64,000 nt of DNA from Mycoplasmatota bacterium. GTDB taxonomy: Bacteria; Bacillota_I; Bacilli_A; Haloplasmatales; Haloplasmataceae. The notes under the pieces were generated by a model. The model saw only the letters and a list, made by a program, of their open reading frames with translations. It ran no database searches and was not told where the DNA came from. Below are positions 1-64,000 of the stretch, one piece after another. The stretch covers positions 1,116,001 through 1,180,000 of the forward strand of contig CP074573.1 in NCBI GenBank assembly GCA_018394295.1. The letters run 5' to 3'. Within the stretch, counting starts at the first letter, position 1. Each line of letters begins with the position of its first letter. A program made the translations under genes and the position numbers.

Positions 1-155
1 AAGTTACCACAAAAGCAGTTCAATTACATGGTGGTTATGGTTATACACGAGAATATCCAGTAGAACGTATGATGAGAGATGCAAAAATAACAGAGATATA
101 TGAAGGTACATCTGAAGTTCAACGGATGGTCATCTCTGCTAATATGTTGAAATAA
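1..155 (+). CDS. acyl-CoA dehydrogenase, C-terminal end (partial)
   Basis: Only the last 50 or so codons are in the window; the reading frame begins at base 3 and ends with TAA at 153-155. The fragment carries the acyl-CoA dehydrogenase C-terminal signature: [20 protein letters not shown], then [13 protein letters not shown] just before the end. It lies 14 bases before etfB and etfA, the usual arrangement of short-chain (butyryl-CoA) dehydrogenase genes. It therefore probably reduces crotonyl-CoA to butyryl-CoA with Etf as electron partner, matching the crotonyl-CoA made by the lysine pathway further right. Substrate chain length cannot be judged from this fragment. Confidence 0.9.
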
Positions 156-169
156 AGGGGGAATAAAGT

Positions 170-955
170 ATGCGTATAGTGGTATTAGTTAAACAAGTTC
201 CGGATACAACAGAAATGAATGTTGATAAAGAAACAGGGACGTTAATACGTTCTGGTGTACCGAGTATTATAAATCCTGATGATTTAGCAGGTGTTGAAGA
301 AGCACTTAAAATAAAAAATCATTATGGAGCTCATGTCACCGTTATGACAATGGGACCAAGTCAGTCTGAAGGGATGTTAAGAGAATTATTAGCTCGTGGG
401 GTTGATGAAGTCATTTTAGTAAGTGATCGTAAATTTGCTGGTGCTGATACTTGGGCAACATCAAATACTTTATCAAAAGCATTAAAAACAATTGATTATG
501 ATTTAATTATTGCTGGTAGACAAGCAATTGATGGTGATACAGCTCAGGTAGGACCACAAACAGCTGAAAGATTACAACTACCTCAAGTAACCTATGTTAG
601 TGAAATCTTAGAAGTAAGAGAAAATCATATTGTGGTCAAAAAAGCATTAGAAGATTGTTATCAAATACTAAAGGTTCAATTACCATGTCTAATTACGACA
701 TTAAGTGGAATGAATAAACCACGTTATATGACTTGTCAAGGGATATGGGATTGCTTCAATCAGGAAATTAAGACTTTAACATTTGATGATTTAAGTTTAT
801 CTATAGGAGAAGTTGGGTTAAAAGGATCACCAACTAAAGTGAAAAAAACTTTCACAAAAGATGTAACTAATGTGACTGAGAAACACAATTTATCTTCAGA
901 TGATGCCGCAAAGTTTATAACGAACATATTAAAAGAAAAACAAATTGTAGGTTAG
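170..955 (+). CDS. etfB: electron transfer flavoprotein, beta subunit
   Basis: This 261-residue protein has the usual EtfB length. It begins MRIVVLVKQVPDTTEM and contains the GRQAIDGDTAQVGPQTAE segment that characterises the EtfB adenine-nucleotide-binding domain. The start ATG has a strong AGGGGG ribosome binding site. With EtfA it forms a flavin heterodimer that passes electrons between acyl-CoA dehydrogenase and NADH or ferredoxin. It sits between the acyl-CoA dehydrogenase gene and etfA. Whether this Etf is of the bifurcating type cannot be decided from the sequence by eye. Confidence 0.95.
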   Translation: MRIVVLVKQVPDTTEMNVDKETGTLIRSGVPSIINPDDLAGVEEALKIKNHYGAHVTVMTMGPSQSEGMLRELLARGVDEVILVSDRKFAGADTWATSNTLSKALKTIDYDLIIAGRQAIDGDTAQVGPQTAERLQLPQVTYVSEILEVRENHIVVKKALEDCYQILKVQLPCLITTLSGMNKPRYMTCQGIWDCFNQEIKTLTFDDLSLSIGEVGLKGSPTKVKKTFTKDVTNVTEKHNLSSDDAAKFITNILKEKQIVG

Positions 956-967
956 GAGATAAAAGGT

Positions 968-1978
968 ATGAATTTTGATGAATATAAAGATATTTATGTA
1001 TTTGTTGAACAAAGAGATGGTAAAATATGGGATGTTAGCTATGAATTAATTGGAGAAGCAAGAAAGTTAGTCAATCAAATACATCATGTAGATTATAAAG
1101 TTGTTGCGATTTTAATGGGTAATGAAATAAAAGATAAAGCACAGGAATTAATCTATTATGGTGCTGATAAAGTGATTGTTACTGAATCATATGAATTAAT
1201 AGAGTACCACACAGAAAATTTTGCCCTTGTTTTAGAACATATTATCAAACAGTTTAAACCAGATGCATTATTAATTGGTGCAACTGTTATGGGAAGAGAC
1301 TTAGCACCACGTGTTGCTGCTCGTGTCAATACAGGATTAACAGCTGACGCTACAATTTTAGAGATTGATAAAGAACAAGAGAATTCTACATTATTATGGG
1401 TAACAAGACCTGCTTTTGGAGGAAACTTATTCGGTACGATTATTTGCCCTAATCATCGTCCGCAAATGGCAACGATTAGACCAAATGTATTCGATATTCC
1501 TAAAAGAGATAAATCAAGAACCGGTGAAATTATAGAATTTCCAGTAGAGGTTCCAAGTGATTCAAAAGTAAAAATAATGAAAGTTATTGAAAAAGTTGAA
1601 GAAGGTATTGACATTTCTAAGGCAGATATTATTATTTCTGATGGACGTGGCGTTGGTAATCGATTTGATATTCTAAAAGAAGTAGCTAATGAAATCGGTG
1701 GAGTTGTTGGTGCCTCACGGGCAGCTGTTGATGAAGGATATGCTACAAAAGACATGCAAGTCGGTCAAACAGGTAAAACAGTAAAACCACGCTTATACAT
1801 TGCTTGTGGTATATCAGGAGCAGTACAACATGTAGCGGGAATGGACAAATCTGACTTTATTATAGCGATTAATAAAGACCCTGAGGCAGCTATCTTTAAT
1901 TGTGCTAATGTCGGTATTGTAGGAGATGCTTTGGCTATCTTACCATTGTTAAAAGATGAAATAAAAAATTTAAGATAA
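968..1978 (+). CDS. etfA: electron transfer flavoprotein, alpha subunit
   Basis: This 336-residue protein is the partner of EtfB, 12 bases downstream with a GGAGATAAAAGG ribosome binding site. The C-terminal FAD-binding domain is clear: GGVVGASRAAVDEGY, then QVGQTGKTVKPRLYIACGIS, GAVQHVAGM and INKDPEAAIF. The N-terminal half is the Rossmann-like domain shared with EtfB. It should carry electrons for the acyl-CoA dehydrogenase encoded just upstream. A hairpin terminator follows directly, so the acyl-CoA dehydrogenase-etfB-etfA unit ends here. Confidence 0.95.
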   Translation: MNFDEYKDIYVFVEQRDGKIWDVSYELIGEARKLVNQIHHVDYKVVAILMGNEIKDKAQELIYYGADKVIVTESYELIEYHTENFALVLEHIIKQFKPDALLIGATVMGRDLAPRVAARVNTGLTADATILEIDKEQENSTLLWVTRPAFGGNLFGTIICPNHRPQMATIRPNVFDIPKRDKSRTGEIIEFPVEVPSDSKVKIMKVIEKVEEGIDISKADIIISDGRGVGNRFDILKEVANEIGGVVGASRAAVDEGYATKDMQVGQTGKTVKPRLYIACGISGAVQHVAGMDKSDFIIAINKDPEAAIFNCANVGIVGDALAILPLLKDEIKNLR

Positions 1979-1986
1979 AACTAATA

Positions 1987-2024
1987 AAAGGCATATCTAA
2001 ATTAACATTAGATAGCCTTTTTTT
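1987..2024 (+). terminator. intrinsic terminator after etfA
   Basis: An AAGGC-TATCTAA arm (with a small bulge) pairs with TTAGATAGCCTT and is followed by a run of seven T residues. It closes the acyl-CoA dehydrogenase-etfBA unit and lies before a convergent minus-strand operon. Confidence 0.8.
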
Positions 2025-2075
2025 ATTGATAATATTATTTAATTAATATAAGCATCTATAAATTTTACTAATACT

Positions 2076-2636
2076 TTAATCATTTGTCCATATTTTAGTT
2101 TGTTGAATAAATATATTATCTTCAAAACTTAATTGATAAATATCTGGCATCTTTAACTGTTTCCAAAATTCTAGACCTATCTTATTATTAAAATAATTCA
2201 TAATTAAAACCATGATATTTCCATGGGTTCCAATGACAATATTTTTTCCTTGATAGTTATTAAGTATTGTATTTAATGCAATAATCCCTCTTTTTTGAGC
2301 GATTAAATTAGATTCTCCTAATGGAAAACTAAAAGATGAATCGGTCCATACTTGTTTTAATGCCTCCATAAAGTCAATATCTTTTAGTTCACCTAATTTA
2401 CGTTCTCTAAATCCTTCAACAATTTCAATTTCTTTATTTATTGTTAATGCTAAATTCTCAATCGTTTGAATGGCACGTTTATAAGGACTAGAAATAATCT
2501 TATGAATATTATGATTAATTAGTAAATTAGTTACTTTAGAAACCATTTGATGACCAATATTCGAAAGTGGTCTTCCTAATTCATCTTCAGAATAAATTGA
2601 ATGTGCATGTCTAACTAAATAGATGTTTGTCTTCAA
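2076..2636 (-). CDS. histidine phosphatase superfamily protein
   Basis: This 186-residue protein has the branch-1 histidine phosphatase motif near the N-terminus (LVRHAHS, the RHG-type motif carrying the phospho-accepting His), SSPYKRAIQT for the second Arg, and the late catalytic His in GTHGN. Family members remove phosphate from sugar phosphates, nucleotides or small metabolites; the substrate here is unknown. It is the last gene of a three-gene minus-strand unit, three bases after a kinase-like gene. Kinase, methyltransferase and phosphatase together suggest handling of one phosphorylated small molecule, but this is inference. Confidence 0.85.
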   Translation of the reverse strand: MKTNIYLVRHAHSIYSEDELGRPLSNIGHQMVSKVTNLLINHNIHKIISSPYKRAIQTIENLALTINKEIEIVEGFRERKLGELKDIDFMEALKQVWTDSSFSFPLGESNLIAQKRGIIALNTILNNYQGKNIVIGTHGNIMVLIMNYFNNKIGLEFWKQLKMPDIYQLSFEDNIFIQQTKIWTND

Positions 2637-2639
2637 ATT

Positions 2640-3500
2640 TTACCTCACAATAATTTTCAATAACTGTCTTAATATATCTAATCTTTTATTTATTTTTTTC
2701 TTATGATCAATCATAAGTACTCCAAGAATTCGTATTAAAGCAACATGTAATAATATAATCAAAAATATATCTTCTAAATCAGAATATTCTTTATAATAAT
2801 GAAAATAATTTAATAAATCAATTTTTTGGATGTTATGGTTATCCCATAAGTAGTTCCAATAGATAAAATGACCCAAAGAATATAATTCATGATTGTAATC
2901 AGGTGTAAAATCAATGATGGATATTACTTCATCTTGATTAAAAATAAAATTATCTGGTCCTAAGTCAGAATGTATTAATTGTTTTGGAAGGTTTTTTAAT
3001 ACGTATTTGTATTGTGATAAAATATCTATTCCTTTATGGATGTCCTTATCATTTGTTATTGGTGTTAATTCATTAATTAAGTAATCAATTGAACGCATCT
3101 TATCCCAATGATTTTCAAGTGGTAATTCATCTTCTACAAAAGGAACAGTTTTAAGTATTTGATGATATTTTTTCATGTATAAAAGTGCATTCTTTTCCTG
3201 AATAGGATTAAATTGATGATAGGTATAACCAGGAATGTAGGTATACAAAACAAAATCATTAACTGTTAGTAGATTTTTATTTGATCTAATAACCTTGCAC
3301 TGATTGATTCCTTGTTTATTTAGTATGGGTTCAACTTTCTCATAGATATTAATAATACTCTTTCGATTATTCAATTTTCCAATATATTGATTTTTAAAAG
3401 TTTTTATTAAGTAGGTACTCCCACTTCCTGATTCAACTTTTTCAATTCTAAGTGGATGAAGTGTATAATCCTTTTTTATAATTGTCTCTATTTTATTCAT
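2640..3500 (-). CDS. APH/choline-kinase-like phosphotransferase
   Basis: This 286-residue protein has the catalytic loop of the aminoglycoside phosphotransferase/choline kinase fold: LIHSDLGPDNFIF (HxDxxxxN type), followed by the metal-binding SIIDFTPDYNHELYSLGHF. The N-terminal lobe contains YLIKTF, consistent with an ATP-binding lysine. Such enzymes phosphorylate hydroxyl groups of small molecules (choline, homoserine, sugars, aminoglycosides); the substrate is not evident. Its ATG overlaps the stop of the upstream methyltransferase by one base, indicating translational coupling. Confidence 0.8.
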   Translation of the reverse strand: MNKIETIIKKDYTLHPLRIEKVESGSGSTYLIKTFKNQYIGKLNNRKSIINIYEKVEPILNKQGINQCKVIRSNKNLLTVNDFVLYTYIPGYTYHQFNPIQEKNALLYMKKYHQILKTVPFVEDELPLENHWDKMRSIDYLINELTPITNDKDIHKGIDILSQYKYVLKNLPKQLIHSDLGPDNFIFNQDEVISIIDFTPDYNHELYSLGHFIYWNYLWDNHNIQKIDLLNYFHYYKEYSDLEDIFLIILLHVALIRILGVLMIDHKKKINKRLDILRQLLKIIVR

Positions 3501-4162
3501 TAATTTATTTTCTTCAAATAATATAAACGTTCTGTCATAACACCATGATTAACTTTGACAACTTTTTCAATCACAAAAAGATTATCAAGTAAGGTTTTTA
3601 ATAATTCATCACTAATATTCCATAAATATAGTCCCTCTGAATCTACATAAAAATCTGACGTAATTTCTTTTAACTGATTTTCTTCACATTCTACTTTCGT
3701 TAGATAAGGGTTCAATTTTAATAGAACATAGCCATTATCATCAATGATTCGATGTATTTCATGAATTAAACTTGTACCATCTTTAATTGTCATATTGTCT
3801 AGTATATTAAACAAAATAGCGCCAGAACAAGACTTATTGTCTTCTTCTTTTAAGACTTCTATTCCACCTGTTTTTGAAGTGACACGATTTTGCAGTTGAT
3901 AGGTACTTGCTACTTTTTCTACTACTTTTATCGCATTTTGACTAATATCCATAGCACAAACATCATTAGTTCCAAGCATCAAACATCTTAACAACATTTT
4001 TCCATGTCCACACCCATAATCAATAATTGATGAACAATTCTTCCCCATAAATTGTAAAGCTTCCTCAATCACCTTAATCTTAATTGGATCATTAGGATTA
4101 AAAGTCATTTTTTCATGAAATATCTGATTCCAAAATTGTATAGTTTCATTGTACTCTTCCAT
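3500..4162 (-). CDS. class I SAM-dependent methyltransferase
   Basis: This 220-residue protein has methyltransferase motif I as IIDYGCGHGKML at about residues 41-52, an acidic motif II residue in VCAMDISQNA, and a later LKLNPYL strand. It has a strong AGGAGGAG ribosome binding site and is the first gene of the three-gene minus-strand unit with the kinase-like and phosphatase genes. The methyl acceptor is unknown. The small size and lack of extra domains suggest a small-molecule substrate rather than DNA or rRNA, but that is inference. Confidence 0.8.
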   Translation of the reverse strand: MEEYNETIQFWNQIFHEKMTFNPNDPIKIKVIEEALQFMGKNCSSIIDYGCGHGKMLLRCLMLGTNDVCAMDISQNAIKVVEKVASTYQLQNRVTSKTGGIEVLKEEDNKSCSGAILFNILDNMTIKDGTSLIHEIHRIIDDNGYVLLKLNPYLTKVECEENQLKEITSDFYVDSEGLYLWNISDELLKTLLDNLFVIEKVVKVNHGVMTERLYYLKKIN

Positions 4163-4389
4163 AATTCTCCTCCTAAATTTTTAATATCTTAATTATACCG
4201 TATTTATCTGGTAAATGGAATAATTGTTTTATCATATTCTTGAGATGAAAATTGGTTTATATTTATAGTAGTTAATATAATCTAATTTATGGAAAGTCTT
4301 GACAAATCTTAAGGTTAGGAATAGTATGATTGTGTAATTATGTCATTAAATAAAAAAATATTTTTAATAAATTAAGTAGAATTAGGGTG

Positions 4390-5187
4390 ATGAATAGAAT
4401 GAATCCAGTAATAATAATGAGTATCGTTATACTAGTTATAGCTATTTCAATGTCAATGGTAGGAAAAGGTGGAGGAAACTTCTATGTATTGGCAATGGTA
4501 TTAGCTGGTACTTCAATGCATAAAGCAGCTACTACTTCACAATTGATTATGATGGCAACTTCAGTGACGGCAATGATTGTTTTTAATAAACATAAAAAAG
4601 TTGATTGGAAACTAGCGTTAATTATTGATCCTCCTACTGACATCATGGCTTTTGTTGGAGGATATTTTGCTGGATATATTGAGGGAACAACTTTAAAACT
4701 AATGTTTGCTATACTGTTAGTGGTAATATCAATTTTTATGTTTATTTCAGTAAAAGAAAAACCTATACAACATAGTGATAAATTTGGTTATTGGAATAGG
4801 ACTTTTGGAAAATACGAGTATACTGTAAATCTATGGCTTACAATACCCATTACAGCTATCGTAGGTTTTTTTGCTGGTGCTATTGGAATTTCAGGTGGTG
4901 CTTTTAAAATTCCACTGATGGTTATGTTGTGTGGTATCCCTATGGGAATAGCAGTTGGAACTTCATCAGCGATGGTTGCAGTGACAGCTTTGATGGGATT
5001 TATGGGACATAGTATTAATGGTGATTTTAATCCTCAATTTGCTATACCACTAACTATTGTTGCTGTAATTGGTGGATTAATAGGAAGTAAATATGCTATT
5101 AAAAGTAAACCTAAAAATTTAAAGAAAATCTTTGCTATCACAAACCTTTTTGCAGCAATAACAATGATAATTACTATTATTACTTAA
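4390..5187 (+). CDS. TauE/SafE (TSUP) family membrane transporter
   Basis: This protein of about 265 residues has roughly eight hydrophobic segments and the duplicated glycine-rich pattern of TSUP transporters: VGKGGGNFYVLAMVLAG in the first half and FAGAIGISGGAFKIPLMVM in the second. Family members export sulfite, sulfoacetate or related organic anions. A GTG at 4387, ATG at 4390 and ATG at 4399 are all in frame and no strong ribosome binding site picks between them; 4390 is chosen. It stands alone, ending at a bidirectional terminator. The substrate is unknown. Confidence 0.85.
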   Translation: MNRMNPVIIMSIVILVIAISMSMVGKGGGNFYVLAMVLAGTSMHKAATTSQLIMMATSVTAMIVFNKHKKVDWKLALIIDPPTDIMAFVGGYFAGYIEGTTLKLMFAILLVVISIFMFISVKEKPIQHSDKFGYWNRTFGKYEYTVNLWLTIPITAIVGFFAGAIGISGGAFKIPLMVMLCGIPMGIAVGTSSAMVAVTALMGFMGHSINGDFNPQFAIPLTIVAVIGGLIGSKYAIKSKPKNLKKIFAITNLFAAITMIITIIT

Positions 5188-5214
5188 ACTTTCTATAAAG
5201 TAATTGAGTTCATT

Positions 5215-5248
5215 AAAAAAAATCAATTAAAATAATAATTGATTTTCG
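5215..5248. terminator. bidirectional terminator between convergent genes
   Basis: AAAATCAATTA pairs with TAATTGATTTT across a six-base loop, with A residues on the left and T residues on the right. It can end both the TSUP gene (plus) and the YhiN-like gene (minus). Confidence 0.7.
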
Positions 5249-5255
5249 ATTGAAA

Positions 5256-6494
5256 CTATTTAATTGACATACCAGCACTATGACCAGTGGTTAAGGCGAT
5301 AGTCATATTGTATCCACCTGTATAACCGTGTAAATCTAATACTTCACCTATAAAATAAAGACCAGGGATGAGCTTAGACTCCATTGTTTTTGGATTAATT
5401 TCTTTTAAGGAAATACCACCACCTGTCACAAATGCTGCTTGGAGTGGTTTTACTTCATGTACTTTAATGGTAAATTTCTTAATAAAATTAGTGATTTGGT
5501 TAATAAGTTTGTTTGATATATCTGCCATCTTCAACTGTTCACTTATCCCTTGTGTTTTAAATAAATAATCTAATAGTCGGTTTGGAAGTAAATCTTTTAT
5601 GATCGTCTTTAAGTTTTTTTGTGGTTCATTATTTCTTTTTTTCTTTATCAATTGAATTAGATCTTCTAATGAAAATTCAGGTAAGAAATCTATTTGTATA
5701 GATGCTTTTCGATGGTCTTTTAAGTAATGATATACAAATTGACTGAGTTTTAATGCTGCAGGTCCACTTAATCCGAAATGCGTGATGATTAAATCACTTG
5801 TATGCGACTTAATCACTCTTTGCTCTTCGTCTACTAAAGATAAGGTCACATCAGAAAATGATAATCCTTGTAATTCTTTTGAGTGAATGAGGGGATCATG
5901 TGAAATAAGGGGACTTTCAGTAGGGAATAAATCGATTAGCGTATGATTTAATTTTTTTGCGATATCATAACCAAATCCTGTAGAGCCTGTATGAGGATAG
6001 CTTTTTCCTCCAGTCGCGATGACTACATTAGGTGCGATGTATTCATCTTTTGTCGTCTGTACTCGTTTATAATCAGGTAAAAATTCAATATTTGTAACTT
6101 CTGTATCGCATTTTACAATGACATGGTATAAATCAAGTTGTTTTTTTAATGCTAAAATAAAATCAAGTGATTGATTGCTTTGTGGAAAGACCTTATCATC
6201 TTTTTCTATTTTTAAAGGAACACCTAATTGTTCAAAATAATGATAGATATCCTGTGAATCAAATTGATTTAATGCACTATATAAAAATCTGCCATTTTTG
6301 ACTGGTAAACTATTTATAAATTGTTTAACGTCTTTTAAATTGGTTATATTACATCTTCCACCACCCGTTAATCTCATTTTTTTACCAATCTCAGTATTTC
6401 TTTCTAATAATAATACTTTTTTACCATTTTGGCTTGCTCTAATAGCACACATCATTCCACTAGGACCAGCACCAATAATAATAACGTCGAACAT
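5256..6494 (-). CDS. YhiN/HI0933-family FAD-dependent oxidoreductase
   Basis: This 412-residue flavoprotein begins FDVIIIGAGPSGMMCAI, the dinucleotide-binding Rossmann motif, followed by the family signature MRLTGGGRCNITN and later IATGGKSYPHTGSTGFGY. The C-terminal FIGEVLDLHGYTGGYNMTIA segment completes the FAD site. Members of this conserved family (YhiN, HI0933, BaiN-like) are mostly of unknown physiological role; some reduce bile acid intermediates. The start ATG has a GAGGTG ribosome binding site. It is a single-gene unit. Confidence 0.9.
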   Translation of the reverse strand: MFDVIIIGAGPSGMMCAIRASQNGKKVLLLERNTEIGKKMRLTGGGRCNITNLKDVKQFINSLPVKNGRFLYSALNQFDSQDIYHYFEQLGVPLKIEKDDKVFPQSNQSLDFILALKKQLDLYHVIVKCDTEVTNIEFLPDYKRVQTTKDEYIAPNVVIATGGKSYPHTGSTGFGYDIAKKLNHTLIDLFPTESPLISHDPLIHSKELQGLSFSDVTLSLVDEEQRVIKSHTSDLIITHFGLSGPAALKLSQFVYHYLKDHRKASIQIDFLPEFSLEDLIQLIKKKRNNEPQKNLKTIIKDLLPNRLLDYLFKTQGISEQLKMADISNKLINQITNFIKKFTIKVHEVKPLQAAFVTGGGISLKEINPKTMESKLIPGLYFIGEVLDLHGYTGGYNMTIALTTGHSAGMSIK

Positions 6495-6674
6495 TTTAAC
6501 ACCTCATTAATTACATATAAACATTTCTTTTCAACCCTTATTTTATCAGAAATATAACTTAAAAGAAATTAATATATCATAAGTATCAAAAATAGTATCA
6601 CTAATCAATATAATAATTATAATATATCTAATAAAAATAAAAAGTGAAAACTGATAATAATAGATAATTGGTTA

Positions 6675-6719
6675 AAAATAAGATTGAGTATTTAACTTAA
6701 TCTTATTTTGTTTTATAAT
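6675..6719 (+). promoter_or_regulatory. hairpin and -10 box before the DUF896 gene
   Basis: AAAATAAGATTGAGT (6675-6689) pairs with ACTTAATCTTATTTT (6695-6709), a 15-bp hairpin with one G-T pair, followed by T-rich sequence and a TATAAT box at 6714-6719. It looks like a terminator but no plus-strand gene precedes it, so it may protect the DUF896 promoter from stray upstream transcription. Its role is uncertain. Confidence 0.4.
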
Positions 6720-6737
6720 AGTATAGAGGTGAATTTC

Positions 6738-6941
6738 ATGTTGTCAAAAGAAAAAATGATACGATTAAAGGAACTAGCGAATAAAGCCAAAAAAGAAGGC
6801 TTAACTGATAATGAAAAGGTTGAACAAAAAAAATTGCGTGATGAGTATTTAACCGTATTTCGTAAACATTTTCGTAAACGTTTAGATAATGTTGTATTTG
6901 TTGATGAAAAGGGAAATGAAATTAAAAAACCAATTCAATAA
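6738..6941 (+). CDS. DUF896 family protein (YnzC-like)
   Basis: This small cytoplasmic protein of 67 residues starts MLSKEKMIRLKELANKAK at the ATG preceded by an AGAGGTG ribosome binding site; an in-frame codon 30 bases upstream lacks such a site. The helical-hairpin sequence with LTDNEKVEQKKLRDEYL, then FRKHFRKRLDNV, is typical of DUF896, a short Bacillota family linked to SOS or stress regulons in Bacillus but without a firm function. Its 3' end overlaps the convergent methyltransferase gene by seven bases. Confidence 0.85.
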   Translation: MLSKEKMIRLKELANKAKKEGLTDNEKVEQKKLRDEYLTVFRKHFRKRLDNVVFVDEKGNEIKKPIQ

Positions 6942-7657
6942 GAAGCAGTTAATACTAAAGTATATGATTTCTCTTTTTCATATTCTGTAAAAGAAAAATC
7001 TCCATATAGATTAATATTGTAATAACCTTCTTCTATAAGTATGTTTTTTAATTCAAAAGATTGTATTGGGAGTAAAGAAATTGTGTTACTTATGGATTGA
7101 TTTTCTACCGTAAGTTCTGTGTTAAATGCTATTTTATGATTGTTTTCATTTAATAGATAATTACGAGTAAAACTTAATTGTTTTTCTTTATTATGAATGG
7201 TTGGTAGATGATCAATTTCCTGACTAATAATTCTGTCGTAGTTAATTATTTGAATAATAATGGTACCATTTGATTTTAATCGTCTTTTGATGTGGTTTAA
7301 AAAAAAGGCGATTTCTTTATTTGATTGAAGATGAACTAAAGAATTTCCGATACAATAAATGGTATCAAAAGTTTCTTCCATATTAAAGGAAAGCATATTT
7401 TTCACACTAAATTCAATCGTTAGATTTTGTTTTTTAGATTTAAACTTTGCTTTTTCTATCATTTTTTGATCTAAATCAATCCCTGTTACATGATAACCAT
7501 ATTGCGCTAATTTGATCGCATAACTTCCGGTACCACAGGCAATATCCAATATTTTTTTAGGAGGTTCTCCTGTAACTTTTTTTATAAAGTTCACTTGATT
7601 TTCTTTTGGGATAAAAATATCATCATAATATTCAGCGATTTTGTCATAAAAATCCAT
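6935..7657 (-). CDS. class I SAM-dependent methyltransferase
   Basis: This protein of about 240 residues has motif I ILDIACGTGSYAIKLA near residue 38 and motif II VTGIDLDQKMIEKAK, followed by DTIYCIGNSLVHL (motif IV). The likely start is the ATG at 7657 with an AAAGGA ribosome binding site; an upstream in-frame GTG at 7666 sits too close to that site. The substrate is unknown, and the domain pattern resembles small-molecule methyltransferases of the UbiE/YcgJ type. It is a single-gene unit convergent with the DUF896 gene. Confidence 0.8.
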   Translation of the reverse strand: MDFYDKIAEYYDDIFIPKENQVNFIKKVTGEPPKKILDIACGTGSYAIKLAQYGYHVTGIDLDQKMIEKAKFKSKKQNLTIEFSVKNMLSFNMEETFDTIYCIGNSLVHLQSNKEIAFFLNHIKRRLKSNGTIIIQIINYDRIISQEIDHLPTIHNKEKQLSFTRNYLLNENNHKIAFNTELTVENQSISNTISLLPIQSFELKNILIEEGYYNINLYGDFSFTEYEKEKSYTLVLTASY

Positions 7658-7858
7658 TGTTAACACATCCTTTAAAATTATTATAACAGGTTTGTCTTAA
7701 AATATTAATAATCTGATGTTTAATCATATAAACTAATGAAAATTATTCATTAATATATTTTTTAAAACCTTGCTTATGATATAATAGTGTGGAATGTAAT
7801 TTTTGGAAAATAAAATGATTGTTAAAAATTAATTTGAATAGATAAATAGGTGAGATAA

Positions 7859-8287
7859 ATGAAAAATTTTAAGAAAACTTTATTAATTATATTTGGCACA
7901 ATATTTGTATTTTTGGGAATTATCGGATTGATGTTACCCATTGTACCCACAACCCCATTTTTAATACTAGCTGGAATTTTATATATCAATAGTTCAAAAA
8001 AGTTATATGCACGACTCATTAAAATTAGATATTTTGGTCCAGAGATAGAAAGTTATGTTGAAAGAAGGGAAGTTACAAGAAATTTTAAAGTTTGTAGTTT
8101 ATTATTTATAATTGTTCCAACGATTATTACCCAATTTTTTATTGGTAAAAATTGGATTCTACGAATTTTCCCCATCCTCTTTGTTGTTATAGTAGTATGG
8201 CATATTTTGAGTCTAAAAACAGTGAATAAAGATAAGATATTTAGTAATTCAAATCAAACGGTTAAAGAAGAGGAGCGATCAAATTGA
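7859..8287 (+). CDS. DUF454 (YbaN-like) membrane protein
   Basis: This 142-residue protein carries the DUF454 signature GIIGLMLPIVPTTPFLILA inside its first hydrophobic segment, then YFGPEIESYVERREV, and two further membrane segments near residues 80-115. It is predicted to sit in the cytoplasmic membrane; the family function is unknown. The last four bases overlap the TTG start of the flavodoxin/ferredoxin gene, so the two are translationally coupled. Confidence 0.85.
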   Translation: MKNFKKTLLIIFGTIFVFLGIIGLMLPIVPTTPFLILAGILYINSSKKLYARLIKIRYFGPEIESYVERREVTRNFKVCSLLFIIVPTIITQFFIGKNWILRIFPILFVVIVVWHILSLKTVNKDKIFSNSNQTVKEEERSN

Positions 8288-9057
8288 AAATAGCACTTAT
8301 ATACTTTAGTGGTACAGGAAATACAGAGTATGTTGCAAGGTATATTAAACAAAATTTAGAAGATGTTCATTTATTTAACATTGAAAAAATAAAAGATCAT
8401 GATTTCAAGTCCTATGATACATTAATCTTTGGTTATCCTGTCTATGCTTGCTATCCTCCTAAAAATGTGAAAGAAGTATTAAAATCATTTCCAGAAGGAA
8501 ATCAAAGTGTATATATTTATTCTACAAAGGGATTTTATAATGGAATATCTTTAAATATAGTTTCAAAAATATTGAAGAAAAAAGGCTATTTGGTTAAGGG
8601 TATATTATCAATCAAAATGCCTGGTAGTGATGGACTGGCTATGATGAAAAAAGATTCAAAAACATTAAAGAAAATGATTACTAAAGATTTTGAACACCTA
8701 TCAAAAATCGATAAATGGATCAAAATAATAAAAAATAATAAAAAGCAGTATAGTTTAATAAATCCACTTAATTATTTGATTTCTTATTCTGTAAAAGGAG
8801 TATATAACCTAGTTGAAAAGAAAATGAAGGATAAATTTTATGCGGATTCAACTTGTACCCATTGTCATTTATGCGAAAAGAATTGCCCAATGAATAATAT
8901 TAGTGTTACTGATACAAAGGTAGTTTTTAATAAGAATTGTATATTATGTTTACGATGTTTACATCAATGTCCGAATGAATCGATTCAAATTGGAAAAATA
9001 ACTAAAGGAAAATATCGATATAAAGGACCAACGGGTGATTTTAAAGCGAATCATTAA
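8284..9057 (+). CDS. EFR1-family flavodoxin/ferredoxin fusion protein
   Basis: This 257-residue protein fuses an N-terminal flavodoxin-like domain (IALIYFSGTGNTEYVARYI, the FMN phosphate loop) to a C-terminal bacterial ferredoxin domain with two CxxCxxCxxxCP clusters: CTHCHLCEKNCP and CILCLRCLHQCP. It starts at TTG 8284, preceded by AGAGGAG, and overlaps the DUF454 gene by four bases. It is a soluble electron-transfer protein of the EFR1 type; partners are unknown. In a ferredoxin-based anaerobe it may shuttle electrons between FMN and ferredoxin pools. A terminator follows. Confidence 0.85.
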   Translation: MKIALIYFSGTGNTEYVARYIKQNLEDVHLFNIEKIKDHDFKSYDTLIFGYPVYACYPPKNVKEVLKSFPEGNQSVYIYSTKGFYNGISLNIVSKILKKKGYLVKGILSIKMPGSDGLAMMKKDSKTLKKMITKDFEHLSKIDKWIKIIKNNKKQYSLINPLNYLISYSVKGVYNLVEKKMKDKFYADSTCTHCHLCEKNCPMNNISVTDTKVVFNKNCILCLRCLHQCPNESIQIGKITKGKYRYKGPTGDFKANH

Positions 9058-9071
9058 TATAATCTATCAAG

Positions 9072-9103
9072 GAGAGAAGATTAATAAACTTCTCTTTTTT
9101 TTG
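9072..9103 (+). terminator. intrinsic terminator after flavodoxin/ferredoxin gene
   Basis: AGAGAAG pairs with CTTCTCT around an A/T-rich loop and is followed by a run of eight T residues. Confidence 0.75.
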
Positions 9104-9193
9104 TTTATATCTAGATAGTTACTAGTCCGTTAGGTATATTTATGAGTTAAATTAACTATATTTAAGTGAGAGATAAATGAAGGGAAGAATAAT

Positions 9194-9751
9194 ATGGAAG
9201 AAGTTGGTTTAATATTAGCGGATAGTTTATCATCAATAAATAATGATTTTAAATTAACCCTAGAAATCGCTGGGAAGACCATACTTGAACGTTGTATAGA
9301 ATCGATGATTCAACATGTTTCTAGAATTGTTGTTGTATGCGGGGGTAAAGAAGAAATCATTAGAAAAATCGTCACAAGATATTATCATGTCGAAACAGTA
9401 TTTAATCCTAATGATAAACAAGACATGATTGAATCAATTAAAAGTGGACTAAAAGATGTTACTACAAGTCGAGTGTTTATTATCCCTGGTGATTTTCCTT
9501 TGGTTAAAAAAAAGACCTATGAGGATTTATTAAATCACAAAGGAAATATGATTATTCCAACTTTTAAAGGTGAAAAGGGGTATCCCATTTTAATTAATAA
9601 AGACATTATTTTAGATACTAAAATGATTAGAATGGAAGATATTTTAGATAAAACACCACAAACATTAATTGAGGTAGATGATGCTGGAATTCTAGTTGAT
9701 ATTGACACAATAGAGGATTATTTGTGTATTTATCGAACATTTAATCAATAA
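9194..9751 (+). CDS. MobA/MocA-like nucleotidyltransferase, divergent
   Basis: This 185-residue protein has the overall fold pattern of the NTP-transferase family: VGLILADSLSS at the N-terminus, RIVVVCGGKEEI, SIKSGLKDV, and the metal-binding VFIIPGDFPLVKK. The canonical nucleotide loop (LAAGxSxRMG) is replaced by LADSLSSIN, lacking the expected glycines and arginine, while the following lysine remains. It may therefore be catalytically altered or bind a different nucleotide. No molybdenum cofactor genes are nearby. The next gene, a WG-repeat protein, starts 31 bases later and is probably cotranscribed. Confidence 0.65.
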   Translation: MEEVGLILADSLSSINNDFKLTLEIAGKTILERCIESMIQHVSRIVVVCGGKEEIIRKIVTRYYHVETVFNPNDKQDMIESIKSGLKDVTTSRVFIIPGDFPLVKKKTYEDLLNHKGNMIIPTFKGEKGYPILINKDIILDTKMIRMEDILDKTPQTLIEVDDAGILVDIDTIEDYLCIYRTFNQ

Positions 9752-9782
9752 GGTAAATCCTATTTTGAAGTGAGGAGTGCGT

Positions 9783-11651
9783 ATGAATAAAAATAAGATT
9801 TTACATTTAGTAAAAAGTGCGCTTATAAAAGAAATAAACGATAATATTAGTCATTTGCTTGTTTATTTTAAAGATGTGGATCATGATGAAATTGATGAAA
9901 TCATTGCTCGATATGTCATAAATAATAATGAATTCACTACAGTCTTAAAATATCGTAATTATGACTGGATTATCGTTAATCAAGATAAAATTAAACTTTA
10001 TCCTGCCTATATCCATGCTGTTGGTGGTAAAAAATGGGGTTATATAAATGAAAAAGGAAAATATTGTATAAAACCTACCTTTAATCATGATGAGGAATTT
10101 AAAGATGAACTAGCGATAGTCCAAGTAGATAATTTATTTGGAGTGATTAATGATAAAGGAGAATATATCGTAAACCCAATCTATGAAAATATTGAACCAT
10201 TTCATGAAAACAGGGCAATTGTTACTTTAAATAATGAGCAGTTTATCATAAATGAAAGAGGAGAAATATTATCTGTAAAAGGATATCCTTATTTAGGAAA
10301 CTTTCATGATAGCCGTGCAGTTGTAAAAGATAAGGTAAATAAAGAATATTTGTTTGGATATCTAGATTCAGCAGGTGAGGTAGTTATCCCAATTAAGTAT
10401 AAAGAGGCAAATGATTTTAATAATCATAAAGCAGTGGTCAAAGCTACTAAATATCAATTAATAGATTTAGAAGGAAACATCTTACAGGAATATCCTTATG
10501 CTTATGTAGGCAATTATGGAGAAGGACGTTTAGTGATAAAAATTCAAGACAAGTGTGGATATATTAATGAAACAGGGGAAGTTATTATTAATCCACAGTA
10601 TCAAATTTGTCATGCCTATAAAGATGATTACGCGATAGTTAATCAAGAACAGGAATTATATAATACCTATGGGTTAATTGATTTAGAAGGGAAGGAACTC
10701 TTTAAACCGATATATAATCATTTAATCCCATTAGGTGAAAAACGGTATGCAGTAGGATTGGCAAAAAACAAAAATAAACCCTACTTAGGCATATTATATG
10801 CCATTGGAAACGAAATGGGTGAATTTTTAACGGATTTTAAATATGAACAGATAAAACCCTATTATAATCATCTAGCAAGTGCTACTAAGAACAACAAAAC
10901 ATTTTTTATTGACTTAAATGGTGAAATAATTGAATCTTTACCAATTTTATCAGGCGTGGGTTCATTACAATTTATGGATCATATTATTCAAGCGAATATA
11001 GATCATGAATTGCATTATATTGATGATGAAGGTCAAATTATAAATTATCCAAATTATATTATCCCAATTAATGATTCACTTGATGTTGTAACAAAAAAAT
11101 ATAAACCTAATAAACAATATTTAGTTTACTATCCTAAAATTGAAAAGATAGGTATTCACAGAAGTGTAAATAAAAAATTAAAACAGTTAAGTCGAGTAAA
11201 AGAGGTACCCACCCATATACAATATGAATATTATGGGGATTTTACAGTTCTTAACTTACTAAATAATTTACTTCAAATTAAAATTGAAGGATATAAGTAC
11301 CAGTATGGGGCAGCTCATGGATTTTCCTATCAAGAATATGCCCATATTGATATAGAAACAGGTATATTTTATCAGTTATTTGATTTATTTAAAGAACAAT
11401 GTGATTATCACTTGATGTTAACAAATTGGGTAATTGAACACAAAAGAGATAAACACACGTTAATTGATGAGATGTATATTATAAAGGAGGATCCACTATT
11501 TTTTGTTGACACGAATCACCTACATATCGTATTTAAACCTTATGAGGTTGCCCCATATTCAGAAGGTTATATCACATTTTCAATTCCGTTCTCATCTATT
11601 ATGAATTGTATTGATATCAATAATGATTTTTGGAAATCATTTCATAATTAG
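9783..11651 (+). CDS. WG-repeat protein with C-terminal DUF3298 domain
   Basis: This protein of about 622 residues has many WG/KWG beta repeats in its N-terminal two-thirds, such as KKWGYINEKGKYCIKPTF and CGYINETGEVIINPQY. The C-terminus matches DUF3298 (RsiV-type): HGFSYQEYAHIDIETG, then a closing segment ITFSIPFSSIM. The ATG at 9783 is chosen because GAGGAG lies five bases before it; an in-frame GTG at 9777 overlaps that site. No signal peptide is visible, so it is probably cytoplasmic. WG repeats generally serve protein-protein binding; the function here is unknown. Confidence 0.8.
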   Translation: MNKNKILHLVKSALIKEINDNISHLLVYFKDVDHDEIDEIIARYVINNNEFTTVLKYRNYDWIIVNQDKIKLYPAYIHAVGGKKWGYINEKGKYCIKPTFNHDEEFKDELAIVQVDNLFGVINDKGEYIVNPIYENIEPFHENRAIVTLNNEQFIINERGEILSVKGYPYLGNFHDSRAVVKDKVNKEYLFGYLDSAGEVVIPIKYKEANDFNNHKAVVKATKYQLIDLEGNILQEYPYAYVGNYGEGRLVIKIQDKCGYINETGEVIINPQYQICHAYKDDYAIVNQEQELYNTYGLIDLEGKELFKPIYNHLIPLGEKRYAVGLAKNKNKPYLGILYAIGNEMGEFLTDFKYEQIKPYYNHLASATKNNKTFFIDLNGEIIESLPILSGVGSLQFMDHIIQANIDHELHYIDDEGQIINYPNYIIPINDSLDVVTKKYKPNKQYLVYYPKIEKIGIHRSVNKKLKQLSRVKEVPTHIQYEYYGDFTVLNLLNNLLQIKIEGYKYQYGAAHGFSYQEYAHIDIETGIFYQLFDLFKEQCDYHLMLTNWVIEHKRDKHTLIDEMYIIKEDPLFFVDTNHLHIVFKPYEVAPYSEGYITFSIPFSSIMNCIDINNDFWKSFHN

Positions 11652-11750
11652 ATCCAGGATAATCCCTTTTTAATTACCTAACTCTAGTAACATTTTTAAT
11701 ATTTACATAATATGATTTATTAAGAAGGTTTTTTTTGGGGAGGTTTTTTT

Positions 11751-12608
11751 TTGAAAGTTGATGCATTTTTTGAAGGTGGTGGGATATTAGGAATTAGCTT
11801 TATAGGGGCGTATAAAGCATTAACTGACCATGGAATATATATCGATAAAGCAATCGGTATTTCATGTGGTGCTATCCTAGCTACACTGATTACCGCAGGA
11901 TTTTCAGCCAATGAACTAATTACTTTATTAAATGTTTATAAAGACTTTTCTTTCCTCAAACAAAAGACACAGACTTCCAAAAGAAACTATATAGGAAAAC
12001 CACTCTCACTATTATTAAATAAAGGAATCTATGATAGTTATATTATTGAAAAGTTTATAGATAAAACTTTAAAACAAAAAAAAATCTCAACATTTGGTGA
12101 TGTAATGAGCTTAGGTGAGAGTAAGCTTAAAATGATTGCAGCTGATTTTACTAATAAAAGGATGCTTTTACTTCCTGATGACCTACCATTATATGGTTAT
12201 GATCCAATGGAATTTAAAATTGCGAAAGCGATTCGTATGAGTTGTGCAATCCCGTTTTTTTACACCCCTTACGAATTAAAATCAACTCATAAATCAAATT
12301 ATATTATTGATGGGGGAGTTATTAGAAATATCCCTACATCAGTCATTAATAAAAATCAGGAATTAAGTAAATTAACATTAAGATTTAAAATAAAAGGTAG
12401 TAGAAATAAATGGTTTAATAGTTTTAAAGATATTCAAAATACCTTGAAATATAATAAAGATAATACAAGTTATGAAAAACATATCATAATTAATACAGAT
12501 GGGCGTTTAAAAATAACAGACTTTGAGGTCAGTAGAGAACAAATAATTTATTTATATAGAGAAGGTTATAAAGCAGTCTATCAATTTATTAAGCATGAAT
12601 TATTATAA
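11751..12608 (+). CDS. patatin-like phospholipase
   Basis: This 285-residue protein has all patatin hallmarks: the oxyanion-hole loop FFEGGGILGISFIGA at the N-terminus, the nucleophile elbow AIGISCGA (GxSxG), and the catalytic aspartate in IIDGGVIRN. It probably hydrolyses acyl esters of membrane lipids as a cytoplasmic serine hydrolase. It begins at TTG with a GGGGAGG ribosome binding site. No signal peptide or transmembrane segment is apparent. It is a single-gene unit ended by a hairpin terminator. Confidence 0.9.
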   Translation: MKVDAFFEGGGILGISFIGAYKALTDHGIYIDKAIGISCGAILATLITAGFSANELITLLNVYKDFSFLKQKTQTSKRNYIGKPLSLLLNKGIYDSYIIEKFIDKTLKQKKISTFGDVMSLGESKLKMIAADFTNKRMLLLPDDLPLYGYDPMEFKIAKAIRMSCAIPFFYTPYELKSTHKSNYIIDGGVIRNIPTSVINKNQELSKLTLRFKIKGSRNKWFNSFKDIQNTLKYNKDNTSYEKHIIINTDGRLKITDFEVSREQIIYLYREGYKAVYQFIKHELL

Positions 12609-12632
12609 GTTACAGTAGTCTGTAACTTTTTT
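12607..12632 (+). terminator. intrinsic terminator after patatin gene
   Basis: AAGTTACAG pairs with CTGTAACTT around the loop TAGT and is followed by a T run. Confidence 0.8.
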
Positions 12633-12697
12633 CTGTTTAGAAAAATGTGATATAATAATTATAACTGGAAAAAAATGGTTTTGAAGGATGTGATATT

Positions 12698-14002
12698 GTG
12701 AGTAGAAATCAAATAGAATTAATAGAAGCTTATTTTAAACAAAATGAAAAAAATAAAAGAGATTTTATGATGGGTGCTGAGTTTGAATACTTTGTGGTTG
12801 ATAAAAAGACTTTAAAAGTCATTTCATATGATGGTGAAAATGGCGTTTTAAGCACACTAACAAATCTATTACATAAAGGATATGATGGAATTTATGATGA
12901 ACATCATCTAGTAGGTTTAAAAAAAGGGCAGTCGACTATTACTTTAGAACCAGGAAGTCAATTAGAAATTAGTTTAAAACCAGAAAAAGAAATTGCTTTT
13001 TTAGAATCTGAATATAAAAAAATATGTATGGATATTATCCCAATACTAGAGACAAAAAATCAAACATTAATCGCAACAGGTTATCAAGTTCATAGTCGTT
13101 TAGATGAAGTAAGTTTAATCCCAAAAAGAAGATATCATCGTATGTATGAGTACTTTAAATCTTGTGGAATTTACGCTCATCATATGATGAAACAAACTGC
13201 ATCTACACAAATTTGTATAGATTATGAAAGTGAATCTGATTATCAAAAAAAATATCGTATTTTAAATACTTTATCACCTATTTTTTATACCTTTTTTGAT
13301 AATGCACCATTTTTTGAATCAGAAACTTTTCCTAAACAATGTATTCGTTCACAAATTTGGGATAATTGTGATGAGAATCGTTGTGGTATCATAAAAAATT
13401 CTATATCTGATGATTTTAGTTATAAAGGATACGCTAATTACCTATTAAATCAATCGATTATTATTAGAGATGATGTTAATACATCTCAATCCTTATATAG
13501 GGATTTATTAAATCCTAATCATGTAGATGAATTAGAACAGGCGTTATCAATGGTTTTTCCAGATGTTCGCACAAGGAAATTTATAGAAGTTCGAATGATT
13601 GATTCACTACCCTATCCACTTAATTTATCAGTCGTTGCATTCTTTAAAGGATTGTTTTATGATGAAGCAAACGTAAATGAATTATATCAATTCTTAAAAA
13701 AAATTAATATAGAAGATGTTTTAAATGCTAAACTAAAAATAGTTGAGTATGGGATAGACACGAACTTAAAAGACTATAGTATATATGAAGTTATGAAGTA
13801 TTTATATACACTTTCATATAAAGGATTAAATAATAAAGAAAAGAAATATTTATTACCACTGATGAATCTCATTCAATTAAAACAAACACCACAACAATTA
13901 ACAAAAACGCAATTGAACCTAGGAAAATCAAAAGCTTTAGAATGGTGTATGATACAAGAAGGTTTATTTAGGGAGGTGTGTATATGGATGCAAGCTGTAT
14001 AA
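12698..14002 (+). CDS. glutamate-cysteine ligase-like enzyme (GCS2/EgtA-like)
   Basis: This 434-residue protein resembles the plant/actinobacterial type of glutamate-cysteine ligase. Early motifs include MMGAEFEYFVVD (the metal-binding Glu-x-Glu strand), ITLEPGSQLEISLKP and TASTQICIDY; a late segment FIEVRMIDSLPYPL matches the substrate-binding arginine region. It starts at GTG after AAGGATG. Members join glutamate and cysteine using ATP. The next gene, an ATP-grasp ligase, overlaps it by 19 bases, suggesting a two-step synthesis of a gamma-glutamyl thiol or related peptide. Confidence 0.8.
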   Translation: MSRNQIELIEAYFKQNEKNKRDFMMGAEFEYFVVDKKTLKVISYDGENGVLSTLTNLLHKGYDGIYDEHHLVGLKKGQSTITLEPGSQLEISLKPEKEIAFLESEYKKICMDIIPILETKNQTLIATGYQVHSRLDEVSLIPKRRYHRMYEYFKSCGIYAHHMMKQTASTQICIDYESESDYQKKYRILNTLSPIFYTFFDNAPFFESETFPKQCIRSQIWDNCDENRCGIIKNSISDDFSYKGYANYLLNQSIIIRDDVNTSQSLYRDLLNPNHVDELEQALSMVFPDVRTRKFIEVRMIDSLPYPLNLSVVAFFKGLFYDEANVNELYQFLKKINIEDVLNAKLKIVEYGIDTNLKDYSIYEVMKYLYTLSYKGLNNKEKKYLLPLMNLIQLKQTPQQLTKTQLNLGKSKALEWCMIQEGLFREVCIWMQAV

Positions 14003-15294
14003 ATGAAATGTATATTGAGTTGATTAAAAATGGGGATTATGAAACAGATTATCAAAAGATGATTAATCAAGCAACTCATTTAAATTTATTGTATAAAGGG
14101 GAACCAATCCCCTTTTTATACCATCCGATGTTTTTTACAGAAAAAGATATCAAGCAGTTTAAAAATATTACTAAAACTTTAATGTCTATTGGAAATAAAG
14201 TCATTAAAGAGTATATAGACTCTCCTAGCTACCGACTAAAATTTGGGTTTCCCCCTTTATTAGAAGAATTAATATTAAAAGATCATGGGTATGATATTAA
14301 TATCCCGATAGGAAGATTTGATCTATTTTATAATGGCGATGAATTTAAGTTCTGTGAACTGAATACTGATGGATCATCCGCTATGAATGAAGATAATACC
14401 TTAGCAAAAATATTACTTGAGTCTAAAGTTCTTAAGAAAATGAAAGATACTTATCAAATAGACTATCTTGATTGTATCAATACCTGGGTAGATGAAAGTA
14501 TTAAATTATATCATGAGTATTCACTAAGTGATGAAAAACCGACGGTAGCGATTGTTGACTTTAAAGAAAGTGCAACAACGTATGAGTTTATTGAGTTTAA
14601 AAAAGCTTATGAAAACAAGGGATATAATACACTAATTTGTGATGCTCGTGATCTAGAATACATAAACGGCAAGTTATTTTATGAAAGCCAGCAAATTGAT
14701 TTAATTTATCGAAGAATTGTGACAAAAGAATTGATAGATAGAAGTCATGAAATAGAAGATTTTATTAAAGCTTATAAAGACCAAGCAGTATGTGTAATAG
14801 GACCTCTAAAATCACAAATACTACATAATAAAATAATTTTTAAAATTTTACATGATGAGGATACGCTTGAATTATTAAGTACTGATGAAAAACAATTTGT
14901 GAAAAAACATATTCCAATCACAAAGCGATTTGTTGGTGGTTATGATGTCTATGAAGAAGTATTAGAAAACAAAGATAAATATATTATTAAACCTTGTGAT
15001 TTATATGGGTCCCGTGGTGTTTATGTTGGACTAGATTTTAGTAGAAAACAATGGGAAGGTAAATTAAAGAAATGTTTTAATAATGATTATTTATATCAAG
15101 AATATTTCCATCCTTTTGAAAGAAATTTTATTGAATTTGAAAATCATAAGATAAAAGTCAGCCCATTCAAATGTATTACAGGATTATTTGTTTATAACGA
15201 GAAATTTGCCGGATTATATACAAGAATTGGGAAGAATCATATTATTTCTGGATTACATGGCTATTATACGGTTCCTAATTTGATTATAAAATAA
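13984..15294 (+). CDS. circularly permuted ATP-grasp ligase, glutathionylspermidine-synthase-like
   Basis: This protein of about 436 residues has features of the circularly permuted ATP-grasp group: FCELNTDGSSAMNEDN near residue 120, KPCDLYGSRGVYVG (nucleotide-binding glycine loop), YQEYFHPFERN, and the end motif AGLYTRIGKNHIIS. The ATG at 13984 has a GGGAGG site seven bases before it. Members form amide bonds between carboxylates and amines. Overlap with the glutamate-cysteine ligase gene suggests it acts on gamma-glutamylcysteine, adding glycine, a polyamine or another amine; it is not the standard GshB type. A hairpin terminator follows. Confidence 0.7.
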   Translation: MDASCINEMYIELIKNGDYETDYQKMINQATHLNLLYKGEPIPFLYHPMFFTEKDIKQFKNITKTLMSIGNKVIKEYIDSPSYRLKFGFPPLLEELILKDHGYDINIPIGRFDLFYNGDEFKFCELNTDGSSAMNEDNTLAKILLESKVLKKMKDTYQIDYLDCINTWVDESIKLYHEYSLSDEKPTVAIVDFKESATTYEFIEFKKAYENKGYNTLICDARDLEYINGKLFYESQQIDLIYRRIVTKELIDRSHEIEDFIKAYKDQAVCVIGPLKSQILHNKIIFKILHDEDTLELLSTDEKQFVKKHIPITKRFVGGYDVYEEVLENKDKYIIKPCDLYGSRGVYVGLDFSRKQWEGKLKKCFNNDYLYQEYFHPFERNFIEFENHKIKVSPFKCITGLFVYNEKFAGLYTRIGKNHIISGLHGYYTVPNLIIK

Positions 15295-15398
15295 GTCCGA
15301 TTTTTAATCGAACTTTAAAATATGATTTTATATATAAAGAGAACTCATATTTTTGTGATGGTTTCCGTTTTTAGGGACAAAATTTAAAATATTTGATG

Positions 15399-15427
15399 AA
15401 AAAAACTGACTTAGAAGTCGGTTTTTT
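15399..15427 (+). terminator. intrinsic terminator after ATP-grasp ligase gene
   Basis: AACTGACT pairs with AGTCGGTT around TAGA, preceded by A residues and followed by six T residues. It lies about 100 bases after the ligase gene. Confidence 0.75.
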
Positions 15428-15553
15428 GAAATATCCAATTGAAATAATCATAATTCTTCGAGTAAACCATTTCATGATTATCCTCTAAAATATTTAAATA
15501 ATAGTAATATAAATCATTTTTTCCTTCTATTGATTATGTAAATTCCGATTAAA

Positions 15554-15892
15554 CTAATAACTAATTACATATATAGAGTATAATTTTATGGTTGCTTTTT
15601 TATGATAAAATTCAGCATAACATCTATCATAGTCAGTAATATATTTAGGAAAATAAGATTCAATTATAAAATAATCAGAACATTCAAATTGTAAAGTTTC
15701 ACTTTTTCTAAACAATACTATTGCTAAAATTAAGAGTAATATACCTAGAACAATAAATATTAATCCAATAATTGTAAAATCATTTTTCTTCTTCATTTTA
15801 ATTGTAGTAATAGTAGGACAACCACAATTAGAGCAAAATTCTTTTTCTATAGGATATTGTTTTTTACATTCACTACACTTAATTAAACCCAT
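15554..15892 (-). CDS. zinc-ribbon membrane protein, unknown function
   Basis: This protein of about 112 residues has a zinc ribbon at the N-terminus (CSECKKQYP, then CSNCGCP) followed by one hydrophobic transmembrane segment (TIIGLIFIVLGILLLILAIV) and a short polar tail. The ATG at 15892 has an AAAAGGG site; the in-frame GTG at 15901 overlaps that site. The ribbon is probably cytoplasmic and the tail outside. No function can be assigned. Confidence 0.6.
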   Translation of the reverse strand: MGLIKCSECKKQYPIEKEFCSNCGCPTITTIKMKKKNDFTIIGLIFIVLGILLLILAIVLFRKSETLQFECSDYFIIESYFPKYITDYDRCYAEFYHKKATIKLYSIYVISY

Positions 15893-15897
15893 AATTT

Positions 15898-16074
15898 TCA
15901 CCCTTTTTTATAATAAATATTATTTCTTTTTATACTATCTACATATGTTGTATTTTTTACCATAACAAGTACATCATCTTCAACTGAAACAATTTGACTA
16001 AAATGAGGGTATTGTTTTGTTTTATCAATACACTTGTTCACACCTAATAATAGCTTTTGATTACACCCTTTCAA
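15898..16074 (-). CDS. small open frame, possible gene remnant
   Basis: An open minus-strand frame of about 58 codons runs from a TTG at 16074 (the frame is open slightly further upstream) to the TGA at 15898. Its product has ordinary amino acid composition, for example HFSQIVSVEDDVLVMVKNTT. It fills the gap between the zinc-ribbon gene and the toroid-protein gene on the same strand and its end overlaps the ribosome binding region of the zinc-ribbon gene. No good start site is visible, so it may be a decayed gene fragment. Confidence 0.35.
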   Translation of the reverse strand: MKGCNQKLLLGVNKCIDKTKQYPHFSQIVSVEDDVLVMVKNTTYVDSIKRNNIYYKKG

Positions 16075-16106
16075 TTTATAAGTTATATATATGAAAGTCC
16101 TTCTAA

Positions 16107-17021
16107 TTAAATTCGATTAAAATTCTTTAAAATAATAAGCGTTTCTAATGTTTGGATAGCGATCCAATCAGAAAATGATTTTTTAAAGTTTCCCTCGTAA
16201 AAATTACTTCCCCAACTAGGTGTTATTTTATGATTTTCTGTTAATTCTTGAACTAAGTAATCTAAATTAAAGTCAATTTGTGTTTTATCAATTCCAAAAT
16301 AAATCATAGTGGGATGTTTTACAAAACTTAGTGGTGTAGGGACATATTCGGTTTTCCATTTTACTTGATTATATTCAACAAGTTGATGAACAGCTTTTGA
16401 AAGCTGTTTTTTTAATCTTTCTTTTAAATGTCCATCTAATTCATGATAAAGTGCTATAAAACAGTATAGTTCATGTTCACATTGAAATAGTTCAATATTC
16501 TCAATGTACTCTAACATATAGTTGACTAAATCATCTACATCAAGTGTTCTAACATATTGTTTATATCGAACAAGGTAGGCGATAACCTCAGCTGTAGGAT
16601 TTCCATAATGCTCATCAATAGCAGTCATTTGTTTTTTTTCATCAAACTCCCACCAAATGGTATGCGGATATTCATTCACTTCTTTTGGTAGGGCGAACCA
16701 ACCATGTCGTTTTTTGTTATATTGTGACTCTAAATAATGAATTGCCTGTTCAATTATGATTAAAGCTTCTTCTTGTTTATCTAAATCCTTCAAATGAGCT
16801 AGAGCTACTGTTGTCTGAAATGGTGAGGATAAAGGGAGTAATGCATCTGGTTCTAAACCGTGACCGAAACCACCATCTTCATTTTGGTATTTTAATAATG
16901 CTTGTAACACATTCTGTGTATTGTCTTCTATGAAAAAGTGTTTATATAATTCTTTTTCTAATAATCTACCTTCTTTTAAAATAAAATCACCACATTGATT
17001 TAGTACTTCTTTATCAATCAT
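16107..17021 (-). CDS. prenyltransferase/squalene-cyclase-like alpha-toroid protein
   Basis: This protein of about 304 residues contains the alpha/alpha toroid pattern of terpene cyclase and prenyltransferase repeats, most clearly LLKYQNEDGGFGHGLEPDAL near residue 40. The start is the ATG at 17021 with GGAGG seven bases upstream; an in-frame ATG 36 bases earlier lacks such a site. There is no DxDD or other clear cyclase motif, so enzymatic function is doubtful. No signal peptide or membrane segment is seen. It is a conserved protein of unknown role. Confidence 0.65.
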   Translation of the reverse strand: MIDKEVLNQCGDFILKEGRLLEKELYKHFFIEDNTQNVLQALLKYQNEDGGFGHGLEPDALLPLSSPFQTTVALAHLKDLDKQEEALIIIEQAIHYLESQYNKKRHGWFALPKEVNEYPHTIWWEFDEKKQMTAIDEHYGNPTAEVIAYLVRYKQYVRTLDVDDLVNYMLEYIENIELFQCEHELYCFIALYHELDGHLKERLKKQLSKAVHQLVEYNQVKWKTEYVPTPLSFVKHPTMIYFGIDKTQIDFNLDYLVQELTENHKITPSWGSNFYEGNFKKSFSDWIAIQTLETLIILKNFNRI

Positions 17022-17362
17022 CACAAAGCCTCCTGTTTCGTTTAAATTAAATCCCATTTATATAATTATAACATGAAAATTCTTGAATAATTGGGTTAAT
17101 GAGTTATTTTTTATAATATTTTATAGCTATAAATCAAGTTATTTTAGATTAAATTCATCATATTAATCTAATTTGTGACCTTTTTTTTATTTAGTATAAC
17201 CTATTTATGATAATATTCGACACATTTCCTCATTAAATGTAACAGTAAATAAATATATTTATAAAATAAAATAAGAATATTTAACTTTATGGTTTACAAA
17301 ATTTAGGAATATATATATAATATACTATATAAATAGTATAACACATTAAAAGAGGTGGTAGT
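17022..17362. other. intergenic region between divergent genes
   Basis: This AT-rich gap separates the minus-strand toroid gene from ccpN. The left end holds the toroid gene's ribosome binding site and a TATAAT box on the minus strand at 17065-17070; the right end holds the ccpN promoter and a palindrome. No gene is seen between. Confidence 0.6.
17293..17340 (+). promoter_or_regulatory. ccpN promoter with overlapping palindrome
   Basis: TTTACA (17293-17298), a 17-base spacer and TATAAT (17316-17321) form a good sigma-A-type promoter. A perfect inverted repeat, TATACTAT-ATAA-ATAGTATA (17321-17340), covers the predicted transcription start. Its left part (TATACTATATA) differs at one position from the CcpN operator consensus TRTGHYATAYW as known in Bacillus subtilis, suggesting autoregulation by the product of the next gene. 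Confidence 0.6.
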
Positions 17363-17995
17363 GTGATACAGTTAAATAATCGTCTGAAACAAATTGTAGA
17401 AATTGTTCGTAAAGATCAACCGATAACTGGTGAACAAATTGCTTCAAAATTATCGGTTACAAGGGCGACTTTAAGGCCTGATTTAGCCATATTAACGATG
17501 TCTGGTATATTAGGAGCGCGACCTAAGTTTGGCTATTTTTATATTGGAATGGATGAAAATGTGCTTATTTCTAGAAAAATCAAAGAGAAAAATGTTGAAG
17601 AGATAAAGAGTTTACCGATTATGGTAAGTGAACAAACATCAGTTTACGATACTATTGTTACGATGTTTTTAGAAGATGTTGGGACAATTATTGTGAGCCA
17701 AAAAGGGTATTTGTCTGGAATTGTATCTAGAAAAGATTTACTAAAATCAGTAATTGGTGGTGGAGATATTAATAAAATTCCTGTAGGCATTATCATGACA
17801 AGAATGCCTAATGTTGTTTTTATTGAACCATTTGATGAGGTGATTACCGCAGCGAAAAAAATTATTGAACATGAAATTGATTGTTTACCTGTTGTCAATA
17901 AAGAAGTGATTGAAGATAAAGAGTATTATAAGGTAGTCGGGAGAGTCACCAAAACAAATATTACGAAATTGTTTGTTGAGTTATCTGGGGAGTAA
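17363..17995 (+). CDS. ccpN: CcpN-type transcriptional repressor (HTH plus CBS domains)
   Basis: This 210-residue protein has an N-terminal winged helix (QPITGEQIASKLSVTRATLRPDLAIL) followed by two CBS repeats (YDTIVTMFLEDVGTIIV...GIVSRKDLLK and VITAAKKIIEHEIDCLPVV). CcpN represses gluconeogenic genes in Bacillus when glycolytic flux is high. It begins at GTG after AGAGGTGG. Directly downstream are the PPDK regulator and ppdK, so it likely controls pyruvate-phosphoenolpyruvate interconversion here, consistent with its known pairing with YqfL. Confidence 0.9.
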   Translation: MIQLNNRLKQIVEIVRKDQPITGEQIASKLSVTRATLRPDLAILTMSGILGARPKFGYFYIGMDENVLISRKIKEKNVEEIKSLPIMVSEQTSVYDTIVTMFLEDVGTIIVSQKGYLSGIVSRKDLLKSVIGGGDINKIPVGIIMTRMPNVVFIEPFDEVITAAKKIIEHEIDCLPVVNKEVIEDKEYYKVVGRVTKTNITKLFVELSGE

Positions 17996-18006
17996 GGGAG
18001 GAAAAT

Positions 18007-18834
18007 ATGAGAAGTTTAATCATCTATGTCATTTCAGATTCTATTGGGGAAACTGGGGAGCAAGTGGCAAAGAGTGTTATTAGTCAATTTGAAATTGAAA
18101 ACTATGAAATAAGGAAATATTCCCATGTATTAGAAGAAGATTATTTAAAGGTAATTTTGGAACAAGCCACGAAAGAAAATTCAATCATTATTTATACCTT
18201 AGTAGAACAAAGACTATCACATTATGTAAATCAGCATTGTGAAGAATTACAAATACCTTATATTGATTTATTAACCCCATTATTGAATGCGATTGCTTAT
18301 AGAACCAATTTAAAACCATTAAGAGAGCCAGGAATTAATCGATTATTAGATGACAAGTATTTTAAACGTGTCGAAGCAATTGAATTTGCGGTTAAATATG
18401 ATGATGGAAAAGACCCTAGAGGGATATTAAAAGCTGATTTAGTTTTAATTGGGGTATCTCGTACATCTAAAACACCATTAAGTATGTATTTAGCGAATAA
18501 GAATTTGCTGGTAGCTAATGTTCCATTAGTTCCAGAAACACCTGTACCTAAAGAATTATTTCAAATTCCATCTAAAAAAATACTTGGTTTAACTAACTCA
18601 CCAGAAAATCTCAATATTATTAGACAAGAAAGGTTAAAAGCATTAGGTCTTTCTGGGTATGCGAGTTATGCATCTTTAGAAAGGATTTTAGAAGAAATAG
18701 AGTATAGTGAAAAAATAATGAAAAAACTTGGTTGTCCAATTATCGATATTTCATCAAAAGCAATTGAAGAAACAGCAGGTATAATTCTTAATCTATTAAA
18801 GAAAAATGGTTTTTCAATAATAAAGGATAATTAA
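18007..18834 (+). CDS. PPDK regulatory protein (kinase/pyrophosphorylase, DUF299)
   Basis: This 275-residue protein matches the bifunctional regulator of pyruvate, phosphate dikinase. It begins with the family sequence IYVISDSIGETGEQVAKSV and contains the P-loop-like GVSRTSKTPLSMYLANKN near residue 150. The enzyme phosphorylates PPDK on a threonine beside the catalytic histidine using ADP and reverses this with phosphate. Its position between ccpN and ppdK agrees with that role; the Bacillus equivalent is YqfL. The ATG follows a GGGAGGAAAAT site 11 bases after ccpN. Confidence 0.92.
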   Translation: MRSLIIYVISDSIGETGEQVAKSVISQFEIENYEIRKYSHVLEEDYLKVILEQATKENSIIIYTLVEQRLSHYVNQHCEELQIPYIDLLTPLLNAIAYRTNLKPLREPGINRLLDDKYFKRVEAIEFAVKYDDGKDPRGILKADLVLIGVSRTSKTPLSMYLANKNLLVANVPLVPETPVPKELFQIPSKKILGLTNSPENLNIIRQERLKALGLSGYASYASLERILEEIEYSEKIMKKLGCPIIDISSKAIEETAGIILNLLKKNGFSIIKDN

Positions 18835-18849
18835 TTACTGGAGGGAAAA

Positions 18850-21483
18850 ATGGGTAAGTATGTTTTTGATTTTAAAGAGGGAATTAATAAAGGGAAAGCT
18901 TTACTAGGAGGAAAAGGGGCTGCCTTAGTAGAAATGAGTCGTCTTGGGATTAATGTTCCGAGTGGTTTTACAATTATCACGAGCACTTGTAATCTTTTTT
19001 ATGAAAAAGAAGAAAAATTATGGGATGAATTAAAAGAGGAGATTATTGAGCAAGTGTTACAGTTGGAGAAAGCAACTGGTAAAAAATTTGGTGATATGGT
19101 TAATCCACTACTTGTATCAGTTCGATCTGGTGCAGCGATATCAATGCCAGGGATGATGGATACAATATTAAATTTAGGATTAAATGATCAAACCGTATTA
19201 GGATTAGCACAAAAAACCAATAATCGACGCTTCGCCTATGATAGTTACAGACGGTTTATTGAGATGTTTTCTTCTGTTGTTATGGGGATAGAAAAATATA
19301 AATTTGATCAAATTTTTGATTTTGTTAAAGAACAAAATCATTATCATCATGATATTGATTTACAAGAAGAAGACTTACAAAGAATTGTTTCAGAGTACAA
19401 AAAAATCTATCAAAAAGAGACAGGATTAGAATTTCCTAATGATACTTATGAACAATTATTTTTAGCGATTGAAGCAGTATTTAAATCATGGAATAATAAC
19501 CGAGCGATTATTTATCGGAATATCCATGAAATTCCTCATGATTTAGGAACAGCAGTAAATATCCAATCAATGGTTTTTGGAAATATGGGGAATCAAAGTG
19601 GAACTGGTGTTGCATTTACTAGAAATCCATCGACTGGGGAGAATAAATTATTTGGAGAATATTTAATTAATGCACAAGGAGAAGATGTTGTTAGTGGTGT
19701 CAGAACACCAAAAACAATACAAACATTATCAGAAGAACATCCACAAATATTTGAAGAATTGAATACAATCGCTAAACGTTTAGAGAATCATTATTTAGAT
19801 ATGCAAGATATTGAATTTACTATAGAAGAAGGTAAATTATACCTCCTTCAAACTCGAAATGGTAAAAGAACAATTCAGGCAGCCATTCGTATCGCTGTAG
19901 AATTAGTGAAAGAAAGTAAGATTACAAAAAAAGAAGCCATTTCAAGAATAAATCCAAAGCAACTTGATCAGTTACTTCATCCAAATTTTGATCAAAAAGA
20001 ATTAGAAGAAACACAAGTATTAACAAAAGGCTTACCAGCATCCCCTGGTGCTTCATCTGGTAAGGTATATTTTAACGCCCAAGATATTCTAAAAGCAAAA
20101 GAACGAGGAGAGACAGTTATTTTAGTTCGTCAAGAAACTTCACCTGAAGATATTGAGGGGATGGTAAATGCAATCGGAATAGTGACAAGTCGTGGTGGAA
20201 TGACAAGTCACGCTGCAGTTGTTGCTAGAGGAATGGGTAAGTGTTGTGTTGTTGGTTGTATGGAGATGCAAGTAAGTGAACAATTAAAGGAAATTAGAGT
20301 TGGAGAAAATATTGTTAAGGAAGGCGATTATATATCACTAGATGGTATGACAGGAAATGTCTACTTAGGTCAGTTAAAAACAGTGGATGCAAAAGCACAA
20401 GATAATTTCGCATTATTTATGGAGTGGGTAGATGAAATTAAACGATTAAAAGTTAGAGCGAATGCAGATACAACAAAAGATACGCAACTTGCATTAAACT
20501 TAGGGGCTGAAGGAATTGGCTTATGTCGAACTGAGCATATGTTTTTTGCTGAAGATAGAATCTTAGAAGTAAGAAAAATGATACTATCAAAAACTATAGA
20601 TGAAAGACAACTTGCTTTAGATAAATTATTAAAAATTCAAACAGAAGATTTTATCAATATATTAAAATTAATGGAAGGTAAACCATGTACCATAAGATTA
20701 TTAGACCCACCATTACATGAGTTTTTACCAACTAGTGATGAAGATATTAAATTATTATGTCAAGAAATGAATTTACCTATAAATGAGGTTAAAAGAAGAA
20801 TAAAAGATTTAGAAGAATTTAATCCAATGTTAGGTCACCGCGGATGTAGATTAGCGATTACCTATCCTGAGATTTATTTGATGCAGACAAGAGCGATTAT
20901 TGAAGCTACAATCACATTAGTTGAAAAACAAATGAACATTATTCCAGAAATAATGATTCCTTTAGTTGTTGATGCTAGAGAATTTCAGTCTATTAAGGCG
21001 TTATTAACGAAAGAGATAAATCAGATTTTTAAAGATAAAGACATTTCAATACCATATACATTAGGCACGATGATTGAAACACCGAGAGCTTGTTTAGTTG
21101 CAGATGAGATTGCAGAAGTTAGTCAATTCTTTAGTTTCGGTACCAACGACTTAACACAAATGACTTATGGTTTTTCAAGGGATGATAGTCATAAATATAT
21201 AAAATCCTATATAGAGAAACAGATTTTTGAAAAAGATCCATTTCAAATTCTAGACCAAAAAGGACTTGGAAAAATAATGAATTTGGCGATTGAACTTGGT
21301 AGAAGTAAAAATCCATCACTTAAATTAGGAATTTGTGGTGAACATGGTGGTGAACCAAGCACAGTTGAATTCTGTCATCATCTAGGGTTAGATTATGTCT
21401 CATGCTCACCATATCGGGTACCAATCGCTAAACTCGCTGCTGCTTTAGCAGTTATAAAAAAGGAAAAGGAGGATGTATCATGA
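18850..21483 (+). CDS. ppdK: pyruvate, phosphate dikinase
   Basis: This 877-residue protein has the normal PPDK length. Domains in order: N-terminal ATP-binding (GKALLGGKGAALVEMSRLG), the phosphohistidine domain with GGMTSHAAVVARGMGK around residue 455, where the histidine is the phosphate carrier and the adjacent threonine the regulatory site, and the C-terminal PEP/pyruvate barrel ending with LGICGEHGGEPSTVEF, which holds the catalytic cysteine. It interconverts pyruvate, ATP and phosphate with PEP, AMP and pyrophosphate. In an amino acid fermenter it would make PEP for gluconeogenesis or an ATP-equivalent in glycolysis. Confidence 0.96.
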   Translation: MGKYVFDFKEGINKGKALLGGKGAALVEMSRLGINVPSGFTIITSTCNLFYEKEEKLWDELKEEIIEQVLQLEKATGKKFGDMVNPLLVSVRSGAAISMPGMMDTILNLGLNDQTVLGLAQKTNNRRFAYDSYRRFIEMFSSVVMGIEKYKFDQIFDFVKEQNHYHHDIDLQEEDLQRIVSEYKKIYQKETGLEFPNDTYEQLFLAIEAVFKSWNNNRAIIYRNIHEIPHDLGTAVNIQSMVFGNMGNQSGTGVAFTRNPSTGENKLFGEYLINAQGEDVVSGVRTPKTIQTLSEEHPQIFEELNTIAKRLENHYLDMQDIEFTIEEGKLYLLQTRNGKRTIQAAIRIAVELVKESKITKKEAISRINPKQLDQLLHPNFDQKELEETQVLTKGLPASPGASSGKVYFNAQDILKAKERGETVILVRQETSPEDIEGMVNAIGIVTSRGGMTSHAAVVARGMGKCCVVGCMEMQVSEQLKEIRVGENIVKEGDYISLDGMTGNVYLGQLKTVDAKAQDNFALFMEWVDEIKRLKVRANADTTKDTQLALNLGAEGIGLCRTEHMFFAEDRILEVRKMILSKTIDERQLALDKLLKIQTEDFINILKLMEGKPCTIRLLDPPLHEFLPTSDEDIKLLCQEMNLPINEVKRRIKDLEEFNPMLGHRGCRLAITYPEIYLMQTRAIIEATITLVEKQMNIIPEIMIPLVVDAREFQSIKALLTKEINQIFKDKDISIPYTLGTMIETPRACLVADEIAEVSQFFSFGTNDLTQMTYGFSRDDSHKYIKSYIEKQIFEKDPFQILDQKGLGKIMNLAIELGRSKNPSLKLGICGEHGGEPSTVEFCHHLGLDYVSCSPYRVPIAKLAAALAVIKKEKEDVS

Positions 21484-22001
21484 TTGACAATAATATGACG
21501 ATGAATCATATGAGAATGAAATCAGGATTTATTTTCTCTTACCCAAGTCCTATTCTAAATAAAGGTTGTTTTCCTATTGATCGTAAAACTGAAACTCAGC
21601 TTAATAAACTACTAGCAAGGTTAAATAGAAAATATCCAACATTATTTCCTTCTTGTCAGGCTTCGTATTATACAATTGTTTCTTCTTATACAAAAGAAAA
21701 TATACATCCGAAATTTATTGATATAACGACTATTAGTGATTATGATAATCTCAGTCGAATTAAAGATGAAATTAAAGATTTATCGATCGTGATTTGTTTT
21801 GGGGAGAAAGCATATTATGCCGCAAAGAAAGTTGAACAGACATTTAATATCCAATTTATAATAATAAAAACAAAAGAAATAAGTTATTCTTTGAATCGTC
21901 ACATAAATTCATTTAATCAAACGAGTCCTAAACGAGTAAGAACAAATTATAATGTCTTAACACAGTTTAACGATATTGATAAACAGTTAATAAACATCTG
22001 A
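21480..22001 (+). CDS. uracil-DNA-glycosylase-like protein, divergent
   Basis: This 173-residue protein starts within the ppdK stop region (four-base overlap). The layout recalls a small uracil-DNA-glycosylase-type family: an N-terminal FIFSYPSP strand (usually FSCPG), TETQLNKLLARLNRKYPTLF, a central hydrophobic LSIVICFGEKAYYAAKKV, and a final SYSLNRHINS. The typical catalytic loop is altered (SYPSP) and the expected HLS-like motif reads KTKEISYSLNRH. The relationship is from memory of family patterns and needs a profile search. Nothing suggests a PPDK-linked function. Confidence 0.45.
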   Translation: MIDNNMTMNHMRMKSGFIFSYPSPILNKGCFPIDRKTETQLNKLLARLNRKYPTLFPSCQASYYTIVSSYTKENIHPKFIDITTISDYDNLSRIKDEIKDLSIVICFGEKAYYAAKKVEQTFNIQFIIIKTKEISYSLNRHINSFNQTSPKRVRTNYNVLTQFNDIDKQLINI

Positions 22002-22006
22002 TTTAT

Positions 22007-22044
22007 AAAGACAACGAGTGCATTTTTCACTTGTTGTCTTTATA
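22007..22044 (+). terminator. intrinsic terminator after the ccpN-ppdK operon
   Basis: AAAGACAACGAGTG pairs with CACTTGTTGTCTTT, a 14-bp stem with one G-T pair and a short loop, followed by T-rich sequence. Confidence 0.9.
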
Positions 22045-22082
22045 TATTATATTGAAATAACAGTTTTAAGTAATTTTTGATA

Positions 22083-22130
22083 TTGTACTAGTTAGGTTAG
22101 TTTGTTATAATAGGAATGAAAGCGTTTTTA
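22083..22130 (+). promoter_or_regulatory. tnaA promoter with cre-like operator
   Basis: TTGTAC (22083-22088), a 17-base spacer and TATAAT (22106-22111) form the promoter. ATGAAAGCGTTTTTA (22116-22130) matches the CcpA cre consensus WTGNAARCGNWWWCA at all but one position and covers the predicted transcription start, which would give glucose repression. The leader to the tnaA ATG is only about 30 bases, so no TnaC-like leader peptide fits. Confidence 0.75.
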
Positions 22131-22147
22131 ATAGAAAGGGTGAAGAT

Positions 22148-23536
22148 ATGAAAACAAAATATGTAGCGCCACCATATCGTATAAAGATGGTAGAGCCAAT
22201 TAAAATGACGACAAAAGAAGAGAGAATTGAGTATTTAAGAGAAGCAGGATATAATCCATTTGCCTTGAATAGTGAAGATGTTTATGTTGATTTATTAACA
22301 GATAGCGGAACTGGAGCGATGAGTCACTATCAATGGGGTGCTTTAATGCAAGGTGATGAGGCTTATGCAGGAAGTCGTAGTTATTTCCATTTAGAAAAGG
22401 TCGTAAAGGAAATAACAAATTATCAATATGTGATTCCAGCGCATCAAGGACGGGGAGCAGAACAAGTAGTATTACCGCAATTAGTAAACCATGAAGGAAT
22501 GTATTTTATTAGTAATATGCATTTTGATACCACACGAGCACATGTTGAGATAGCAGGTGCTAGAGCGATTGATGTTGTCATAAGTGAATGCTTTGATACA
22601 GAAACTTATCATCCGTTTAAAGGGAATTTTGATTTAGAAAAACTTGAAAAAGAAATACTTAATAAAGGACCAGAAAATATTGCTGGTATAATTATTACCG
22701 TGACAAATAACTCAGCCGGTGGACAACCTGTTAGTATGGAAAATATTCGTTTGACCAAAGAAATTGCGAATAAATATCATATTAAAACAATCATAGATGG
22801 TGCTCGTTACGCTGAAAATTCATTTTTCATAAAACAAAGAGAAAAAGGATATGAAAATAAGTCAATTAAAGAAATTGCCCAAGAAATATTTAGCTATGGC
22901 GACATTTTCTTGATGAGCGCTAAAAAAGATGGGTTAGTTAATATCGGAGGAATTATTGCGATTAAAGAAGATACTGAACTTTATCAAAAATGTCGTACTT
23001 ATATTGTTCCGATGGAAGGATTCCCAACTTATGGTGGTTTAGCAGGACGTGATATGGAAGCATTAGCCGTTGGTTTACAAGAAGCATTAGATGAAGAATT
23101 TTTGCGTCATCGGATTGATCAAGTTCGCTATCTAGGTGACCGATTAAGGGAAGCTGGTATTCCTATTCAATACCCAGCAGGAGGACATGCTGTTTTTGTT
23201 GATTGCAAAAAAATATGTCCACATATCCCATATTATCAATTTCCTGCGCAAGCTGTTTGCAACGAAGTGTATATAGAATCTGGTGTTAGAGCGGTTGAAA
23301 TCGGATCATTCTTATTAGGACGTAACCCAGATACAAAAGAAAATTTACAAAGTCCATTAGAATTCATGAGACTTACAATTCCTAAAAGAACGTATACTTA
23401 TGCTCATTTAGATGTTGTTGCTAATGCTGTGATTGAAGTTTATAAACGTCGTGATACCTTAGTAGGTTTTGATTTTGAATATGAACCTCCTGTACTTCGT
23501 CATTTTACCGCGAGATTAAAACCAGTTAGTAAATAA
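22148..23536 (+). CDS. tnaA: tryptophanase
   Basis: This 462-residue PLP enzyme belongs to the tryptophanase/tyrosine phenol-lyase family: [41 protein letters not shown], the PLP-lysine in [14 protein letters not shown], and [12 protein letters not shown]. Residues that separate the two activities favour tryptophanase: [22 protein letters not shown] and VLRHFTARL agree with E. coli TnaA, where tyrosine phenol-lyase has a Thr and MERG-type residues. It cleaves tryptophan to indole, pyruvate and ammonia. It stands alone, with its own promoter, cre-like site and terminator. Confidence 0.93.
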
Positions 23537-23551
23537 AATGATTATTATATT

Positions 23552-23590
23552 TTGAACCTATAAGATTATTTTTCTTATAGGTTCATTTTT
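23552..23590 (+). terminator. intrinsic terminator after tnaA
   Basis: TGAACCTATAAG pairs perfectly with CTTATAGGTTCA across a short loop, followed by six T residues. Confidence 0.9.
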
Positions 23591-23807
23591 TACTGTAATT
23601 CACATTTAAGAAAATATTAAGAGTTATAAAATGCATCAATCACTTATAATAGCCAATGTAATAATTCAAATCAAAAAAATTATCATTAAATTAATTCAAT
23701 ATTTTTGGTCAAATTTTGTATTGCTTATAACCTTTTAATTAATGAGTAAACTGATTCAATTAAATAAATTTGTGTATATCATTTAGATATATGAAATTAT
23801 AAAAAAT

Positions 23808-23851
23808 ACTTAAAATTTTAATTTGAATTTTAAGTAAAATTAGCATATAAT
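23808..23851 (+). promoter_or_regulatory. toxin-antitoxin promoter and palindromic operator
   Basis: TTGAAT (23823-23828), a 17-base spacer and TATAAT (23846-23851) precede the antitoxin gene. A perfect 10-bp inverted repeat, ACTTAAAATT...AATTTTAAGT (23808-23817 and 23826-23835), spans the -35 box. That is where a Phd/YefM-type antitoxin would bind to repress its own operon. The 217 bases between the tnaA terminator and this site show nothing recognisable. Confidence 0.65.
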
Positions 23852-23876
23852 AATATTGAAGAAAGGAGTTGATATT

Positions 23877-24125
23877 ATGCCAAATATTAAACCTGTCTCA
23901 GATTTGAGAAATTATAATGAAGTATTAAAAGATATTACCATTGGTGCACCTGTATTTTTGACAAAAAATGGACGAGGAAGATACGCTATTGTTGATATTG
24001 AAGAATATGAAAAAAATCAAGCTACAATTAAGTTGATGTCTAAATTACTGGAAGCTGAACAAGCTGTTAAAAATGGTAATGAATGGTTAACTGAAGACCA
24101 AGTAAAGAAGGATTTGGGAGTGTAA
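23877..24125 (+). CDS. Phd/YefM-family antitoxin
   Basis: This 82-residue protein has the Phd/YefM DNA-binding N-terminus: IKPVSDLRNYNEVLKDI, then GAPVFLTKNGRGRYAIVDIEEYE. The C-terminal part is charged and probably wraps the toxin. The ATG at 23877 with AAAGGAG eight bases upstream is preferred over an in-frame TTG seven codons earlier. The toxin gene begins four bases after its stop. It should neutralise the toxin and repress the operon. Confidence 0.9.
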   Translation: MPNIKPVSDLRNYNEVLKDITIGAPVFLTKNGRGRYAIVDIEEYEKNQATIKLMSKLLEAEQAVKNGNEWLTEDQVKKDLGV

Positions 24126-24129
24126 TACA

Positions 24130-24444
24130 ATGCATAAACTAAGATTAAACCCTCTTGCTAAACAAGACTTAATAGATATAAAAGAGTATATCTTAACAGA
24201 GTTTGATAATCCTTCCGCAGCAGCTAATGTAATAAAAAGTATTATTAAGAGTTATGAAAAGTTAAAAGAATTTCCAATGTTTGGTGCCCTTTTATCATCA
24301 AAAATTGATATTAAATCTGATTATAAATATTTGATTTCAGGAGAATATATAATTTTTTATAAGGTTGAAAATCCTTATGTCTCAATTTATAGAATCTTAT
24401 CTTATAGAAGGGATTATATTAAAATTTTATTTAAAGAAGTGTAA
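24130..24444 (+). CDS. RelE/ParE-family toxin
   Basis: This 104-residue basic protein has the RelE/ParE pattern: KLRLNPLAKQDLIDIKEYI at the start, LKEFPMFGALL in the middle, and the C-terminal YKYLISGEYIIFYKVE...IYRILSYRRDY strand-rich core. Whether it cuts ribosome-bound mRNA (RelE) or inhibits gyrase (ParE) cannot be told by eye; the RILSYRRDY ending resembles ParE-like members. It is paired with the antitoxin four bases upstream and is followed by a terminator. Confidence 0.88.
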   Translation: MHKLRLNPLAKQDLIDIKEYILTEFDNPSAAANVIKSIIKSYEKLKEFPMFGALLSSKIDIKSDYKYLISGEYIIFYKVENPYVSIYRILSYRRDYIKILFKEV

Positions 24445-24469
24445 GTGATTAATAAAAAATATAAGGTTA

Positions 24470-24497
24470 GACACTCAATAGTGGGTGTCTTTTTTAT
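24470..24497 (+). terminator. intrinsic terminator after toxin gene
   Basis: GACACTC pairs with GGGTGTC (one T-G pair) and is followed by a run of six T residues. Confidence 0.75.
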
Positions 24498-24834
24498 TTT
24501 TAACAGGGAAGAGGAGGAACATGGCAAATAATTTTATATAAAAGGTGCTGAGTGTGTAAGGAACTCCTTACTACATGCTAATCAAAGTTTTAAAGTCATT
24601 GGTTCAGAACTTAATCTTGTTAGGAAGATTTTCCTGAATAGCAGTAGAGTCATTCGATATAATAATTACTATACCTACTAAAAGGCTCATAATTAATAGG
24701 GTATTAGCAACAATAGTGAGGTGTGTTAAAAATAAACAAATGTTTTCTTACTAAATAAGTTAATTGAGTAATGAAGTGAAATTCAAAAAAATATTTCTAT
24801 TTTTGTTTGATAGAAAAATCATGATAAAAAATAA
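24498..24834 (+). pseudogene. gene-free stretch with a possible frameshifted small gene
   Basis: A very strong GAGGAGGAAC site precedes ATG 24521, yet that frame stops after six codons (TAA 24539-24541). A second frame opens at once (24541-24681) and encodes 46 further residues including HANQSFKVIGSELNLVRKI. One base change in length would join them into a protein of about 53 residues. It resembles no family I recognise. The rest, to the lysine promoter, shows no feature. Confidence 0.3.
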
Positions 24835-24883
24835 TTGACATATAATGTAATAAATGATAAAATATCAGTAGAAAACGCTTACA
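24835..24883 (+). promoter_or_regulatory. lysine operon promoter with cre-like operator
   Basis: TTGACA (24835-24840), a 17-base spacer and TAAAAT (24858-24863) form a near-consensus promoter. TAGAAAACGCTTACA (24869-24883) matches the cre consensus at 14 of 15 positions and covers the expected start of transcription. The riboswitch begins within the next 10 bases, so this promoter drives the leader and the lysine fermentation genes. Confidence 0.8.
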
Positions 24884-24891
24884 TATATTAA

Positions 24892-25047
24892 AGGTAGAGG
24901 CGCATTATTAATGAATACATGGTCAGAGGGTTGGCACCGTAGAAGATTATGGAAGATTAATAGTGCCGAAATGAATAATTAGGCCAACTATTATTCATTG
25001 GAATTACTTTACAATTCTGTCATTGTTTTTGACAATGGAGCGCTACC
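24892..25047 (+). ncRNA. lysine riboswitch (L box)
   Basis: The conserved core is present: AAGGTAGAGGCGC at the 5' end, GTGCCGAAATGAATAAT in the middle and ACAATGGAGCGCTACC at the 3' end. P1 is GGTAG/CTACC (3' strand 25043-25047). Visible helices include P2 (GGCGC and ATTAAT pairing with ATTAATAGTGCC), P4 (TGAATAAT/ATTATTCA) and P5 (CATTGT/ACAATG). Lysine riboswitches normally shut off lysine biosynthesis; here the downstream genes degrade lysine, which predicts the opposite, activating response. Confidence 0.93.
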
Positions 25048-25087
25048 GGTTAAACATACAATCTTTTTTATGTTTAACCGGTTTTTT
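25045..25087 (+). terminator. riboswitch-controlled terminator
   Basis: ACCGGTTAAACATA pairs perfectly with TATGTTTAACCGGT (14 bp) and is followed by six T residues. The first three bases of the stem (25045-25047) are also the last three of riboswitch helix P1, so P1 and the full terminator exclude each other. No separate antiterminator is visible. This arrangement favours read-through when lysine is bound. Confidence 0.85.
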
Positions 25088-25117
25088 GATTTTATTTTAT
25101 AGAAAAGGAGAAAAAGA

Positions 25118-25498
25118 ATGGAAGAAGTGATGATTAGACTTCGAATGAGTGCACATGATGCTCATTATGGTGGTGGATTAGTTGATGGAGCAAGGATGTT
25201 AGCATTATTTGGAGATGTAGCGACTGAGTTATTAATTCGTCTTGATGGTGATGAGGGATTATTTAGAGCGTATGAAAGTGTTGAATTTTTAGCACCAGTT
25301 TATGCTGGAGATTATATTGAAGCAGTGGGGCGAATTATTAAAAAGGGAAATACCTCAAGAAAAATGGAGTTTGAAGCGAGAAAAGTAATCCATCCTCGTA
25401 GTGATATCAATGATTCAGCGTGTGATGTATTAGAGGAACCTATTATAGTTTGTAAAGCAGTCGGTACATGTGTTGTACCTAAAGAAAAACAACGTTAG
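25118..25498 (+). CDS. kal: 3-aminobutyryl-CoA ammonia-lyase
   Basis: This 126-residue hotdog-fold protein begins [26 protein letters not shown] and has [18 protein letters not shown], matching Kal of lysine-fermenting bacteria. It removes ammonia from 3-aminobutyryl-CoA to give crotonyl-CoA, the last step specific to the lysine pathway. It is the first gene after the lysine riboswitch, with an AAAGGAG site, and is followed by kce. Confidence 0.92.
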
Positions 25499-25509
25499 GA
25501 GGTGTAAAT

Positions 25510-26331
25510 ATGGAAAAACTAATAATTACTGCAGCGATATGTGGCGCAGAAGTAACCAAAGAACATACTAATGCAATTCCTTATACAATTGATGAAATTG
25601 TACGTGAAGCATATGGTGCTTACAAAGCAGGTGCTAGCATTATCCATTTACATGTAAGAGAGGATGATGGAACACCAACACAAAGCAAAGATCGTTTTAA
25701 AGAAGCGATAGATGCGATTAAGGCACATTGCCCAGATGTTATTATACAACCATCAACTGGTGGGGCAGTTGGTATGAGTTGTGATGAGAGATTACAACCA
25801 ATTGAACTTAATCCTGAAATGGCAACCCTTGATTGTGGAACACTTAATTTTGGTGGAGATGATATCTTTGTTAATACAGAAAATGATATTAAAGAGTTTG
25901 CTCGTCGCATTCAAGAAAAAAATATTAAACCAGAATTAGAGTGCTTTGAAAAAGGGCATATCGATATGGTATTAAGACTTCATAAAAAAGGGTTTATTAA
26001 GGGACCACTTCACTTTAGTTTTGTTTTAGGTGTTAATGGGGGGATGAGCGGAGAATTAAGAGATTTCTTATATATGAAAGAATCATTGCCACAGGATACT
26101 ACTTATTCAGTAGCTGGAATTGGTCGTTATGAATTTCCACTAGCTACAGTATCTATTTTAAGTGGAGGTCATGTAAGAGTTGGTTTTGAGGATAATATCT
26201 ATCTTAAAAAAGGTCAATTAGCGCAATCAAATGGTGAATTAGTCGAGAAAGTTGTACGACTAGCCAAAGAATTAGGGAGAGAAATTGCAACACCAGATGA
26301 AGCGCGTAAAATATTAGGAATAAATAAATAG
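25510..26331 (+). CDS. kce: 3-keto-5-aminohexanoate cleavage enzyme
   Basis: This 273-residue protein belongs to the BKACE (DUF849) family: IITAAICGAEVTKEHTNAIP, the metal-binding SIIHLHVREDDG (HxH), IIQPSTGGAVGM, GTLNFGGDDIF and the late GGHVRVGFEDNIYL. It joins acetyl-CoA with 3-keto-5-aminohexanoate to give acetoacetate and 3-aminobutyryl-CoA using Zn. It has an AGGAGG site and lies between kal and kdd, as expected for this pathway. Confidence 0.94.
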   Translation: MEKLIITAAICGAEVTKEHTNAIPYTIDEIVREAYGAYKAGASIIHLHVREDDGTPTQSKDRFKEAIDAIKAHCPDVIIQPSTGGAVGMSCDERLQPIELNPEMATLDCGTLNFGGDDIFVNTENDIKEFARRIQEKNIKPELECFEKGHIDMVLRLHKKGFIKGPLHFSFVLGVNGGMSGELRDFLYMKESLPQDTTYSVAGIGRYEFPLATVSILSGGHVRVGFEDNIYLKKGQLAQSNGELVEKVVRLAKELGREIATPDEARKILGINK

Positions 26332-26343
26332 GAGGATTTAAAA

Positions 26344-27378
26344 ATGAAAAAAGGAAACAAGTTTGGAGTTCATCGAGTAATAGAACCAAATGGTGTTATG
26401 CCACAAGCAGCACAAATAGTTGATAATACAATGGAGATTTATAATAATGAAATACTGATTGATGTGTTAACATTGAATATTGACTCAGCTAGTTTTACCC
26501 AAATCAAGAAAACATGTAATAGTGATAAACAAAAAATGAAGGAAATGATTACTGAAATCGTTTCAAAAAGAGGTAAAATGCAAAATCCTGTTACAGGTTC
26601 AGGTGGAATGTTAATTGGAATTGTAAAAGAAATTGGTCCAGATTTCCCTGATAAGAACTTAAAAGTGGGCGATAAGATTGCCACTTTAGTATCACTTACA
26701 TTAACACCATTAAAAATTAATGAAATTAAAGATATTAAATTAGATGCTGACCAAGTTGATGTTAATGCACAAGCGATCTTATTTGAATCAGGAATATATG
26801 CAGTCATTCCATCTGATATGCCAGAAAAATTAGCATTAGCAGCATTAGATGTTGCTGGGGCACCAGCTCAAGTTGATAAACTTGTAAAAGAAGGAAACAC
26901 CGTGGCGATTATTGGAGCTGCTGGTAAATCAGGAATCTTATGTTGTTACCAAGCAATGAAAAAAGCTGGACCAAATGGAAAAGTGATTAGTGTTGTAAGA
27001 GGTGAAAAACATAAACAAGAATTATTAGAATTAGGATACACAACAGATATCGTATTAGCTGATGCAACAAATGCGATGGATGTGTATGAAAAAGTACTAG
27101 AAGCTAATAATGGAGAACAAGTTGATGTAACTATCAATGTCGTGAATGTACCAAATACAGAAATGTCAAGTATTTTAATTACAAAGGATACTGGTGTTGT
27201 ATATTTCTTCTCTATGGCTACATCATTTACAAAAGCTGCTTTAGGTGCAGAAGGAATTGGTACTGATGTGACCATGTTAATTGGAAATGGTTACTCAAAA
27301 AATCATGATCAAATCACCTTAAATATAGTTAGAGAATCCGATAAAATTAGAAAAGTTTTCGAAAATAAATATCTTTAG
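26344..27378 (+). CDS. kdd: L-erythro-3,5-diaminohexanoate dehydrogenase
   Basis: This 344-residue protein has the Kdd N-terminus FGVHRVIEPNGVMPQAA, and a Rossmann domain with VAIIGAAGKSGILCCYQAMKKAG near residue 190. It oxidatively deaminates 3,5-diaminohexanoate to 3-keto-5-aminohexanoate, reducing NAD(P)+. It lies 12 bases after kce with an AGGAGG site. The length and the position between kce and kamA both fit the known lysine cluster. Confidence 0.94.
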   Translation: MKKGNKFGVHRVIEPNGVMPQAAQIVDNTMEIYNNEILIDVLTLNIDSASFTQIKKTCNSDKQKMKEMITEIVSKRGKMQNPVTGSGGMLIGIVKEIGPDFPDKNLKVGDKIATLVSLTLTPLKINEIKDIKLDADQVDVNAQAILFESGIYAVIPSDMPEKLALAALDVAGAPAQVDKLVKEGNTVAIIGAAGKSGILCCYQAMKKAGPNGKVISVVRGEKHKQELLELGYTTDIVLADATNAMDVYEKVLEANNGEQVDVTINVVNVPNTEMSSILITKDTGVVYFFSMATSFTKAALGAEGIGTDVTMLIGNGYSKNHDQITLNIVRESDKIRKVFENKYL

Positions 27379-27389
27379 GAGTGATCTAG

Positions 27390-28631
27390 TTGTTAAAAAT
27401 TAATACAGAATATCTAAGGAGAAGAAAATCTTATTTTCCGAATGTAACAGATGAAGAGTGGAATAACTGGCACTGGCAAGTTCGGAATAGAATTGTCTCT
27501 TTAGATATGCTTGAAAAATATATTAAATTAAGTCATGATGAGAAAGATGCTATTGAAAAAGTATTGGGTAAATTCCGAATGGCTATTACTCCATACTATT
27601 TAACCTTAATGGATCCTGAAGACCCTAAATGTCCGGTTAGAATGCAAGCGATACCGACGATTAATGAGATGCAAGTTGGTGCTCATGATTTTGTTGACCC
27701 TTTACATGAAGATGCAGATTCTCCTGTTCAAGGATTAACCCATCGATATCCTGATCGTGTTTTATTTTTAATCACTGATATGTGTTCAATGTATTGTAGG
27801 CATTGTACACGTAGACGTTTTGCTGGACAAACAGACAATGAGGTATCTAAAACAAGAATAGATAGAGCAATTGAGTATATTAAGGATCATCATGAGGTAA
27901 GAGATGTTTTATTATCTGGTGGCGATGCATTATTAGTAAGTGATGAAAGAATTGAGTATATATTAAAAAAATTACGTGCTATTCCCCATGTTGAAATCAT
28001 TCGATTTGGTACACGTACACCTGTTGTAATGCCACAACGAATAACTGATAAATTTGTCAATATGGTAAAAAAATACCATCCAGTATGGCTCAATACACAT
28101 TTTAATCATGTGAAAGAAATTACACCAGAATCCAAAAAAGCAATTGAAAAAATGGCTAATGCAGGTATTCCACTTGGCAATCAAAGCGTTCTTTTAAGAG
28201 GGGTTAATGATTGTGTCCATGTGATGAAAGAACTGGTTCATAATTTAGTGGCGATGCGTGTACGACCTTACTATATTTATCAATGTGATTTATCGACAGG
28301 AATAGAACATTTTAGAACACCAGTTTCAAAAGGAATTGAAATTATTGAGGGGTTAAGAGGTCATACCTCAGGTTATGCTGTACCAACATTTGTGGTTGAT
28401 GCACCTGGTGGTGGTGGAAAGATTCCAGTTATGCCACAATACTTAATCTCACAGTCGCCAGGTAAAGTTGTATTACGTAATTTTGAAGGAAATATATCGA
28501 CTTATTATGAGCCTGTTGGTTACCAAGAAGATTGTCATTGTGATTATTGCTCATCACATAAAGAACACCATTCAATTGGTGTATCACGTTTACTTTTTGG
28601 GGAACAACTAAGTCTTGAGACAAAAGAATAA
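27390..28631 (+). CDS. kamA: lysine 2,3-aminomutase
   Basis: This 413-residue radical-SAM enzyme has the iron-sulfur motif CSMYCRHC in [20 protein letters not shown], the [14 protein letters not shown] strand, and the PLP-lysine loop [16 protein letters not shown]. It converts L-lysine to L-beta-lysine, the entry step of the pathway. Cysteines near the C-terminus (CHCDYCSSH) match the zinc site. The start is TTG after AGGAGTGATC. It is adjacent to kdd upstream and kamB downstream. Confidence 0.96.
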
Positions 28632-28632
28632 A

Positions 28633-29652
28633 ATGATTTCTTTAATAGAAAATTATAAAGTCATCTCTATTATTGGAATGGCTAAAAATGTTGGTAAGAC
28701 AACGACATTGAATTATTTGTTAAAACATTTATATCATAAAAAGGTAGTAGGGTTAACATCAATTGGAAGAGATGGGGAAAATGTAGATGTTGTGACAAAT
28801 ACTCCAAAACCTAAGATTTATATAGAAAGTGGTACGATTATCGCAACAACAACGATATGTTTACAGAACTCTGATTTTACAAAACAAATATTAGAAACAA
28901 CTGATATTAATACACCTTTAGGTGAAGTGGTGATTGTTCGAGCGTTAAGTGATGGTTATGTTGATTTAGCTGGTCCTTCATTCAATCAACAAATGAAAAG
29001 GGTTATTTCTAGATTAAAACATTATTCAGTTGATGTGATATTAATTGATGGTGCCATCAGTAGAAAAGGATTAGCTTCAGAAGAGGTAAGTGAAGCAACA
29101 ATTTTGTGTACTGGAGCTGCTTATTCAAGTCAAATAAAAACTGTGATAGAAGATACAGAACATATTGTTCATTTATTTAACTTAAAAGAAGTTGATCAAT
29201 CATTATACACTGATTTTAGTCGAGTTATGGATGAATCTCCTCTTTCACTTGTTTATCAAAATGGATTTATAAAATCAATTAAGGTGAAAACAGCATTAAA
29301 TTCAGCGAAGCAAATTATTAATGAATTAAATTATGGGGTAAAATATTTGCTGATAAATGGTGCTTTAACGGATGAATTTCTTAAAGTATTGTTTGAAAAT
29401 CGTAATAAATTTAAATCATTAAAGGTTGTCGTACCTCATGCGACTAAATGTTTGTTTCATAAATATACAAGTGATAAATTAAAGCATATTAATGTTGATA
29501 TTCAAGTATTAGAGAAAACTAAATTACTTTGTGTTTCAATTAACCCTACATCTCCTTTAAATTATGCCTTTGATGCAGAAAAGTTTCAATTGGCATTAAG
29601 TCAAAAACTAACGATACCAATATACAATGTTGTGAGGGATAATGATGAATAA
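28633..29652 (+). CDS. kamB: KamB-like subunit of lysine 5,6-aminomutase reactivase
   Basis: This protein of about 339 residues has an N-terminal P-loop (SIIGMAKNVGKTTTLNYLL) followed by SIGRDGENVD and a central VILIDGAISRKGLAS strand. Genes of this type lie between kamA and kamD in lysine fermenters and are named KamB. With KamC they are thought to restore inactivated lysine 5,6-aminomutase by exchanging damaged cobalamin. The ATG at 28633 lies two bases after kamA; a TTG at 28615 inside kamA is an alternative start. Family experimental support is limited. Confidence 0.82.
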   Translation: MISLIENYKVISIIGMAKNVGKTTTLNYLLKHLYHKKVVGLTSIGRDGENVDVVTNTPKPKIYIESGTIIATTTICLQNSDFTKQILETTDINTPLGEVVIVRALSDGYVDLAGPSFNQQMKRVISRLKHYSVDVILIDGAISRKGLASEEVSEATILCTGAAYSSQIKTVIEDTEHIVHLFNLKEVDQSLYTDFSRVMDESPLSLVYQNGFIKSIKVKTALNSAKQIINELNYGVKYLLINGALTDEFLKVLFENRNKFKSLKVVVPHATKCLFHKYTSDKLKHINVDIQVLEKTKLLCVSINPTSPLNYAFDAEKFQLALSQKLTIPIYNVVRDNDE

Positions 29653-31063
29653 ATTTATTAATGGACAAGTCAAAAAAGTTATCAGTTTTAATGATTTAAT
29701 GAAAGAAATAACCATTCATAGTGCTTATGGTAATTTCTTTCTTCATCACTTGACTCCATTTGATTCAAAAGATGAATTATTGAAAGAATATCATTTAATT
29801 GAAAAATTTATTCAACATTTTAATGATTTTGATAAACTAGAACGTATTTTAGATAAATTTAAAGATATTAAATTAACATTGAAAAATTGTAAAGAAGGTA
29901 AGATATTAGATATTGTTGACTTATATGAAATAAAGATACAAGCTATTTACATGAATGAACTTAAGAAAGTTTTTAATCCTTTTGATATTGAATTATTAAC
30001 GATGAACGATTGTCAAGATATTATTCAATTACTATCATCAAGCAATAATGATATAACTACAGATTTTACGATTTATAATTCATATTCAGAACATTTAAAA
30101 GAAATCCGTCTAGAAAAAAGAAAAATTGAACATCAATATTTTAAAGCAGATGATAAAAATAGAGAACAGCTTCAAATATTACGATCAAAGTATGTCATCT
30201 TAGAAGCAGATGAGGAATTAAAGGTACGAAAAAAATTAACACATCAATTACAAAATATGGTTTGTAAGATGGAAGATAATATTAGTAAAATAAGTCATAT
30301 CGATGTACTTATTGGAAAAGCTAAAATGGCAGTTAAGTATCATGCCGTGAAACCAACGATTTCAGAAAACCTACTTAGTCTAGTAGATATGGAGAATCCT
30401 TTAATTAAGAATCAAGTTGAACAACTAGGTAATCATTATACTAAAAATTCAATAGAGATGTATCAAGGAACAACCATATTGACTGGGGCTAATATGAGTG
30501 GGAAATCGTCAGTTATTAAAACAGTCGCATTAAACGTTTGCTTAGCTCATCTTGGATTTTATGTATTTGCGAAAGAGGCGTTTATTCCTATCGTATCAGG
30601 AATTGAATATGTTGGTTATGAATCTGAAAACGTGATACATGGTTTATCTTCTTTTGGATTTGAAATTGCTTCAATAAATAACACGATAGAAAAGATGAAG
30701 AAAAATACTTATTTGATATGTGTGGATGAATTTGCTCGTTCAACTAATCCGAGTGAAGGACAAAAATTTGTTAAAGCCTTTGCAGAATTTTCGAAAAATT
30801 ATTCTTCTTACACATTATTAGCGACTCATTATGATGGTGTTGTTACGTCTAATATGAATCATTATCAAATTGAGGGGTTAAAAGATGAAGAGATAGATAG
30901 TGTTACTATTCACTCAATAAAAGATTTTAATCGGTTTATGAATTATACATTAAAAAAAGTTACAAAAATTGAACAGGTACCAAAAGAAGCTTATAAAGTA
31001 TCCGTTTTATTAGATATTGACAAAGATTTTAAAGCATACTTAGATAAATGCTACGAGGAGTGA
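29642..31063 (+). CDS. kamC: KamC, MutS-like ATPase of lysine 5,6-aminomutase reactivase
   Basis: This 473-residue protein ends in a MutS-type ABC ATPase domain: Walker A TILTGANMSGKSSVIKT near residue 280, Walker B YLICVDEFARSTNP, and LLATHYDG. Mismatch-recognition domains are absent; a coiled helical region precedes the ATPase. In lysine fermentation clusters this is KamC, which probably powers reactivation of lysine 5,6-aminomutase together with KamB. Its start overlaps the end of kamB by 11 bases, implying a complex made in fixed ratio. Confidence 0.85.
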   Translation: MMNKFINGQVKKVISFNDLMKEITIHSAYGNFFLHHLTPFDSKDELLKEYHLIEKFIQHFNDFDKLERILDKFKDIKLTLKNCKEGKILDIVDLYEIKIQAIYMNELKKVFNPFDIELLTMNDCQDIIQLLSSSNNDITTDFTIYNSYSEHLKEIRLEKRKIEHQYFKADDKNREQLQILRSKYVILEADEELKVRKKLTHQLQNMVCKMEDNISKISHIDVLIGKAKMAVKYHAVKPTISENLLSLVDMENPLIKNQVEQLGNHYTKNSIEMYQGTTILTGANMSGKSSVIKTVALNVCLAHLGFYVFAKEAFIPIVSGIEYVGYESENVIHGLSSFGFEIASINNTIEKMKKNTYLICVDEFARSTNPSEGQKFVKAFAEFSKNYSSYTLLATHYDGVVTSNMNHYQIEGLKDEEIDSVTIHSIKDFNRFMNYTLKKVTKIEQVPKEAYKVSVLLDIDKDFKAYLDKCYEE

Positions 31064-31070
31064 TCAAGAT

Positions 31071-32630
31071 TTGAGTAAACTTAATTTAGATTGGAATGTC
31101 GTTAATGAAGCAAGAATCCATGCTAAAAATATAGCTCAAAATGTACAAGAATTTATTGATAAACATACAACGGTAAGCGTTGAAAGAACCATTTGTCGAC
31201 TAGTAGGCATTGATGGTGTAAATGATTTAGATGTTGCTTTACCTAATGTTGTCGTAGACCATATTAAAGATAGAGGAAATATTGGATTAGGGGTTTGTTA
31301 TTACATAGGAAATGCAATGATAGAAACAGGACTTAGTCCACAAGATATTGCAGAAAAAATTGCTTCAGATGAATTAGATATTACGAAATTACCTAAAAAT
31401 GATATATTTGATATTCGTCTTGCCTTACAACCAATTGTAGAAAAATATTTGGATTTTATTAAATCAAATAATGTGTACAGAAAACAACAATTTAAAAAAT
31501 ATGGGATAAAAAAAGGACCTGAACTTTATGTTATTGTTGCTACAGGTAATATATATGAAGATGTTACACAAGCAGTAGCAGCTGCAAAACAAGGGGCTGA
31601 TATCATTGCTGTGATTCGTTCAACCGGACAATCACTATTAGATTATGTACCATATGGTGCTACAACTGAAGGTTTTGGTGGAACCTATGCAACTCAAGAA
31701 AACTTTAAAATTATGCGAAAAGCACTAGATGAGGTAGGAGAAGAATTAGGTAGATACATAAAACTAGTTAACTATGCTTCTGGTTTATGTATGCCAGAGA
31801 TTTCAGCGATGGGTGCTTTAGAACGTCTTGATGTTATGCTTAATGATTCATTATATGGTATTCTGTTCCGGGATATAAATATGAAACGTACTTTTGTTGA
31901 TCAATATTTTTCACGTGTAATTAATTCATATGCTGGAATTATTATCAACACTGGTGAAGATAATTATTTAACTACAAGCGATGCGATTGAAGAAGCACAT
32001 ACAGTTTTAGCATCACAATTTATCAATGAACAGTTTGCTTTACTTGCTCATTTACCAGAAGAATTACAAGGATTAGGTCATGCTTTTGAAATAAACCCTG
32101 ATGTTGAAAATGGATTTTTATATGAAGTTGCTCAAGCGCAAATGGCAAGAGAGATCTTTCCAAATGCTCCATTGAAATATATGCCACCAACTAAATTTAT
32201 GACAGGAAATGTCTTTAGAGGACATGTACAAGATGCCTTATTTAATATGACAACCATCATGACCAATCAAAAAATTCATTTATTGGGTATGATGACAGAA
32301 GCAATACATACACCATTTATGTCTGATAGAGCTTTGGCGATTGAAAATGCTCAATATATTTTTACAACGATGAAAGATATAAGTGAAGAAATAGAATTTA
32401 AAAAAGGTGGAATTATTGAAAATCGTGCTAAAGAAGTATTAAATAATGCAAATAATTTACTTTCGAAAATCGAAAAAATGGGAATCTTTGAGACATTAGA
32501 AAAAGGCATTTTTGCTGGAATAAAACGTCCACAAAATGGTGGTAAAGGATTAGAAAATGTCTTTAAAAAAGAAAATGCCTATTTTAATCTTGTATTAGAT
32601 TTAATGGTAGAGGAATTAAAGGAGGTTTAA
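31071..32630 (+). CDS. kamD: lysine 5,6-aminomutase, alpha subunit
   Basis: This 519-residue protein matches the KamD TIM-barrel subunit: RTICRLVGIDGVND early, AAAKQGADIIAVIRSTGQSLLDYVPYGATTEGFGGTY split over about residues 170-210, and MAREIFPNAPLKYMPPTKFMTG later. It uses adenosylcobalamin and PLP, supplied largely via KamE, to move the terminal amino group of beta-lysine. The start is TTG after GAGGAGTGATC. It is followed by kamE after one base. Confidence 0.95.
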   Translation: MSKLNLDWNVVNEARIHAKNIAQNVQEFIDKHTTVSVERTICRLVGIDGVNDLDVALPNVVVDHIKDRGNIGLGVCYYIGNAMIETGLSPQDIAEKIASDELDITKLPKNDIFDIRLALQPIVEKYLDFIKSNNVYRKQQFKKYGIKKGPELYVIVATGNIYEDVTQAVAAAKQGADIIAVIRSTGQSLLDYVPYGATTEGFGGTYATQENFKIMRKALDEVGEELGRYIKLVNYASGLCMPEISAMGALERLDVMLNDSLYGILFRDINMKRTFVDQYFSRVINSYAGIIINTGEDNYLTTSDAIEEAHTVLASQFINEQFALLAHLPEELQGLGHAFEINPDVENGFLYEVAQAQMAREIFPNAPLKYMPPTKFMTGNVFRGHVQDALFNMTTIMTNQKIHLLGMMTEAIHTPFMSDRALAIENAQYIFTTMKDISEEIEFKKGGIIENRAKEVLNNANNLLSKIEKMGIFETLEKGIFAGIKRPQNGGKGLENVFKKENAYFNLVLDLMVEELKEV

Positions 32631-32631
32631 A

Positions 32632-33441
32632 ATGGGATATTCACTAGATAAAAAAGATTTTGATAAAACATTAGATTTGACGAAAGTAAAACCTTATGGG
32701 GATACCATAAATGATGGAAAAGTACAAGTAAGTTTTACACTTCCGGTTCCTTTTAACGAGAAGGGTGAAGAATGTGCTAAAGAATTAGCTAAAAAGATGG
32801 GATTAATTGATCCACTTGTATCACATGGTCAAGATCTTGATGATAATTTTTCATTTTATATTATTTATGGTAATTTAATGCATTCTGCTGATTATACTAG
32901 TATTCATGTAGAAACAGTTGAAACAAATCACATGGATATGCATGATATCGAACATTACATTGAAGAAAACATTAAAAGAGATATTGTGATAATAGGTGCT
33001 TCAACAGGAAGTGATGCCCATACGGTTGGAATAGATGCAATTATGAATATGAAAGGTTATGCAGGACATTATGGGTTAGAACGATATCATGGGATTGATG
33101 CTTATAATTTAGGAAGTCAAGTAGAAAATGAAGTATTTGTTCAAAAAGCGATTGAATATAACGCAGATGTTTTATTAGTATCACAGACAGTTACGCAAAA
33201 AGATGTACATATCAAAAATTTAACACATTTAATAGAGTTATTAGAAGCAGAGGGAATTAGGGATCAAGTCGTTCTCATTTGTGGTGGTCCAAGAATTTCT
33301 CATGAATTAGCGAAAGAATTAGGGTATGATGCTGGGTTTGGTGTGAAGAAGTTTGCAGAAGATGTTGCCGCATTTTCTGTATGTGAAATGGTTAAAAGAA
33401 ATTTGGTAAATAGACTACCTTTAGGTACAAAAAAGCGTTAG
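32632..33441 (+). CDS. kamE: lysine 5,6-aminomutase, beta subunit (cobalamin-binding)
   Basis: This 269-residue protein carries the base-off cobalamin-binding motif DxHxxG as DAHTVGIDAIMNMKGYAGHYG near residue 125, and the later VVLICGGPRISHELAKELGYDAGFG strand of the B12 domain. The first half is the PLP-binding region (FYIIYGNLMHSADYTSI). With KamD it forms the enzyme that makes 3,5-diaminohexanoate. Its AGGAGG site overlaps the kamD stop. Confidence 0.95.
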   Translation: MGYSLDKKDFDKTLDLTKVKPYGDTINDGKVQVSFTLPVPFNEKGEECAKELAKKMGLIDPLVSHGQDLDDNFSFYIIYGNLMHSADYTSIHVETVETNHMDMHDIEHYIEENIKRDIVIIGASTGSDAHTVGIDAIMNMKGYAGHYGLERYHGIDAYNLGSQVENEVFVQKAIEYNADVLLVSQTVTQKDVHIKNLTHLIELLEAEGIRDQVVLICGGPRISHELAKELGYDAGFGVKKFAEDVAAFSVCEMVKRNLVNRLPLGTKKR

Positions 33442-33450
33442 GAGGAATGT

Positions 33451-34233
33451 ATGAATACGATTCTTTATGAAGTAAATGATAACATCGCGAAAATTACTTT
33501 TAATAGACCTAATGCCTTAAATGCAATCAATAAAGAAATGTTAAACGAATTGGATCAAGTTATTAATGAAATAAAGGCAGATGATAATATTCATTTTGTT
33601 CTCTTTACAGGTGTAGGGAAAGCATTTATTGCTGGAGCTGATATTTCAGAAATGGCTCATATGAACACATCAGAAGCAAAAGCTTATGGAAAATTTGGTG
33701 CAGATGTTTTTAGGAAAATCGAGTTATTAAAAAAAGTGACAATAGCAACAATTAATGGCTATTGTTTAGGTGGTGGAAATGAACTCGCAATGGCATGTGA
33801 TATTCGTATCGCATCAGAAAAGGCTAAATTTGGGCAACCAGAAGTCTCATTAGGGATTACACCAGGATTTTCTGGTACAATCCGTTTACCTAGAATTGTT
33901 GGTGTATCAAAAGCGAAAGAATTATTATTTACAGGTAAAATGATTGATGCTAAAGAAGCATTAACAATCGGTTTGGTATCATCTGTAGAACCATTAGAGT
34001 CTTTAAATGAAAAAGTTCATCATTTAATTCATTCTATTAACAAAAATTCATTACACGCTGTTTTGTCGACAAAACAAGTTGTAGATGAAGGAATTGAAGG
34101 TTCTTTAGACGATGGAATAGAATTAGAAACTGTTCATTTTTCAAATTGTTTTTCTTTCTATGATCAAAAAGAAGGAATGAATGCCTTTATTGAAAAAAGG
34201 AAAGCTAAATTTAATCACAACAAGGAGGAATAA
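33451..34233 (+). CDS. enoyl-CoA hydratase (crotonase)
   Basis: This 260-residue protein is a typical crotonase: [17 protein letters not shown], the oxyanion loop [10 protein letters not shown], and [21 protein letters not shown] with the catalytic glutamates. It probably interconverts crotonyl-CoA and 3-hydroxybutyryl-CoA. Its place in the lysine operon, directly before 3-hydroxybutyryl-CoA dehydrogenase, suggests it helps turn acetoacetyl-CoA into crotonyl-CoA and then butyrate. Confidence 0.92.
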
Positions 34234-34234
34234 G

Positions 34235-35080
34235 ATGAAAGTCCTTATTATTGGTAGTGGAACAATGGGAAGTGGCATTGCTCAAGTTATTGCACAATCT
34301 GGGCAAACGGTTATTTTAAATGATATATCAAGTGAATTAGTTGAAAAGGGTTATCAAAAAATTACACGGAATTTAGAAAAACTTGTTTCTAAAGGAAAAA
34401 TAACAGAGGAACAAAAAAATACAATATTAAATCATATTTCAATAAATACTGATATTAAAGAAGCCTATGATGTGGATTTAGTTATCGAAGCTGCTGTTGA
34501 AAATATGGAAATTAAGAAAAAAATATTTAAGCAACTAGATGAAACAATACAAAAAGATGCGATTTTAGCAACGAATACTTCTTCACTTTCGATAACAGAA
34601 ATTGCTGCTAGTACAACTAGATGTGATAAAGTCATCGGAATTCATTTCTTTAATCCTGCTCCAGTAATGAAATTAATAGAAGTAATAAAAGGATTAACAA
34701 CAAGTACTGAAACATTTAATACAATCATCGAGTTTGTTAAAAGTATTGGAAAAGAAGTGGTTAATGTTGAAGAAGCACCAGGATTTGTGGTTAACAGATT
34801 ACTAATTCCTATGATTAATGAAGCAATAGGCATATTATCAGAACAGGTCGCATCAGTAGAAGACATCGATAAAGCAATGATGTATGGCGCTAATCATCCG
34901 ATGGGACCACTTGCCTTATCTGATTTAATCGGTAATGATGTTGTTTTAGCGATCATGGAAGTATTATTTAAAGAATTTGGTGATCAAAAATATCGTCCGC
35001 ATCCGTATTTGAAAAAAATGGTGCGAGCTAATTTATTAGGAAGAAAAACTGGAAAAGGGTTTTATAATTATAAAAAATAA
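34235..35080 (+). CDS. hbd: 3-hydroxybutyryl-CoA dehydrogenase
   Basis: This protein of about 281 residues has the Rossmann motif [21 protein letters not shown], the active-site [32 protein letters not shown] and [13 protein letters not shown]. It reduces acetoacetyl-CoA to 3-hydroxybutyryl-CoA with NADH. The ATG at 34235, after AAGGAGGAATAAG, is the real start; longer in-frame versions run into the crotonase gene. With crotonase and the CoA-transferase it lets the acetoacetate half of lysine also become butyrate. Confidence 0.94.
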
Positions 35081-35108
35081 ATTAAAATTAACTTCAGGAG
35101 GTAAATAT

Positions 35109-35753
35109 ATGAAATTAATTGACATCAATGATTTTAAATCTCATTTTAAAGATGGAATGTCAATTATGGTAGGTGGATTTATGGCTGTTGGTACATCAGA
35201 ACCGTTAATTGATGCTTTAGTAGAATCTAATGTCAAAGATTTAACAATTATATGTAATGATGCTGGATTTCCTGATAAGGGGGTTGGGAAATTAATTGAA
35301 AATAAACAAGTGAAAAAATTGCTAGCTTCTCATATTGGATTAAATCCAACGGCTGGAAAAATGATGGCATCAGGAGAATTAGAAACGGTCCTCATTCCAC
35401 AAGGGACTTTAATTGAACAAATACGCGCAGGTGGGGCTGGGCTTGGTGGTGTATTAACAACAACAGGGATTGGAACAATAGTAGAAGAGACAAAACAAAA
35501 AATAGAAATTGATGGTGTTGAATTTTTAGTAGAAAAGCCTTTAAAAGCTGATGTAGCAATTATTAGAGGTTCAAAAGTTGATAAATATGGGAATGTCATC
35601 TATAATGCGACAACACGAAATTTTAATCCAATGATGGCAATGGCTTGTGAAAAGGTTTTTGTTTGGCCAGAACAATTAGTGGATGAATTAGATCCAAATC
35701 ATATCATAACTCCACATATCTTTGTTGATTACATTGTGAAGGAGGATGAGTAG
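35109..35753 (+). CDS. atoD: butyrate-acetoacetate CoA-transferase, subunit A
   Basis: This 214-residue protein has the 3-oxoacid CoA-transferase subunit A pattern: DGMSIMVGGFMAVGTSEPLIDAL, GGAGLGGVLTTTGIGT and VAIIRGSKVDKYGN. Together with subunit B it moves CoA from butyryl-CoA to acetoacetate, giving acetoacetyl-CoA and butyrate, the CoA-balancing step of lysine fermentation. It has a CAGGAGG site and is directly followed by atoA. Confidence 0.92.
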   Translation: MKLIDINDFKSHFKDGMSIMVGGFMAVGTSEPLIDALVESNVKDLTIICNDAGFPDKGVGKLIENKQVKKLLASHIGLNPTAGKMMASGELETVLIPQGTLIEQIRAGGAGLGGVLTTTGIGTIVEETKQKIEIDGVEFLVEKPLKADVAIIRGSKVDKYGNVIYNATTRNFNPMMAMACEKVFVWPEQLVDELDPNHIITPHIFVDYIVKEDE

Positions 35754-36431
35754 ATGGATAGTAGAAGCATTAAAGAAATTATAGCTAGAAGAGTTGCTTT
35801 AGAGTTAAGAGATGGTGATGTTGTTAATTTAGGAATTGGATTACCAACTTTAGTTGCTAATTATGTACCAGAAGGTATAAATGTTTATTTTCAATCTGAA
35901 AACGGGTTAATTAATTTAGGTCCTAAACCAAATGAAGGTGAAGAAGACTTTGATGTAACCAATGCAGGAGGACAACCGGTAACTATATTACCTGGCGGTG
36001 CATATTTTGATAGTTCTATTTCATTTTCTATAATACGTGGTGGACATGTTGATTTAACAGTCCTAGGGTCTTTAGAAGTAGATGAAAAAGGGAATATCGC
36101 TAATTGGATAATACCTGGAAAGATGGTACCTGGTATGGGTGGAGCAATGGATTTATTAGTTGGTGCTAAAAAAGTCATTGTTGCCATGAGTCATACAAAT
36201 AAAGGAAGACCAAAAATATTAAAAGAATGTACATTACCATTAACCGCTAAGGGTGAGGTTGATATGATATTTACTGAAATGGGTGTCATGGAAATTACAC
36301 CATCTGGTATAAAGTTAATTGAAATAAACCCAATGTTTACTGTAGAAGAAGTACAGGAAGCAACAGGTGCGCAATTAATTATTTCAGAAAATTTAAAAAT
36401 AATGGATGTTCCATATGAAAATAAAGCGTAA
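35754..36431 (+). CDS. atoA: butyrate-acetoacetate CoA-transferase, subunit B
   Basis: This 225-residue protein has the subunit B signature [19 protein letters not shown] and the catalytic glutamate in the [10 protein letters not shown] motif near residue 47, then [20 protein letters not shown]. It carries the glutamyl-CoA intermediate of the transferase. It starts after GGAGGATGAG, right after the subunit A stop. The next membrane-protein gene overlaps its end. Confidence 0.93.
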
Positions 36432-37092
36432 AGATTCTTTATTTGTAATAATTTTTATTTTAATATGTACAATTCTTGTTGTTAAACAATCTAGAAATAC
36501 ATTTATTGATTTAACAAATCAATATCCCTACTTAATGGGATTTATTAAAGTAGCTGTATTGGCGACAATGGGTGAGTTATTAGCATCTAGAATTTCAAAA
36601 GGTACCTATAAGATTAATGGTATAATTTTGAAAATGATTATATGGGGTTTGATTGGGTGTAGTTTTGTTTTAGTTTTTAAACTTTTTGCATCAGGTGTTA
36701 TTGCACTTCAAGAAGATTATTTACTACCTCAGATTAGTCATCATACATTTTTAGGTAAATTACTTTTTGCTTTCTTAACAAGTACATTGATGAACCTTAT
36801 CTTTGCGCCAACTTTTATGGCATTTCATCGTATTACTGATACATACATAGAATTAGGTCATGGAAATCTAAAACAAATAGCATCTATAAAATCAGAACAA
36901 GTAATTAAATCCATTGATTGGAATCATTTTATTAAATTTGTTGTTTTTAAAACAATTCCTTTCTTCTGGATACCAGCACATACGGTTACTTTCTTATTAC
37001 CAGAAGTGTATCGCGTTTTAGTAGCTGCTTTGTTATCAATTGTTTTAGGAATCATTTTATCATTGTCTAAAAGACAAATAAAACGATTATAA
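36415..37092 (+). CDS. Mpv17/PMP22-like membrane protein
   Basis: This protein of about 225 residues has four to five hydrophobic segments. The segment [19 protein letters not shown] and the C-terminal [33 protein letters not shown] resemble the Mpv17/PMP22 family (cf. FxP..yRv......W). The start is ATG 36415 or 36406, both inside the atoA end, so it belongs to the lysine operon. Its role is unknown; it could be a channel for a substrate or product, but that is a guess. The operon has no other transporter-like gene. Confidence 0.6.
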
Positions 37093-37125
37093 TATGCTTT
37101 TTTAAAAATATTTTGATAATATATG

Positions 37126-37171
37126 TTGTAATTTCCAATTTAATGGTATAATTTAAATGTATGCGTTTACA
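37126..37171 (+). promoter_or_regulatory. arcA operon promoter with cre-like operator
   Basis: TATAAT (37147-37152) is a perfect -10 box, with a weak upstream TTGTAA (37126-37131) at a short 15-base spacing. ATGTATGCGTTTACA (37157-37171) matches the cre consensus at 14 of 15 positions and overlaps the expected transcription start. This predicts repression of arginine and ornithine use when sugar is plentiful. Confidence 0.7.
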
Positions 37172-37202
37172 ATCAGCGTTTCACATGAAAATTTAGAAGA
37201 AT

Positions 37203-37259
37203 GGGATGGTCAGTTTATAACCTTTTTGAGGTTCTTAATTGCTGACATTCCACTTTTTT
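37203..37259 (+). promoter_or_regulatory. structured leader hairpin before arcA
   Basis: GGGAT-(G)-GTCAG (37203-37213) pairs with CTGACATTCC (37242-37251), ten pairs with one bulge and one G-T pair. Inside it a second hairpin, AACCT-TTTTG-AGGTT (37219-37233), forms. A run of six T residues (37254-37259) follows two bases after the stem, so it could act as an attenuator. It lies about 45 bases into the leader and 45 bases before the arcA start. Confidence 0.45.
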
Positions 37260-37304
37260 CTGAGATTTAATATTATCACAAGTCATATTTAAGGAGTTGA
37301 TACA

Positions 37305-38534
37305 TTGAAACACATAAATGTTAATTCAGAAATAGGAAGACTAAAAAAGGTGTTGCTACATAGGCCAGGAAAAGAATTAGAAAATCTAAAACCTGAATGG
37401 TTAGAAAGGTTATTATTTGATGATATTCCTTGGCTCGAATTAGCACAAAAAGAACATGATGAATTTGCAGATGTATTTAGACAAAATAAAGTTGAAGTGG
37501 TTTATTTAGAGGACCTAGTCTCTGAAACGCTAGATCAAAGTAATGAACTAAAATCACAGTTTATAAGCCAGTTTCTTGATGAATCACATGTAGTAAGTGA
37601 GACATTAAGACATGTGGTAACTGAATATTTAAATTCTTTTGATAATACAAAAGAAATGATTGAAAAAACCATGTCTGGAATTCGTAAAAAAGAAATACCA
37701 AATTGGACAAAACGTACATTAAGTGATTATATTGGGGATTACCCATTTGTTTGTGATCCTATGCCTAATTTATATTTTACTAGAGACCCATTTAGTTCAG
37801 TTGGAAATGGGATCACAATGAGCAAAATGTATACTTTAACCCGTAGAAGAGAAACAATATTTGGTGATTATATCTTTAAGTATCATAATGTTTATGGAAA
37901 AAACAATGTTGAACGCTATTATGATAGAGACCAACCTTTTTCTATAGAAGGTGGCGATATCTTAGTTTTATCTGACAAAATATTAGCAGTTGGTGTCAGT
38001 CAAAGAACCCATCCACTAGCAATTGAATCATTGGTTAAAAATATCTTGTATAAGTATAATACTTCGTTTGAAATGGTTTTAGCGTTTGATATTCCTAAAA
38101 CCAGAGCATTTATGCATCTTGACACTGTTTTTACGCGTGTTGATCATGATAAATTTACTATTCATAGTCAAATTGACGATAATTTTAAAGTTTATGAATT
38201 AACTAAAGATACATTAAGACCAGGTAAATTAAGTGTAAAACCAATTGTTGAACGTTTAGATATTATATTATCACGATATCTCAATGAAAATGTTACCTTA
38301 ATACCATGTGGTGGTGGAGATGAAGTTATATCTGGTAGAGAACAATGGAACGATGGCGCAAATACATTAGCTTTATCACCAGGTGAAGTTATTGTGTATG
38401 GAAGAAATTATGTAACAAACGCTATTTTAAAAGAACATGGTGTTAAAGTACATGCCATTTCTTCAAGTGAACTATCAAGAGGACGTGGAGGTCCTCGATG
38501 TATGAGTATGCCTCTGTTACGTGAGGACGTTTAA
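37305..38534 (+). CDS. arcA: arginine deiminase
   Basis: This 409-residue enzyme has the ADI signatures: [20 protein letters not shown] at the start, [29 protein letters not shown] (the HxD region), [17 protein letters not shown] and the catalytic cysteine in [10 protein letters not shown]. It hydrolyses arginine to citrulline and ammonia. It starts at TTG after AAGGAGTTG and is the first gene of a run ending in ornithine breakdown, with arcB and arcC next. Confidence 0.96.
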
Positions 38535-38557
38535 TATATATTTTAGGAGGAATAAAA

Positions 38558-39553
38558 ATGCCAGTTAATATTAGAAGTAAAAATTTTATAACTTTATTAG
38601 ATTACACAACTAAAGAAATTAATTATTTGTTGAATCTTGCTGTTGATTTAAAGAAAGCAAAATATGCAGGTTATGAACAACCACAATTAAAAGGAAAAAA
38701 TGTTGTTTTATTATTTGAGAAAGATTCAACAAGAACTCGTTGTGCATTTGAAACGGGAGCTTATGATTTAGGAATGAGTGTTACCTATTTAGGTCCAACA
38801 GGAAGTCAAATGGGAAAAAAAGAAAGTGTTGCTGATACTGCAAGAGTATTAGGAAGAATGTATGATGGTATTGAATTCCGTGGATTCAAACAAGAAACAG
38901 TAGATGACTTAGCAAAATATGCTGGTGTACCTGTTTGGAATGGTTTGACCGATTTATATCATCCAACCCAAATCTTAGCTGATTTTATGACGATATTAGA
39001 ACATAAAGGTAGATTAAAAGGCATTAAATTTGCTTATGTTGGTGATACAAGAAATAATATGGGGAATTCATTAATGATTGGTGCTGCTAAAATGGGTCTT
39101 GATTTCCGTGCAGTAGCTCCTAAAGAATTATGGCCGGATGAAGAATTAGTTAAACAATGTCGTGAGATTGCTAAAGACACGCATGCAAAAATTACCTTAA
39201 CAGAAGATATTCTTGAGGGAACAAAAGGTGTAGATGTTATTTATACTGATGTATGGGTATCAATGGGTGAACCAGACGAAGTATGGGAAAAAAGAATTAA
39301 TCAATTAAAACCATACCAAGTGAATATGGATATGATTAATAATGCTGATGAAGAAGTTATCTTTATGCATTGTTTACCAGCATTCCACGATACAAAAACA
39401 GTTATTGGAAAACAAATATATGAGAAATTCGGTTTAACAAGTATGGAAGTTACCGATGAAGTATTTGAATCAAAACATTCTGTAGTATTTGATGAAGCTG
39501 AAAATCGTTTGCATACGATTAAAGCAGTCATGTTAGCAACTATAGGAGCATAA
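38558..39553 (+). CDS. arcB: ornithine carbamoyltransferase, catabolic
   Basis: This 331-residue protein has the carbamoyl-phosphate loop [17 protein letters not shown], the [12 protein letters not shown] loop, [19 protein letters not shown], and the HCLPAFHDT motif with the active-site cysteine. It splits citrulline phosphorolytically into ornithine and carbamoyl phosphate. An AGGAGG site precedes the ATG. Placement between arcA and arcC indicates the catabolic form. Confidence 0.95.
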
Positions 39554-39567
39554 TTAGGAGGGGAAAT

Positions 39568-40500
39568 ATGTCAAGAATTGTTGTCGCTCTAGGTGGTAAT
39601 GCTTTAGGTAAAACACCTTTTGAACAATTAAATCTAGTGAAACATACTGCGAAATCACTTGTTGAATTAATTGCGAAAGGGAATGAAGTAATTATTACCC
39701 ATGGCAATGGACCTCAAGTAGGTATGATTAATTTAGCGTTTGAAACTGCTTCATTAAGTGAAACAAAATCACCTGAAATGCCATTTCCAGAATGTGGAGC
39801 TATGAGTCAGGGATATATTGGATATCATTTACAAAATGCGATTTATGCAGAATTAAAAAATCAAAAAATAAATAAGAAAGTTGCTACAATCGTGACACAA
39901 GTTGTTGTTGATAAAGATGACGGTGCTTTTACTAATCCAACAAAGCCAATTGGGTCTTTTTATAATAAAGAAGAAGCCGATAAAATCGAAAAAGAAAAAG
40001 GTTATATTTTTAAGGAAGATTCAGGTCGTGGATGGCGACGTGTTGTTCCTAGTCCTAAACCAGTTGATGTTGTTGAAAAAGATATTGTTAATACATTAGT
40101 TAATGCAGGGCATATTGTCATTACCGTTGGTGGTGGAGGAATTCCTGTTATTGAAGAAAATGGTCAATTGACTGGCGTTTCAGCAGTTATTGATAAAGAT
40201 TTCGCTAGTAGTAAAATTGCTGAAATATTAGATGCAGACTATCTATTCATATTAACAGCAGTTGATAAAGTATCGATTAATTTTAATAAACCAAATCAAA
40301 TAGATTTAGATTCTTTAACCGTAGAAAAAGCAAAAGAATATATTTTGGAAAACCATTTTGCTAAAGGTAGTATGTTACCAAAAATTGAAGCTGCGATGAG
40401 TTTTGCTGCTAGTAAAAAAGGTAGGGTAGCAGTCATTGCTTCACTTGAAAAAGTTAAAGCTGCCTTAGATGGAAAAAGTGGTACAAAAGTTACCTTATAA
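39568..40500 (+). CDS. arcC: carbamate kinase
   Basis: This 310-residue protein belongs to the amino acid kinase fold: IVVALGGNALGKTPFEQ, VIITHGNGPQVGMINL, GGGGIPVIEENGQLTGV with DKDFASSKIAEILDADYLFILTAVD following, and AKGSMLPKIEAA. It uses carbamoyl phosphate to make ATP, the energy-yielding step of the arginine deiminase pathway. It has an AGGAGGGG site and lies 14 bases after arcB. No arcD antiporter gene follows. Confidence 0.95.
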   Translation: MSRIVVALGGNALGKTPFEQLNLVKHTAKSLVELIAKGNEVIITHGNGPQVGMINLAFETASLSETKSPEMPFPECGAMSQGYIGYHLQNAIYAELKNQKINKKVATIVTQVVVDKDDGAFTNPTKPIGSFYNKEEADKIEKEKGYIFKEDSGRGWRRVVPSPKPVDVVEKDIVNTLVNAGHIVITVGGGGIPVIEENGQLTGVSAVIDKDFASSKIAEILDADYLFILTAVDKVSINFNKPNQIDLDSLTVEKAKEYILENHFAKGSMLPKIEAAMSFAASKKGRVAVIASLEKVKAALDGKSGTKVTL

Positions 40501-40522
40501 TTAAAATAATGGAGTTGATGTT

Positions 40523-41572
40523 ATGAGAAATGAAAAAGTGAGAGTTGCCATTTGGGGATTTGGAGCAATGGGAAGCGGAATGGCTAGAATGATTCTAAAA
40601 AAAACTGGCTTTGAAATAGTAGGGGTTTGTGATAAAAATCAAAATTATGTAGGGAAAAATATTTTTACTATTTTAGATATGCCTCAAAAAGATCATCCTA
40701 GTGTTCTAGTTAATGATAATATTGATGAAGTTGTTAGTGAAAAATCATGTGATGTTGCCTTATTAGCAACTGATTCTTTTACAAAAAATGCATTTCCTAA
40801 AATTAAATTATTATTGAATAAAAAAGTTAATGTTATTTCTACTGCTGAAGAAATGGCATATCCACAAGCACAAAGTCCTGAATTAGCTAGTGAAATGGAC
40901 CGTATCGCCAAAGAAAATGGTGTTACAGTTCTTGGTACAGGAATAAATCCTGGAATGATGATGGATTTATTAGTTGTTTGTCTAACAGGTGTTATGGAAG
41001 ATGTTGAACATATTGATGTTAGTCGTGTAAACAGTTTATCACCATTTGGACATGCTGTCATGGAAGAACAAGGTGTAGGATTATCAGTTGAAGAATTTAA
41101 CAAGCGATTAGAAAATAACACAATGGCAGGTCATGTTGGTTTTTCTGAGAGTGTACATATGATAGCTGATGCCTTAAGATGGAAAGTAGATCAATTTTCA
41201 CAACAAATGAAACCTATTATCACTGATGTAGATAGAAAATCACCTTATGGATTTGCAGCAAAAGGTGATGTTTGTGGTGTTGCGATGACAGGTCAAGGTA
41301 GTGTTAATGGTGAAGTTAAGATTAATATGGACCATCCACAACAAATTGAACCACAATTAGCTGGGGTAGATACTGGAGATTATATTAAAATTAAAGGAAC
41401 ACCAGAAGTCAATATGGCTATTAATCCAGAAGTAGATGGTGGAATTGGGACAATCGCTATGTGTGTTAATATGATTCCTCATGTTATTAATGCTAAAAAT
41501 GGATTAAAAACAATGATAGACCTACCTGTTCCACGTGCTATTATGGGTGATGTAAGAGAAATGATTGATTAA
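40523..41572 (+). CDS. ord: 2,4-diaminopentanoate dehydrogenase
   Basis: This 349-residue protein begins with the NAD(P)-binding VAIWGFGAMGSGMARMI and contains LGTGINPGMMMDLLVV and SRVNSLSPFGHAVMEEQG, matching Ord of ornithine-fermenting clostridia. It oxidatively deaminates 2,4-diaminopentanoate to 2-amino-4-ketopentanoate. It lies 22 bases after arcC, the junction between the arginine and ornithine parts of the operon. Confidence 0.93.
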   Translation: MRNEKVRVAIWGFGAMGSGMARMILKKTGFEIVGVCDKNQNYVGKNIFTILDMPQKDHPSVLVNDNIDEVVSEKSCDVALLATDSFTKNAFPKIKLLLNKKVNVISTAEEMAYPQAQSPELASEMDRIAKENGVTVLGTGINPGMMMDLLVVCLTGVMEDVEHIDVSRVNSLSPFGHAVMEEQGVGLSVEEFNKRLENNTMAGHVGFSESVHMIADALRWKVDQFSQQMKPIITDVDRKSPYGFAAKGDVCGVAMTGQGSVNGEVKINMDHPQQIEPQLAGVDTGDYIKIKGTPEVNMAINPEVDGGIGTIAMCVNMIPHVINAKNGLKTMIDLPVPRAIMGDVREMID

Positions 41573-41585
41573 AGAGGTAGATAAA

Positions 41586-41891
41586 ATGATTAAAAAAGGA
41601 ACTTGGGTTCAAATTCATAAGATTATTTTAGAACCAAAAGATAGAGCGCCTCAAGTACCTGATGATACTAAAAAAATACCTCTAGAAATGTGGGTAAAAG
41701 GTTTTTTAGTAGAGGATGGTAACTTGGGTGAGATTGTCCAAATTAAGACCTTAACTAATCGTATTGAAGAAGGCGAATTAGTCCAAGAAAATCCATCGTT
41801 TAAACATAATTTTGGTCATTTTGTTCCTGAAATTATTCAAATTGGACAGATGGTAAAAGATTTTATGTTTGGAGATGAGATAAATGAATAA
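41586..41891 (+). CDS. ortA: 2-amino-4-ketopentanoate thiolase, alpha subunit
   Basis: This protein of about 101 residues matches OrtA: KGTWVQIHKIILEPKDRAPQVP and LTNRIEEGELVQENPSFKHNFG. The ATG at 41586 follows AGAGGTAGATAAA; the frame is open slightly further upstream but without a site. It is the small partner of the thiolase that cleaves 2-amino-4-ketopentanoate with CoA to alanine and acetyl-CoA. It overlaps ortB by eight bases. Confidence 0.93.
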   Translation: MIKKGTWVQIHKIILEPKDRAPQVPDDTKKIPLEMWVKGFLVEDGNLGEIVQIKTLTNRIEEGELVQENPSFKHNFGHFVPEIIQIGQMVKDFMFGDEINE

Positions 41892-43308
41892 AGATATGTC
41901 ATATGCTAGTATTATGTCTCGTCGTAATGAAATTATGAAAAAGTCAGTGGGAATAGACTATGAGGTTTATGAGAATAAGGGAATCGGATTTGATTATGAA
42001 AAGATGATGCAAAATGCAACACCCTATTCATTAGATGAGATTAAACAAATTCAATATAATAATGGGGTAGGAAACACTCCTTTGAAAGAATTGAAAAATA
42101 TTTCAGCAATGGCTAGAAAATTAGCGCCAAAAGGAAAGGGTGCTAGGATATTCATTAAAGATGAAGCTTTAAATGATTCAGGTAGTTTTAAGGCAAGACG
42201 TGCAGCAATCAGTTGTTATCATGCTAAAAAATGTGGTTATAAAGGGGTTATGGCTGCTACATCAGGAAATTATGGTGCCGCTGTTGCTTCTCAAGCTGCT
42301 AAGTATGGATTAAAATGTATTATTGTACAAGAATGTTTTGATTCTAGAGGAGTTGGACAACCTGAAATAATTGAAAAAGCAAGAAAATGTGAAGCATTGG
42401 GAGCTGAAGTTATACAACTAAGTGTCGGACCAGAATTATTTTATTCATCCTTAAAATTATTAGAAGAAACAGGTTGTTTTAATGCATCATTATATACACC
42501 ATTTGGAATTGCTGGAATTGAAACGTTAGGATATGAACTTGTGAAACAGTGTGAAGCTCAAGTTGGTAAGGTACCTGATGTTGTTGTTTGTACGAATGCT
42601 GGTGGTGGAAACTTAACAGGTACGGCTCGTGGTATATTAAAAGCAACTGATCAATCCGTTCAAATTGTTGGAGCAAGTGTTAATTTAAAAGGATTACATA
42701 TGGCAAGTGATTATCAGTTTAATCGTAAATCTTTTACGACTGGTCATACTGGATTTGGTATTCCATTTGCGACTTATCCAGATCGTTCAGATGTACCAAG
42801 GTCAGCTGCTCGCCCACTTCGATATATAGACCGTTATGTTACCGTTAATCAAGGTGAAGTATTTTATATGACTGAGACATTATCCATATTAGAAGGAATT
42901 GAGAGGGGTCCTGCTGGTAATACATCTTTAGTAGCAGCATTTAGTATTGCACAAGAATTAGATGAAGACCAAATCATTGTTGTTCAAGAAACAGAATATA
43001 CAGGAGCTGGTAAACATCATGGTGCTCAACTTTCATTTGCAAGAGATAATGGTGTGAAGATAGAATTTGGAAATCCAGTGAATGAAGTACCTGGTGAAAA
43101 TATTATTCTACCTGAAACTCCAAGTCTTATTAAAGCAATAGATCTAGATTTATTAAAAGTTAAAAAATCTTGTGTTAAAAATCATATTAAAAACAATTCA
43201 AATGTTACTTTATCTGAGGAGGATGTATTATTTTTAATGGAAGAAACGAATGAAAGTAAAGTTTTCGTGTTAGATACATTAAAAGAGTTAGGAATAAAAA
43301 TTGACTGA
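41884..43308 (+). CDS. ortB: 2-amino-4-ketopentanoate thiolase, beta subunit (PLP)
   Basis: This 474-residue protein is a fold-type II PLP enzyme with the cofactor lysine in LNDSGSFKARRAA (near residue 100), the ATSGNYGAAVASQAAKYG loop and VVCTNAGGGNLTGTARG phosphate site. It is the catalytic thiolase subunit giving alanine and acetyl-CoA. It overlaps ortA by eight bases and ends in TGA just before oraS. Confidence 0.93.
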   Translation: MNKDMSYASIMSRRNEIMKKSVGIDYEVYENKGIGFDYEKMMQNATPYSLDEIKQIQYNNGVGNTPLKELKNISAMARKLAPKGKGARIFIKDEALNDSGSFKARRAAISCYHAKKCGYKGVMAATSGNYGAAVASQAAKYGLKCIIVQECFDSRGVGQPEIIEKARKCEALGAEVIQLSVGPELFYSSLKLLEETGCFNASLYTPFGIAGIETLGYELVKQCEAQVGKVPDVVVCTNAGGGNLTGTARGILKATDQSVQIVGASVNLKGLHMASDYQFNRKSFTTGHTGFGIPFATYPDRSDVPRSAARPLRYIDRYVTVNQGEVFYMTETLSILEGIERGPAGNTSLVAAFSIAQELDEDQIIVVQETEYTGAGKHHGAQLSFARDNGVKIEFGNPVNEVPGENIILPETPSLIKAIDLDLLKVKKSCVKNHIKNNSNVTLSEEDVLFLMEETNESKVFVLDTLKELGIKID

Positions 43309-43320
43309 AGAGGTGATAAT

Positions 43321-43695
43321 TTGGAAAAATTAATGACAAGAAAAGATGATTTTGAAGTTAGAAGAAAACATTTAGAAAATTTGACTGATGAAGAATTAAA
43401 AATAAGATTTTGGGATTTAGCATATAGAGTAATAGATCCACTTATTACTCTAGCAAAAGAAAATACATCCCCAGCAATTGAACGATCTGTTCTTTTACGT
43501 ATGGGATTTTCAAGTATTGAAGCAAAAGCTATCGTTGACCGTGTTATAGACTATGGATTAATTGGAAAAGGTGCTGGTCATGTTGTCTACAAACTTGCTC
43601 AATTGAAAAAAATGTCTATCCGAGAAGCTGGATTAAATTTACTTGAAGGAGATTACTGGGACGAAGTATTAAATAGCTTTGAGGTGGTGAAATAA
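43321..43695 (+). CDS. oraS: D-ornithine 4,5-aminomutase, small subunit
   Basis: This 124-residue protein matches OraS in length and sequence (RRKHLENLTDEELKIRFWDL, PAIERSVLLRMGFSS, GKGAGHVVYKLA). It pairs with OraE to form the adenosylcobalamin/PLP aminomutase. It starts at TTG after AGAGGTGATAAT. Its stop overlaps the oraE start by one base. Confidence 0.93.
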   Translation: MEKLMTRKDDFEVRRKHLENLTDEELKIRFWDLAYRVIDPLITLAKENTSPAIERSVLLRMGFSSIEAKAIVDRVIDYGLIGKGAGHVVYKLAQLKKMSIREAGLNLLEGDYWDEVLNSFEVVK

Positions 43696-45905
43696 TGACA
43701 TTAAAACCTAATGAAAAGTTAGATATTCGTGAATTAATGAAGAATATCGAAGACTACAAACCTAAACGTCGTGGATGGGTTTGGAGAAAACATGAACCAA
43801 ATTTAAATATGAATGGCTACAATTATAGTGAAGTTTCAACACCATTAAAAAATAGTGTTCCATTACCTGCAGCGAAATATTTTAATCAAATAGACCCACA
43901 ACCTTTACCTGTTATAACAACAGAAATTGCTTCAGGTCGTTTTGAAGATGATATTAGAAGAATGAGAATGGCTGCTTGGCATGGTGCGGATCACATCATG
44001 GTTATAAGAACAGCTGGGCAATCTCATTTTGATGGACTAATTGAAGGGACACCTCAAGGGATAGGTGGAATTCCTGTTACTAGAAAACAAGTTAGACTTC
44101 AACGTAAAGCATTAGATATCATTGAAGAAGAGGTTGGACGTCCGATTAATTACCATTCTTATGTTTCAGGTGTAGCTGGTCCAGATATTGCGGTTATGTT
44201 TGCTGAAGAAGGAGTTAATGGTGCTCATCAAGACCCACAATATAATGTTTTATATCGTAATATAAATATGATTCGTTCCTTTGTAGATGCAGCTGAATCA
44301 AAAAAAATCATGGCATGGGCAGATACTTTACAAATTGATGGTGCACACAATGCTAATGCTACTGCACGAGATGCGTGGAAAGTAATGCCTGAGTTATTAG
44401 TTCAACATGCAATTAACTCTGCTTTTTCTACTAAAGTAGGGATGAAAAAAGAAAATATAGCATTATCAACTGTACCACCAACTGCAGCTCCTGCTCCTGA
44501 TTTAAAAATTAATTTACCTTATGCAGTTGCTTTAAGAGAGTTTTTCTCAGAATTTAAAATGCGTGCTCAAATGAACACGAAATATATGGAATCTTCAACC
44601 AGAGATGCAACTGTAACGCATGTATTAAATTTATTAATATCAAAATTAACAAGTGCTGACATTCAATCAACCATAACTCCTGATGAAGGACGAAATGTCC
44701 CATGGCACATGTATAATGTTGAAGCATGTGATACTGCTAAACAAGCATTAATCGGTATGGATGGATTAATGGAAATGGTAGAATTAAAAGATGAAGGTTT
44801 CTTACGAAATAAGGTAAGAGAGTTAAAAGAACGTGCTGTTTTATTCTTAGAAGAAATGATTGAAAATGGTGGCTATTTTGATGCGGTTGAAAAAGGATTT
44901 TTTATTGATTCAGGAATTTACCCAGAACGTAATGGAGATGGTATTGCCCGTAAGATGGAAGGTGGCGTTGGTGTAAATACAGTTTATAAACGTGATGATG
45001 ATTATTTTGCGCCTGTTACTGCTCACTTTGGGTATAATAATGTGGCACAATATGATGAATCAGCAGTAAATAATCCTGCTAAATTAATTGAAGGCTCTAC
45101 ATTTGAGAAACCTGAGAAAATTATTTTTATTGATGAATTAGATGAAAATGATAATGTTTATAAACGATTAGATGAAACTGAAAAATATCGACTTACTTCA
45201 ATTGTTAAGCCAGAGGTAGAATGGTTAGCAGATGGTGTTGTTGTAGTGGATTTAGTGTTACCAACTGATAGACGACATGCTGAGGTTGCTGCGTTAGAAA
45301 TTGGTAAGAAGATGAATTTGATGGATGTTGAAGTGATTCACAGAGAAGTGTTACATCAAGCAGAAGGAACTCGTATACAACTAAAAGGAAAAGTACCTTT
45401 TGATATTGACTTAATTTCATTAACTATTCCAGAAGAACCAGAAGAATTATCAGATGATGAAATTAGAAACTATGTAAAAGATCATGGTTTAAAAGTCGTT
45501 GCAGCTACTGTTGGTGAAGATGAGCATTCGGTTGGTATGAGAGAAATCATAGACATTAAACATGGTGGTATTGAAAAATATGGTGTTGATTGCGTATATT
45601 TAGGTACCTCTGTACCAATTGAAAAATTAATTGATGCAGCAATTGAAACAAATGCTGATGCAATTTTAGCATCTACAATTATTTCTCATGATGAAATTCA
45701 TTATAGAAATATGAAAAAGATTCATGAATTAGCCATTGAAAAAGGAATCCGTGATAAAGTAATTATTATTTGTGGTGGAACACAAGTATCACCTGAAATT
45801 GCTAAGACACAAGGAATTGATGCAGGCTTTGGTAGGGGAACAAAGGGTGTCCATGTTGCTTCTTTCTTAGTTAATCGTAAACAGGAATTACTTAATGAAG
45901 ATTGA
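43695..45905 (+). CDS. oraE: D-ornithine 4,5-aminomutase, large subunit
   Basis: This 736-residue protein has the TIM-barrel region (AAWHGADHIMVIRTAGQSHFDG, IGGIPVTRKQVRLQRKAL) and, near residue 610, the cobalamin-binding DxHxxG motif in GEDEHSVGMREIIDIKHGG, followed by VIIICGGTQVSPEIAKTQGIDAGFG. It moves the terminal amino group of D-ornithine to carbon 4. The length equals known OraE proteins. It ends in TGA, which shows that TGA is a stop in this organism. Confidence 0.95.
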   Translation: MTLKPNEKLDIRELMKNIEDYKPKRRGWVWRKHEPNLNMNGYNYSEVSTPLKNSVPLPAAKYFNQIDPQPLPVITTEIASGRFEDDIRRMRMAAWHGADHIMVIRTAGQSHFDGLIEGTPQGIGGIPVTRKQVRLQRKALDIIEEEVGRPINYHSYVSGVAGPDIAVMFAEEGVNGAHQDPQYNVLYRNINMIRSFVDAAESKKIMAWADTLQIDGAHNANATARDAWKVMPELLVQHAINSAFSTKVGMKKENIALSTVPPTAAPAPDLKINLPYAVALREFFSEFKMRAQMNTKYMESSTRDATVTHVLNLLISKLTSADIQSTITPDEGRNVPWHMYNVEACDTAKQALIGMDGLMEMVELKDEGFLRNKVRELKERAVLFLEEMIENGGYFDAVEKGFFIDSGIYPERNGDGIARKMEGGVGVNTVYKRDDDYFAPVTAHFGYNNVAQYDESAVNNPAKLIEGSTFEKPEKIIFIDELDENDNVYKRLDETEKYRLTSIVKPEVEWLADGVVVVDLVLPTDRRHAEVAALEIGKKMNLMDVEVIHREVLHQAEGTRIQLKGKVPFDIDLISLTIPEEPEELSDDEIRNYVKDHGLKVVAATVGEDEHSVGMREIIDIKHGGIEKYGVDCVYLGTSVPIEKLIDAAIETNADAILASTIISHDEIHYRNMKKIHELAIEKGIRDKVIIICGGTQVSPEIAKTQGIDAGFGRGTKGVHVASFLVNRKQELLNED

Positions 45906-47262
45906 TGTATTAGTTGCTGAAATTGGCAGTACAACAACAGTAGTGAATGCTTTCGTTGGTATTTTAGGTAATAAACCTCGGTTTATTGGCTAAGGTCAAG
46001 CACCTACATCTGTGAATTTAGGCGATGTAAATATCGGTTTAAATGAAGCTATAAATAGTCTTAAAGGAAATTTAAATGATGATAATTTAGAAATAGGAGA
46101 AATCTTTGCCACTAGTAGTGCTGCAGGGGGATTAAAAATGACGGTTCATGGTCTTGTTTATGATATGACCGTCAAAGCAGCACAAAACGCTGCATTAGGT
46201 GCAGGAGCAAATATTCATTTGGTTACAAGTGGTAAATTATCAAAATTTGATATATCCAAAGTTAAAAAGATTAATCCAAATATTATTTTAATTGCCGGTG
46301 GGGTAGATTATGGAGAAAAGCAAACTGCTTTAAATAATGCCTATGAGATAGCTAATTTACAATTAAATATTCCAGTTATATATGCTGGTAATTGTGTTAT
46401 TATTGATGAGGTTAAAGAAATATTTAATAATTTTGGACAAGAAAAATTTTTAACGGTTACAGAAAATGTTTATCCTAAAATAGACGAATTAAATGTTGAA
46501 CCAACTAGAAAGATTATTCAGGATGTCTTCGAAGAACATATTATTCATGCTCCAGGCATGAATGAAGTTCGAAAAATTGTTAAAGAACGGATTATACCAA
46601 CACCCGGAGCTGTAATGCAAGCTTCAAAATTATTAAAAGAATCTCTTTCTGATTTAATTGCTTTTGATGTTGGTGGTGCAACAACCGATCTTCATTCAGT
46701 GACCAATGGGAGTGAAGATGTTAATAGAATTTTAATCAGTCCAGAACCTATTGCCAAAAGAACAGTTGAAGGAGATTTAGGTGTTTATGTTAATCGTGAT
46801 AATATTATTCAGATGATTGGAAAAGAACAATTAGCAAAAGATTTAGAGCTACCTTTAAATCAGTTAGATTCTTTGTTAAATCATTTTGAACCAATACCAA
46901 AAGGTAAACAAATTCCATTAGTAGAAAGATTAACGCAAGAAGCCTTAGCAGTTGCTTTAGATAGACATTGTGGTCAATACAGAAACTTATATGGTTCACA
47001 GGGTTGTATGAAATTAGCAGAAGGTAAAGATTTAACAAGCGTGAAATATGTTATTGGAACCGGTGGTGCTTTAACAAGACTACCAAATCGGAAAACATTA
47101 TTAGAAAACTTAATTAAAAAACAAAATCCAACTAAATTAACACCATCTTCAGAAGCTTCCATTTTAATTGATAATGAGTATATTATGGCATCTCTTGGTG
47201 TATTATCTTTAAAATACCCTGAACAAGCTTTAAAATTGCTTTTAAATAGTTTAGGATTGTAG
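45895..47262 (+). pseudogene. ornithine aminomutase reactivase-like (MutL/GlmL family), interrupted by an in-frame TAA
   Basis: The full frame runs from ATG 45895 (AGGA site eight bases upstream, overlapping oraE by 11) to 47262, but codon 33 is TAA (45991-45993). The sequence reads NKPRFIG-stop-GQAPTSVNLGDVNIGL, where relatives have a glutamine (CAA), so one C-to-T change explains it. The rest is open and intact, with IAFDVGGATTDLHSVT. The first ATP motif VAEIGSTTTVVNAF lies before the stop, so restart at GTG 46012 would give an incomplete ATPase. Family members (GlmL/or-4) reactivate cobalamin mutases. Confidence 0.75.
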
Positions 47263-47270
47263 GTGATAGA

Positions 47271-48341
47271 GTGTACCCTCAAATTAAAATCAATCTTGAT
47301 AAATTAGCACATAATACTAAAACGATGGTTAATATCTGTCGCGCTAATGGTATCACTTCAATTTTTGGGGTGACTAAAGTGTTAGCTGGTGATATAAAAG
47401 TCTTAGATACCGTAATTTCTTCTGGAATTACACATATAGCTGATTCAAGAATAGAAAATTTAAAGTTATTACAGCATTATCAATTACCAAAAGTTTTGCT
47501 AAGACTACCGATGAAAAGTGAAGTAGAAGCAGTTGTTAAATACACGGATATTTCTTTAAATTCTGAATTAGAAATCATTAAACTTTTAGATAAGGAAGCA
47601 AATAAAAAAAATAAAATTCATCAAATCATCCTAATGTTTGATTTAGGTGATTTGCGAGAAGGAATTTGGTTTGAAGATAATTATTTAGAACTTGTTAAGA
47701 GTATCTTAAACCTTAAAAACATTCAGATAATTGGAATTGGTACGAATTTAACTTGTTATGGAGCAGTAATACCTACTGAAGAAAATTTATCGACATTAGT
47801 TAAGATAAAAAATGACATTGAAAATCAATTTCAGATTAAACTTGATATTATTTCTGGGGGAAATTCTTCAAGTTTACATTTGATTTTTAAAAACAAATTA
47901 CCAAAAGGAATTAATAATTTACGGATTGGTGAAGCTATTTTTTTAGGTCGGGAAACAGCTTATGAAGAAAATATTAAACCTTGTTTTCAAGATGTATTTA
48001 CCTTAAAAGCTGAAATAATTGAATTAAAAGAAAAACCATCGTTTCCTATTGGGGAGAGAGGAGTCGATGCGTTTGGTGAACAAGTTCAGTATGAGGATGT
48101 TGGGTTAATGAAACGGGCTATATTAGCTATTGGTAAACAAGATATTTATCCATCTAATATAAGACCAATAGATGATAAAATTAATTTTTTAGGAGCTAGT
48201 AGTGATCATCTACTCGTTGATGTTACTAAAGGAAATTATAAAATAGGGGAGAGCATTTCCTTTAGAGTGAATTATGGTGGACTACTTCAACTCATGACTT
48301 CTCCATACGTAAATAAAGTATATGTAAAAAAGCATGAATAA
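47271..48341 (+). CDS. orr: ornithine racemase
   Basis: This 356-residue protein is an alanine-racemase-fold PLP enzyme. The N-terminal IKINLDKLAHNTKTMVNICR and FGVTKVLAGD (with the PLP lysine) match ornithine racemase, as do SGGNSSSLHLIF and LRIGEAIFLGRETAY. It makes D-ornithine, the substrate of OraSE. It starts at GTG after TAGGTGATA and is the last gene of the arginine/ornithine operon. Confidence 0.92.
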   Translation: MYPQIKINLDKLAHNTKTMVNICRANGITSIFGVTKVLAGDIKVLDTVISSGITHIADSRIENLKLLQHYQLPKVLLRLPMKSEVEAVVKYTDISLNSELEIIKLLDKEANKKNKIHQIILMFDLGDLREGIWFEDNYLELVKSILNLKNIQIIGIGTNLTCYGAVIPTEENLSTLVKIKNDIENQFQIKLDIISGGNSSSLHLIFKNKLPKGINNLRIGEAIFLGRETAYEENIKPCFQDVFTLKAEIIELKEKPSFPIGERGVDAFGEQVQYEDVGLMKRAILAIGKQDIYPSNIRPIDDKINFLGASSDHLLVDVTKGNYKIGESISFRVNYGGLLQLMTSPYVNKVYVKKHE

Positions 48342-48355
48342 TCTCATGCTTTTTC
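48326..48355. terminator. bidirectional terminator after orr
   Basis: AAAAAGCATGA pairs with TCATGCTTTTT over a six-base loop. It has A residues on one side and T residues on the other, so it can serve orr and the convergent minus-strand gene. Confidence 0.85.
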
Positions 48356-48358
48356 ATT

Positions 48359-49297
48359 TTATCTATTTGCTATGAATTCACCATCAGTGGTTAACTTAAT
48401 CCCATAGCCATCTATAAGTATAAATGTTATATAATACTCTTTTGAATTATCTAAGGTATATACACCACTTATAAATTGATATTCAGAATCACTTGTTTTT
48501 GTTACTTGATCAGTATAGTCAATAACAGTTTCATTTTCATCATTAAATGGCTCTAATATTCTAATTTTTACAGTTTCAATTTTAAAGTTAGGATTTCCTT
48601 GATGACGAATTGATAGATTAAAATGTAATTTACCATCTTCTATTCTAGCGTCTTCTTTAACTCTGTGGATGTAAAAATCTTTATTATCTATCGTAAATAT
48701 TTTCTCTTGTTTGCTTTCAGTTGGTGTTTCAGATAAAAGATGAATTGTGTAGTTTTTATCAAGATCTAGTTGAATGGTTTTGTTAAATGTTAAATATCCT
48801 TGTTGAGTAAGTTCTATTTTTTGCCATGTACTTTCATCTTGGTCATTGGTAGCTAGTAAATAAAGTTGTGAATTTGGATTTAATTCTTTAATTGTAAAAT
48901 TTATTCTTACATTAATCTGTTGTTTATCTTCTGTAAAATCTAATCTTTTATAAGATGAATCAGTAATCCATTGATTTTGATTTACTAAATCATTATATTT
49001 CTGTTCTAAATCATAATACATATTACTTATACTTTGACTAATCGAATTTAATTTATTTTGATTATTATGTAATGTATTTTGTAAGTTGTTAATTTTTGAT
49101 TGAGTAGTGATACCAAATATAATTAGTACAATAAAGAGGATAGAAAAAATAAAATGAATTGGTTCCATAAAACCAAGTGAATTCGATTTTCCATGTAAGG
49201 AATTATTTATTTGACGTTTATATAAATAGTTATATAATAAAAAAGCAAAAACAATAATAGTAAAAACAATTATTAATAAGAAATAAATACTTGCCAT
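48359..49297 (-). CDS. membrane-anchored coiled-coil protein, unknown function
   Basis: This 312-residue protein has two N-terminal transmembrane segments (SIYFLLIIVFTIIVFAFLLYN and FIFSILFIVLIIFGI), then a coiled-coil rich in Gln/Asn (residues about 68-110), then about 200 residues of beta-rich extracytoplasmic sequence. I do not recognise the domain. It is nine bases after the LytTR gene, so it is probably cotranscribed and may sense or hold the regulator. It has a GGAGG site. Confidence 0.7.
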   Translation of the reverse strand: MASIYFLLIIVFTIIVFAFLLYNYLYKRQINNSLHGKSNSLGFMEPIHFIFSILFIVLIIFGITTQSKINNLQNTLHNNQNKLNSISQSISNMYYDLEQKYNDLVNQNQWITDSSYKRLDFTEDKQQINVRINFTIKELNPNSQLYLLATNDQDESTWQKIELTQQGYLTFNKTIQLDLDKNYTIHLLSETPTESKQEKIFTIDNKDFYIHRVKEDARIEDGKLHFNLSIRHQGNPNFKIETVKIRILEPFNDENETVIDYTDQVTKTSDSEYQFISGVYTLDNSKEYYITFILIDGYGIKLTTDGEFIANR

Positions 49298-49306
49298 AAA
49301 AGCCTC

Positions 49307-49753
49307 CTAAAATCCAATAAATTCTTTAAATTGATGATAGTAACTTCGAGTTACTTCAAGTTTTTGTTTATTATTCATTAATAGTTCTAATTTTGTATTA
49401 AATCTTGGTCTTATTTCTTTGATCTGGTGTTTGTTTACCACACAAGATTTATTAATCCTTATGAATCCTTTTTCTTGATAAATGCCTTCAATTTCATAAA
49501 GTTTTTCTTTAATAGAATATATTTTATCCAGTGTATGCAGATTAATGTCATGCCCAAAACTTTCAACATAGATAATATCTGAATAATGAATGATTTCGTA
49601 ACGATTATTATATTTACCTACAATTGAGTCTGTTTTAAAGTTATGTTCTTTAAGAATAAGATTAGCTTCATCACTAACAGTAAACCCGCCTTTTTCAAGC
49701 ATTTCTACATATAAACTGTATTTTTCTTTTTTACAGATAACTTTAACTTTCAT
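49307..49753 (-). CDS. LytTR-family DNA-binding regulator
   Basis: This 148-residue protein ends in a LytTR domain: EIIHYSDIIYVESFGHDINLHT, then GFIRINKSCVVNKHQIKEIRPR and LEVTRSYYHQFKEFI. The first 50 residues are a short N-terminal region, not a full receiver domain. LytTR proteins bind DNA with beta strands and often control virulence, competence or bacteriocin genes. It is coupled to a membrane protein with an outer domain, a common arrangement for LytTR regulatory pairs. Confidence 0.85.
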   Translation of the reverse strand: MKVKVICKKEKYSLYVEMLEKGGFTVSDEANLILKEHNFKTDSIVGKYNNRYEIIHYSDIIYVESFGHDINLHTLDKIYSIKEKLYEIEGIYQEKGFIRINKSCVVNKHQIKEIRPRFNTKLELLMNNKQKLEVTRSYYHQFKEFIGF

Positions 49754-49952
49754 TTTCCACCGTCCTCTAAATCTTATTATATTTTAATTAATATAAGAAA
49801 TAAATCTATTTATCCTAACATACAAGATAATCATCATAAGTTGCAAAACTAAACATGTTTATTATAACATATATATTATAAATTCTAATTTTATTATGAA
49901 AGAGGTTAGGGTATAAAATGTAAAACTGAAGAGAATTTTTATAGTGTAAATA

Positions 49953-49981
49953 TTGAGTTAAGATGGAAAAAAGTGTATACT
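49953..49981 (+). promoter_or_regulatory. promoter of the tldD-pmbA operon
   Basis: TTGAGT, a 17-base spacer and TATACT fit a sigma-A promoter and lie 30 bases before the tldD ATG. Confidence 0.6.
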
Positions 49982-50011
49982 TATTATAGCATGAAAAAAA
50001 GGAGTGTTAGG

Positions 50012-51403
50012 ATGATAAGTAAACAAGATGCAAAAAAAGTGCTACAAGTTTGTTTAGAAACTGGTGGTGACTTTGCAGAAATCTATTTAGAGAATACCAT
50101 TCATAACGACTTAGAATTAAGTAGTGGAGAGATTAGTAAATCAAATACCAGTCAAATTTATGGAGCAGGTATCCGTATCTTACATCAAGAATCTGAGGTT
50201 TATGGATACACAAATGATACAAGTTTCGATGGATTAACGAATTTAGCAGAATCTTTAGCTAAATCTTATAATAATAAAAAGATAGATATAGATTTTGATT
50301 TAGTAGAAGAAAAATTAGATAATAAACATAATGTATTAAAAAAACCTTTGGAAACTACAAATGATGAAAAAGTAAAATATATGAGAGATGTCTATGAGGC
50401 TGCTAATAGTTATCATGAAGATATCAGTCAAGTCATCGTTTCTATATGGGAACATAATCAAAAAGTGACAATTATAAACACAGAAGGTAAAATGATCAGT
50501 GATTCAAGAACCAATATCCGGCTATCACTTCGTGTTATCGCTAGTAAAGATGGTGTAATGCAAAGTGCTTCTGATTCAATTGGTAGAAACCAAGGATTTG
50601 AGATTTTCGAAAATACTGATTTAAAATCATTCGCTAAAAAAGTTGCTGAAAGTGCTGTTAAGATGTTGACAGCTGATGAGATGGAAGGACAAATGTTACC
50701 AGTTGTGATTCATAATGCTTTTGGTGGGGTAATCTTACATGAAGCTTGTGGTCATGCTTTAGAAGCGACATCAGTTGCTAAAGGAATCTCAGTTTTTTCA
50801 GGTAAATTAGGTCAAAAAATCGCAAGTGATATTGTCACAGCAGTTGATGATGGAACGATTACTAATGCTTGGGGTTCTTTAAATATAGATGATGAAGGAA
50901 CTGAAACAAGAAGAAATGTTTTAATTGAAAATGGAATTTTAAAAAGTTATTTAGTAGATAAACGAAACGCTAGAAAGATGAACTGTGATATTACCGCTTC
51001 AGCACGTCGTCAATCCTATCGTTATTCACCAACGTCTCGTATGACCAATACCTTCTTCGTTAATGGTGAGTCAACATTTGATGAAATTATTGCTAATACT
51101 AAATATGGTTTTTTTGCTAAAGAGATGGGCGGAGGCTCTGTTAATACAGCGACTGGTGAATTTAATTTTACCGTTAATGAAGGTTATATGATTGAGGATG
51201 GTAAAATCACACGTCCAGTTCGCGGGGCAACCTTAGTTGGAAACGGTGCTGACGTTTTAAAGAAAATCGATATGGTAGGAAATAATTTGTCATCTGGACA
51301 TGGTATGTGTGGGTCTTCGAGTGGAACAATCCCAGCGAATGTAGGACAACCTACTATTAGGTTGTCAAGCATGACTGTTGGTGGAAGAGGAGGTAAAAAA
51401 TAA
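50012..51403 (+). CDS. tldD: TldD-type metalloprotease
   Basis: This protein of about 463 residues has the TldD zinc motif HEACGHALEA (HExxxH), preceded by VVIHNAFGGVIL. The N-terminus YLENTIHNDLELSSGEI and the glycine-rich end STMT-like MCGSSSGTIPANVGQP agree with the family. Start ATG 50012 has AAGGAG seven bases upstream; an in-frame ATG 39 bases earlier lacks one. TldD and PmbA/TldE form a heteromeric protease that trims modified peptides. pmbA follows with one base overlap. Confidence 0.93.
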   Translation: MISKQDAKKVLQVCLETGGDFAEIYLENTIHNDLELSSGEISKSNTSQIYGAGIRILHQESEVYGYTNDTSFDGLTNLAESLAKSYNNKKIDIDFDLVEEKLDNKHNVLKKPLETTNDEKVKYMRDVYEAANSYHEDISQVIVSIWEHNQKVTIINTEGKMISDSRTNIRLSLRVIASKDGVMQSASDSIGRNQGFEIFENTDLKSFAKKVAESAVKMLTADEMEGQMLPVVIHNAFGGVILHEACGHALEATSVAKGISVFSGKLGQKIASDIVTAVDDGTITNAWGSLNIDDEGTETRRNVLIENGILKSYLVDKRNARKMNCDITASARRQSYRYSPTSRMTNTFFVNGESTFDEIIANTKYGFFAKEMGGGSVNTATGEFNFTVNEGYMIEDGKITRPVRGATLVGNGADVLKKIDMVGNNLSSGHGMCGSSSGTIPANVGQPTIRLSSMTVGGRGGKK

Positions 51404-52734
51404 TGAATTTTGACTTGTTAATTAAAAAAGCTAAAGAAGCCAATATTACAGAAATTGAAATTTATTCTCAACATAAACAAGGGTTGAATATTAATTTGTT
51501 TAATCGAAAAGTTGATAAATTTGTGATTAATAATACAAAAGGTATTGCCGTTAGAGGATTATATAATAATCAAATGGGGTATGTTAGTTGTGAAAATTTA
51601 AGTGATGACAATATAGATTTTATTATTCAAAAATTAATAGATAATGCAGGGGTATTAACCAGTGAAGAAGAGAGTATTATTTTTGAAGGCTCAAATTCTT
51701 ATCCAGAAGTAAAACCAGCTGATGCATCGTTTTTATCTATTGATCCTCAAGTAAAAATTGAGAGGTTACAAAAACTTGAAGATGCGATTAAAAAGAAAGA
51801 TCCTCGTATAACAAGTGTTGGTTATTGTATGTATAATGAAACAAAAATTGACACAATGATTCAAAATTCAAAAGGTCTTCATTTAATTAAATCTGAAGCT
51901 TATTGTTTTGTTTATGCTTCAGCTGTAGCCAAAGATAATGATGATGTAAAATCATTTGGTGACTATATTATCACGAATGATTTTAATAAAATTAATATTG
52001 AAGAACTAGCAAATAATATCGTTGATCGAGCAGTTGCTTTACTAAATTCATCACCAGTTCAATCAGATAAGTATCCAATCATCTTTGAAAACAAAGTGTT
52101 TGCAGATATCTTACAAGCATATGAACCTATGTTTTCAGGAGATTCAGTTTTAAGGAAATTAACATTGTTAAAAGATAAACTTGGTGATAAAATAGTCAGT
52201 GATAAGATTACTCTAATTGATGATCCATTATCAACTGAATCTTATTCTCAAAATGCTTTTGACGATGAAGGTGTGAGTTGTTATAGAAAAGAAATCATAT
52301 CAAATGGTGTATTAAATACCTTTCTTCATAATTTAAAAACAGCACATGCACTTAATACCAAATCAACAGGTAATGGATTTAAAGCTGGGCTTAATGCACC
52401 TGTCAGTGTTCAAAGCAATAATTTATACATAAAAAAAGGAACAACAAGTATCAATGAAATGATTAAATCAATCGATAGAGGTTTATTAATTACTGAAGTA
52501 GCAGGTCTTCATGCAGGAGTTAACGCTGTATCAGGTGACTTTAGTTTGCAATCATCAGGATTTTTAATTGAAAATAAAAAAATTACTCGTCCGGTATCTT
52601 TGATTGTTGTAGCAGGTAATTTCCTTGATATGTTAAACCAAGTTGAATTTGTTGGAGATGATTTAATTTTTACAGCTGAACAAATTGGATCACCATCTGT
52701 AAAAATTAGTGGTTTACAAGTTTCAGGAAAATAA
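51403..52734 (+). CDS. PmbA/TldE-type protease subunit
   Basis: This 443-residue protein is the partner of TldD and lacks the HExxxH motif, as expected for the TldE/PmbA type. It has IAVRGLYNNQMGYVSCENLSDD at the N-terminus, LIDDPLSTESYSQNAFDDEGVS and a FKAGLNAPVSVQSNNLYIKKGT region with GVNAVSGDFSLQSSGFLI near the end. It begins one base inside the tldD stop. No peptide-modification genes occur nearby, so its substrate is unknown. A terminator follows. Confidence 0.92.
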   Translation: MNFDLLIKKAKEANITEIEIYSQHKQGLNINLFNRKVDKFVINNTKGIAVRGLYNNQMGYVSCENLSDDNIDFIIQKLIDNAGVLTSEEESIIFEGSNSYPEVKPADASFLSIDPQVKIERLQKLEDAIKKKDPRITSVGYCMYNETKIDTMIQNSKGLHLIKSEAYCFVYASAVAKDNDDVKSFGDYIITNDFNKINIEELANNIVDRAVALLNSSPVQSDKYPIIFENKVFADILQAYEPMFSGDSVLRKLTLLKDKLGDKIVSDKITLIDDPLSTESYSQNAFDDEGVSCYRKEIISNGVLNTFLHNLKTAHALNTKSTGNGFKAGLNAPVSVQSNNLYIKKGTTSINEMIKSIDRGLLITEVAGLHAGVNAVSGDFSLQSSGFLIENKKITRPVSLIVVAGNFLDMLNQVEFVGDDLIFTAEQIGSPSVKISGLQVSGK

Positions 52735-52780
52735 GAACAGTATATCCAATTATAATAATAAGATAATAGTTAACAAATAA

Positions 52781-52817
52781 AAAAAATGCTTTCTAAAATA
52801 TTAGGAAGCATTTTTTA
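52781..52817 (+). terminator. intrinsic terminator after pmbA
   Basis: AAAAAATGCTTTCTAA pairs with TTAGGAAGCATTTTTT around a short loop; the stem is nearly perfect and ends in T residues. Confidence 0.85.
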
Positions 52818-52896
52818 TTATATCTATTGTATTATAACTATCTTATCTACTTCGTTTTTAAAAGTATATGACTATGGTTAGTTATAACATTGTTGT

Positions 52897-53090
52897 TTAA
52901 TATTTTGTTAATGTTATTTCATAATTAGAGATAAAATCTGTTCTAGATGATACTGATTGATTTGTATTTGAATCAATGAAGGTAAGTGAAATATATACAG
53001 AAGAATACTGTTTAAGATGATAATCATTTAAATTATGATTTAAATCAATGTTATATAAATATCCATTGAAAAGAAAATTAAAAAGGTTTT
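52897..53090 (-). pseudogene. decayed gene fragment, C-terminal part
   Basis: A minus-strand frame of about 60 codons ends in TAA at 52897-52899 and has coherent, beta-strand-like sequence (YSSVYISLTFIDSNTN, SNYEITLTKY) but no start codon or ribosome binding site at its upstream end. It looks like the C-terminal remnant of a larger, perhaps surface, protein. No family is recognised. Confidence 0.35.
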
Positions 53091-53419
53091 AGGTTAAACT
53101 AATTGGATTAGTTCTTATTTTTTTTTAAGTTATGTTTTGTGTAGAAATAATAGTTAGAATCGTTTTATTTTATGTTTCTAACTTTTACTAAAATCAAATA
53201 GTAGTAAATTAGATATTTATTTTCTTAAGATTTGCTAAAATATTGTAGAATTACTTGTTTTTTTATTATTCTTTATATAGTTAATTTATTTCCCGAAAAA
53301 TATATTTAATTTATCAAAAAAAAATGATTTTCTATAGTCGACAACTTTCTTCTATATTTTATCATTCAACCTCCTATAATTAAATTGGTAGTACAAATAA
53401 ATTAAAGGGAGGTTTATAC
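53091..53419. other. intergenic region before the metalloprotease gene
   Basis: AT-rich sequence without a recognisable gene. Toward its right end a TATAAT box (53375-53380) and an AAAGGGAGG ribosome binding site serve the protease gene. No good -35 box is apparent. Confidence 0.5.
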
Positions 53420-55417
53420 ATGAAAAAATTGATAACAACATTTATGTTAATTCTAACATTAACATTCGCTTTTGTTGTTACGATGACTTTTAATGAAGTT
53501 GATGCACAGACTTATGATTTTAATCCAGAAAAAAGAAAATTAGATATTGGATTAAAATTAAGGGAAGAAGAAAGTAATCCATTATTTTACGAAAAATCTT
53601 TAGAAAAGATTGCTGAAACTGCATCTAATATTGATTTTAATGCAGGAACTACATTGACAATTGCAGATAATGAAGAATATTTTACTTTTAATGGTGGTAG
53701 TAAATACTATTTAGATCTTGAGGGAAATTTTATTAAATTCACCTTAAGAAGTGTCGGTGAAAATGTAGAAGTATGGGTAGCAAATAACTTAGGATATGGT
53801 TATGATAGACCTGCAGATATTGTAACACAAGCCCAAGTTGATATGCTAAGAGATGAATTTGAAAACAATATTTATCCTACGGATACTGCATTTTTTGGTC
53901 ATGAAGATTATCATGATGGAACAAATTCAGTTTTAGAGGACTGGGGGTTTGTACCTGAAGGTTATTATGCAGATAATGGAAAAAATATTATTTTAGTAGA
54001 TAATATTAAAGATGAATCTTATTATGCTAATGTAAACGTATATACAGCCGGTTATTATTGGGGAGCATTAGAATATTACTACGATAGAAACGTTGTCACA
54101 ATTGATAGTTATGCATGGTTTGCATTAATGCCTAATGATAATCCAGATTGGGCAGAGTATCAATATTCTATTTTTGGTACTCTAGCTCATGAATATCAAC
54201 ATTTAATTCACGCAGATAATGATTTAGGTGAAGATACATGGTTAAATGAAGGAATGTCTGATTTTGCTCAATATTTATGTGGTTACGGACATGATTGGAC
54301 TCATGTAAATTATTTCTTAAAATATCCGGAAAATTCACTAGTAATCTGGAATGATTACTATTCGGATGAAGTCTTAGCAGATTATGGTCAAGCCTATTTA
54401 TTACAGTTATACTTATATGACCACTTTGGAAAAGAGTTCATACAAGCTTTAGCAAAAGATACGGATCATGGAATATATAGTTTAAATAAAATGTTAAATG
54501 AATTTGATACAGGAATTGATTTTCAAGAATTATTTAGAAGATTTTCTATCGCTGTTTTAGTAGATAGTAATAATCCAGGGAATGGTATATATAATTTTGA
54601 TAGTATCGACATAAAAGTTGATGTACAATCAGCTCAAGCAAATAATAAAGAAGGATTACCTGCTTGGGGTGGAAATTATGAAATAATAGATGCTACTAAA
54701 AAGATATGGACCATTAACTTTTCTGGTGGAGATTTTGTTGACTGGGTTGTAGAAGATAATCCTTTCATTCCAGGTGAGAAAATGTTCTCTATTGGACGAA
54801 TTGATAATAATCTAGATAGATATCACATATTTGAAGTAGATTTAACTGAGGTATCAAGTGCAACTTTACAATTTGATCAGTTTGCCAATATTGAATTAGA
54901 TTATGATTATGGATATGTTGAAATCTCTTTAGATGGTGGAGAGTCTTGGGAAACTTTAGCTGCTTATACAGGTCTATTTTATACAATTAGTGAAATCAAT
55001 CTAACTCCATATACTGGAAATAATGTGTTAATAGGATTTAGATATGTTTCTGACATTTACGTTACTGGAGAATCAACTGAATATCCAAAAGGTTGGTTTA
55101 TCGATAATATTACGATACCTGAAATAAATTACTTTAATGATTGTTCATCTACGGATGGATTTGTTGACATGAGAAATTTATTAAATCAAAATCATGATTA
55201 TTATCAAGCTGTTTTTGTAAATGAAAGAGTTTTACCTAATGGAAAAACAGTTTACAAAATTGTTAGTGTTAACCCATTTGATATTAATGATGAAGATGCT
55301 TTACAATTAAGACAATTGTTTAAACAAGGAAATAATTATATGATTACATGGCATGTCGCTGACTATTTAGAAACAGATTCAATACCATTTGAATATGATA
55401 TAGTCTTCAAAAAATAA
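53420..55417 (+). CDS. secreted zinc metalloprotease with C-terminal beta domain
   Basis: This 665-residue protein has a signal peptide (about residues 1-29, KKLITTFMLILTLTFAFVV; cleavage likely after VDA). The catalytic motif HExxH occurs as FGTLAHEYQHLIHADN near residue 260, with a downstream zinc-ligand-type glutamate in WLNEGMSDFAQYL. The C-terminal 200 residues form an immune-inhibitor-A/MAM-like beta domain (YVEISLDGGESWETLAAYTG, GWFIDNITIPE). It resembles the M6 or M30 secreted peptidases and likely degrades external proteins, feeding amino acids to the fermentation pathways. It has no sortase or membrane anchor. Confidence 0.85.
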   Translation: MKKLITTFMLILTLTFAFVVTMTFNEVDAQTYDFNPEKRKLDIGLKLREEESNPLFYEKSLEKIAETASNIDFNAGTTLTIADNEEYFTFNGGSKYYLDLEGNFIKFTLRSVGENVEVWVANNLGYGYDRPADIVTQAQVDMLRDEFENNIYPTDTAFFGHEDYHDGTNSVLEDWGFVPEGYYADNGKNIILVDNIKDESYYANVNVYTAGYYWGALEYYYDRNVVTIDSYAWFALMPNDNPDWAEYQYSIFGTLAHEYQHLIHADNDLGEDTWLNEGMSDFAQYLCGYGHDWTHVNYFLKYPENSLVIWNDYYSDEVLADYGQAYLLQLYLYDHFGKEFIQALAKDTDHGIYSLNKMLNEFDTGIDFQELFRRFSIAVLVDSNNPGNGIYNFDSIDIKVDVQSAQANNKEGLPAWGGNYEIIDATKKIWTINFSGGDFVDWVVEDNPFIPGEKMFSIGRIDNNLDRYHIFEVDLTEVSSATLQFDQFANIELDYDYGYVEISLDGGESWETLAAYTGLFYTISEINLTPYTGNNVLIGFRYVSDIYVTGESTEYPKGWFIDNITIPEINYFNDCSSTDGFVDMRNLLNQNHDYYQAVFVNERVLPNGKTVYKIVSVNPFDINDEDALQLRQLFKQGNNYMITWHVADYLETDSIPFEYDIVFKK

Positions 55418-55433
55418 TGAAATGAAAAGGCTT

Positions 55434-55466
55434 AAGGCTTATATAGTTTAACTATATAAGCCTTTA
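55434..55466 (+). terminator. intrinsic terminator after metalloprotease gene
   Basis: AAGGCTTATATAG pairs perfectly with CTATATAAGCCTT around a short loop. Confidence 0.75.
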
Positions 55467-55485
55467 TATATTGTTATTATGTAAA

Positions 55486-55512
55486 ATGAAAAAGTGTGGA
55501 TTTTCCACACTT
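55486..55512 (-). terminator. intrinsic terminator of the repeat-protein gene
   Basis: On the minus strand AAGTGTGG pairs with CCACACTT around a five-base loop and is followed by a T-rich tract. Confidence 0.8.
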
Positions 55513-55538
55513 ATCATATTTTAACTTATAAATGATAA

Positions 55539-55835
55539 TTACCCTGCATAGCTATAACCGTACCCATATGGTCTTCCATATCCATAAGGTCTACCATATC
55601 CATACCAATAATATCGTCTAGGATAGTATGGTCTACCATAACCGTACCCATAAGGTCTTCCGTATGGTCTTCCATATGGTCTACCATAACCGTACCCATA
55701 AGGTCTTCCGTATGGTCTTCCATATGGTCTACCAAAACCAAAACCTAACCCTAGTGCTAAAGGTAAAAATCTATGATCATTAGTTTGTTGATCATCTTGT
55801 GTAAACATAGGATAGTCCATTTCAGTATAATACAT
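55539..55835 (-). CDS. Gly/Tyr/Arg/Pro-rich tandem-repeat protein
   Basis: This 98-residue protein has a normal N-terminal third ([17 protein letters not shown]) and then tandem [16 protein letters not shown] units to the end. The matching DNA repeats (55550-55740) are nearly identical copies. A GGGAG ribosome binding site precedes the ATG and a hairpin terminator follows, so it is a real gene. Similar low-complexity Gly/Tyr proteins occur in spore coats and surface or adhesive layers; no signal peptide is seen. The function is unknown. Confidence 0.65.
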
Positions 55836-55998
55836 TTCCCCTAACTCCCTTTATTTTTGATGATTACATATTAAAGTATGATGTTTATCATTGCTTTGAT
55901 TAGGCACATACAATTAATAAGGTTAGATTCATCATTTTTTTTGAAACTATTTGTGAAATAAAACACATACTCATGCAAAATTTATCAAAAACTGTGTA

Positions 55999-56036
55999 AG
56001 AAAACGCTTTCTTTTTTATGAAAAAAGTGTTATAAT
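55999..56036 (+). promoter_or_regulatory. promoter region of the leucine dehydrogenase operon with cre-like site
   Basis: TATAAT (56031-56036) is the -10 box. AAGAAAACGCTTTCT (55999-56013) resembles a cre site, with the central GAAAACGCTTTC symmetrical but two mismatches to the consensus. It lies where the -35 box should be, unlike the other three sites, which follow the -10 box. Confidence 0.5.
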
Positions 56037-56127
56037 CTATTTTGTAATAGAAATATATGATTAACTACTAACTTATTGTAACAAGTTAATGAATAATCAT
56101 ATAGAAATTAATAGGGAGGAACTACTT

Positions 56128-57189
56128 ATGAATAAGTTCGACTACATGTCAAAATATGGTTATGAACAATTAGTTTATTTTTATGACAAAGAGACAGGAT
56201 TAAAAGGGATTACTTGTATCCATAATACAACATTAGGTCCTGCTTTGGGTGGTACTAGACTATGGAATTATGCTACAGAAGAAGATGCAGTTACTGACGT
56301 TTTAAGATTAGCTCGTGGAATGAGTTATAAAAATGCTGCTGCCGGATTAAATCTTGGTGGAGGTAAAACGGTTTTAATTGGTGATGCTAGTAAAGTAAAA
56401 TCTGAAGCATATTGGCGTGCATTTGGTAGATATGTTCAATCATTAAATGGAAGATATATTACGGCTGAAGATGTTAATACTAATGTTGATGATATGGATT
56501 ATGTTATGATGGAAACTGATTATGTTACTGGATTAAGAAAAACTTCTGGTGACCCGTCTCCATTTACAGCTTACGGTGTTTATTGTGGAATTAAAGCAAC
56601 TTGTAAAGAGAAATTTGGAAGTGATTCATTAAAAGGATTAAAAATTGCTGTTCAAGGTGTTGGACATGTTGGATATTATTTAGTGAAACATCTTTCTGAA
56701 GAAGGTGCAGAAATCACTATTTGTGATATTAAACAAGCTAACATTGATAATGTTAAAAAAGATTTTAATGTAACAGTAGTAGCACCTGAAGAAATTTATA
56801 GTGTTGAATGTGATGTTTATGCTCCTTGTGCATTAGGTGCAACTGTTAATGACGATACAATTCCTCAATTTAAATGCAAAGTAATTGCTGGTGCTGCAAA
56901 CAACGTTTTAAAAGAAGAACGTCATGCAGATATCTTAGAAGAAAAAGGTATCTTATATGCTCCTGATTATGTAATTAATGCTGGTGGAGTTATTAATGTA
57001 TATCAAGAAATTTTAGGATATGATAGAAATGAAGCTTTAAATAAAACACAAAAGATCTATGATCGTTTATTAGAAGTTTATAAAATTTCTAAAGAAGAAG
57101 GCATCACTACAGCAAAAGCAGCTGATAGAATGGCAGAAAATCGCATTAATACAATGAAGAATGTAAGAAGTAACTATATTAAAAGATAA
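56128..57189 (+). CDS. leucine (branched-chain amino acid) dehydrogenase
   Basis: This protein of about 353 residues belongs to the Glu/Leu/Phe/Val dehydrogenases, of the short leucine-dehydrogenase type: [20 protein letters not shown], the catalytic lysine in [12 protein letters not shown], and the Rossmann motif [15 protein letters not shown]. It deaminates leucine, valine or isoleucine to 2-oxoacids with NAD. The ATG at 56128 follows GGGAGGAACTACTT. It leads an operon with a 2-oxoacid:ferredoxin oxidoreductase that uses its products. Confidence 0.9.
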
Positions 57190-57203
57190 AGAATTTGGTG
57201 AAA

Positions 57204-57872
57204 ATGAATAAAAAATTATACATCATAGTTGGACATTATGGTAGTGGAAAATCTGAATTTTCAGTTAATTTTGCGAAAAAATTAAAAAAAAATAAAAAGG
57301 AAGTTTGTTTGGCAGACTTAGATATTGTTAATCCTTATTTTAGATCGCGTGAAGCAAGGCTATCCCTAATGAATTTAGGGATAGCAGTTGTTTCTGATAC
57401 ATTAAACTCTGTAAAAGGCTTAGACATGCCTTATCTATCACCTGCAATTAAAGGACAAATTGTTCATAATAAGAACAATCTGATCTTAGATTGTGGGGGA
57501 GATGAGGTTGGCGTTCGTGTACTCAAACAGTTTTATAATGAGATTATAGAGCGTGATTTTGAAATATATATGGTAATAAATGTATATCGTCCTGAGACAA
57601 GCAATGTAGAAGCGATTATTAAAATGAAAAATCAATTAGAAAATGAAATTGGTTTACCAATTAAAGGATATATCAATAATAGTAATTTCTTAAGACAAAC
57701 ATCGGTCGATGATATTATTTATTCTGATAAAATATTAAAAGAGGTTAGTGAGATAACTCAAGTTCCTATTTTATATGTATCAGCTTTAGAAAAATTAATT
57801 AAACAATTACCTAATGATGTAAGTGGTGAAAGATTTATTTTAAATCTTTCACTTCGTAATGATTGGTTGTAA
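57204..57872 (+). CDS. P-loop ATPase, unknown function (2-oxoacid oxidoreductase operon)
   Basis: This protein of about 222 residues has a Walker A loop at its N-terminus (IIVGHYGSGKSEFSVNFAKKL), VCLADLDIVNPYFRSREA, and Walker-B-like LILDCGGDEVG, in the SIMIBI/MinD-CobQ group. Start ATG 57204 is chosen, although an in-frame TTG at 57195 is possible. It lies between leucine dehydrogenase and the oxidoreductase subunits, so may support maturation or regulation of the complex, but no function is known. Confidence 0.7.
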   Translation: MNKKLYIIVGHYGSGKSEFSVNFAKKLKKNKKEVCLADLDIVNPYFRSREARLSLMNLGIAVVSDTLNSVKGLDMPYLSPAIKGQIVHNKNNLILDCGGDEVGVRVLKQFYNEIIERDFEIYMVINVYRPETSNVEAIIKMKNQLENEIGLPIKGYINNSNFLRQTSVDDIIYSDKILKEVSEITQVPILYVSALEKLIKQLPNDVSGERFILNLSLRNDWL

Positions 57873-57893
57873 ATCAAAAGGAGGTAAGAATAA

Positions 57894-58109
57894 ATGGCAA
57901 AAGGAAGAATCATTGTTGATATTGATAAGTGTAAAGGATGCGGTTTATGTATTGAAGCTTGTCCTTTTAATTTGTTAGAACTTGATGCTAATGTAGTTAA
58001 TAAAAAAGGGTATCAACCGATGAGAATTCATACACCAGAAAAATGTATAGGATGTGCTAGCTGTGCGCTTATGTGTCCAGATGTAGTCATCACTGTTGAA
58101 AAATTATAA
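57894..58109 (+). CDS. 2-oxoacid:ferredoxin oxidoreductase, ferredoxin (delta) subunit
   Basis: This 71-residue protein has two 4Fe-4S motifs: DKCKGCGLCIEACP and EKCIGCASCALMCP. It is the electron-accepting subunit of the four-subunit complex encoded next. It has an AAAGGAGG site. The order delta, alpha, beta, gamma follows in one operon. Confidence 0.92.
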   Translation: MAKGRIIVDIDKCKGCGLCIEACPFNLLELDANVVNKKGYQPMRIHTPEKCIGCASCALMCPDVVITVEKL

Positions 58110-58129
58110 ATTAGAAAGGAGAGATAAAC

Positions 58130-59194
58130 ATGGCTAAAGTTATGATGAAAGGTAATGAAGCGATGGCACTAGCGGCCATTAAAGGTGGATGTAGAGCCTT
58201 TTTTGGATATCCAATTACACCTCAAAGCGAATTACCTGAATATTTAGCAAGACATATGCATAAATATGGAGGAGTATTTCTTCAAGCAGAATCTGAAGTT
58301 GCCGCAATTAATATGGTTTATGGAGCGAGTGGAGCAGGAGCACGAGTAATGACTTCTTCATCATCTCCTGGGATAGCCTTAAAACAAGAAGGTATTTCAT
58401 ATATAGCTGGAGCAGAATTACCAGCAGTAATCATTAATGTTATGAGAGGTGGTCCAGGTCTTGGTGGTATTCAACCTTCACAAGCAGATTATAAACAAGT
58501 AACACGTGGTGGAGGAAATGGAGACTATTATGTATTAGCCTTTGCTCCTGAGAATTTACAAGAAACCGTTAATATAATTAAAGAATCTTTTGATTTAGCT
58601 GATTTATATAGAAATCCTGTAATGATTGCTGTTGATGGTTTAATTGGACAAATGATGGAACCAGTAGATTTAGATGTTGAGATTTCAAAAAAAGACCTAC
58701 CAGAAAAAACATGGGCAACAACAGGAACTGATGGAAAACGTCCACCTGTAAACGTAAATTCATTATTCTTAGATGCCCAAGATTTAGAGAATCATAGTTT
58801 TAAATTAGATAAAAAATATAAATTAATCAAAGAAAACGAACAACGTTACGAATTTGTAAATATGGATAATCCAGAATTAGTAATCGTTGCTTATGGAACT
58901 ATGTCAAGAATCGTACGAAGTGCTTTAGAAATATTAAACAACGAAGGCATTAAAGTTGGTTTATTAAGACCTATTTCAATTTGGCCATTCCCAGAAAAAG
59001 CTTTTAATGAACTTCCTGATTCTGTAAAAGGCATTTTAACCTGTGAATTAAGTACAGGACAGATGGTTGATGATGTTAAAATAGCGAATGATGGTAAATT
59101 ACCAGTTGGATTCTTTGGAAGAACTGGTGGAATGGTACCAGAACCAGAAGAAATCGTACAAGCTGTTAAAGACATGCTAAGGGGGTTGAAATAA
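58130..59194 (+). CDS. 2-oxoacid:ferredoxin oxidoreductase, alpha subunit
   Basis: This 354-residue protein has the pyrimidine-binding and transketolase-C-like pattern: GNEAMALAAIKGGCRAFFGYPITPQSE, FLQAESEVAAINMVYGASGAGAR, and LVIVAYGTMSRIVRSALEIL near the C-terminus. In the complex it binds thiamine diphosphate with the beta subunit and decarboxylates branched-chain 2-oxoacids to acyl-CoA. Specificity for 2-oxoisovalerate (Vor) rather than 2-oxoglutarate (Kor) is inferred from the neighbouring leucine dehydrogenase. Confidence 0.9.
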   Translation: MAKVMMKGNEAMALAAIKGGCRAFFGYPITPQSELPEYLARHMHKYGGVFLQAESEVAAINMVYGASGAGARVMTSSSSPGIALKQEGISYIAGAELPAVIINVMRGGPGLGGIQPSQADYKQVTRGGGNGDYYVLAFAPENLQETVNIIKESFDLADLYRNPVMIAVDGLIGQMMEPVDLDVEISKKDLPEKTWATTGTDGKRPPVNVNSLFLDAQDLENHSFKLDKKYKLIKENEQRYEFVNMDNPELVIVAYGTMSRIVRSALEILNNEGIKVGLLRPISIWPFPEKAFNELPDSVKGILTCELSTGQMVDDVKIANDGKLPVGFFGRTGGMVPEPEEIVQAVKDMLRGLK

Positions 59195-59952
59195 TGGGAA
59201 AAGTTGTTTTTAAAAGATCAGAAGGATTATCAAAAAAAGAATTCTCATATTGCCCTGGATGTACACATGGAATTATCCATCGTTTAGTTGCTGAAGTAAT
59301 TGAAGAATTAGGTATTATAGATAAAACAATTGGGATATCACCTGTTGGGTGTTCAGTAATGAACTATGAGTTTTTCAACTGTGATATGCAACAAGCAGCT
59401 CATGGACGAGCTCCTGCAGTTGCAACAGGAATTAAGCGTGTTAGACCTGATAATATCGTATTTTCATATCAAGGTGATGGAGATTTAGCATCAATTGGTA
59501 CAGCTGAAATTATCCATGCTGCGCATCGTTCAGAGAACATAACGGTTATATTTGTTAATAATGCGATATATGGGATGACTGGTGGTCAAATGGCTCCAAC
59601 AACTTTAATCGGACAAAAAACCACAACATCACCATATGGACGTGAAGAAAAACATGCAGGTAAACCAATTAAAATGTCAGAGTTATTAGCGACTATTCCA
59701 GGTGCTTCCTTTATTGAAAGAGTATCTGTACATGACCCAGCCCATGTAAGAAAAGCTAAAAAAGCAATCAAAAAAGCATTTGAAGTACAAGTAGAAGGGA
59801 AAGGTTTCTCATTAGTAGAGCTTATCTCAACTTGTCCAGTAAACTGGGGTAAAACACCACAAGATGCATTAAATTGGGCAAAAGAAAATATGATACCTTA
59901 TTATCCACTTGGAAACTTTAGAACTCCAGAGGAGGATGGTAAAAATGATTAA
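59194..59952 (+). CDS. 2-oxoacid:ferredoxin oxidoreductase, beta subunit
   Basis: This 252-residue protein carries the thiamine diphosphate motif QGDGDLASIGTAEIIHAAHRS...NNAIYGMTGGQ (GDG to NN) and an N-terminal cysteine cluster in SYCPGCTHGIIHRLVAE. It overlaps the alpha gene by one base. It completes the catalytic core with the alpha subunit. Cysteine in CPGCTHG is consistent with the conserved site of this subunit. Confidence 0.92.
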   Translation: MGKVVFKRSEGLSKKEFSYCPGCTHGIIHRLVAEVIEELGIIDKTIGISPVGCSVMNYEFFNCDMQQAAHGRAPAVATGIKRVRPDNIVFSYQGDGDLASIGTAEIIHAAHRSENITVIFVNNAIYGMTGGQMAPTTLIGQKTTTSPYGREEKHAGKPIKMSELLATIPGASFIERVSVHDPAHVRKAKKAIKKAFEVQVEGKGFSLVELISTCPVNWGKTPQDALNWAKENMIPYYPLGNFRTPEEDGKND

Positions 59953-60496
59953 TGAAAAAGTGATTTGTGCTGGATTTGGTGGTCAAGGTGTAATGTTAAT
60001 GGGGCAACTATTAGCTTATTCAGCAAATGAAAAAAATCTAAATACATTATGGTATCCTTCATATGGACCTGAAACACGTGGAGGAACAGCAAATTGTTCT
60101 GTGACAATATCTGAATCAAAAGTTAATTCACCTGTAATATCACAACCAGATACTATTTTTATAATGAACAACCCATCATTAGATAAATTTGAATCAAAAG
60201 TTAAACCAGGTGGAAGAATATTAATTAATTCTTCTTTAGTGGAAAGAAATATTGATAGAACGGATATTAATGCTTATTATATTCCAGTAAATGATATGGC
60301 TGTTCAATTAGGTAATGGTAGAGTTGCAAATATGATTATGATTGGGGCTTATTTACAATTAACTAAATTATTTGATAAAGAAGTTATTTTGAAAATCTTA
60401 AAGAAATCCTTTGGTGATGCTAAAGCTCATTTAATTGAAATTAATGATCAAGCGATTGAAGCTGGTAAACAATATATCATAGAACATTATGAGTAA
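59945..60496 (+). CDS. 2-oxoacid:ferredoxin oxidoreductase, gamma subunit
   Basis: This protein of about 183 residues has the gamma-domain motif ICAGFGGQGVMLMGQLLAYSA and SYGPETRGGTANCSV. The ATG at 59945 follows GGAGGATGG and overlaps the beta gene's end by eight bases. This subunit helps hold the complex and bind CoA. The terminator that follows ends the operon. Confidence 0.93.
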   Translation: MINEKVICAGFGGQGVMLMGQLLAYSANEKNLNTLWYPSYGPETRGGTANCSVTISESKVNSPVISQPDTIFIMNNPSLDKFESKVKPGGRILINSSLVERNIDRTDINAYYIPVNDMAVQLGNGRVANMIMIGAYLQLTKLFDKEVILKILKKSFGDAKAHLIEINDQAIEAGKQYIIEHYE

Positions 60497-60504
60497 ATTA
60501 TATG

Positions 60505-60538
60505 CTATCGACAAATTCTCTTTGTCGGTAGTTTTTTT
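60505..60538 (+). terminator. intrinsic terminator after the oxidoreductase operon
   Basis: CTATCGACAAA pairs with TTTGTCGGTAG (one T-G pair) and is followed by seven T residues. Confidence 0.88.
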
Positions 60539-60645
60539 ATATTTCATTAAAAGAATATGATTTACTTAAAAAGCATTATCAAGATGTTTGTCAAATTGTA
60601 GGCTATTGTCATACACTAATATATAATATAAAAAAGAGGTGAGAT

Positions 60646-61119
60646 ATGGAAAATCAATTTTTACCTAATGTTGCAGTTTCGAAAGTGAAAGGGGGAAAAC
60701 AGTATCCAAATATATATGGAGAAGTTTATTTTGAAGATGTCCCTGAAGGAGTGATGGTTTATGTCTATATTTCTGGACTTCCTGATTATAAACCAGGCAA
60801 TCCACAGATTGGTCCACATGGTTTTCACATTCATGAATATGAAGATTGTACAGAAGGAGAAGAGTCTTCACCTTTCTTAGCTGCAGGAGAACATTGGAAT
60901 CCTACAAATCAACCACATGGTAACCATCCTGGAGATTTTCCCGTTCTATTTTCTAATAATGGGGTAGCTTATATGTCCTTTTTTACGAATAAATTTACAG
61001 TAGATCAAATTATAAGTAAATCAATCATCATTCATGAAAATCCTGATGATTATCAAAGTCAACCTGCTGGTAATGCTGGAAAAAGAATTGCATGTGGTAT
61101 TATTAAACCGATGTTTTAA
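60646..61119 (+). CDS. Cu/Zn superoxide dismutase-like protein, cytosolic
   Basis: This 157-residue protein has all metal ligands of Cu/Zn SOD: copper histidines at 61 and 63 (GFHIHEYEDC) and 130 (IIIHENPDD), the bridging and zinc residues at 83, 91, 94 and 97 (GEHWNP and HGNHPGD), the disulfide cysteines 68 and 150, and the active-site arginine 147 (AGKRIACG). There is no signal peptide, which is unusual for bacteria, where this enzyme is normally exported. Its end overlaps the convergent oxidoreductase gene by 17 bases. Confidence 0.88.
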   Translation: MENQFLPNVAVSKVKGGKQYPNIYGEVYFEDVPEGVMVYVYISGLPDYKPGNPQIGPHGFHIHEYEDCTEGEESSPFLAAGEHWNPTNQPHGNHPGDFPVLFSNNGVAYMSFFTNKFTVDQIISKSIIIHENPDDYQSQPAGNAGKRIACGIIKPMF

Positions 61120-62044
61120 TTAATTGTTTTTGTATGGCTAAGGTAATATTTAATGTTTTACTAGCATCATCAACGCTGAGTTTATGATTACCTATTTTAT
61201 TGTAATTTTCTATCACATATTGAAATGTTTTTTCAAACGAGGTATCACTTGATAATTCAATTTCTTTTTTATGATTATTAGTATATTCAATTAATGACAT
61301 TTCTTCTCCGGATATAGTATCCTTATCAGAATATTCAAGAACACCGTTTTCAAAAACAGCTTCAAAACTAACTAAAAATGGGTAATAGTCTGGCATCATT
61401 GAGATGCCTTTTAATTCGACAACTAATTGATTGTATTCTAATTCTGCCAAAACGTAGGCAGTCTCTTCTTTTGATGAAAAACCTCTTGCCTTTATTTTAG
61501 TAGGTAATCCTAAACATTCTGTAATAAAATCTACTTCATGAAGCATTAATTGTGTTGCGATATGATTTAAACCTAAATCCCCCCATATGGCAGGGGTTTT
61601 TCTTGTTAAATATAAGGACTTTAGTTTTCCATATGAATTATTTTTAATAGCTTTCTGTAATATTTGATGAGCCTCTGAAAATTTGATGAATAGATTAATA
61701 AAAACATTCTTTTGATATTTATTTTGTGCCTCTTTAATAGCGATTATATCTTCCATTGAAGAGGTAAGAGGAGTCTCACAAAAGACATGTTTATCGTTTT
61801 GTAGTGCTTTTATAATGTAATCTTTATGAAGTGTAGAGGGTAAACAAATGTCGACTAAGTCAATTGTATCATCTTTTAAAATATCGTTAATATTTGTTGT
61901 TGTTTGAACGTTATATTTTTTATAAATATCCTGTAATTTGTCCTCATTTCTTCCGCATATTTTAATTTCTTCTACTTCATCAAAAAGTTGATATAGTTCA
62001 ATATGATAAGTACCAATACCAGTTCCTAAAATACCTATTTTCAT
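61103..62044 (-). CDS. Gfo/Idh/MocA-family NAD(P)-dependent oxidoreductase
   Basis: This protein of about 313 residues begins with the Rossmann motif IGILGTGIGTYHIELYQLF and has the family motifs DLVDICLPSTLHKDYIIKAL and HVFCETPLTSSMEDIIAI (EKP-type site, here ETP: the usual catalytic lysine of EKP is replaced by Thr). The ATG at 62044 has AAAGGA; a longer frame reading upstream crosses the regulatory palindrome and is rejected. Its sugar- or inositol-type substrate is unknown. It is divergent from a WYL regulator that probably controls it. Confidence 0.85.
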   Translation of the reverse strand: MKIGILGTGIGTYHIELYQLFDEVEEIKICGRNEDKLQDIYKKYNVQTTTNINDILKDDTIDLVDICLPSTLHKDYIIKALQNDKHVFCETPLTSSMEDIIAIKEAQNKYQKNVFINLFIKFSEAHQILQKAIKNNSYGKLKSLYLTRKTPAIWGDLGLNHIATQLMLHEVDFITECLGLPTKIKARGFSSKEETAYVLAELEYNQLVVELKGISMMPDYYPFLVSFEAVFENGVLEYSDKDTISGEEMSLIEYTNNHKKEIELSSDTSFEKTFQYVIENYNKIGNHKLSVDDASKTLNITLAIQKQLIKTSV

Positions 62045-62084
62045 TGTATCATTCCTTTCATTATTTGATAGTTCAAGTGTATCA

Positions 62085-62121
62085 TTATATTGTTGACAAC
62101 TATGTGTCAACAATATAAAAT
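62085..62121. promoter_or_regulatory. divergent promoter and 14-bp palindrome
   Basis: TTATATTGTTGACA (62085-62098) and TGTCAACAATATAA (62105-62118) form a perfect inverted repeat with a six-base centre. Each arm contains TTGACA, the -35 box for one direction. On the plus strand TAAAAT (62116-62121) follows at 17 bases, and on the minus strand TATAAT at 15. It is a likely operator for the WYL regulator over both promoters. Confidence 0.7.
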
Positions 62122-62141
62122 TATTTAGAAAGGGTGATTAA

Positions 62142-63098
62142 ATGAGATTACATAGACTTATAGCGATTATTTTATTAGTTGAATCTAGAGGTGTTGTAAA
62201 AGCCAAAGAAATAGCTTCAGCGCTTGAAGTTTCCATAAGAACAATTTATCGGGATATAGAAACCTTATGTCAAGCAGGAATTCCATTAATGACAACAACT
62301 GGTAAAAATGGTGGGATTTCTTTTGTTAGTCAATATTCTCTTGATTTAAATCACTTTTATGGTGATGAAGTCATTCAGTTGTATTTAACAGGGATGGGTA
62401 TTCGTCCTATCAATGAAACAGAGACAAAACAAAAACTACAGAATGCTTTGTTTAAACTTGAAGCTAATCTACCTGATAATTTTAAATCTGATATTATTAA
62501 AGTTAAAAAAAGGATTTATTATGATGAAACACCATGGTGGGGTGAAATAAAAAAAATCAAGTATTTAGAATTAATCAGAAAAGCAGTTATTCAATCGATT
62601 AAGCTTAAAATAACTTATTTAAGATATCAAGGAGATAAGTCAAAAAGAATAATTGAACCCTATGGAATTGTTTCTAAACAACTCGATTGGTACTTAATTG
62701 CCTATGATGAATATAGAAAAGAAATTAGAACTTTCAAATGTGAAAGAATTGTTAATATAGAAACACTATCTGAAACATTTAGAATACCAGATAATTTTTC
62801 ATTAGAATCTTATTGGAAAAATAGTGAAAATAGATTTAAAAAAGAAAAACGAGTTAAAGAAATATATCCTGTTACTGTTAAAGTTAACAAAGATCATGAT
62901 TTTATATTAAAGGATTTAGAGATATTGGATTCTAAATTAATTGATAATAAAATAATTGCAGTGGTTAATCTATATAAATATGAATTTGCTTGTATTGAAG
63001 CATTAGAAATCGCAGGTTTTGCTGAAATAGTAGAACCACTTGTTTTAAGAGAACATGTTAAAACTGGATTGACTAAAATATTAGCTATATATAAATAA
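62142..63098 (+). CDS. WYL-domain transcriptional regulator
   Basis: This 318-residue protein starts with a DeoR-type winged helix (GVVKAKEIASALEVSIRTIYRDIETL) and continues with the WYL domain: IEPYGIVSKQLDWYLIAYDEYRKEIRTFKCERI. WYL domains sense nucleic acids or small ligands in regulators. It is divergent from the Gfo/Idh/MocA gene across the palindrome, its likely target. AAAGGG precedes the ATG. A bidirectional terminator follows. Confidence 0.9.
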   Translation: MRLHRLIAIILLVESRGVVKAKEIASALEVSIRTIYRDIETLCQAGIPLMTTTGKNGGISFVSQYSLDLNHFYGDEVIQLYLTGMGIRPINETETKQKLQNALFKLEANLPDNFKSDIIKVKKRIYYDETPWWGEIKKIKYLELIRKAVIQSIKLKITYLRYQGDKSKRIIEPYGIVSKQLDWYLIAYDEYRKEIRTFKCERIVNIETLSETFRIPDNFSLESYWKNSENRFKKEKRVKEIYPVTVKVNKDHDFILKDLEILDSKLIDNKIIAVVNLYKYEFACIEALEIAGFAEIVEPLVLREHVKTGLTKILAIYK

Positions 63099-63130
63099 AA
63101 AAATAAACTCAACGAGGAGTTTATTTTTTT
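63098..63130. terminator. bidirectional terminator between regulator and topoisomerase gene
   Basis: AAATAAACTC pairs with GAGTTTATTT over a short loop (AACGAG region), flanked by A and T runs. Confidence 0.8.
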
Positions 63131-64000
63131 ACTTGAAAATTCTTTAATGCATCAGCTAAACTAGAGTTAACCGTTACATCATTTTCTTTGTTTATTTTAT
63201 TAAGATATTTAGAAACATCTTTTTTAGAAAGACTATTTTTTTCTTTTTTCTTACGCTCATTGAATGTTGACATTTTTTCTTTATGGCCACATCCACAAAT
63301 GAATATTTGATTATCACCTTCACCATATAACTCTAATTTTTTATGACAAATAGGACACCTAGCATTGGTGAGTTTAGAGATTGTCTTTCGGTATCCGCAG
63401 GTTCTATCTTGACATACAAGGAGTTTTGCATCTTTTGCTTTAACTTCAAGTAATAATTTACCACAATTTGGACATTCTTTAGATGTTAAGTTATCATGTT
63501 TAAATTTCTGTTCACTTTTTTTAATTTCTTGAACAACTGCCATAGCATAATCCTTCATGTTATGAATATATTCGTTTTTATTTAAGTTTCCTTTAGATAT
63601 TTTAGATAATTTATCTTCCCATTCTGCTGTTAATAAAGGAGATTTCAATTTATTAGGGACTAACTCTAATAATTGTTTTCCTTTAGATGTCGTATAAATG
63701 TCCTTACCTCGTTTTTCAATTAAGAAGATACGGAATAATTTTTCAATAATATCAGCTCGGGTGGCAACGGTTCCTAATCCTCCTGTTTCCCCAATGGTTT
63801 TTATAAGATTTTTATTGCTGCTTTCCATATATTTTACTGGGTTTTCCATTGCTTTTAATAAAGTACCTTCAGTAAAAGGAGCAGGTGGTTTAGTTTGACC
63901 TGACGTTTGTTTTAATGTTTTAATGTTTAACGTATCACCTTTATTTATATCAGGTAATACTTGATCTTCTGATTCATCTTCATCAATAGCTTGGTAAATT
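63121..64000 (-). CDS. topB: DNA topoisomerase III, C-terminal part (partial)
   Basis: The minus-strand frame is open to the window edge at 64000 and ends at TAA 63121-63123, giving about 292 residues. TKPPAPFTEGTLLKAMENP and GETGGLGTVATRADIIEKL are the domain IV signature of bacterial topoisomerase III (TopB). The C-terminus has zinc-ribbon-like CPNCGKLL...CQDRTCGYRK and CPICHKKL...CGCG pairs. It relaxes or decatenates DNA. The catalytic tyrosine and N-terminus lie beyond the window. Confidence 0.9.
   Translation of the reverse strand, partial: IYQAIDEDESEDQVLPDINKGDTLNIKTLKQTSGQTKPPAPFTEGTLLKAMENPVKYMESSNKNLIKTIGETGGLGTVATRADIIEKLFRIFLIEKRGKDIYTTSKGKQLLELVPNKLKSPLLTAEWEDKLSKISKGNLNKNEYIHNMKDYAMAVVQEIKKSEQKFKHDNLTSKECPNCGKLLLEVKAKDAKLLVCQDRTCGYRKTISKLTNARCPICHKKLELYGEGDNQIFICGCGHKEKMSTFNERKKKEKNSLSKKDVSKYLNKINKENDVTVNSSLADALKNFQVKK

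Follow-up and report, generated by a model that had tools for sequence, protein, structure and literature searches.

A glutamate-cysteine ligase and a circularly permuted ATP-grasp ligase form a conserved gene pair predicted to synthesize a gamma-glutamyl thiol

Introduction

Which thiol, if any, is made by a glutamate-cysteine ligase (GCL) whose partner is neither GshB nor a part of GshF? This question is raised by two overlapping genes in the genome of a Mycoplasmatota bacterium of the Haloplasmataceae (CP074573.1). The window analyzed here is a stretch of 64,000 nucleotides of this genome. A sequence-only reading of it had named glutathione, a gamma-glutamyl-cysteinyl amine or a novel thiol as the possible product.

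The literature searched does not settle which main thiol most anaerobic Firmicutes use, and no description of this GCL-ligase pair was found among open-licence papers. The pair is a concrete candidate for such a thiol system, as it is self-contained and conserved in a large order that ferments amino acids. The analysis shows a real, conserved pair whose functions are coupled and which represents a non-orthologous form of gamma-glutamyl thiol synthesis in two steps, with a predicted product. If the second enzyme makes glutathione, it represents a further evolutionary solution to that step. If its product differs from glutathione, it points to a new thiol.

Results and discussion

Architecture of the locus

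The two genes and their 19-base overlap were found as the sequence-only reading had described them (Table 1). The longest open reading frame of gene 2 (13978–15294, plus strand) encodes 438 residues. A Shine-Dalgarno-like AGGGAGG within gene 1 is separated by seven bases from the ATG at 13984. Most likely this ATG is the true start, which results in a protein of 436 residues and in the observed overlap. An overlap of the same length is present at loci L003 and L041. Close homologues share the same gene arrangement and thus chance open reading frames are ruled out.

A terminator-like hairpin followed by a T run is located between a patatin gene and the GCL gene. The scan yielded two such sites compared to 0.5 expected in shuffled sequences, which is no proof of function. 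On the plus strand downstream of the pair, there is no open reading frame of at least 80 residues before position 17363. Judged from these two features, the pair looks like a transcription unit of its own.

Table 1. Features of the gene pair (positions in the window).
Feature	Position	Strand	Remarks
Terminator-like hairpin with T run, between patatin gene and GCL gene	12607–12628	+	consensus scan
Gene 1, glutamate-cysteine ligase (GCL), plant-type GCS2	12698–14002	+	434 aa, GTG start; profile, sequence and model
Shine-Dalgarno-like AGGGAGG for gene 2, within gene 1	13970–13976	+	read from sequence
Gene 2, circularly permuted ATP-grasp ligase, GSP_synth family	13984–15294	+	436 aa from ATG
Overlap of gene 1 and gene 2, 19 bases	13984–14002	+	ORF coordinates and choice of start
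Ligase catalytic stretch R111-x-D113 ... E125-x-N127-x-D129-G-x-S132-x-M134	14314–14385	+	named residues invariant in 41/41 homologues
Y242-R243-R244, Y-x-R spacing of the eukaryotic glutathione synthetase S-loop	14707–14715	+	invariant in 41/41 homologues; putative equivalence by motif

Gene 1 encodes a GCL of the plant type

The Pfam family GCS2 (PF04107) is matched by gene 1 with 86.6 bits (cut-off 21). The best NCBIfam score is obtained with the plant GCL model TIGR01436 (200.5 bits, full-length, 3e-59), which is under the equivalog cut-off of 463.15 bits. The scores for EgtA, the GCL of ergothioneine synthesis (TIGR03444, 99.6 bits), and for the carboxylate-amine ligase model (24.5 bits) are likewise under the respective cut-offs (370.8 bits for EgtA). 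In the PDB, the sequence matches are three plant GCL sequences. The structure model (mean pLDDT 93.5) aligns best with Brassica GCL (2GWC) with a TM score of 0.90, followed by YbdK with 0.62. Gene 1 therefore shares the full-length profile match and the fold with plant-type GCL but differs in its low identity (~24% to 2GWC according to Foldseek), its sub-equivalog score and its partner, a GSP_synth-family permuted ATP-grasp ligase. As a plant-type GCL it lies outside every curated equivalog, and the GCL assignment of the earlier reading stands.

Gene 2 belongs to the GSP_synth family

Gene 2 scores 50.8 bits against Pfam GSP_synth (PF03738, cut-off 29.3) and stays below the Pfam cut-offs for CP_ATPgrasp_1 and CP_ATPgrasp_2. 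NCBIfam has no match, neither for gene 2 nor for any of 41 homologues. PF02955 (GshB) is not matched at an E-value of 0.01 and PF04262 is absent from all 37 pair-bearing genomes described below, so that gene 2 is rejected as a GshB or as a part of GshF. This agrees with the reading of gene 2 as a permuted, glutathionylspermidine-synthase-like ATP-grasp ligase.

The structure model of gene 2 (mean pLDDT 91.9) matches the glutathione synthetases of human, yeast and plants, homoglutathione synthetase, GspS, YgiC/YjfC and Cp1B over the whole length. In Foldseek, human glutathione synthetase ranks first (E 1.4e-17), with the yeast enzyme (in complex with gamma-Glu-Cys) and homoglutathione synthetases also among the top matches. 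In VIA-align, YgiC/YjfC rank first (Z 31.1) and GspS and the glutathione synthetases reach about 27–30. The fold alone thus gives no decision between YgiC/YjfC, GspS and the glutathione synthetases. A reference to which a passage of PMC12568646 points describes YgiC/YjfC as peptide-spermidine ligases. The best PDB match of the family profile is Cp1B, a fungal E-64 ligase (9CJN, 2.9e-06), which couples an acid with an amino acid according to the same passage. In contrast to gene 2, Cp1B has another acyl substrate and no GCL partner.

Active site of gene 2

Residues were mapped by alignment of gene 2 to GspS of E. coli K-12, and conservation was assessed over the 41 homologues. Arg316, Asp318, Glu330, Asn332, Ser337, Lys498, Lys533 and Arg598 of GspS correspond to Arg111, Asp113, Glu125, Asn127, Ser132, Lys283, Lys336 and Arg414, each present in 41/41 sequences. 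All eight GspS residues are catalytic. The role of Ser337 and the acidic spermidine pocket of GspS, formed by Asp387, Asp389, Glu391 and Glu392, are described in a section of PMC6272389. The pocket residues align with Phe193, Glu or Gly195 (Glu in 24/41), Gly or Ala197 and Thr198 in an alignment of 17% identity that is gap-free across the pocket region. According to this alignment, the acidic pocket is not retained among the 41 homologues. With GspS and YgiC/YjfC, gene 2 thus has the Pfam family in common, and with GspS the eight mapped residues. It differs from both in its link to a GCL, and from GspS in the lost pocket and in lacking the N-terminal amidase domain (only ligase families match its 436 residues).

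In eukaryotic glutathione synthetase, gamma-Glu-Cys is contacted by Arg125, Ser149, Ser151, Glu214, Asn216, Arg267 and Arg450; Arg267 is aided by a Tyr two residues earlier, and Glu214 and Asn216 form an E-x-N motif that contacts the gamma-Glu moiety (all from a portion of PMC2845819). Mapped by motif rather than by sequence alignment, these sites would correspond to Arg111, Gly130, Ser132, positions 197 and 199, Tyr242-x-Arg244 and Arg414 of gene 2. The counterparts of Arg125, Ser151, Arg267 and Arg450 are kept on this mapping, whereas Ser149, the first Ser of the SxS motif, is replaced by Gly130 and the E-x-N positions appear as Gly or Ala197 and Thr, Ser or Ile199. Gene 2 and the eukaryotic glutathione and homoglutathione synthetases are alike in fold, in the presumed substrate gamma-Glu-Cys and, on this motif mapping, in the catalytic Arg on the cysteine side, one Ser, the lid Arg and Y-x-R. 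They differ in overall sequence (13–16% identity), in Gly130 and in the E-x-N motif, which by position seems to be lost. Close to this site, Asp192, Glu201 and Phe202 are invariant; these residues may stand in for E-x-N. Where glutathione-synthetase-like enzymes have abandoned gamma-Glu-Cys as a substrate, the same half of the pocket is altered, as mentioned in a part of PMC5919673, and hence caution is advised regarding the substrate of gene 2.

The ligase is coupled to GCL

Among 199 genomes of the Tissierellales, the order of Tissierella praeacuta, both genes are present in 86, GCL alone in 20, neither in 93 and the ligase alone in none. GCL is thus found in 106 genomes, including all ligase carriers (Fisher p 3e-37, uncorrected for relatedness). 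A second set consists of 37 ligase-bearing genomes, five of them Haloplasmataceae and the others represented by 32 loci of a GTDB scan. Each of these has a GCL, including eight genomes in which none is located beside the ligase. Conversely, GCL and ligase are both missing from three Haloplasmataceae, and genome G281 (locus L007), which encodes a gene 2 relative of 34% identity, has no GCL at all; absence of GCL was checked in 52 of 60 near genomes plus G281.

The sequence-only reading had proposed a neighborhood survey and would have been refuted by a pair that rarely occurs together; the survey revealed the opposite. At 56 loci of the scan, a GCL gene is immediately upstream of the ligase in 45 cases (44 separate, one fused), no GCL is adjacent in eight, and the contig breaks off at the other three. 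Of the unfused pairs, the window included, 27/45 overlap or touch and 44/45 are within 30 nucleotides. In a sample of the class of Oceanirhabdus, GCL lies within the fetched 1.5 kb at 25/29 strong loci. Two fusions of GCL and ligase are present, each in a single draft genome: one of 869 residues in a Haloplasmataceae metagenome-assembled genome, and one of 864 residues in a genome of a distant member of the Clostridia, with identities of 32% and 38% to the proteins of the window. Furthermore, GCL and ligase distances correlate with r 0.83 (30 rows, 435 pairs; uncorrected for organism phylogeny). The functional link of both enzymes is strong, and the joint pathway previously suggested from the overlap is borne out by the co-occurrence and by the fusions.

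In the 20 Tissierellales with GCL only, no replacement for the second enzyme was found beside GCL. A gene of ~455 codons adjoins GCL in 18 of them (L082–L099), often with overlapping ends. Its product was considered as a substitute second enzyme and rejected, as it has AAA, Lon C-terminal and rubredoxin-type domains and is a RadA-like ATPase of DNA-repair type. Of the remaining two genomes, one has an amino-acid permease beside GCL and the other is cut by a contig end.

Distribution and origin

Gene 2 was detected in 5/60 genomes consisting of the window's own and 59 relatives (all five Haloplasmataceae), and in 4/295 genomes of the phylum. The 56 loci of the GTDB scan, performed with a five-row alignment, are mostly from Tissierellales; other carriers belong to Haloplasmataceae, Oceanirhabdus, Ezakiella, Halanaerobiaceae and others. 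In the class of Oceanirhabdus, 31/391 genomes match gene 2, two of them only distantly. The pair is common in Tissierellales, present in a part of the Haloplasmataceae and not rare, and its occurrence in 86 of the 199 Tissierellales disagrees with the earlier notion that it is unusual in a low-oxygen fermenter. On the Selenomonas ruminantium plasmid pSRC2 (L143, 864–5206), genes for GCL, a MATE exporter and a permuted ATP-grasp ligase follow one another, the last being annotated as hypothetical.

A tree was calculated from 43 ligases, with an arbitrary root. Its four Haloplasmataceae rows group as a single clade (100/99) amid a Tissierellales-like set, whereby the forks just around this clade are open or do not reach 95/80. 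The gene 2 protein of the window is up to 59% identical to proteins of Tissierellales, a distant group. From this identity and the position of the clade, horizontal transfer of the ligase between the groups is likely, in either direction and once or repeatedly.

Other glutathione routes

The E. coli-type GshA and GshF family (PF04262) is absent from all 37 pair-bearing genomes, the window's own included. PF02955 is matched in 22/37, always with 58.8 bits or less, and it also matches the controls Bacillus subtilis and Methanocaldococcus jannaschii. Four strong matches (L102–L105) were tested as GshB and rejected, because all of them score best as RimK family. Three pass the RimK cut-off and L105 is below it (79.6 of 143.4 bits); the glutathione synthase models give 32–77 bits compared to cut-offs of 272–408. 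No true GshB was seen in pair-bearing genomes, with four strong PF02955 matches checked individually. Since PF04262 is missing and the PF02955 matches checked are RimK-like, the pair is the sole candidate glutathione route found in the 37 genomes. It has the two-step logic in common with the GshA-GshB and GshF pathways, whereas both of these enzyme types are missing from the pair-bearing genomes examined.

Neighboring genes

In three Haloplasmataceae, a D-2-hydroxyacid dehydrogenase gene is located directly 3' of the pair (L008, 10356–11312; L009, 10363–11334; L010, 14560–15531). The window contains no remnant of it (best tblastn E 3.5), and its genome encodes just a paralogue of 26% identity elsewhere. 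As a third pathway gene it was rejected due to its restriction to three genomes, and a weak hint remains. In Tissierellia, the pair is accompanied by genes for a cation-efflux (CDF) transporter, TrkA/TrkH, uracil-DNA glycosylase, hydrolases, FeFe-hydrogenase-like proteins and diaminopimelate dehydrogenase. These neighbors track synteny and point to no product. The CDF gene is near the pair at L029, L034, L042, L044, L048–L050, L057 and L061 (seven upstream, two downstream); a metal-thiol link via this transporter is possible.

Predicted pathway and alternatives

The explanation that we favor, and consider fairly probable, is a dedicated two-step pathway. Gene 1 would form gamma-glutamylcysteine from glutamate and cysteine. 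Gene 2 would then phosphorylate the cysteine carboxylate with ATP and link it to a third molecule via the amino group of the latter. With glycine, the simplest case, glutathione would be formed; otherwise a tripeptide ending in another residue would result. In anaerobic Firmicutes and Haloplasmataceae, gene 2 would thereby take the place of glutathione synthetase without being its orthologue. We know of no other enzyme of this type with such a role. That its substrate is gamma-Glu-Cys and its nucleophile an amino acid is inferred.

Very probably, the pair builds glutathione or a close variant. For glutathione itself the chances are slightly short of even, and a product with another amino acid is rather unlikely. 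Glycine seems the simplest nucleophile, and the model suggests that other amino acids would be equally possible structurally. Such end-residue variants are homoglutathione in plants (mentioned in a part of PMC5919673) and hydroxymethyl-glutathione in rice (mentioned in a part of PMC6508825). The 20 of 106 GCL-bearing Tissierellales without the ligase argue against the favored pathway, as gamma-Glu-Cys would be used there without gene 2.

Neither the D-2-hydroxyacid dehydrogenase nor the MATE exporter of pSRC2 is accounted for by plain glutathione. Tentatively, the product may be an undescribed thiol gamma-Glu-Cys-X, on which Tissierellales, some other Clostridia and a part of the Haloplasmataceae would rely as their main thiol system. 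X would be an amino acid other than glycine or an amine, perhaps an ester-linked hydroxy acid in the dehydrogenase-bearing Haloplasmataceae. VanA, together with VanH, joins a hydroxy acid as an ester.

It is unlikely that gene 2 couples gamma-Glu-Cys to an amine, for example spermidine, putrescine, cadaverine or agmatine. The product would then be a gamma-Glu-Cys-amine thiol, which resembles glutathionylspermidine but is shorter. GSP_synth is the nearest curated family, the nearest folds by Z-score are the peptide-spermidine ligases YgiC/YjfC, and the window's genome encodes a spermidine synthase (4.1e-62). However, the match to spermidine synthase is strong in 24 of the 37 pair-bearing genomes, middling in two and weak or missing in 11, although polyamine uptake is possible in genomes without a strong match. 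Together with the lost acidic pocket, these genomes disfavor spermidine. Of the products named from the sequence alone, the polyamine branch is therefore weakened.

A non-thiol gamma-glutamyl peptide, for instance an exported metabolite or a metallophore, would arise if gene 1 ligated glutamate to another amine. The score far under the equivalog cut-off, the exporter gene between GCL and ligase on pSRC2 and the CDF gene at nine loci are consistent with this, but plant GCL is the best match of gene 1 by profile, sequence and fold alike, which makes such a product improbable. That gene 2 uses another acyl substrate and is linked to GCL by regulation or history is very improbable given the complete co-occurrence in Tissierellales, the co-absence in Haloplasmataceae and two separate fusions, even though the GCL-less relative in G281 indicates that the fold family has other substrates.

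Genomic context of the window

Genes for lysine and ornithine fermentation are located at 25510–47259 of the window. They encode a beta-keto acid cleavage enzyme, lysine 2,3-aminomutase, the subunits of lysine 5,6-aminomutase, ornithine carbamoyltransferase, 2,4-diaminopentanoate dehydrogenase and an ornithine-aminomutase-like protein with a MutL-type protein. Amino-acid fermenters such as Tissierella have the same lifestyle.

A Cu/Zn superoxide dismutase (60646–61119, 157 residues, PF00080 E 3.5e-32) is encoded just after a 2-oxoacid:ferredoxin oxidoreductase gene set (58130–59952). The enzyme is thus present as the sequence-only reading had noted, but its proposed tie to the pair, 45 kb away, is unsupported. 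Upstream of the pair, at 9777–11651, the window encodes a WG-repeat protein with a DUF3298/RsiV-like C-terminal part.

What the first reader, a model, noticed from the sequence alone, without database searches (positions are those of the whole stretch)
24892..25087. Lysine riboswitch before lysine-degradation genes, with P1 overlapping the terminator (predicted ON switch)
Seen: an L-box aptamer whose P1 3' strand (25043-25047) shares bases 25045-25047 with the start of a 14-bp terminator stem, and no antiterminator strand is visible between them. Known: lysine riboswitches usually repress lysine synthesis or uptake; activating versions before lysine-catabolic operons have been proposed for other fermenters. 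Inferred: bound lysine stabilises P1, weakens the terminator base and lets RNA polymerase read into kal-kce-kdd-kamABCDE. Only three bases overlap, so the switch strength is uncertain.
Basis: partly seen in the sequence, partly recalled or inferred. Interest (0 to 1): 0.82.

Follow-up and report, generated by a model that had tools for sequence, protein, structure and literature searches.

The report
Lysine-activated riboswitch before lysine-fermentation operon
An RNA lysine sensor sits in front of a bacterium's genes for fermenting lysine and is wired, by sharing three bases with a transcription stop signal, to switch those genes on when lysine is present; this reverses the usual lysine riboswitch, but it is a layout already proposed for lysine-eating bacteria and shown here to be common.

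Summary
Window 24887-25053 is a complete lysine (L-box) aptamer (102 bits). P1 (24893-24897/25043-25047) shares 25045-25047 with the base of a 14-bp terminator; kal-kce-kdd-kamABCDE follows. The ON interpretation is well supported by computation, not by experiment. In 36 of 47 catabolic L-boxes (17 of 17 in the window's own class) the best terminator includes the 3' strand of P1; in lysA, transporter and other L-boxes 3 of 66 (Fisher P = 2e-16, not corrected for kinship). Forcing P1 lowers terminator pairing in 31 of 46 catabolic leaders and 2 of 63 others. In the window P1 is cost-free until the terminator base is transcribed, then costs 3.5-3.7 kcal/mol, which lysine binding could pay. No antiterminator was found. 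New here: five leaders also keep an identical promoter core and a catabolite-repression (cre)-like site over the start point, suggesting 'lysine present and no better sugar'. ON-logic lysine riboswitches before kal/kce were already proposed (PMC5584792; PMC2258182), so this is a new member of a known kind with an unusually small overlap. Weak point: whether an 11-bp hairpin three bases from the U-tract really stops terminating.

The parts
24835..24863 (+). Promoter: TTGACA (24835-24840), 17-nt spacer, TG-extended TAAAAT (24858-24863)
   Evidence: 11 of 12 consensus matches; TTGAC and the TG.TAAA core invariant in five leaders of the order
24869..24884 (+). cre-like catabolite-repression site TAGAAAACGCTTACAT over the expected transcription start
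   Evidence: AAACGCTTACA invariant in five leaders while the flanks differ; fits WTGNAANCGNWNNCWW at 15 of 16 positions (consensus from memory). Function inferred
24887..25053 (+). Lysine riboswitch aptamer (L-box)
   Evidence: RF00168, 102.2 bits, E 4.6e-26, model 1-182
24893..24897 (+). P1 5' strand GGUAG
   Evidence: Rfam alignment, sequence
24930..24935 (+). L2 half of the L2-L3 kissing interaction, GUUGGC
   Evidence: complementary to 24983-24988
24983..24988 (+). L3 half of the kissing interaction, GCCAAC
25043..25047 (+). P1 3' strand CUACC; 25045-25047 shared with the terminator
25045..25087 (+). Intrinsic terminator: stem 25045-25058/25069-25082, U-tract 25082-25087
   Evidence: -18.2 kcal/mol; arms conserved in five genomes and found once per genome, only in this leader
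25104..25110 (+). Ribosome-binding site AAAGGAG of kal, outside all helices of the switch
   Evidence: sequence
25118..25498 (+). kal, 3-aminobutyryl-CoA ammonia lyase
   Evidence: NF052388, 200.8 bits, cut-off 160
25510..26331 (+). kce, 3-keto-5-aminohexanoate cleavage enzyme
   Evidence: NF052387, 450.2 bits
26344..27378 (+). kdd, 3,5-diaminohexanoate dehydrogenase
   Evidence: NF052381, 274.6 bits
27390..28631 (+). kamA, lysine 2,3-aminomutase
   Evidence: TIGR03820, 627.5 bits
28615..29652 (+). kamB, lysine 5,6-aminomutase reactivase subunit
   Evidence: NF052386, 387.5 bits
29642..31063 (+). kamC, reactivase ATPase (MutS-like)
   Evidence: NF052383, 411.7 bits
31071..32630 (+). kamD, lysine 5,6-aminomutase alpha
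   Evidence: NF052384, 902.3 bits
32632..33441 (+). kamE, lysine 5,6-aminomutase beta
   Evidence: NF052385, 396.4 bits

Best explanation
This is a transcriptional ON lysine riboswitch that acts by direct overlap. The aptamer folds first and P1 pairs 24893-24897 with 25043-25047 at no cost. Without lysine, once RNA polymerase has made 25080-25082, these bases pair with 25045-25047, open P1 and complete the 14-bp terminator, so transcription stops at about 25087. Bound lysine holds P1 closed, the terminator loses its three basal pairs next to the U-tract, and polymerase reads into kal-kce-kdd-kamABCDE. Shown by computation: aptamer, overlap, conservation, lack of an antiterminator, sign of the energy change. 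Inferred: lysine binding, real termination, and loss of termination when the three pairs are lost. A conserved cre-like site over the start point probably adds sugar repression, so the operon would need lysine and the lack of a preferred sugar (inferred).
For: Aptamer 102 bits with an intact core. P1 costs 0.1 kcal/mol or less up to RNA end 25079 (0.5 at the very moment P1 is completed), 2.2 at 25081, 3.5-3.7 at 25082-25083. Forced P1 sets the three basal pairs to 0; forbidden P1 gives terminator 0.96. Five leaders in the order keep the same overlap, and the terminator occurs once per genome. L185, from another family, has an unrelated terminator sequence but the same short overlap. Catabolic L-boxes overlap in 36 of 47 against 3 of 66 others, P 2.4e-16; within the window's own class 17 of 17. 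Sign test: 31 ON, 2 OFF, 13 neutral for catabolic; 2 ON, 27 OFF, 34 neutral for others. The layout holds where the first gene is a MaoC-like gene upstream of kal (L147-L152) or kce (L064). Prior proposals: PMC5584792, PMC2258182.
Against: No lysine-binding, transcription or expression data. The 11-bp hairpin that stays when P1 is closed is still about -7.5 kcal/mol and ends 3 nt before the U-tract, so some termination may continue. The leaders are related, so the Fisher P is too small. Folding ignored kinetics, Mg2+, tertiary contacts and RNA polymerase; lysine was modelled only as a P1 bonus. Eleven catabolic leaders, mostly Clostridium, do not overlap at their best terminator, and their ON logic is not shown.
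Confidence: 0.84

Rival explanations
1. The aptamer and terminator are real but barely coupled: the 11-bp hairpin left when P1 is closed still terminates, so lysine changes read-through only slightly and the cre-like site does most of the control.
For: Remaining stem -7.5 kcal/mol, offset only 3 nt; P1 only 5 bp; the overlap is among the smallest of the catabolic leaders.
Against: The 3-nt overlap is kept in five genomes whose aptamer arms and terminator loops differ, and recurs with another terminator sequence in L185; the basal part next to the U-tract carries 10.7 of 18.2 kcal/mol.
Confidence: 0.1
2. Classical OFF switch: lysine-closed P1 favours the terminator through a hidden antiterminator.
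For: The usual logic of lysine riboswitches; the own genome's second L-box (L002, before an ABC transporter gene) has the separate-terminator layout of that kind.
Against: Terminator probability is 0.96 with P1 forbidden and about 0.3 over the four basal pairs with P1 favoured, the opposite sign; no space between P1 and the terminator; repressing a lysine-degrading operon with lysine makes no metabolic sense.
Confidence: 0.03
3. Control at translation or RNA decay rather than termination.
For: Such lysine riboswitches exist in gamma-proteobacteria (PMC5584792).
Against: The ribosome-binding site 25104-25110 lies outside all predicted helices, after a strong terminator with a U-tract.
Confidence: 0.03

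Closest known systems
Catabolic L-boxes before kal/kce (Clostridium sticklandii, Fusobacterium nucleatum, Thermoanaerobacter), described as positively regulated in PMC5584792
   Same: Lysine aptamer before kal and kce, proposed activation by lysine
   Different: Here the gene run is kal-kce-kdd-kamABCDE; the overlap is only 3 nt; conserved cre-like site. Their expression platforms were not described in the passages read.
Lysine ON riboswitches that bury pieces of terminator stems (PMC2258182, citing Rodionov 2003)
   Same: The same stated logic: binding buries part of a terminator stem
   Different: No Haloplasma-group case named in what was read; Rodionov 2003 itself was not available
Bacillus subtilis pbuE adenine riboswitch (from memory)
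   Same: Ligand-stabilised P1 blocks an overlapping terminator; ON transcriptional switch
   Different: Different aptamer and ligand
Bacillus subtilis lysC L-box (OFF)
   Same: Aptamer class RF00168, intrinsic terminator
   Different: There lysine promotes termination by freeing the terminator from an antiterminator; here no antiterminator and the opposite sign

Membership tests
Lysine riboswitch aptamer (RF00168) | Sequence and structure above the family's gathering score | tested here: met
   102.2 bits against 30, full-length
Lysine riboswitch aptamer (RF00168) | L2-L3 kissing interaction | tested here: met
   GTTGGC 24930-24935 / GCCAAC 24983-24988
Lysine riboswitch aptamer (RF00168) | Binds lysine | not testable with these tools
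   Needs in-line probing or calorimetry
Transcriptional ON riboswitch with direct P1/terminator overlap | P1 3' strand is part of the terminator stem | tested here: met
   25045-25047 shared; conserved in relatives
Transcriptional ON riboswitch with direct P1/terminator overlap | P1 formation lowers, not raises, terminator formation | tested here: met
   0.96 to 0.31 over the four basal pairs; three basal pairs 0 when P1 is forced
Transcriptional ON riboswitch with direct P1/terminator overlap | Ligand increases read-through | not testable with these tools
   Needs single-round transcription
Classical OFF L-box | Separate terminator and an antiterminator blocked by P1 | tested here: not met
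CcpA/cre control | cre-like site near the promoter, conserved | tested here: met
CcpA/cre control | CcpA and HPr kinase in the genome | tested here: inconclusive
   HPr kinase 376.7 bits, above cut-off 240; best CcpA homologue 336.6 bits, below cut-off 442

The most novel reading that the evidence does not exclude
Lysine riboswitches before lysine-fermentation operons form a widespread ON subclass with its own expression platform, in which P1 is itself the switch against the terminator; the Haloplasma-group form is its minimal, nearly balanced version (3 shared bases) and is combined with sugar repression into a two-input gate.
Probability: 0.6. Interest if true: 0.5.

Novelty: new member of a known kind. 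Interest (0 to 1): 0.42.

Why it matters
Lysine riboswitches are textbook OFF switches. The comparison here of 113 leaders shows that overlap of P1 with the terminator separates catabolic from biosynthetic and transport L-boxes, so ON or OFF sign can be predicted from sequence, and one genome holds both layouts. The short-overlap form gives a simple, testable system for how few shared base pairs a ligand-gated terminator needs.

Tried and rejected
Searched for an antiterminator between the aptamer and the terminator: none. Looked for a longer P1 (UUAA 24888-24891 with 25050-25053 across a small internal loop): possible on paper, not conserved in relatives and not chosen in the folds. Clostridium leaders with a late second terminator (L048, L050, L057, L075, L076, L079, L097, L107, L111): an anti-P1 hairpin is visible, and an antiterminator made from its 3' arm looked plausible by eye, but duplex energies reached P below 0.05 in only 3 of 11 leaders tested, so their logic stays open. 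The first automatic terminator search over-extended stems and was replaced. The idea that repeated 3' segments in some leaders are matched to their own P5 was tested and not supported. Rodionov 2003 (gkg900, PMC290268) is not held, so its text could not be checked. No paper on lysine regulation in Haloplasma was found.

Full report
What is there. The window carries one Rfam RNA, a lysine riboswitch aptamer at 24887-25053 on the + strand, 102.2 bits, full length. P1 is the 5-bp helix 24893-24897/25043-25047. The next helix, a 14-bp stem 25045-25058/25069-25082 followed by six U (25082-25087), starts inside the 3' strand of P1. The two helices exclude each other at 25045-25047. Downstream, in order, are kal, kce, kdd, kamA, kamB, kamC, kamD and kamE, all above NCBIfam cut-offs, so the operon is the lysine fermentation pathway.

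Where it comes from. The genome is 3.29 Mb. Its same-genus relative G005 carries a locus (L021) identical to a deposited Haloplasma contractile assembly (L051), so the window belongs to the Haloplasma group. The genome has a second lysine riboswitch (L002) before an ABC transporter binding protein, with a separate terminator 36 nt after P1, the layout expected of an OFF switch. Its sign came out neutral in my folding test.

Is the overlap more than chance? I collected 113 distinct lysine riboswitch leaders: relatives in the order and class, and kal loci from many other bacteria. For each I found the best terminator-like hairpin before the first gene. Gene classes were assigned by sequence motifs in my script, not by family searches. 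Among 47 leaders of lysine-catabolic operons (kal, kce, or a MaoC-like gene upstream of kal), 36 have a best terminator that takes in the P1 3' strand; among 66 others (lysA, several transporter types and so on) 3 do, and in those three a terminator without overlap also exists. Fisher P is 2.4e-16, with the caution that leaders are related. In the window's own class 17 of 17 catabolic leaders overlap.

Does the overlap give the right sign? I folded each leader with P1 favoured and with P1 penalised. Terminator pairing fell with P1 in 31 of 46 catabolic leaders, rose in 2 and was neutral in 13; among the others it fell in 2, rose in 27 and was neutral in 34. For the window it fell from 0.96 to 0.31 over the four basal pairs, the remainder being the fourth pair, which P1 does not touch. 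With P1 forced, the three shared pairs are 0 and the upper 11 pairs stay.

Is three bases enough? Along the growing RNA, P1 costs 0.1 kcal/mol or less from shortly after it is made up to 25079, then 2.2 at 25081 and 3.5-3.7 at 25082-25083, when the three basal pairs are completed. So without ligand P1 is the default until the last moment and then loses to the terminator. A cost of this size can be paid by a ligand at a few hundred times its dissociation constant (my estimate). The related leaders behave alike: 3.0 to 6.1 kcal/mol in three more, and 8.6 in L020, where a wobble pair was also enforced. Leaders with 9-12 nt overlap mostly cost 7-16. The basal part carries most of the stem's stability (-18.2 against -7.5 kcal/mol). 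What cannot be computed is whether the shortened hairpin, three bases from the U-tract, still terminates; this is the main uncertainty.

Conservation beyond the overlap. Five genomes of the order share the terminator arms CCGGTTAAACAT/ATGTTTARCCGG exactly once per genome, only in this leader, while loops and aptamer arms differ. L185, a kal leader from another family, has a different terminator sequence with the same short overlap. L129, from yet another family, has almost the Haloplasma-group sequence, which may mean transfer.

A second input. The same five leaders keep a strong promoter (TTGACA, 17 nt, TG-TAAAAT) and AAACGCTTACA just after it, over the expected start point. This fits a cre site. 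The genome has HPr kinase and a LacI-family protein that is the best CcpA match but below the curated cut-off. I infer that sugar repression is combined with lysine activation.

What is known. PMC5584792 states that lysine riboswitches before kal/kce in C. sticklandii, F. nucleatum and Thermoanaerobacter are positively regulated; PMC2258182 states that some lysine riboswitches with ON logic bury pieces of terminator stems, citing Rodionov 2003. I could not read the 2003 paper. The idea is therefore not new; the Haloplasma-group case, the minimal overlap, the promoter/cre conservation and the quantitative split between catabolic and other L-boxes are what this work adds. I found no experiment showing activation by lysine in the papers searched, which is a limited open-access library.

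Verdict. A lysine-activated transcriptional riboswitch by direct P1/terminator overlap: anatomy confirmed, logic well supported by comparison and energetics, function untested.

Noticed in passing
L060, L064, L067, L087, L100, L102 (kal leaders); L121, L153, L154, L169, L171 (transporter leaders), 44-117 nt after the aptamer's own 3' end: The last ~16 nt of the lysine aptamer (P5 3' strand, GGAGNGC junction, P1 3' strand) recur downstream, usually next to a further terminator. 9 of 104 leaders reach 13 or more of 17 matches, against 0 of 104 in reversed sequence. It might let one aptamer serve several stops in series; the copies are not specially matched to their own P5.
   Followed up: partly
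L048, L050, L057, L066, L075, L076, L079, L097, L107, L111: Clostridium kal leaders often have a P1-overlapping hairpin and then a second, separate terminator, mostly 53-62 nt after P1; the logic of the second is unclear.
   Followed up: partly
L031, L147-L152: In other families of the class the L-box sits 0.4-1.9 kb upstream of kal, before a small MaoC-like gene, with the same overlap layout. The MaoC reading is by eye, and kal proximity was checked by coordinates for all but L152.
   Followed up: partly
window 33451-36431: Crotonase-like, 3-hydroxybutyryl-CoA dehydrogenase-like and acetate CoA-transferase genes continue the operon order, completing a route from lysine to butyrate.
   Followed up: partly
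window 37305-48341: Genes that look like arginine deiminase, ornithine carbamoyltransferase, carbamate kinase and the oxidative ornithine pathway (ord, ortA, ortB, oraS, oraE, reactivator, racemase): an amino-acid fermentation island (names by eye).
   Followed up: no
window 23856-24444: A pair of small genes resembling a Phd/YefM-type antitoxin and a RelE/ParE-type toxin just upstream (by eye).
   Followed up: no
L012 (same genus), L011, L014-L016: lysA leaders in the group carry short L-boxes, in two genomes as tandem pairs (L011/L015 and L014/L016).
   Followed up: no
L063:729-789: RAGATH-18 RNA upstream of the kal locus of Haloimpatiens lingqiaonensis.
   Followed up: no
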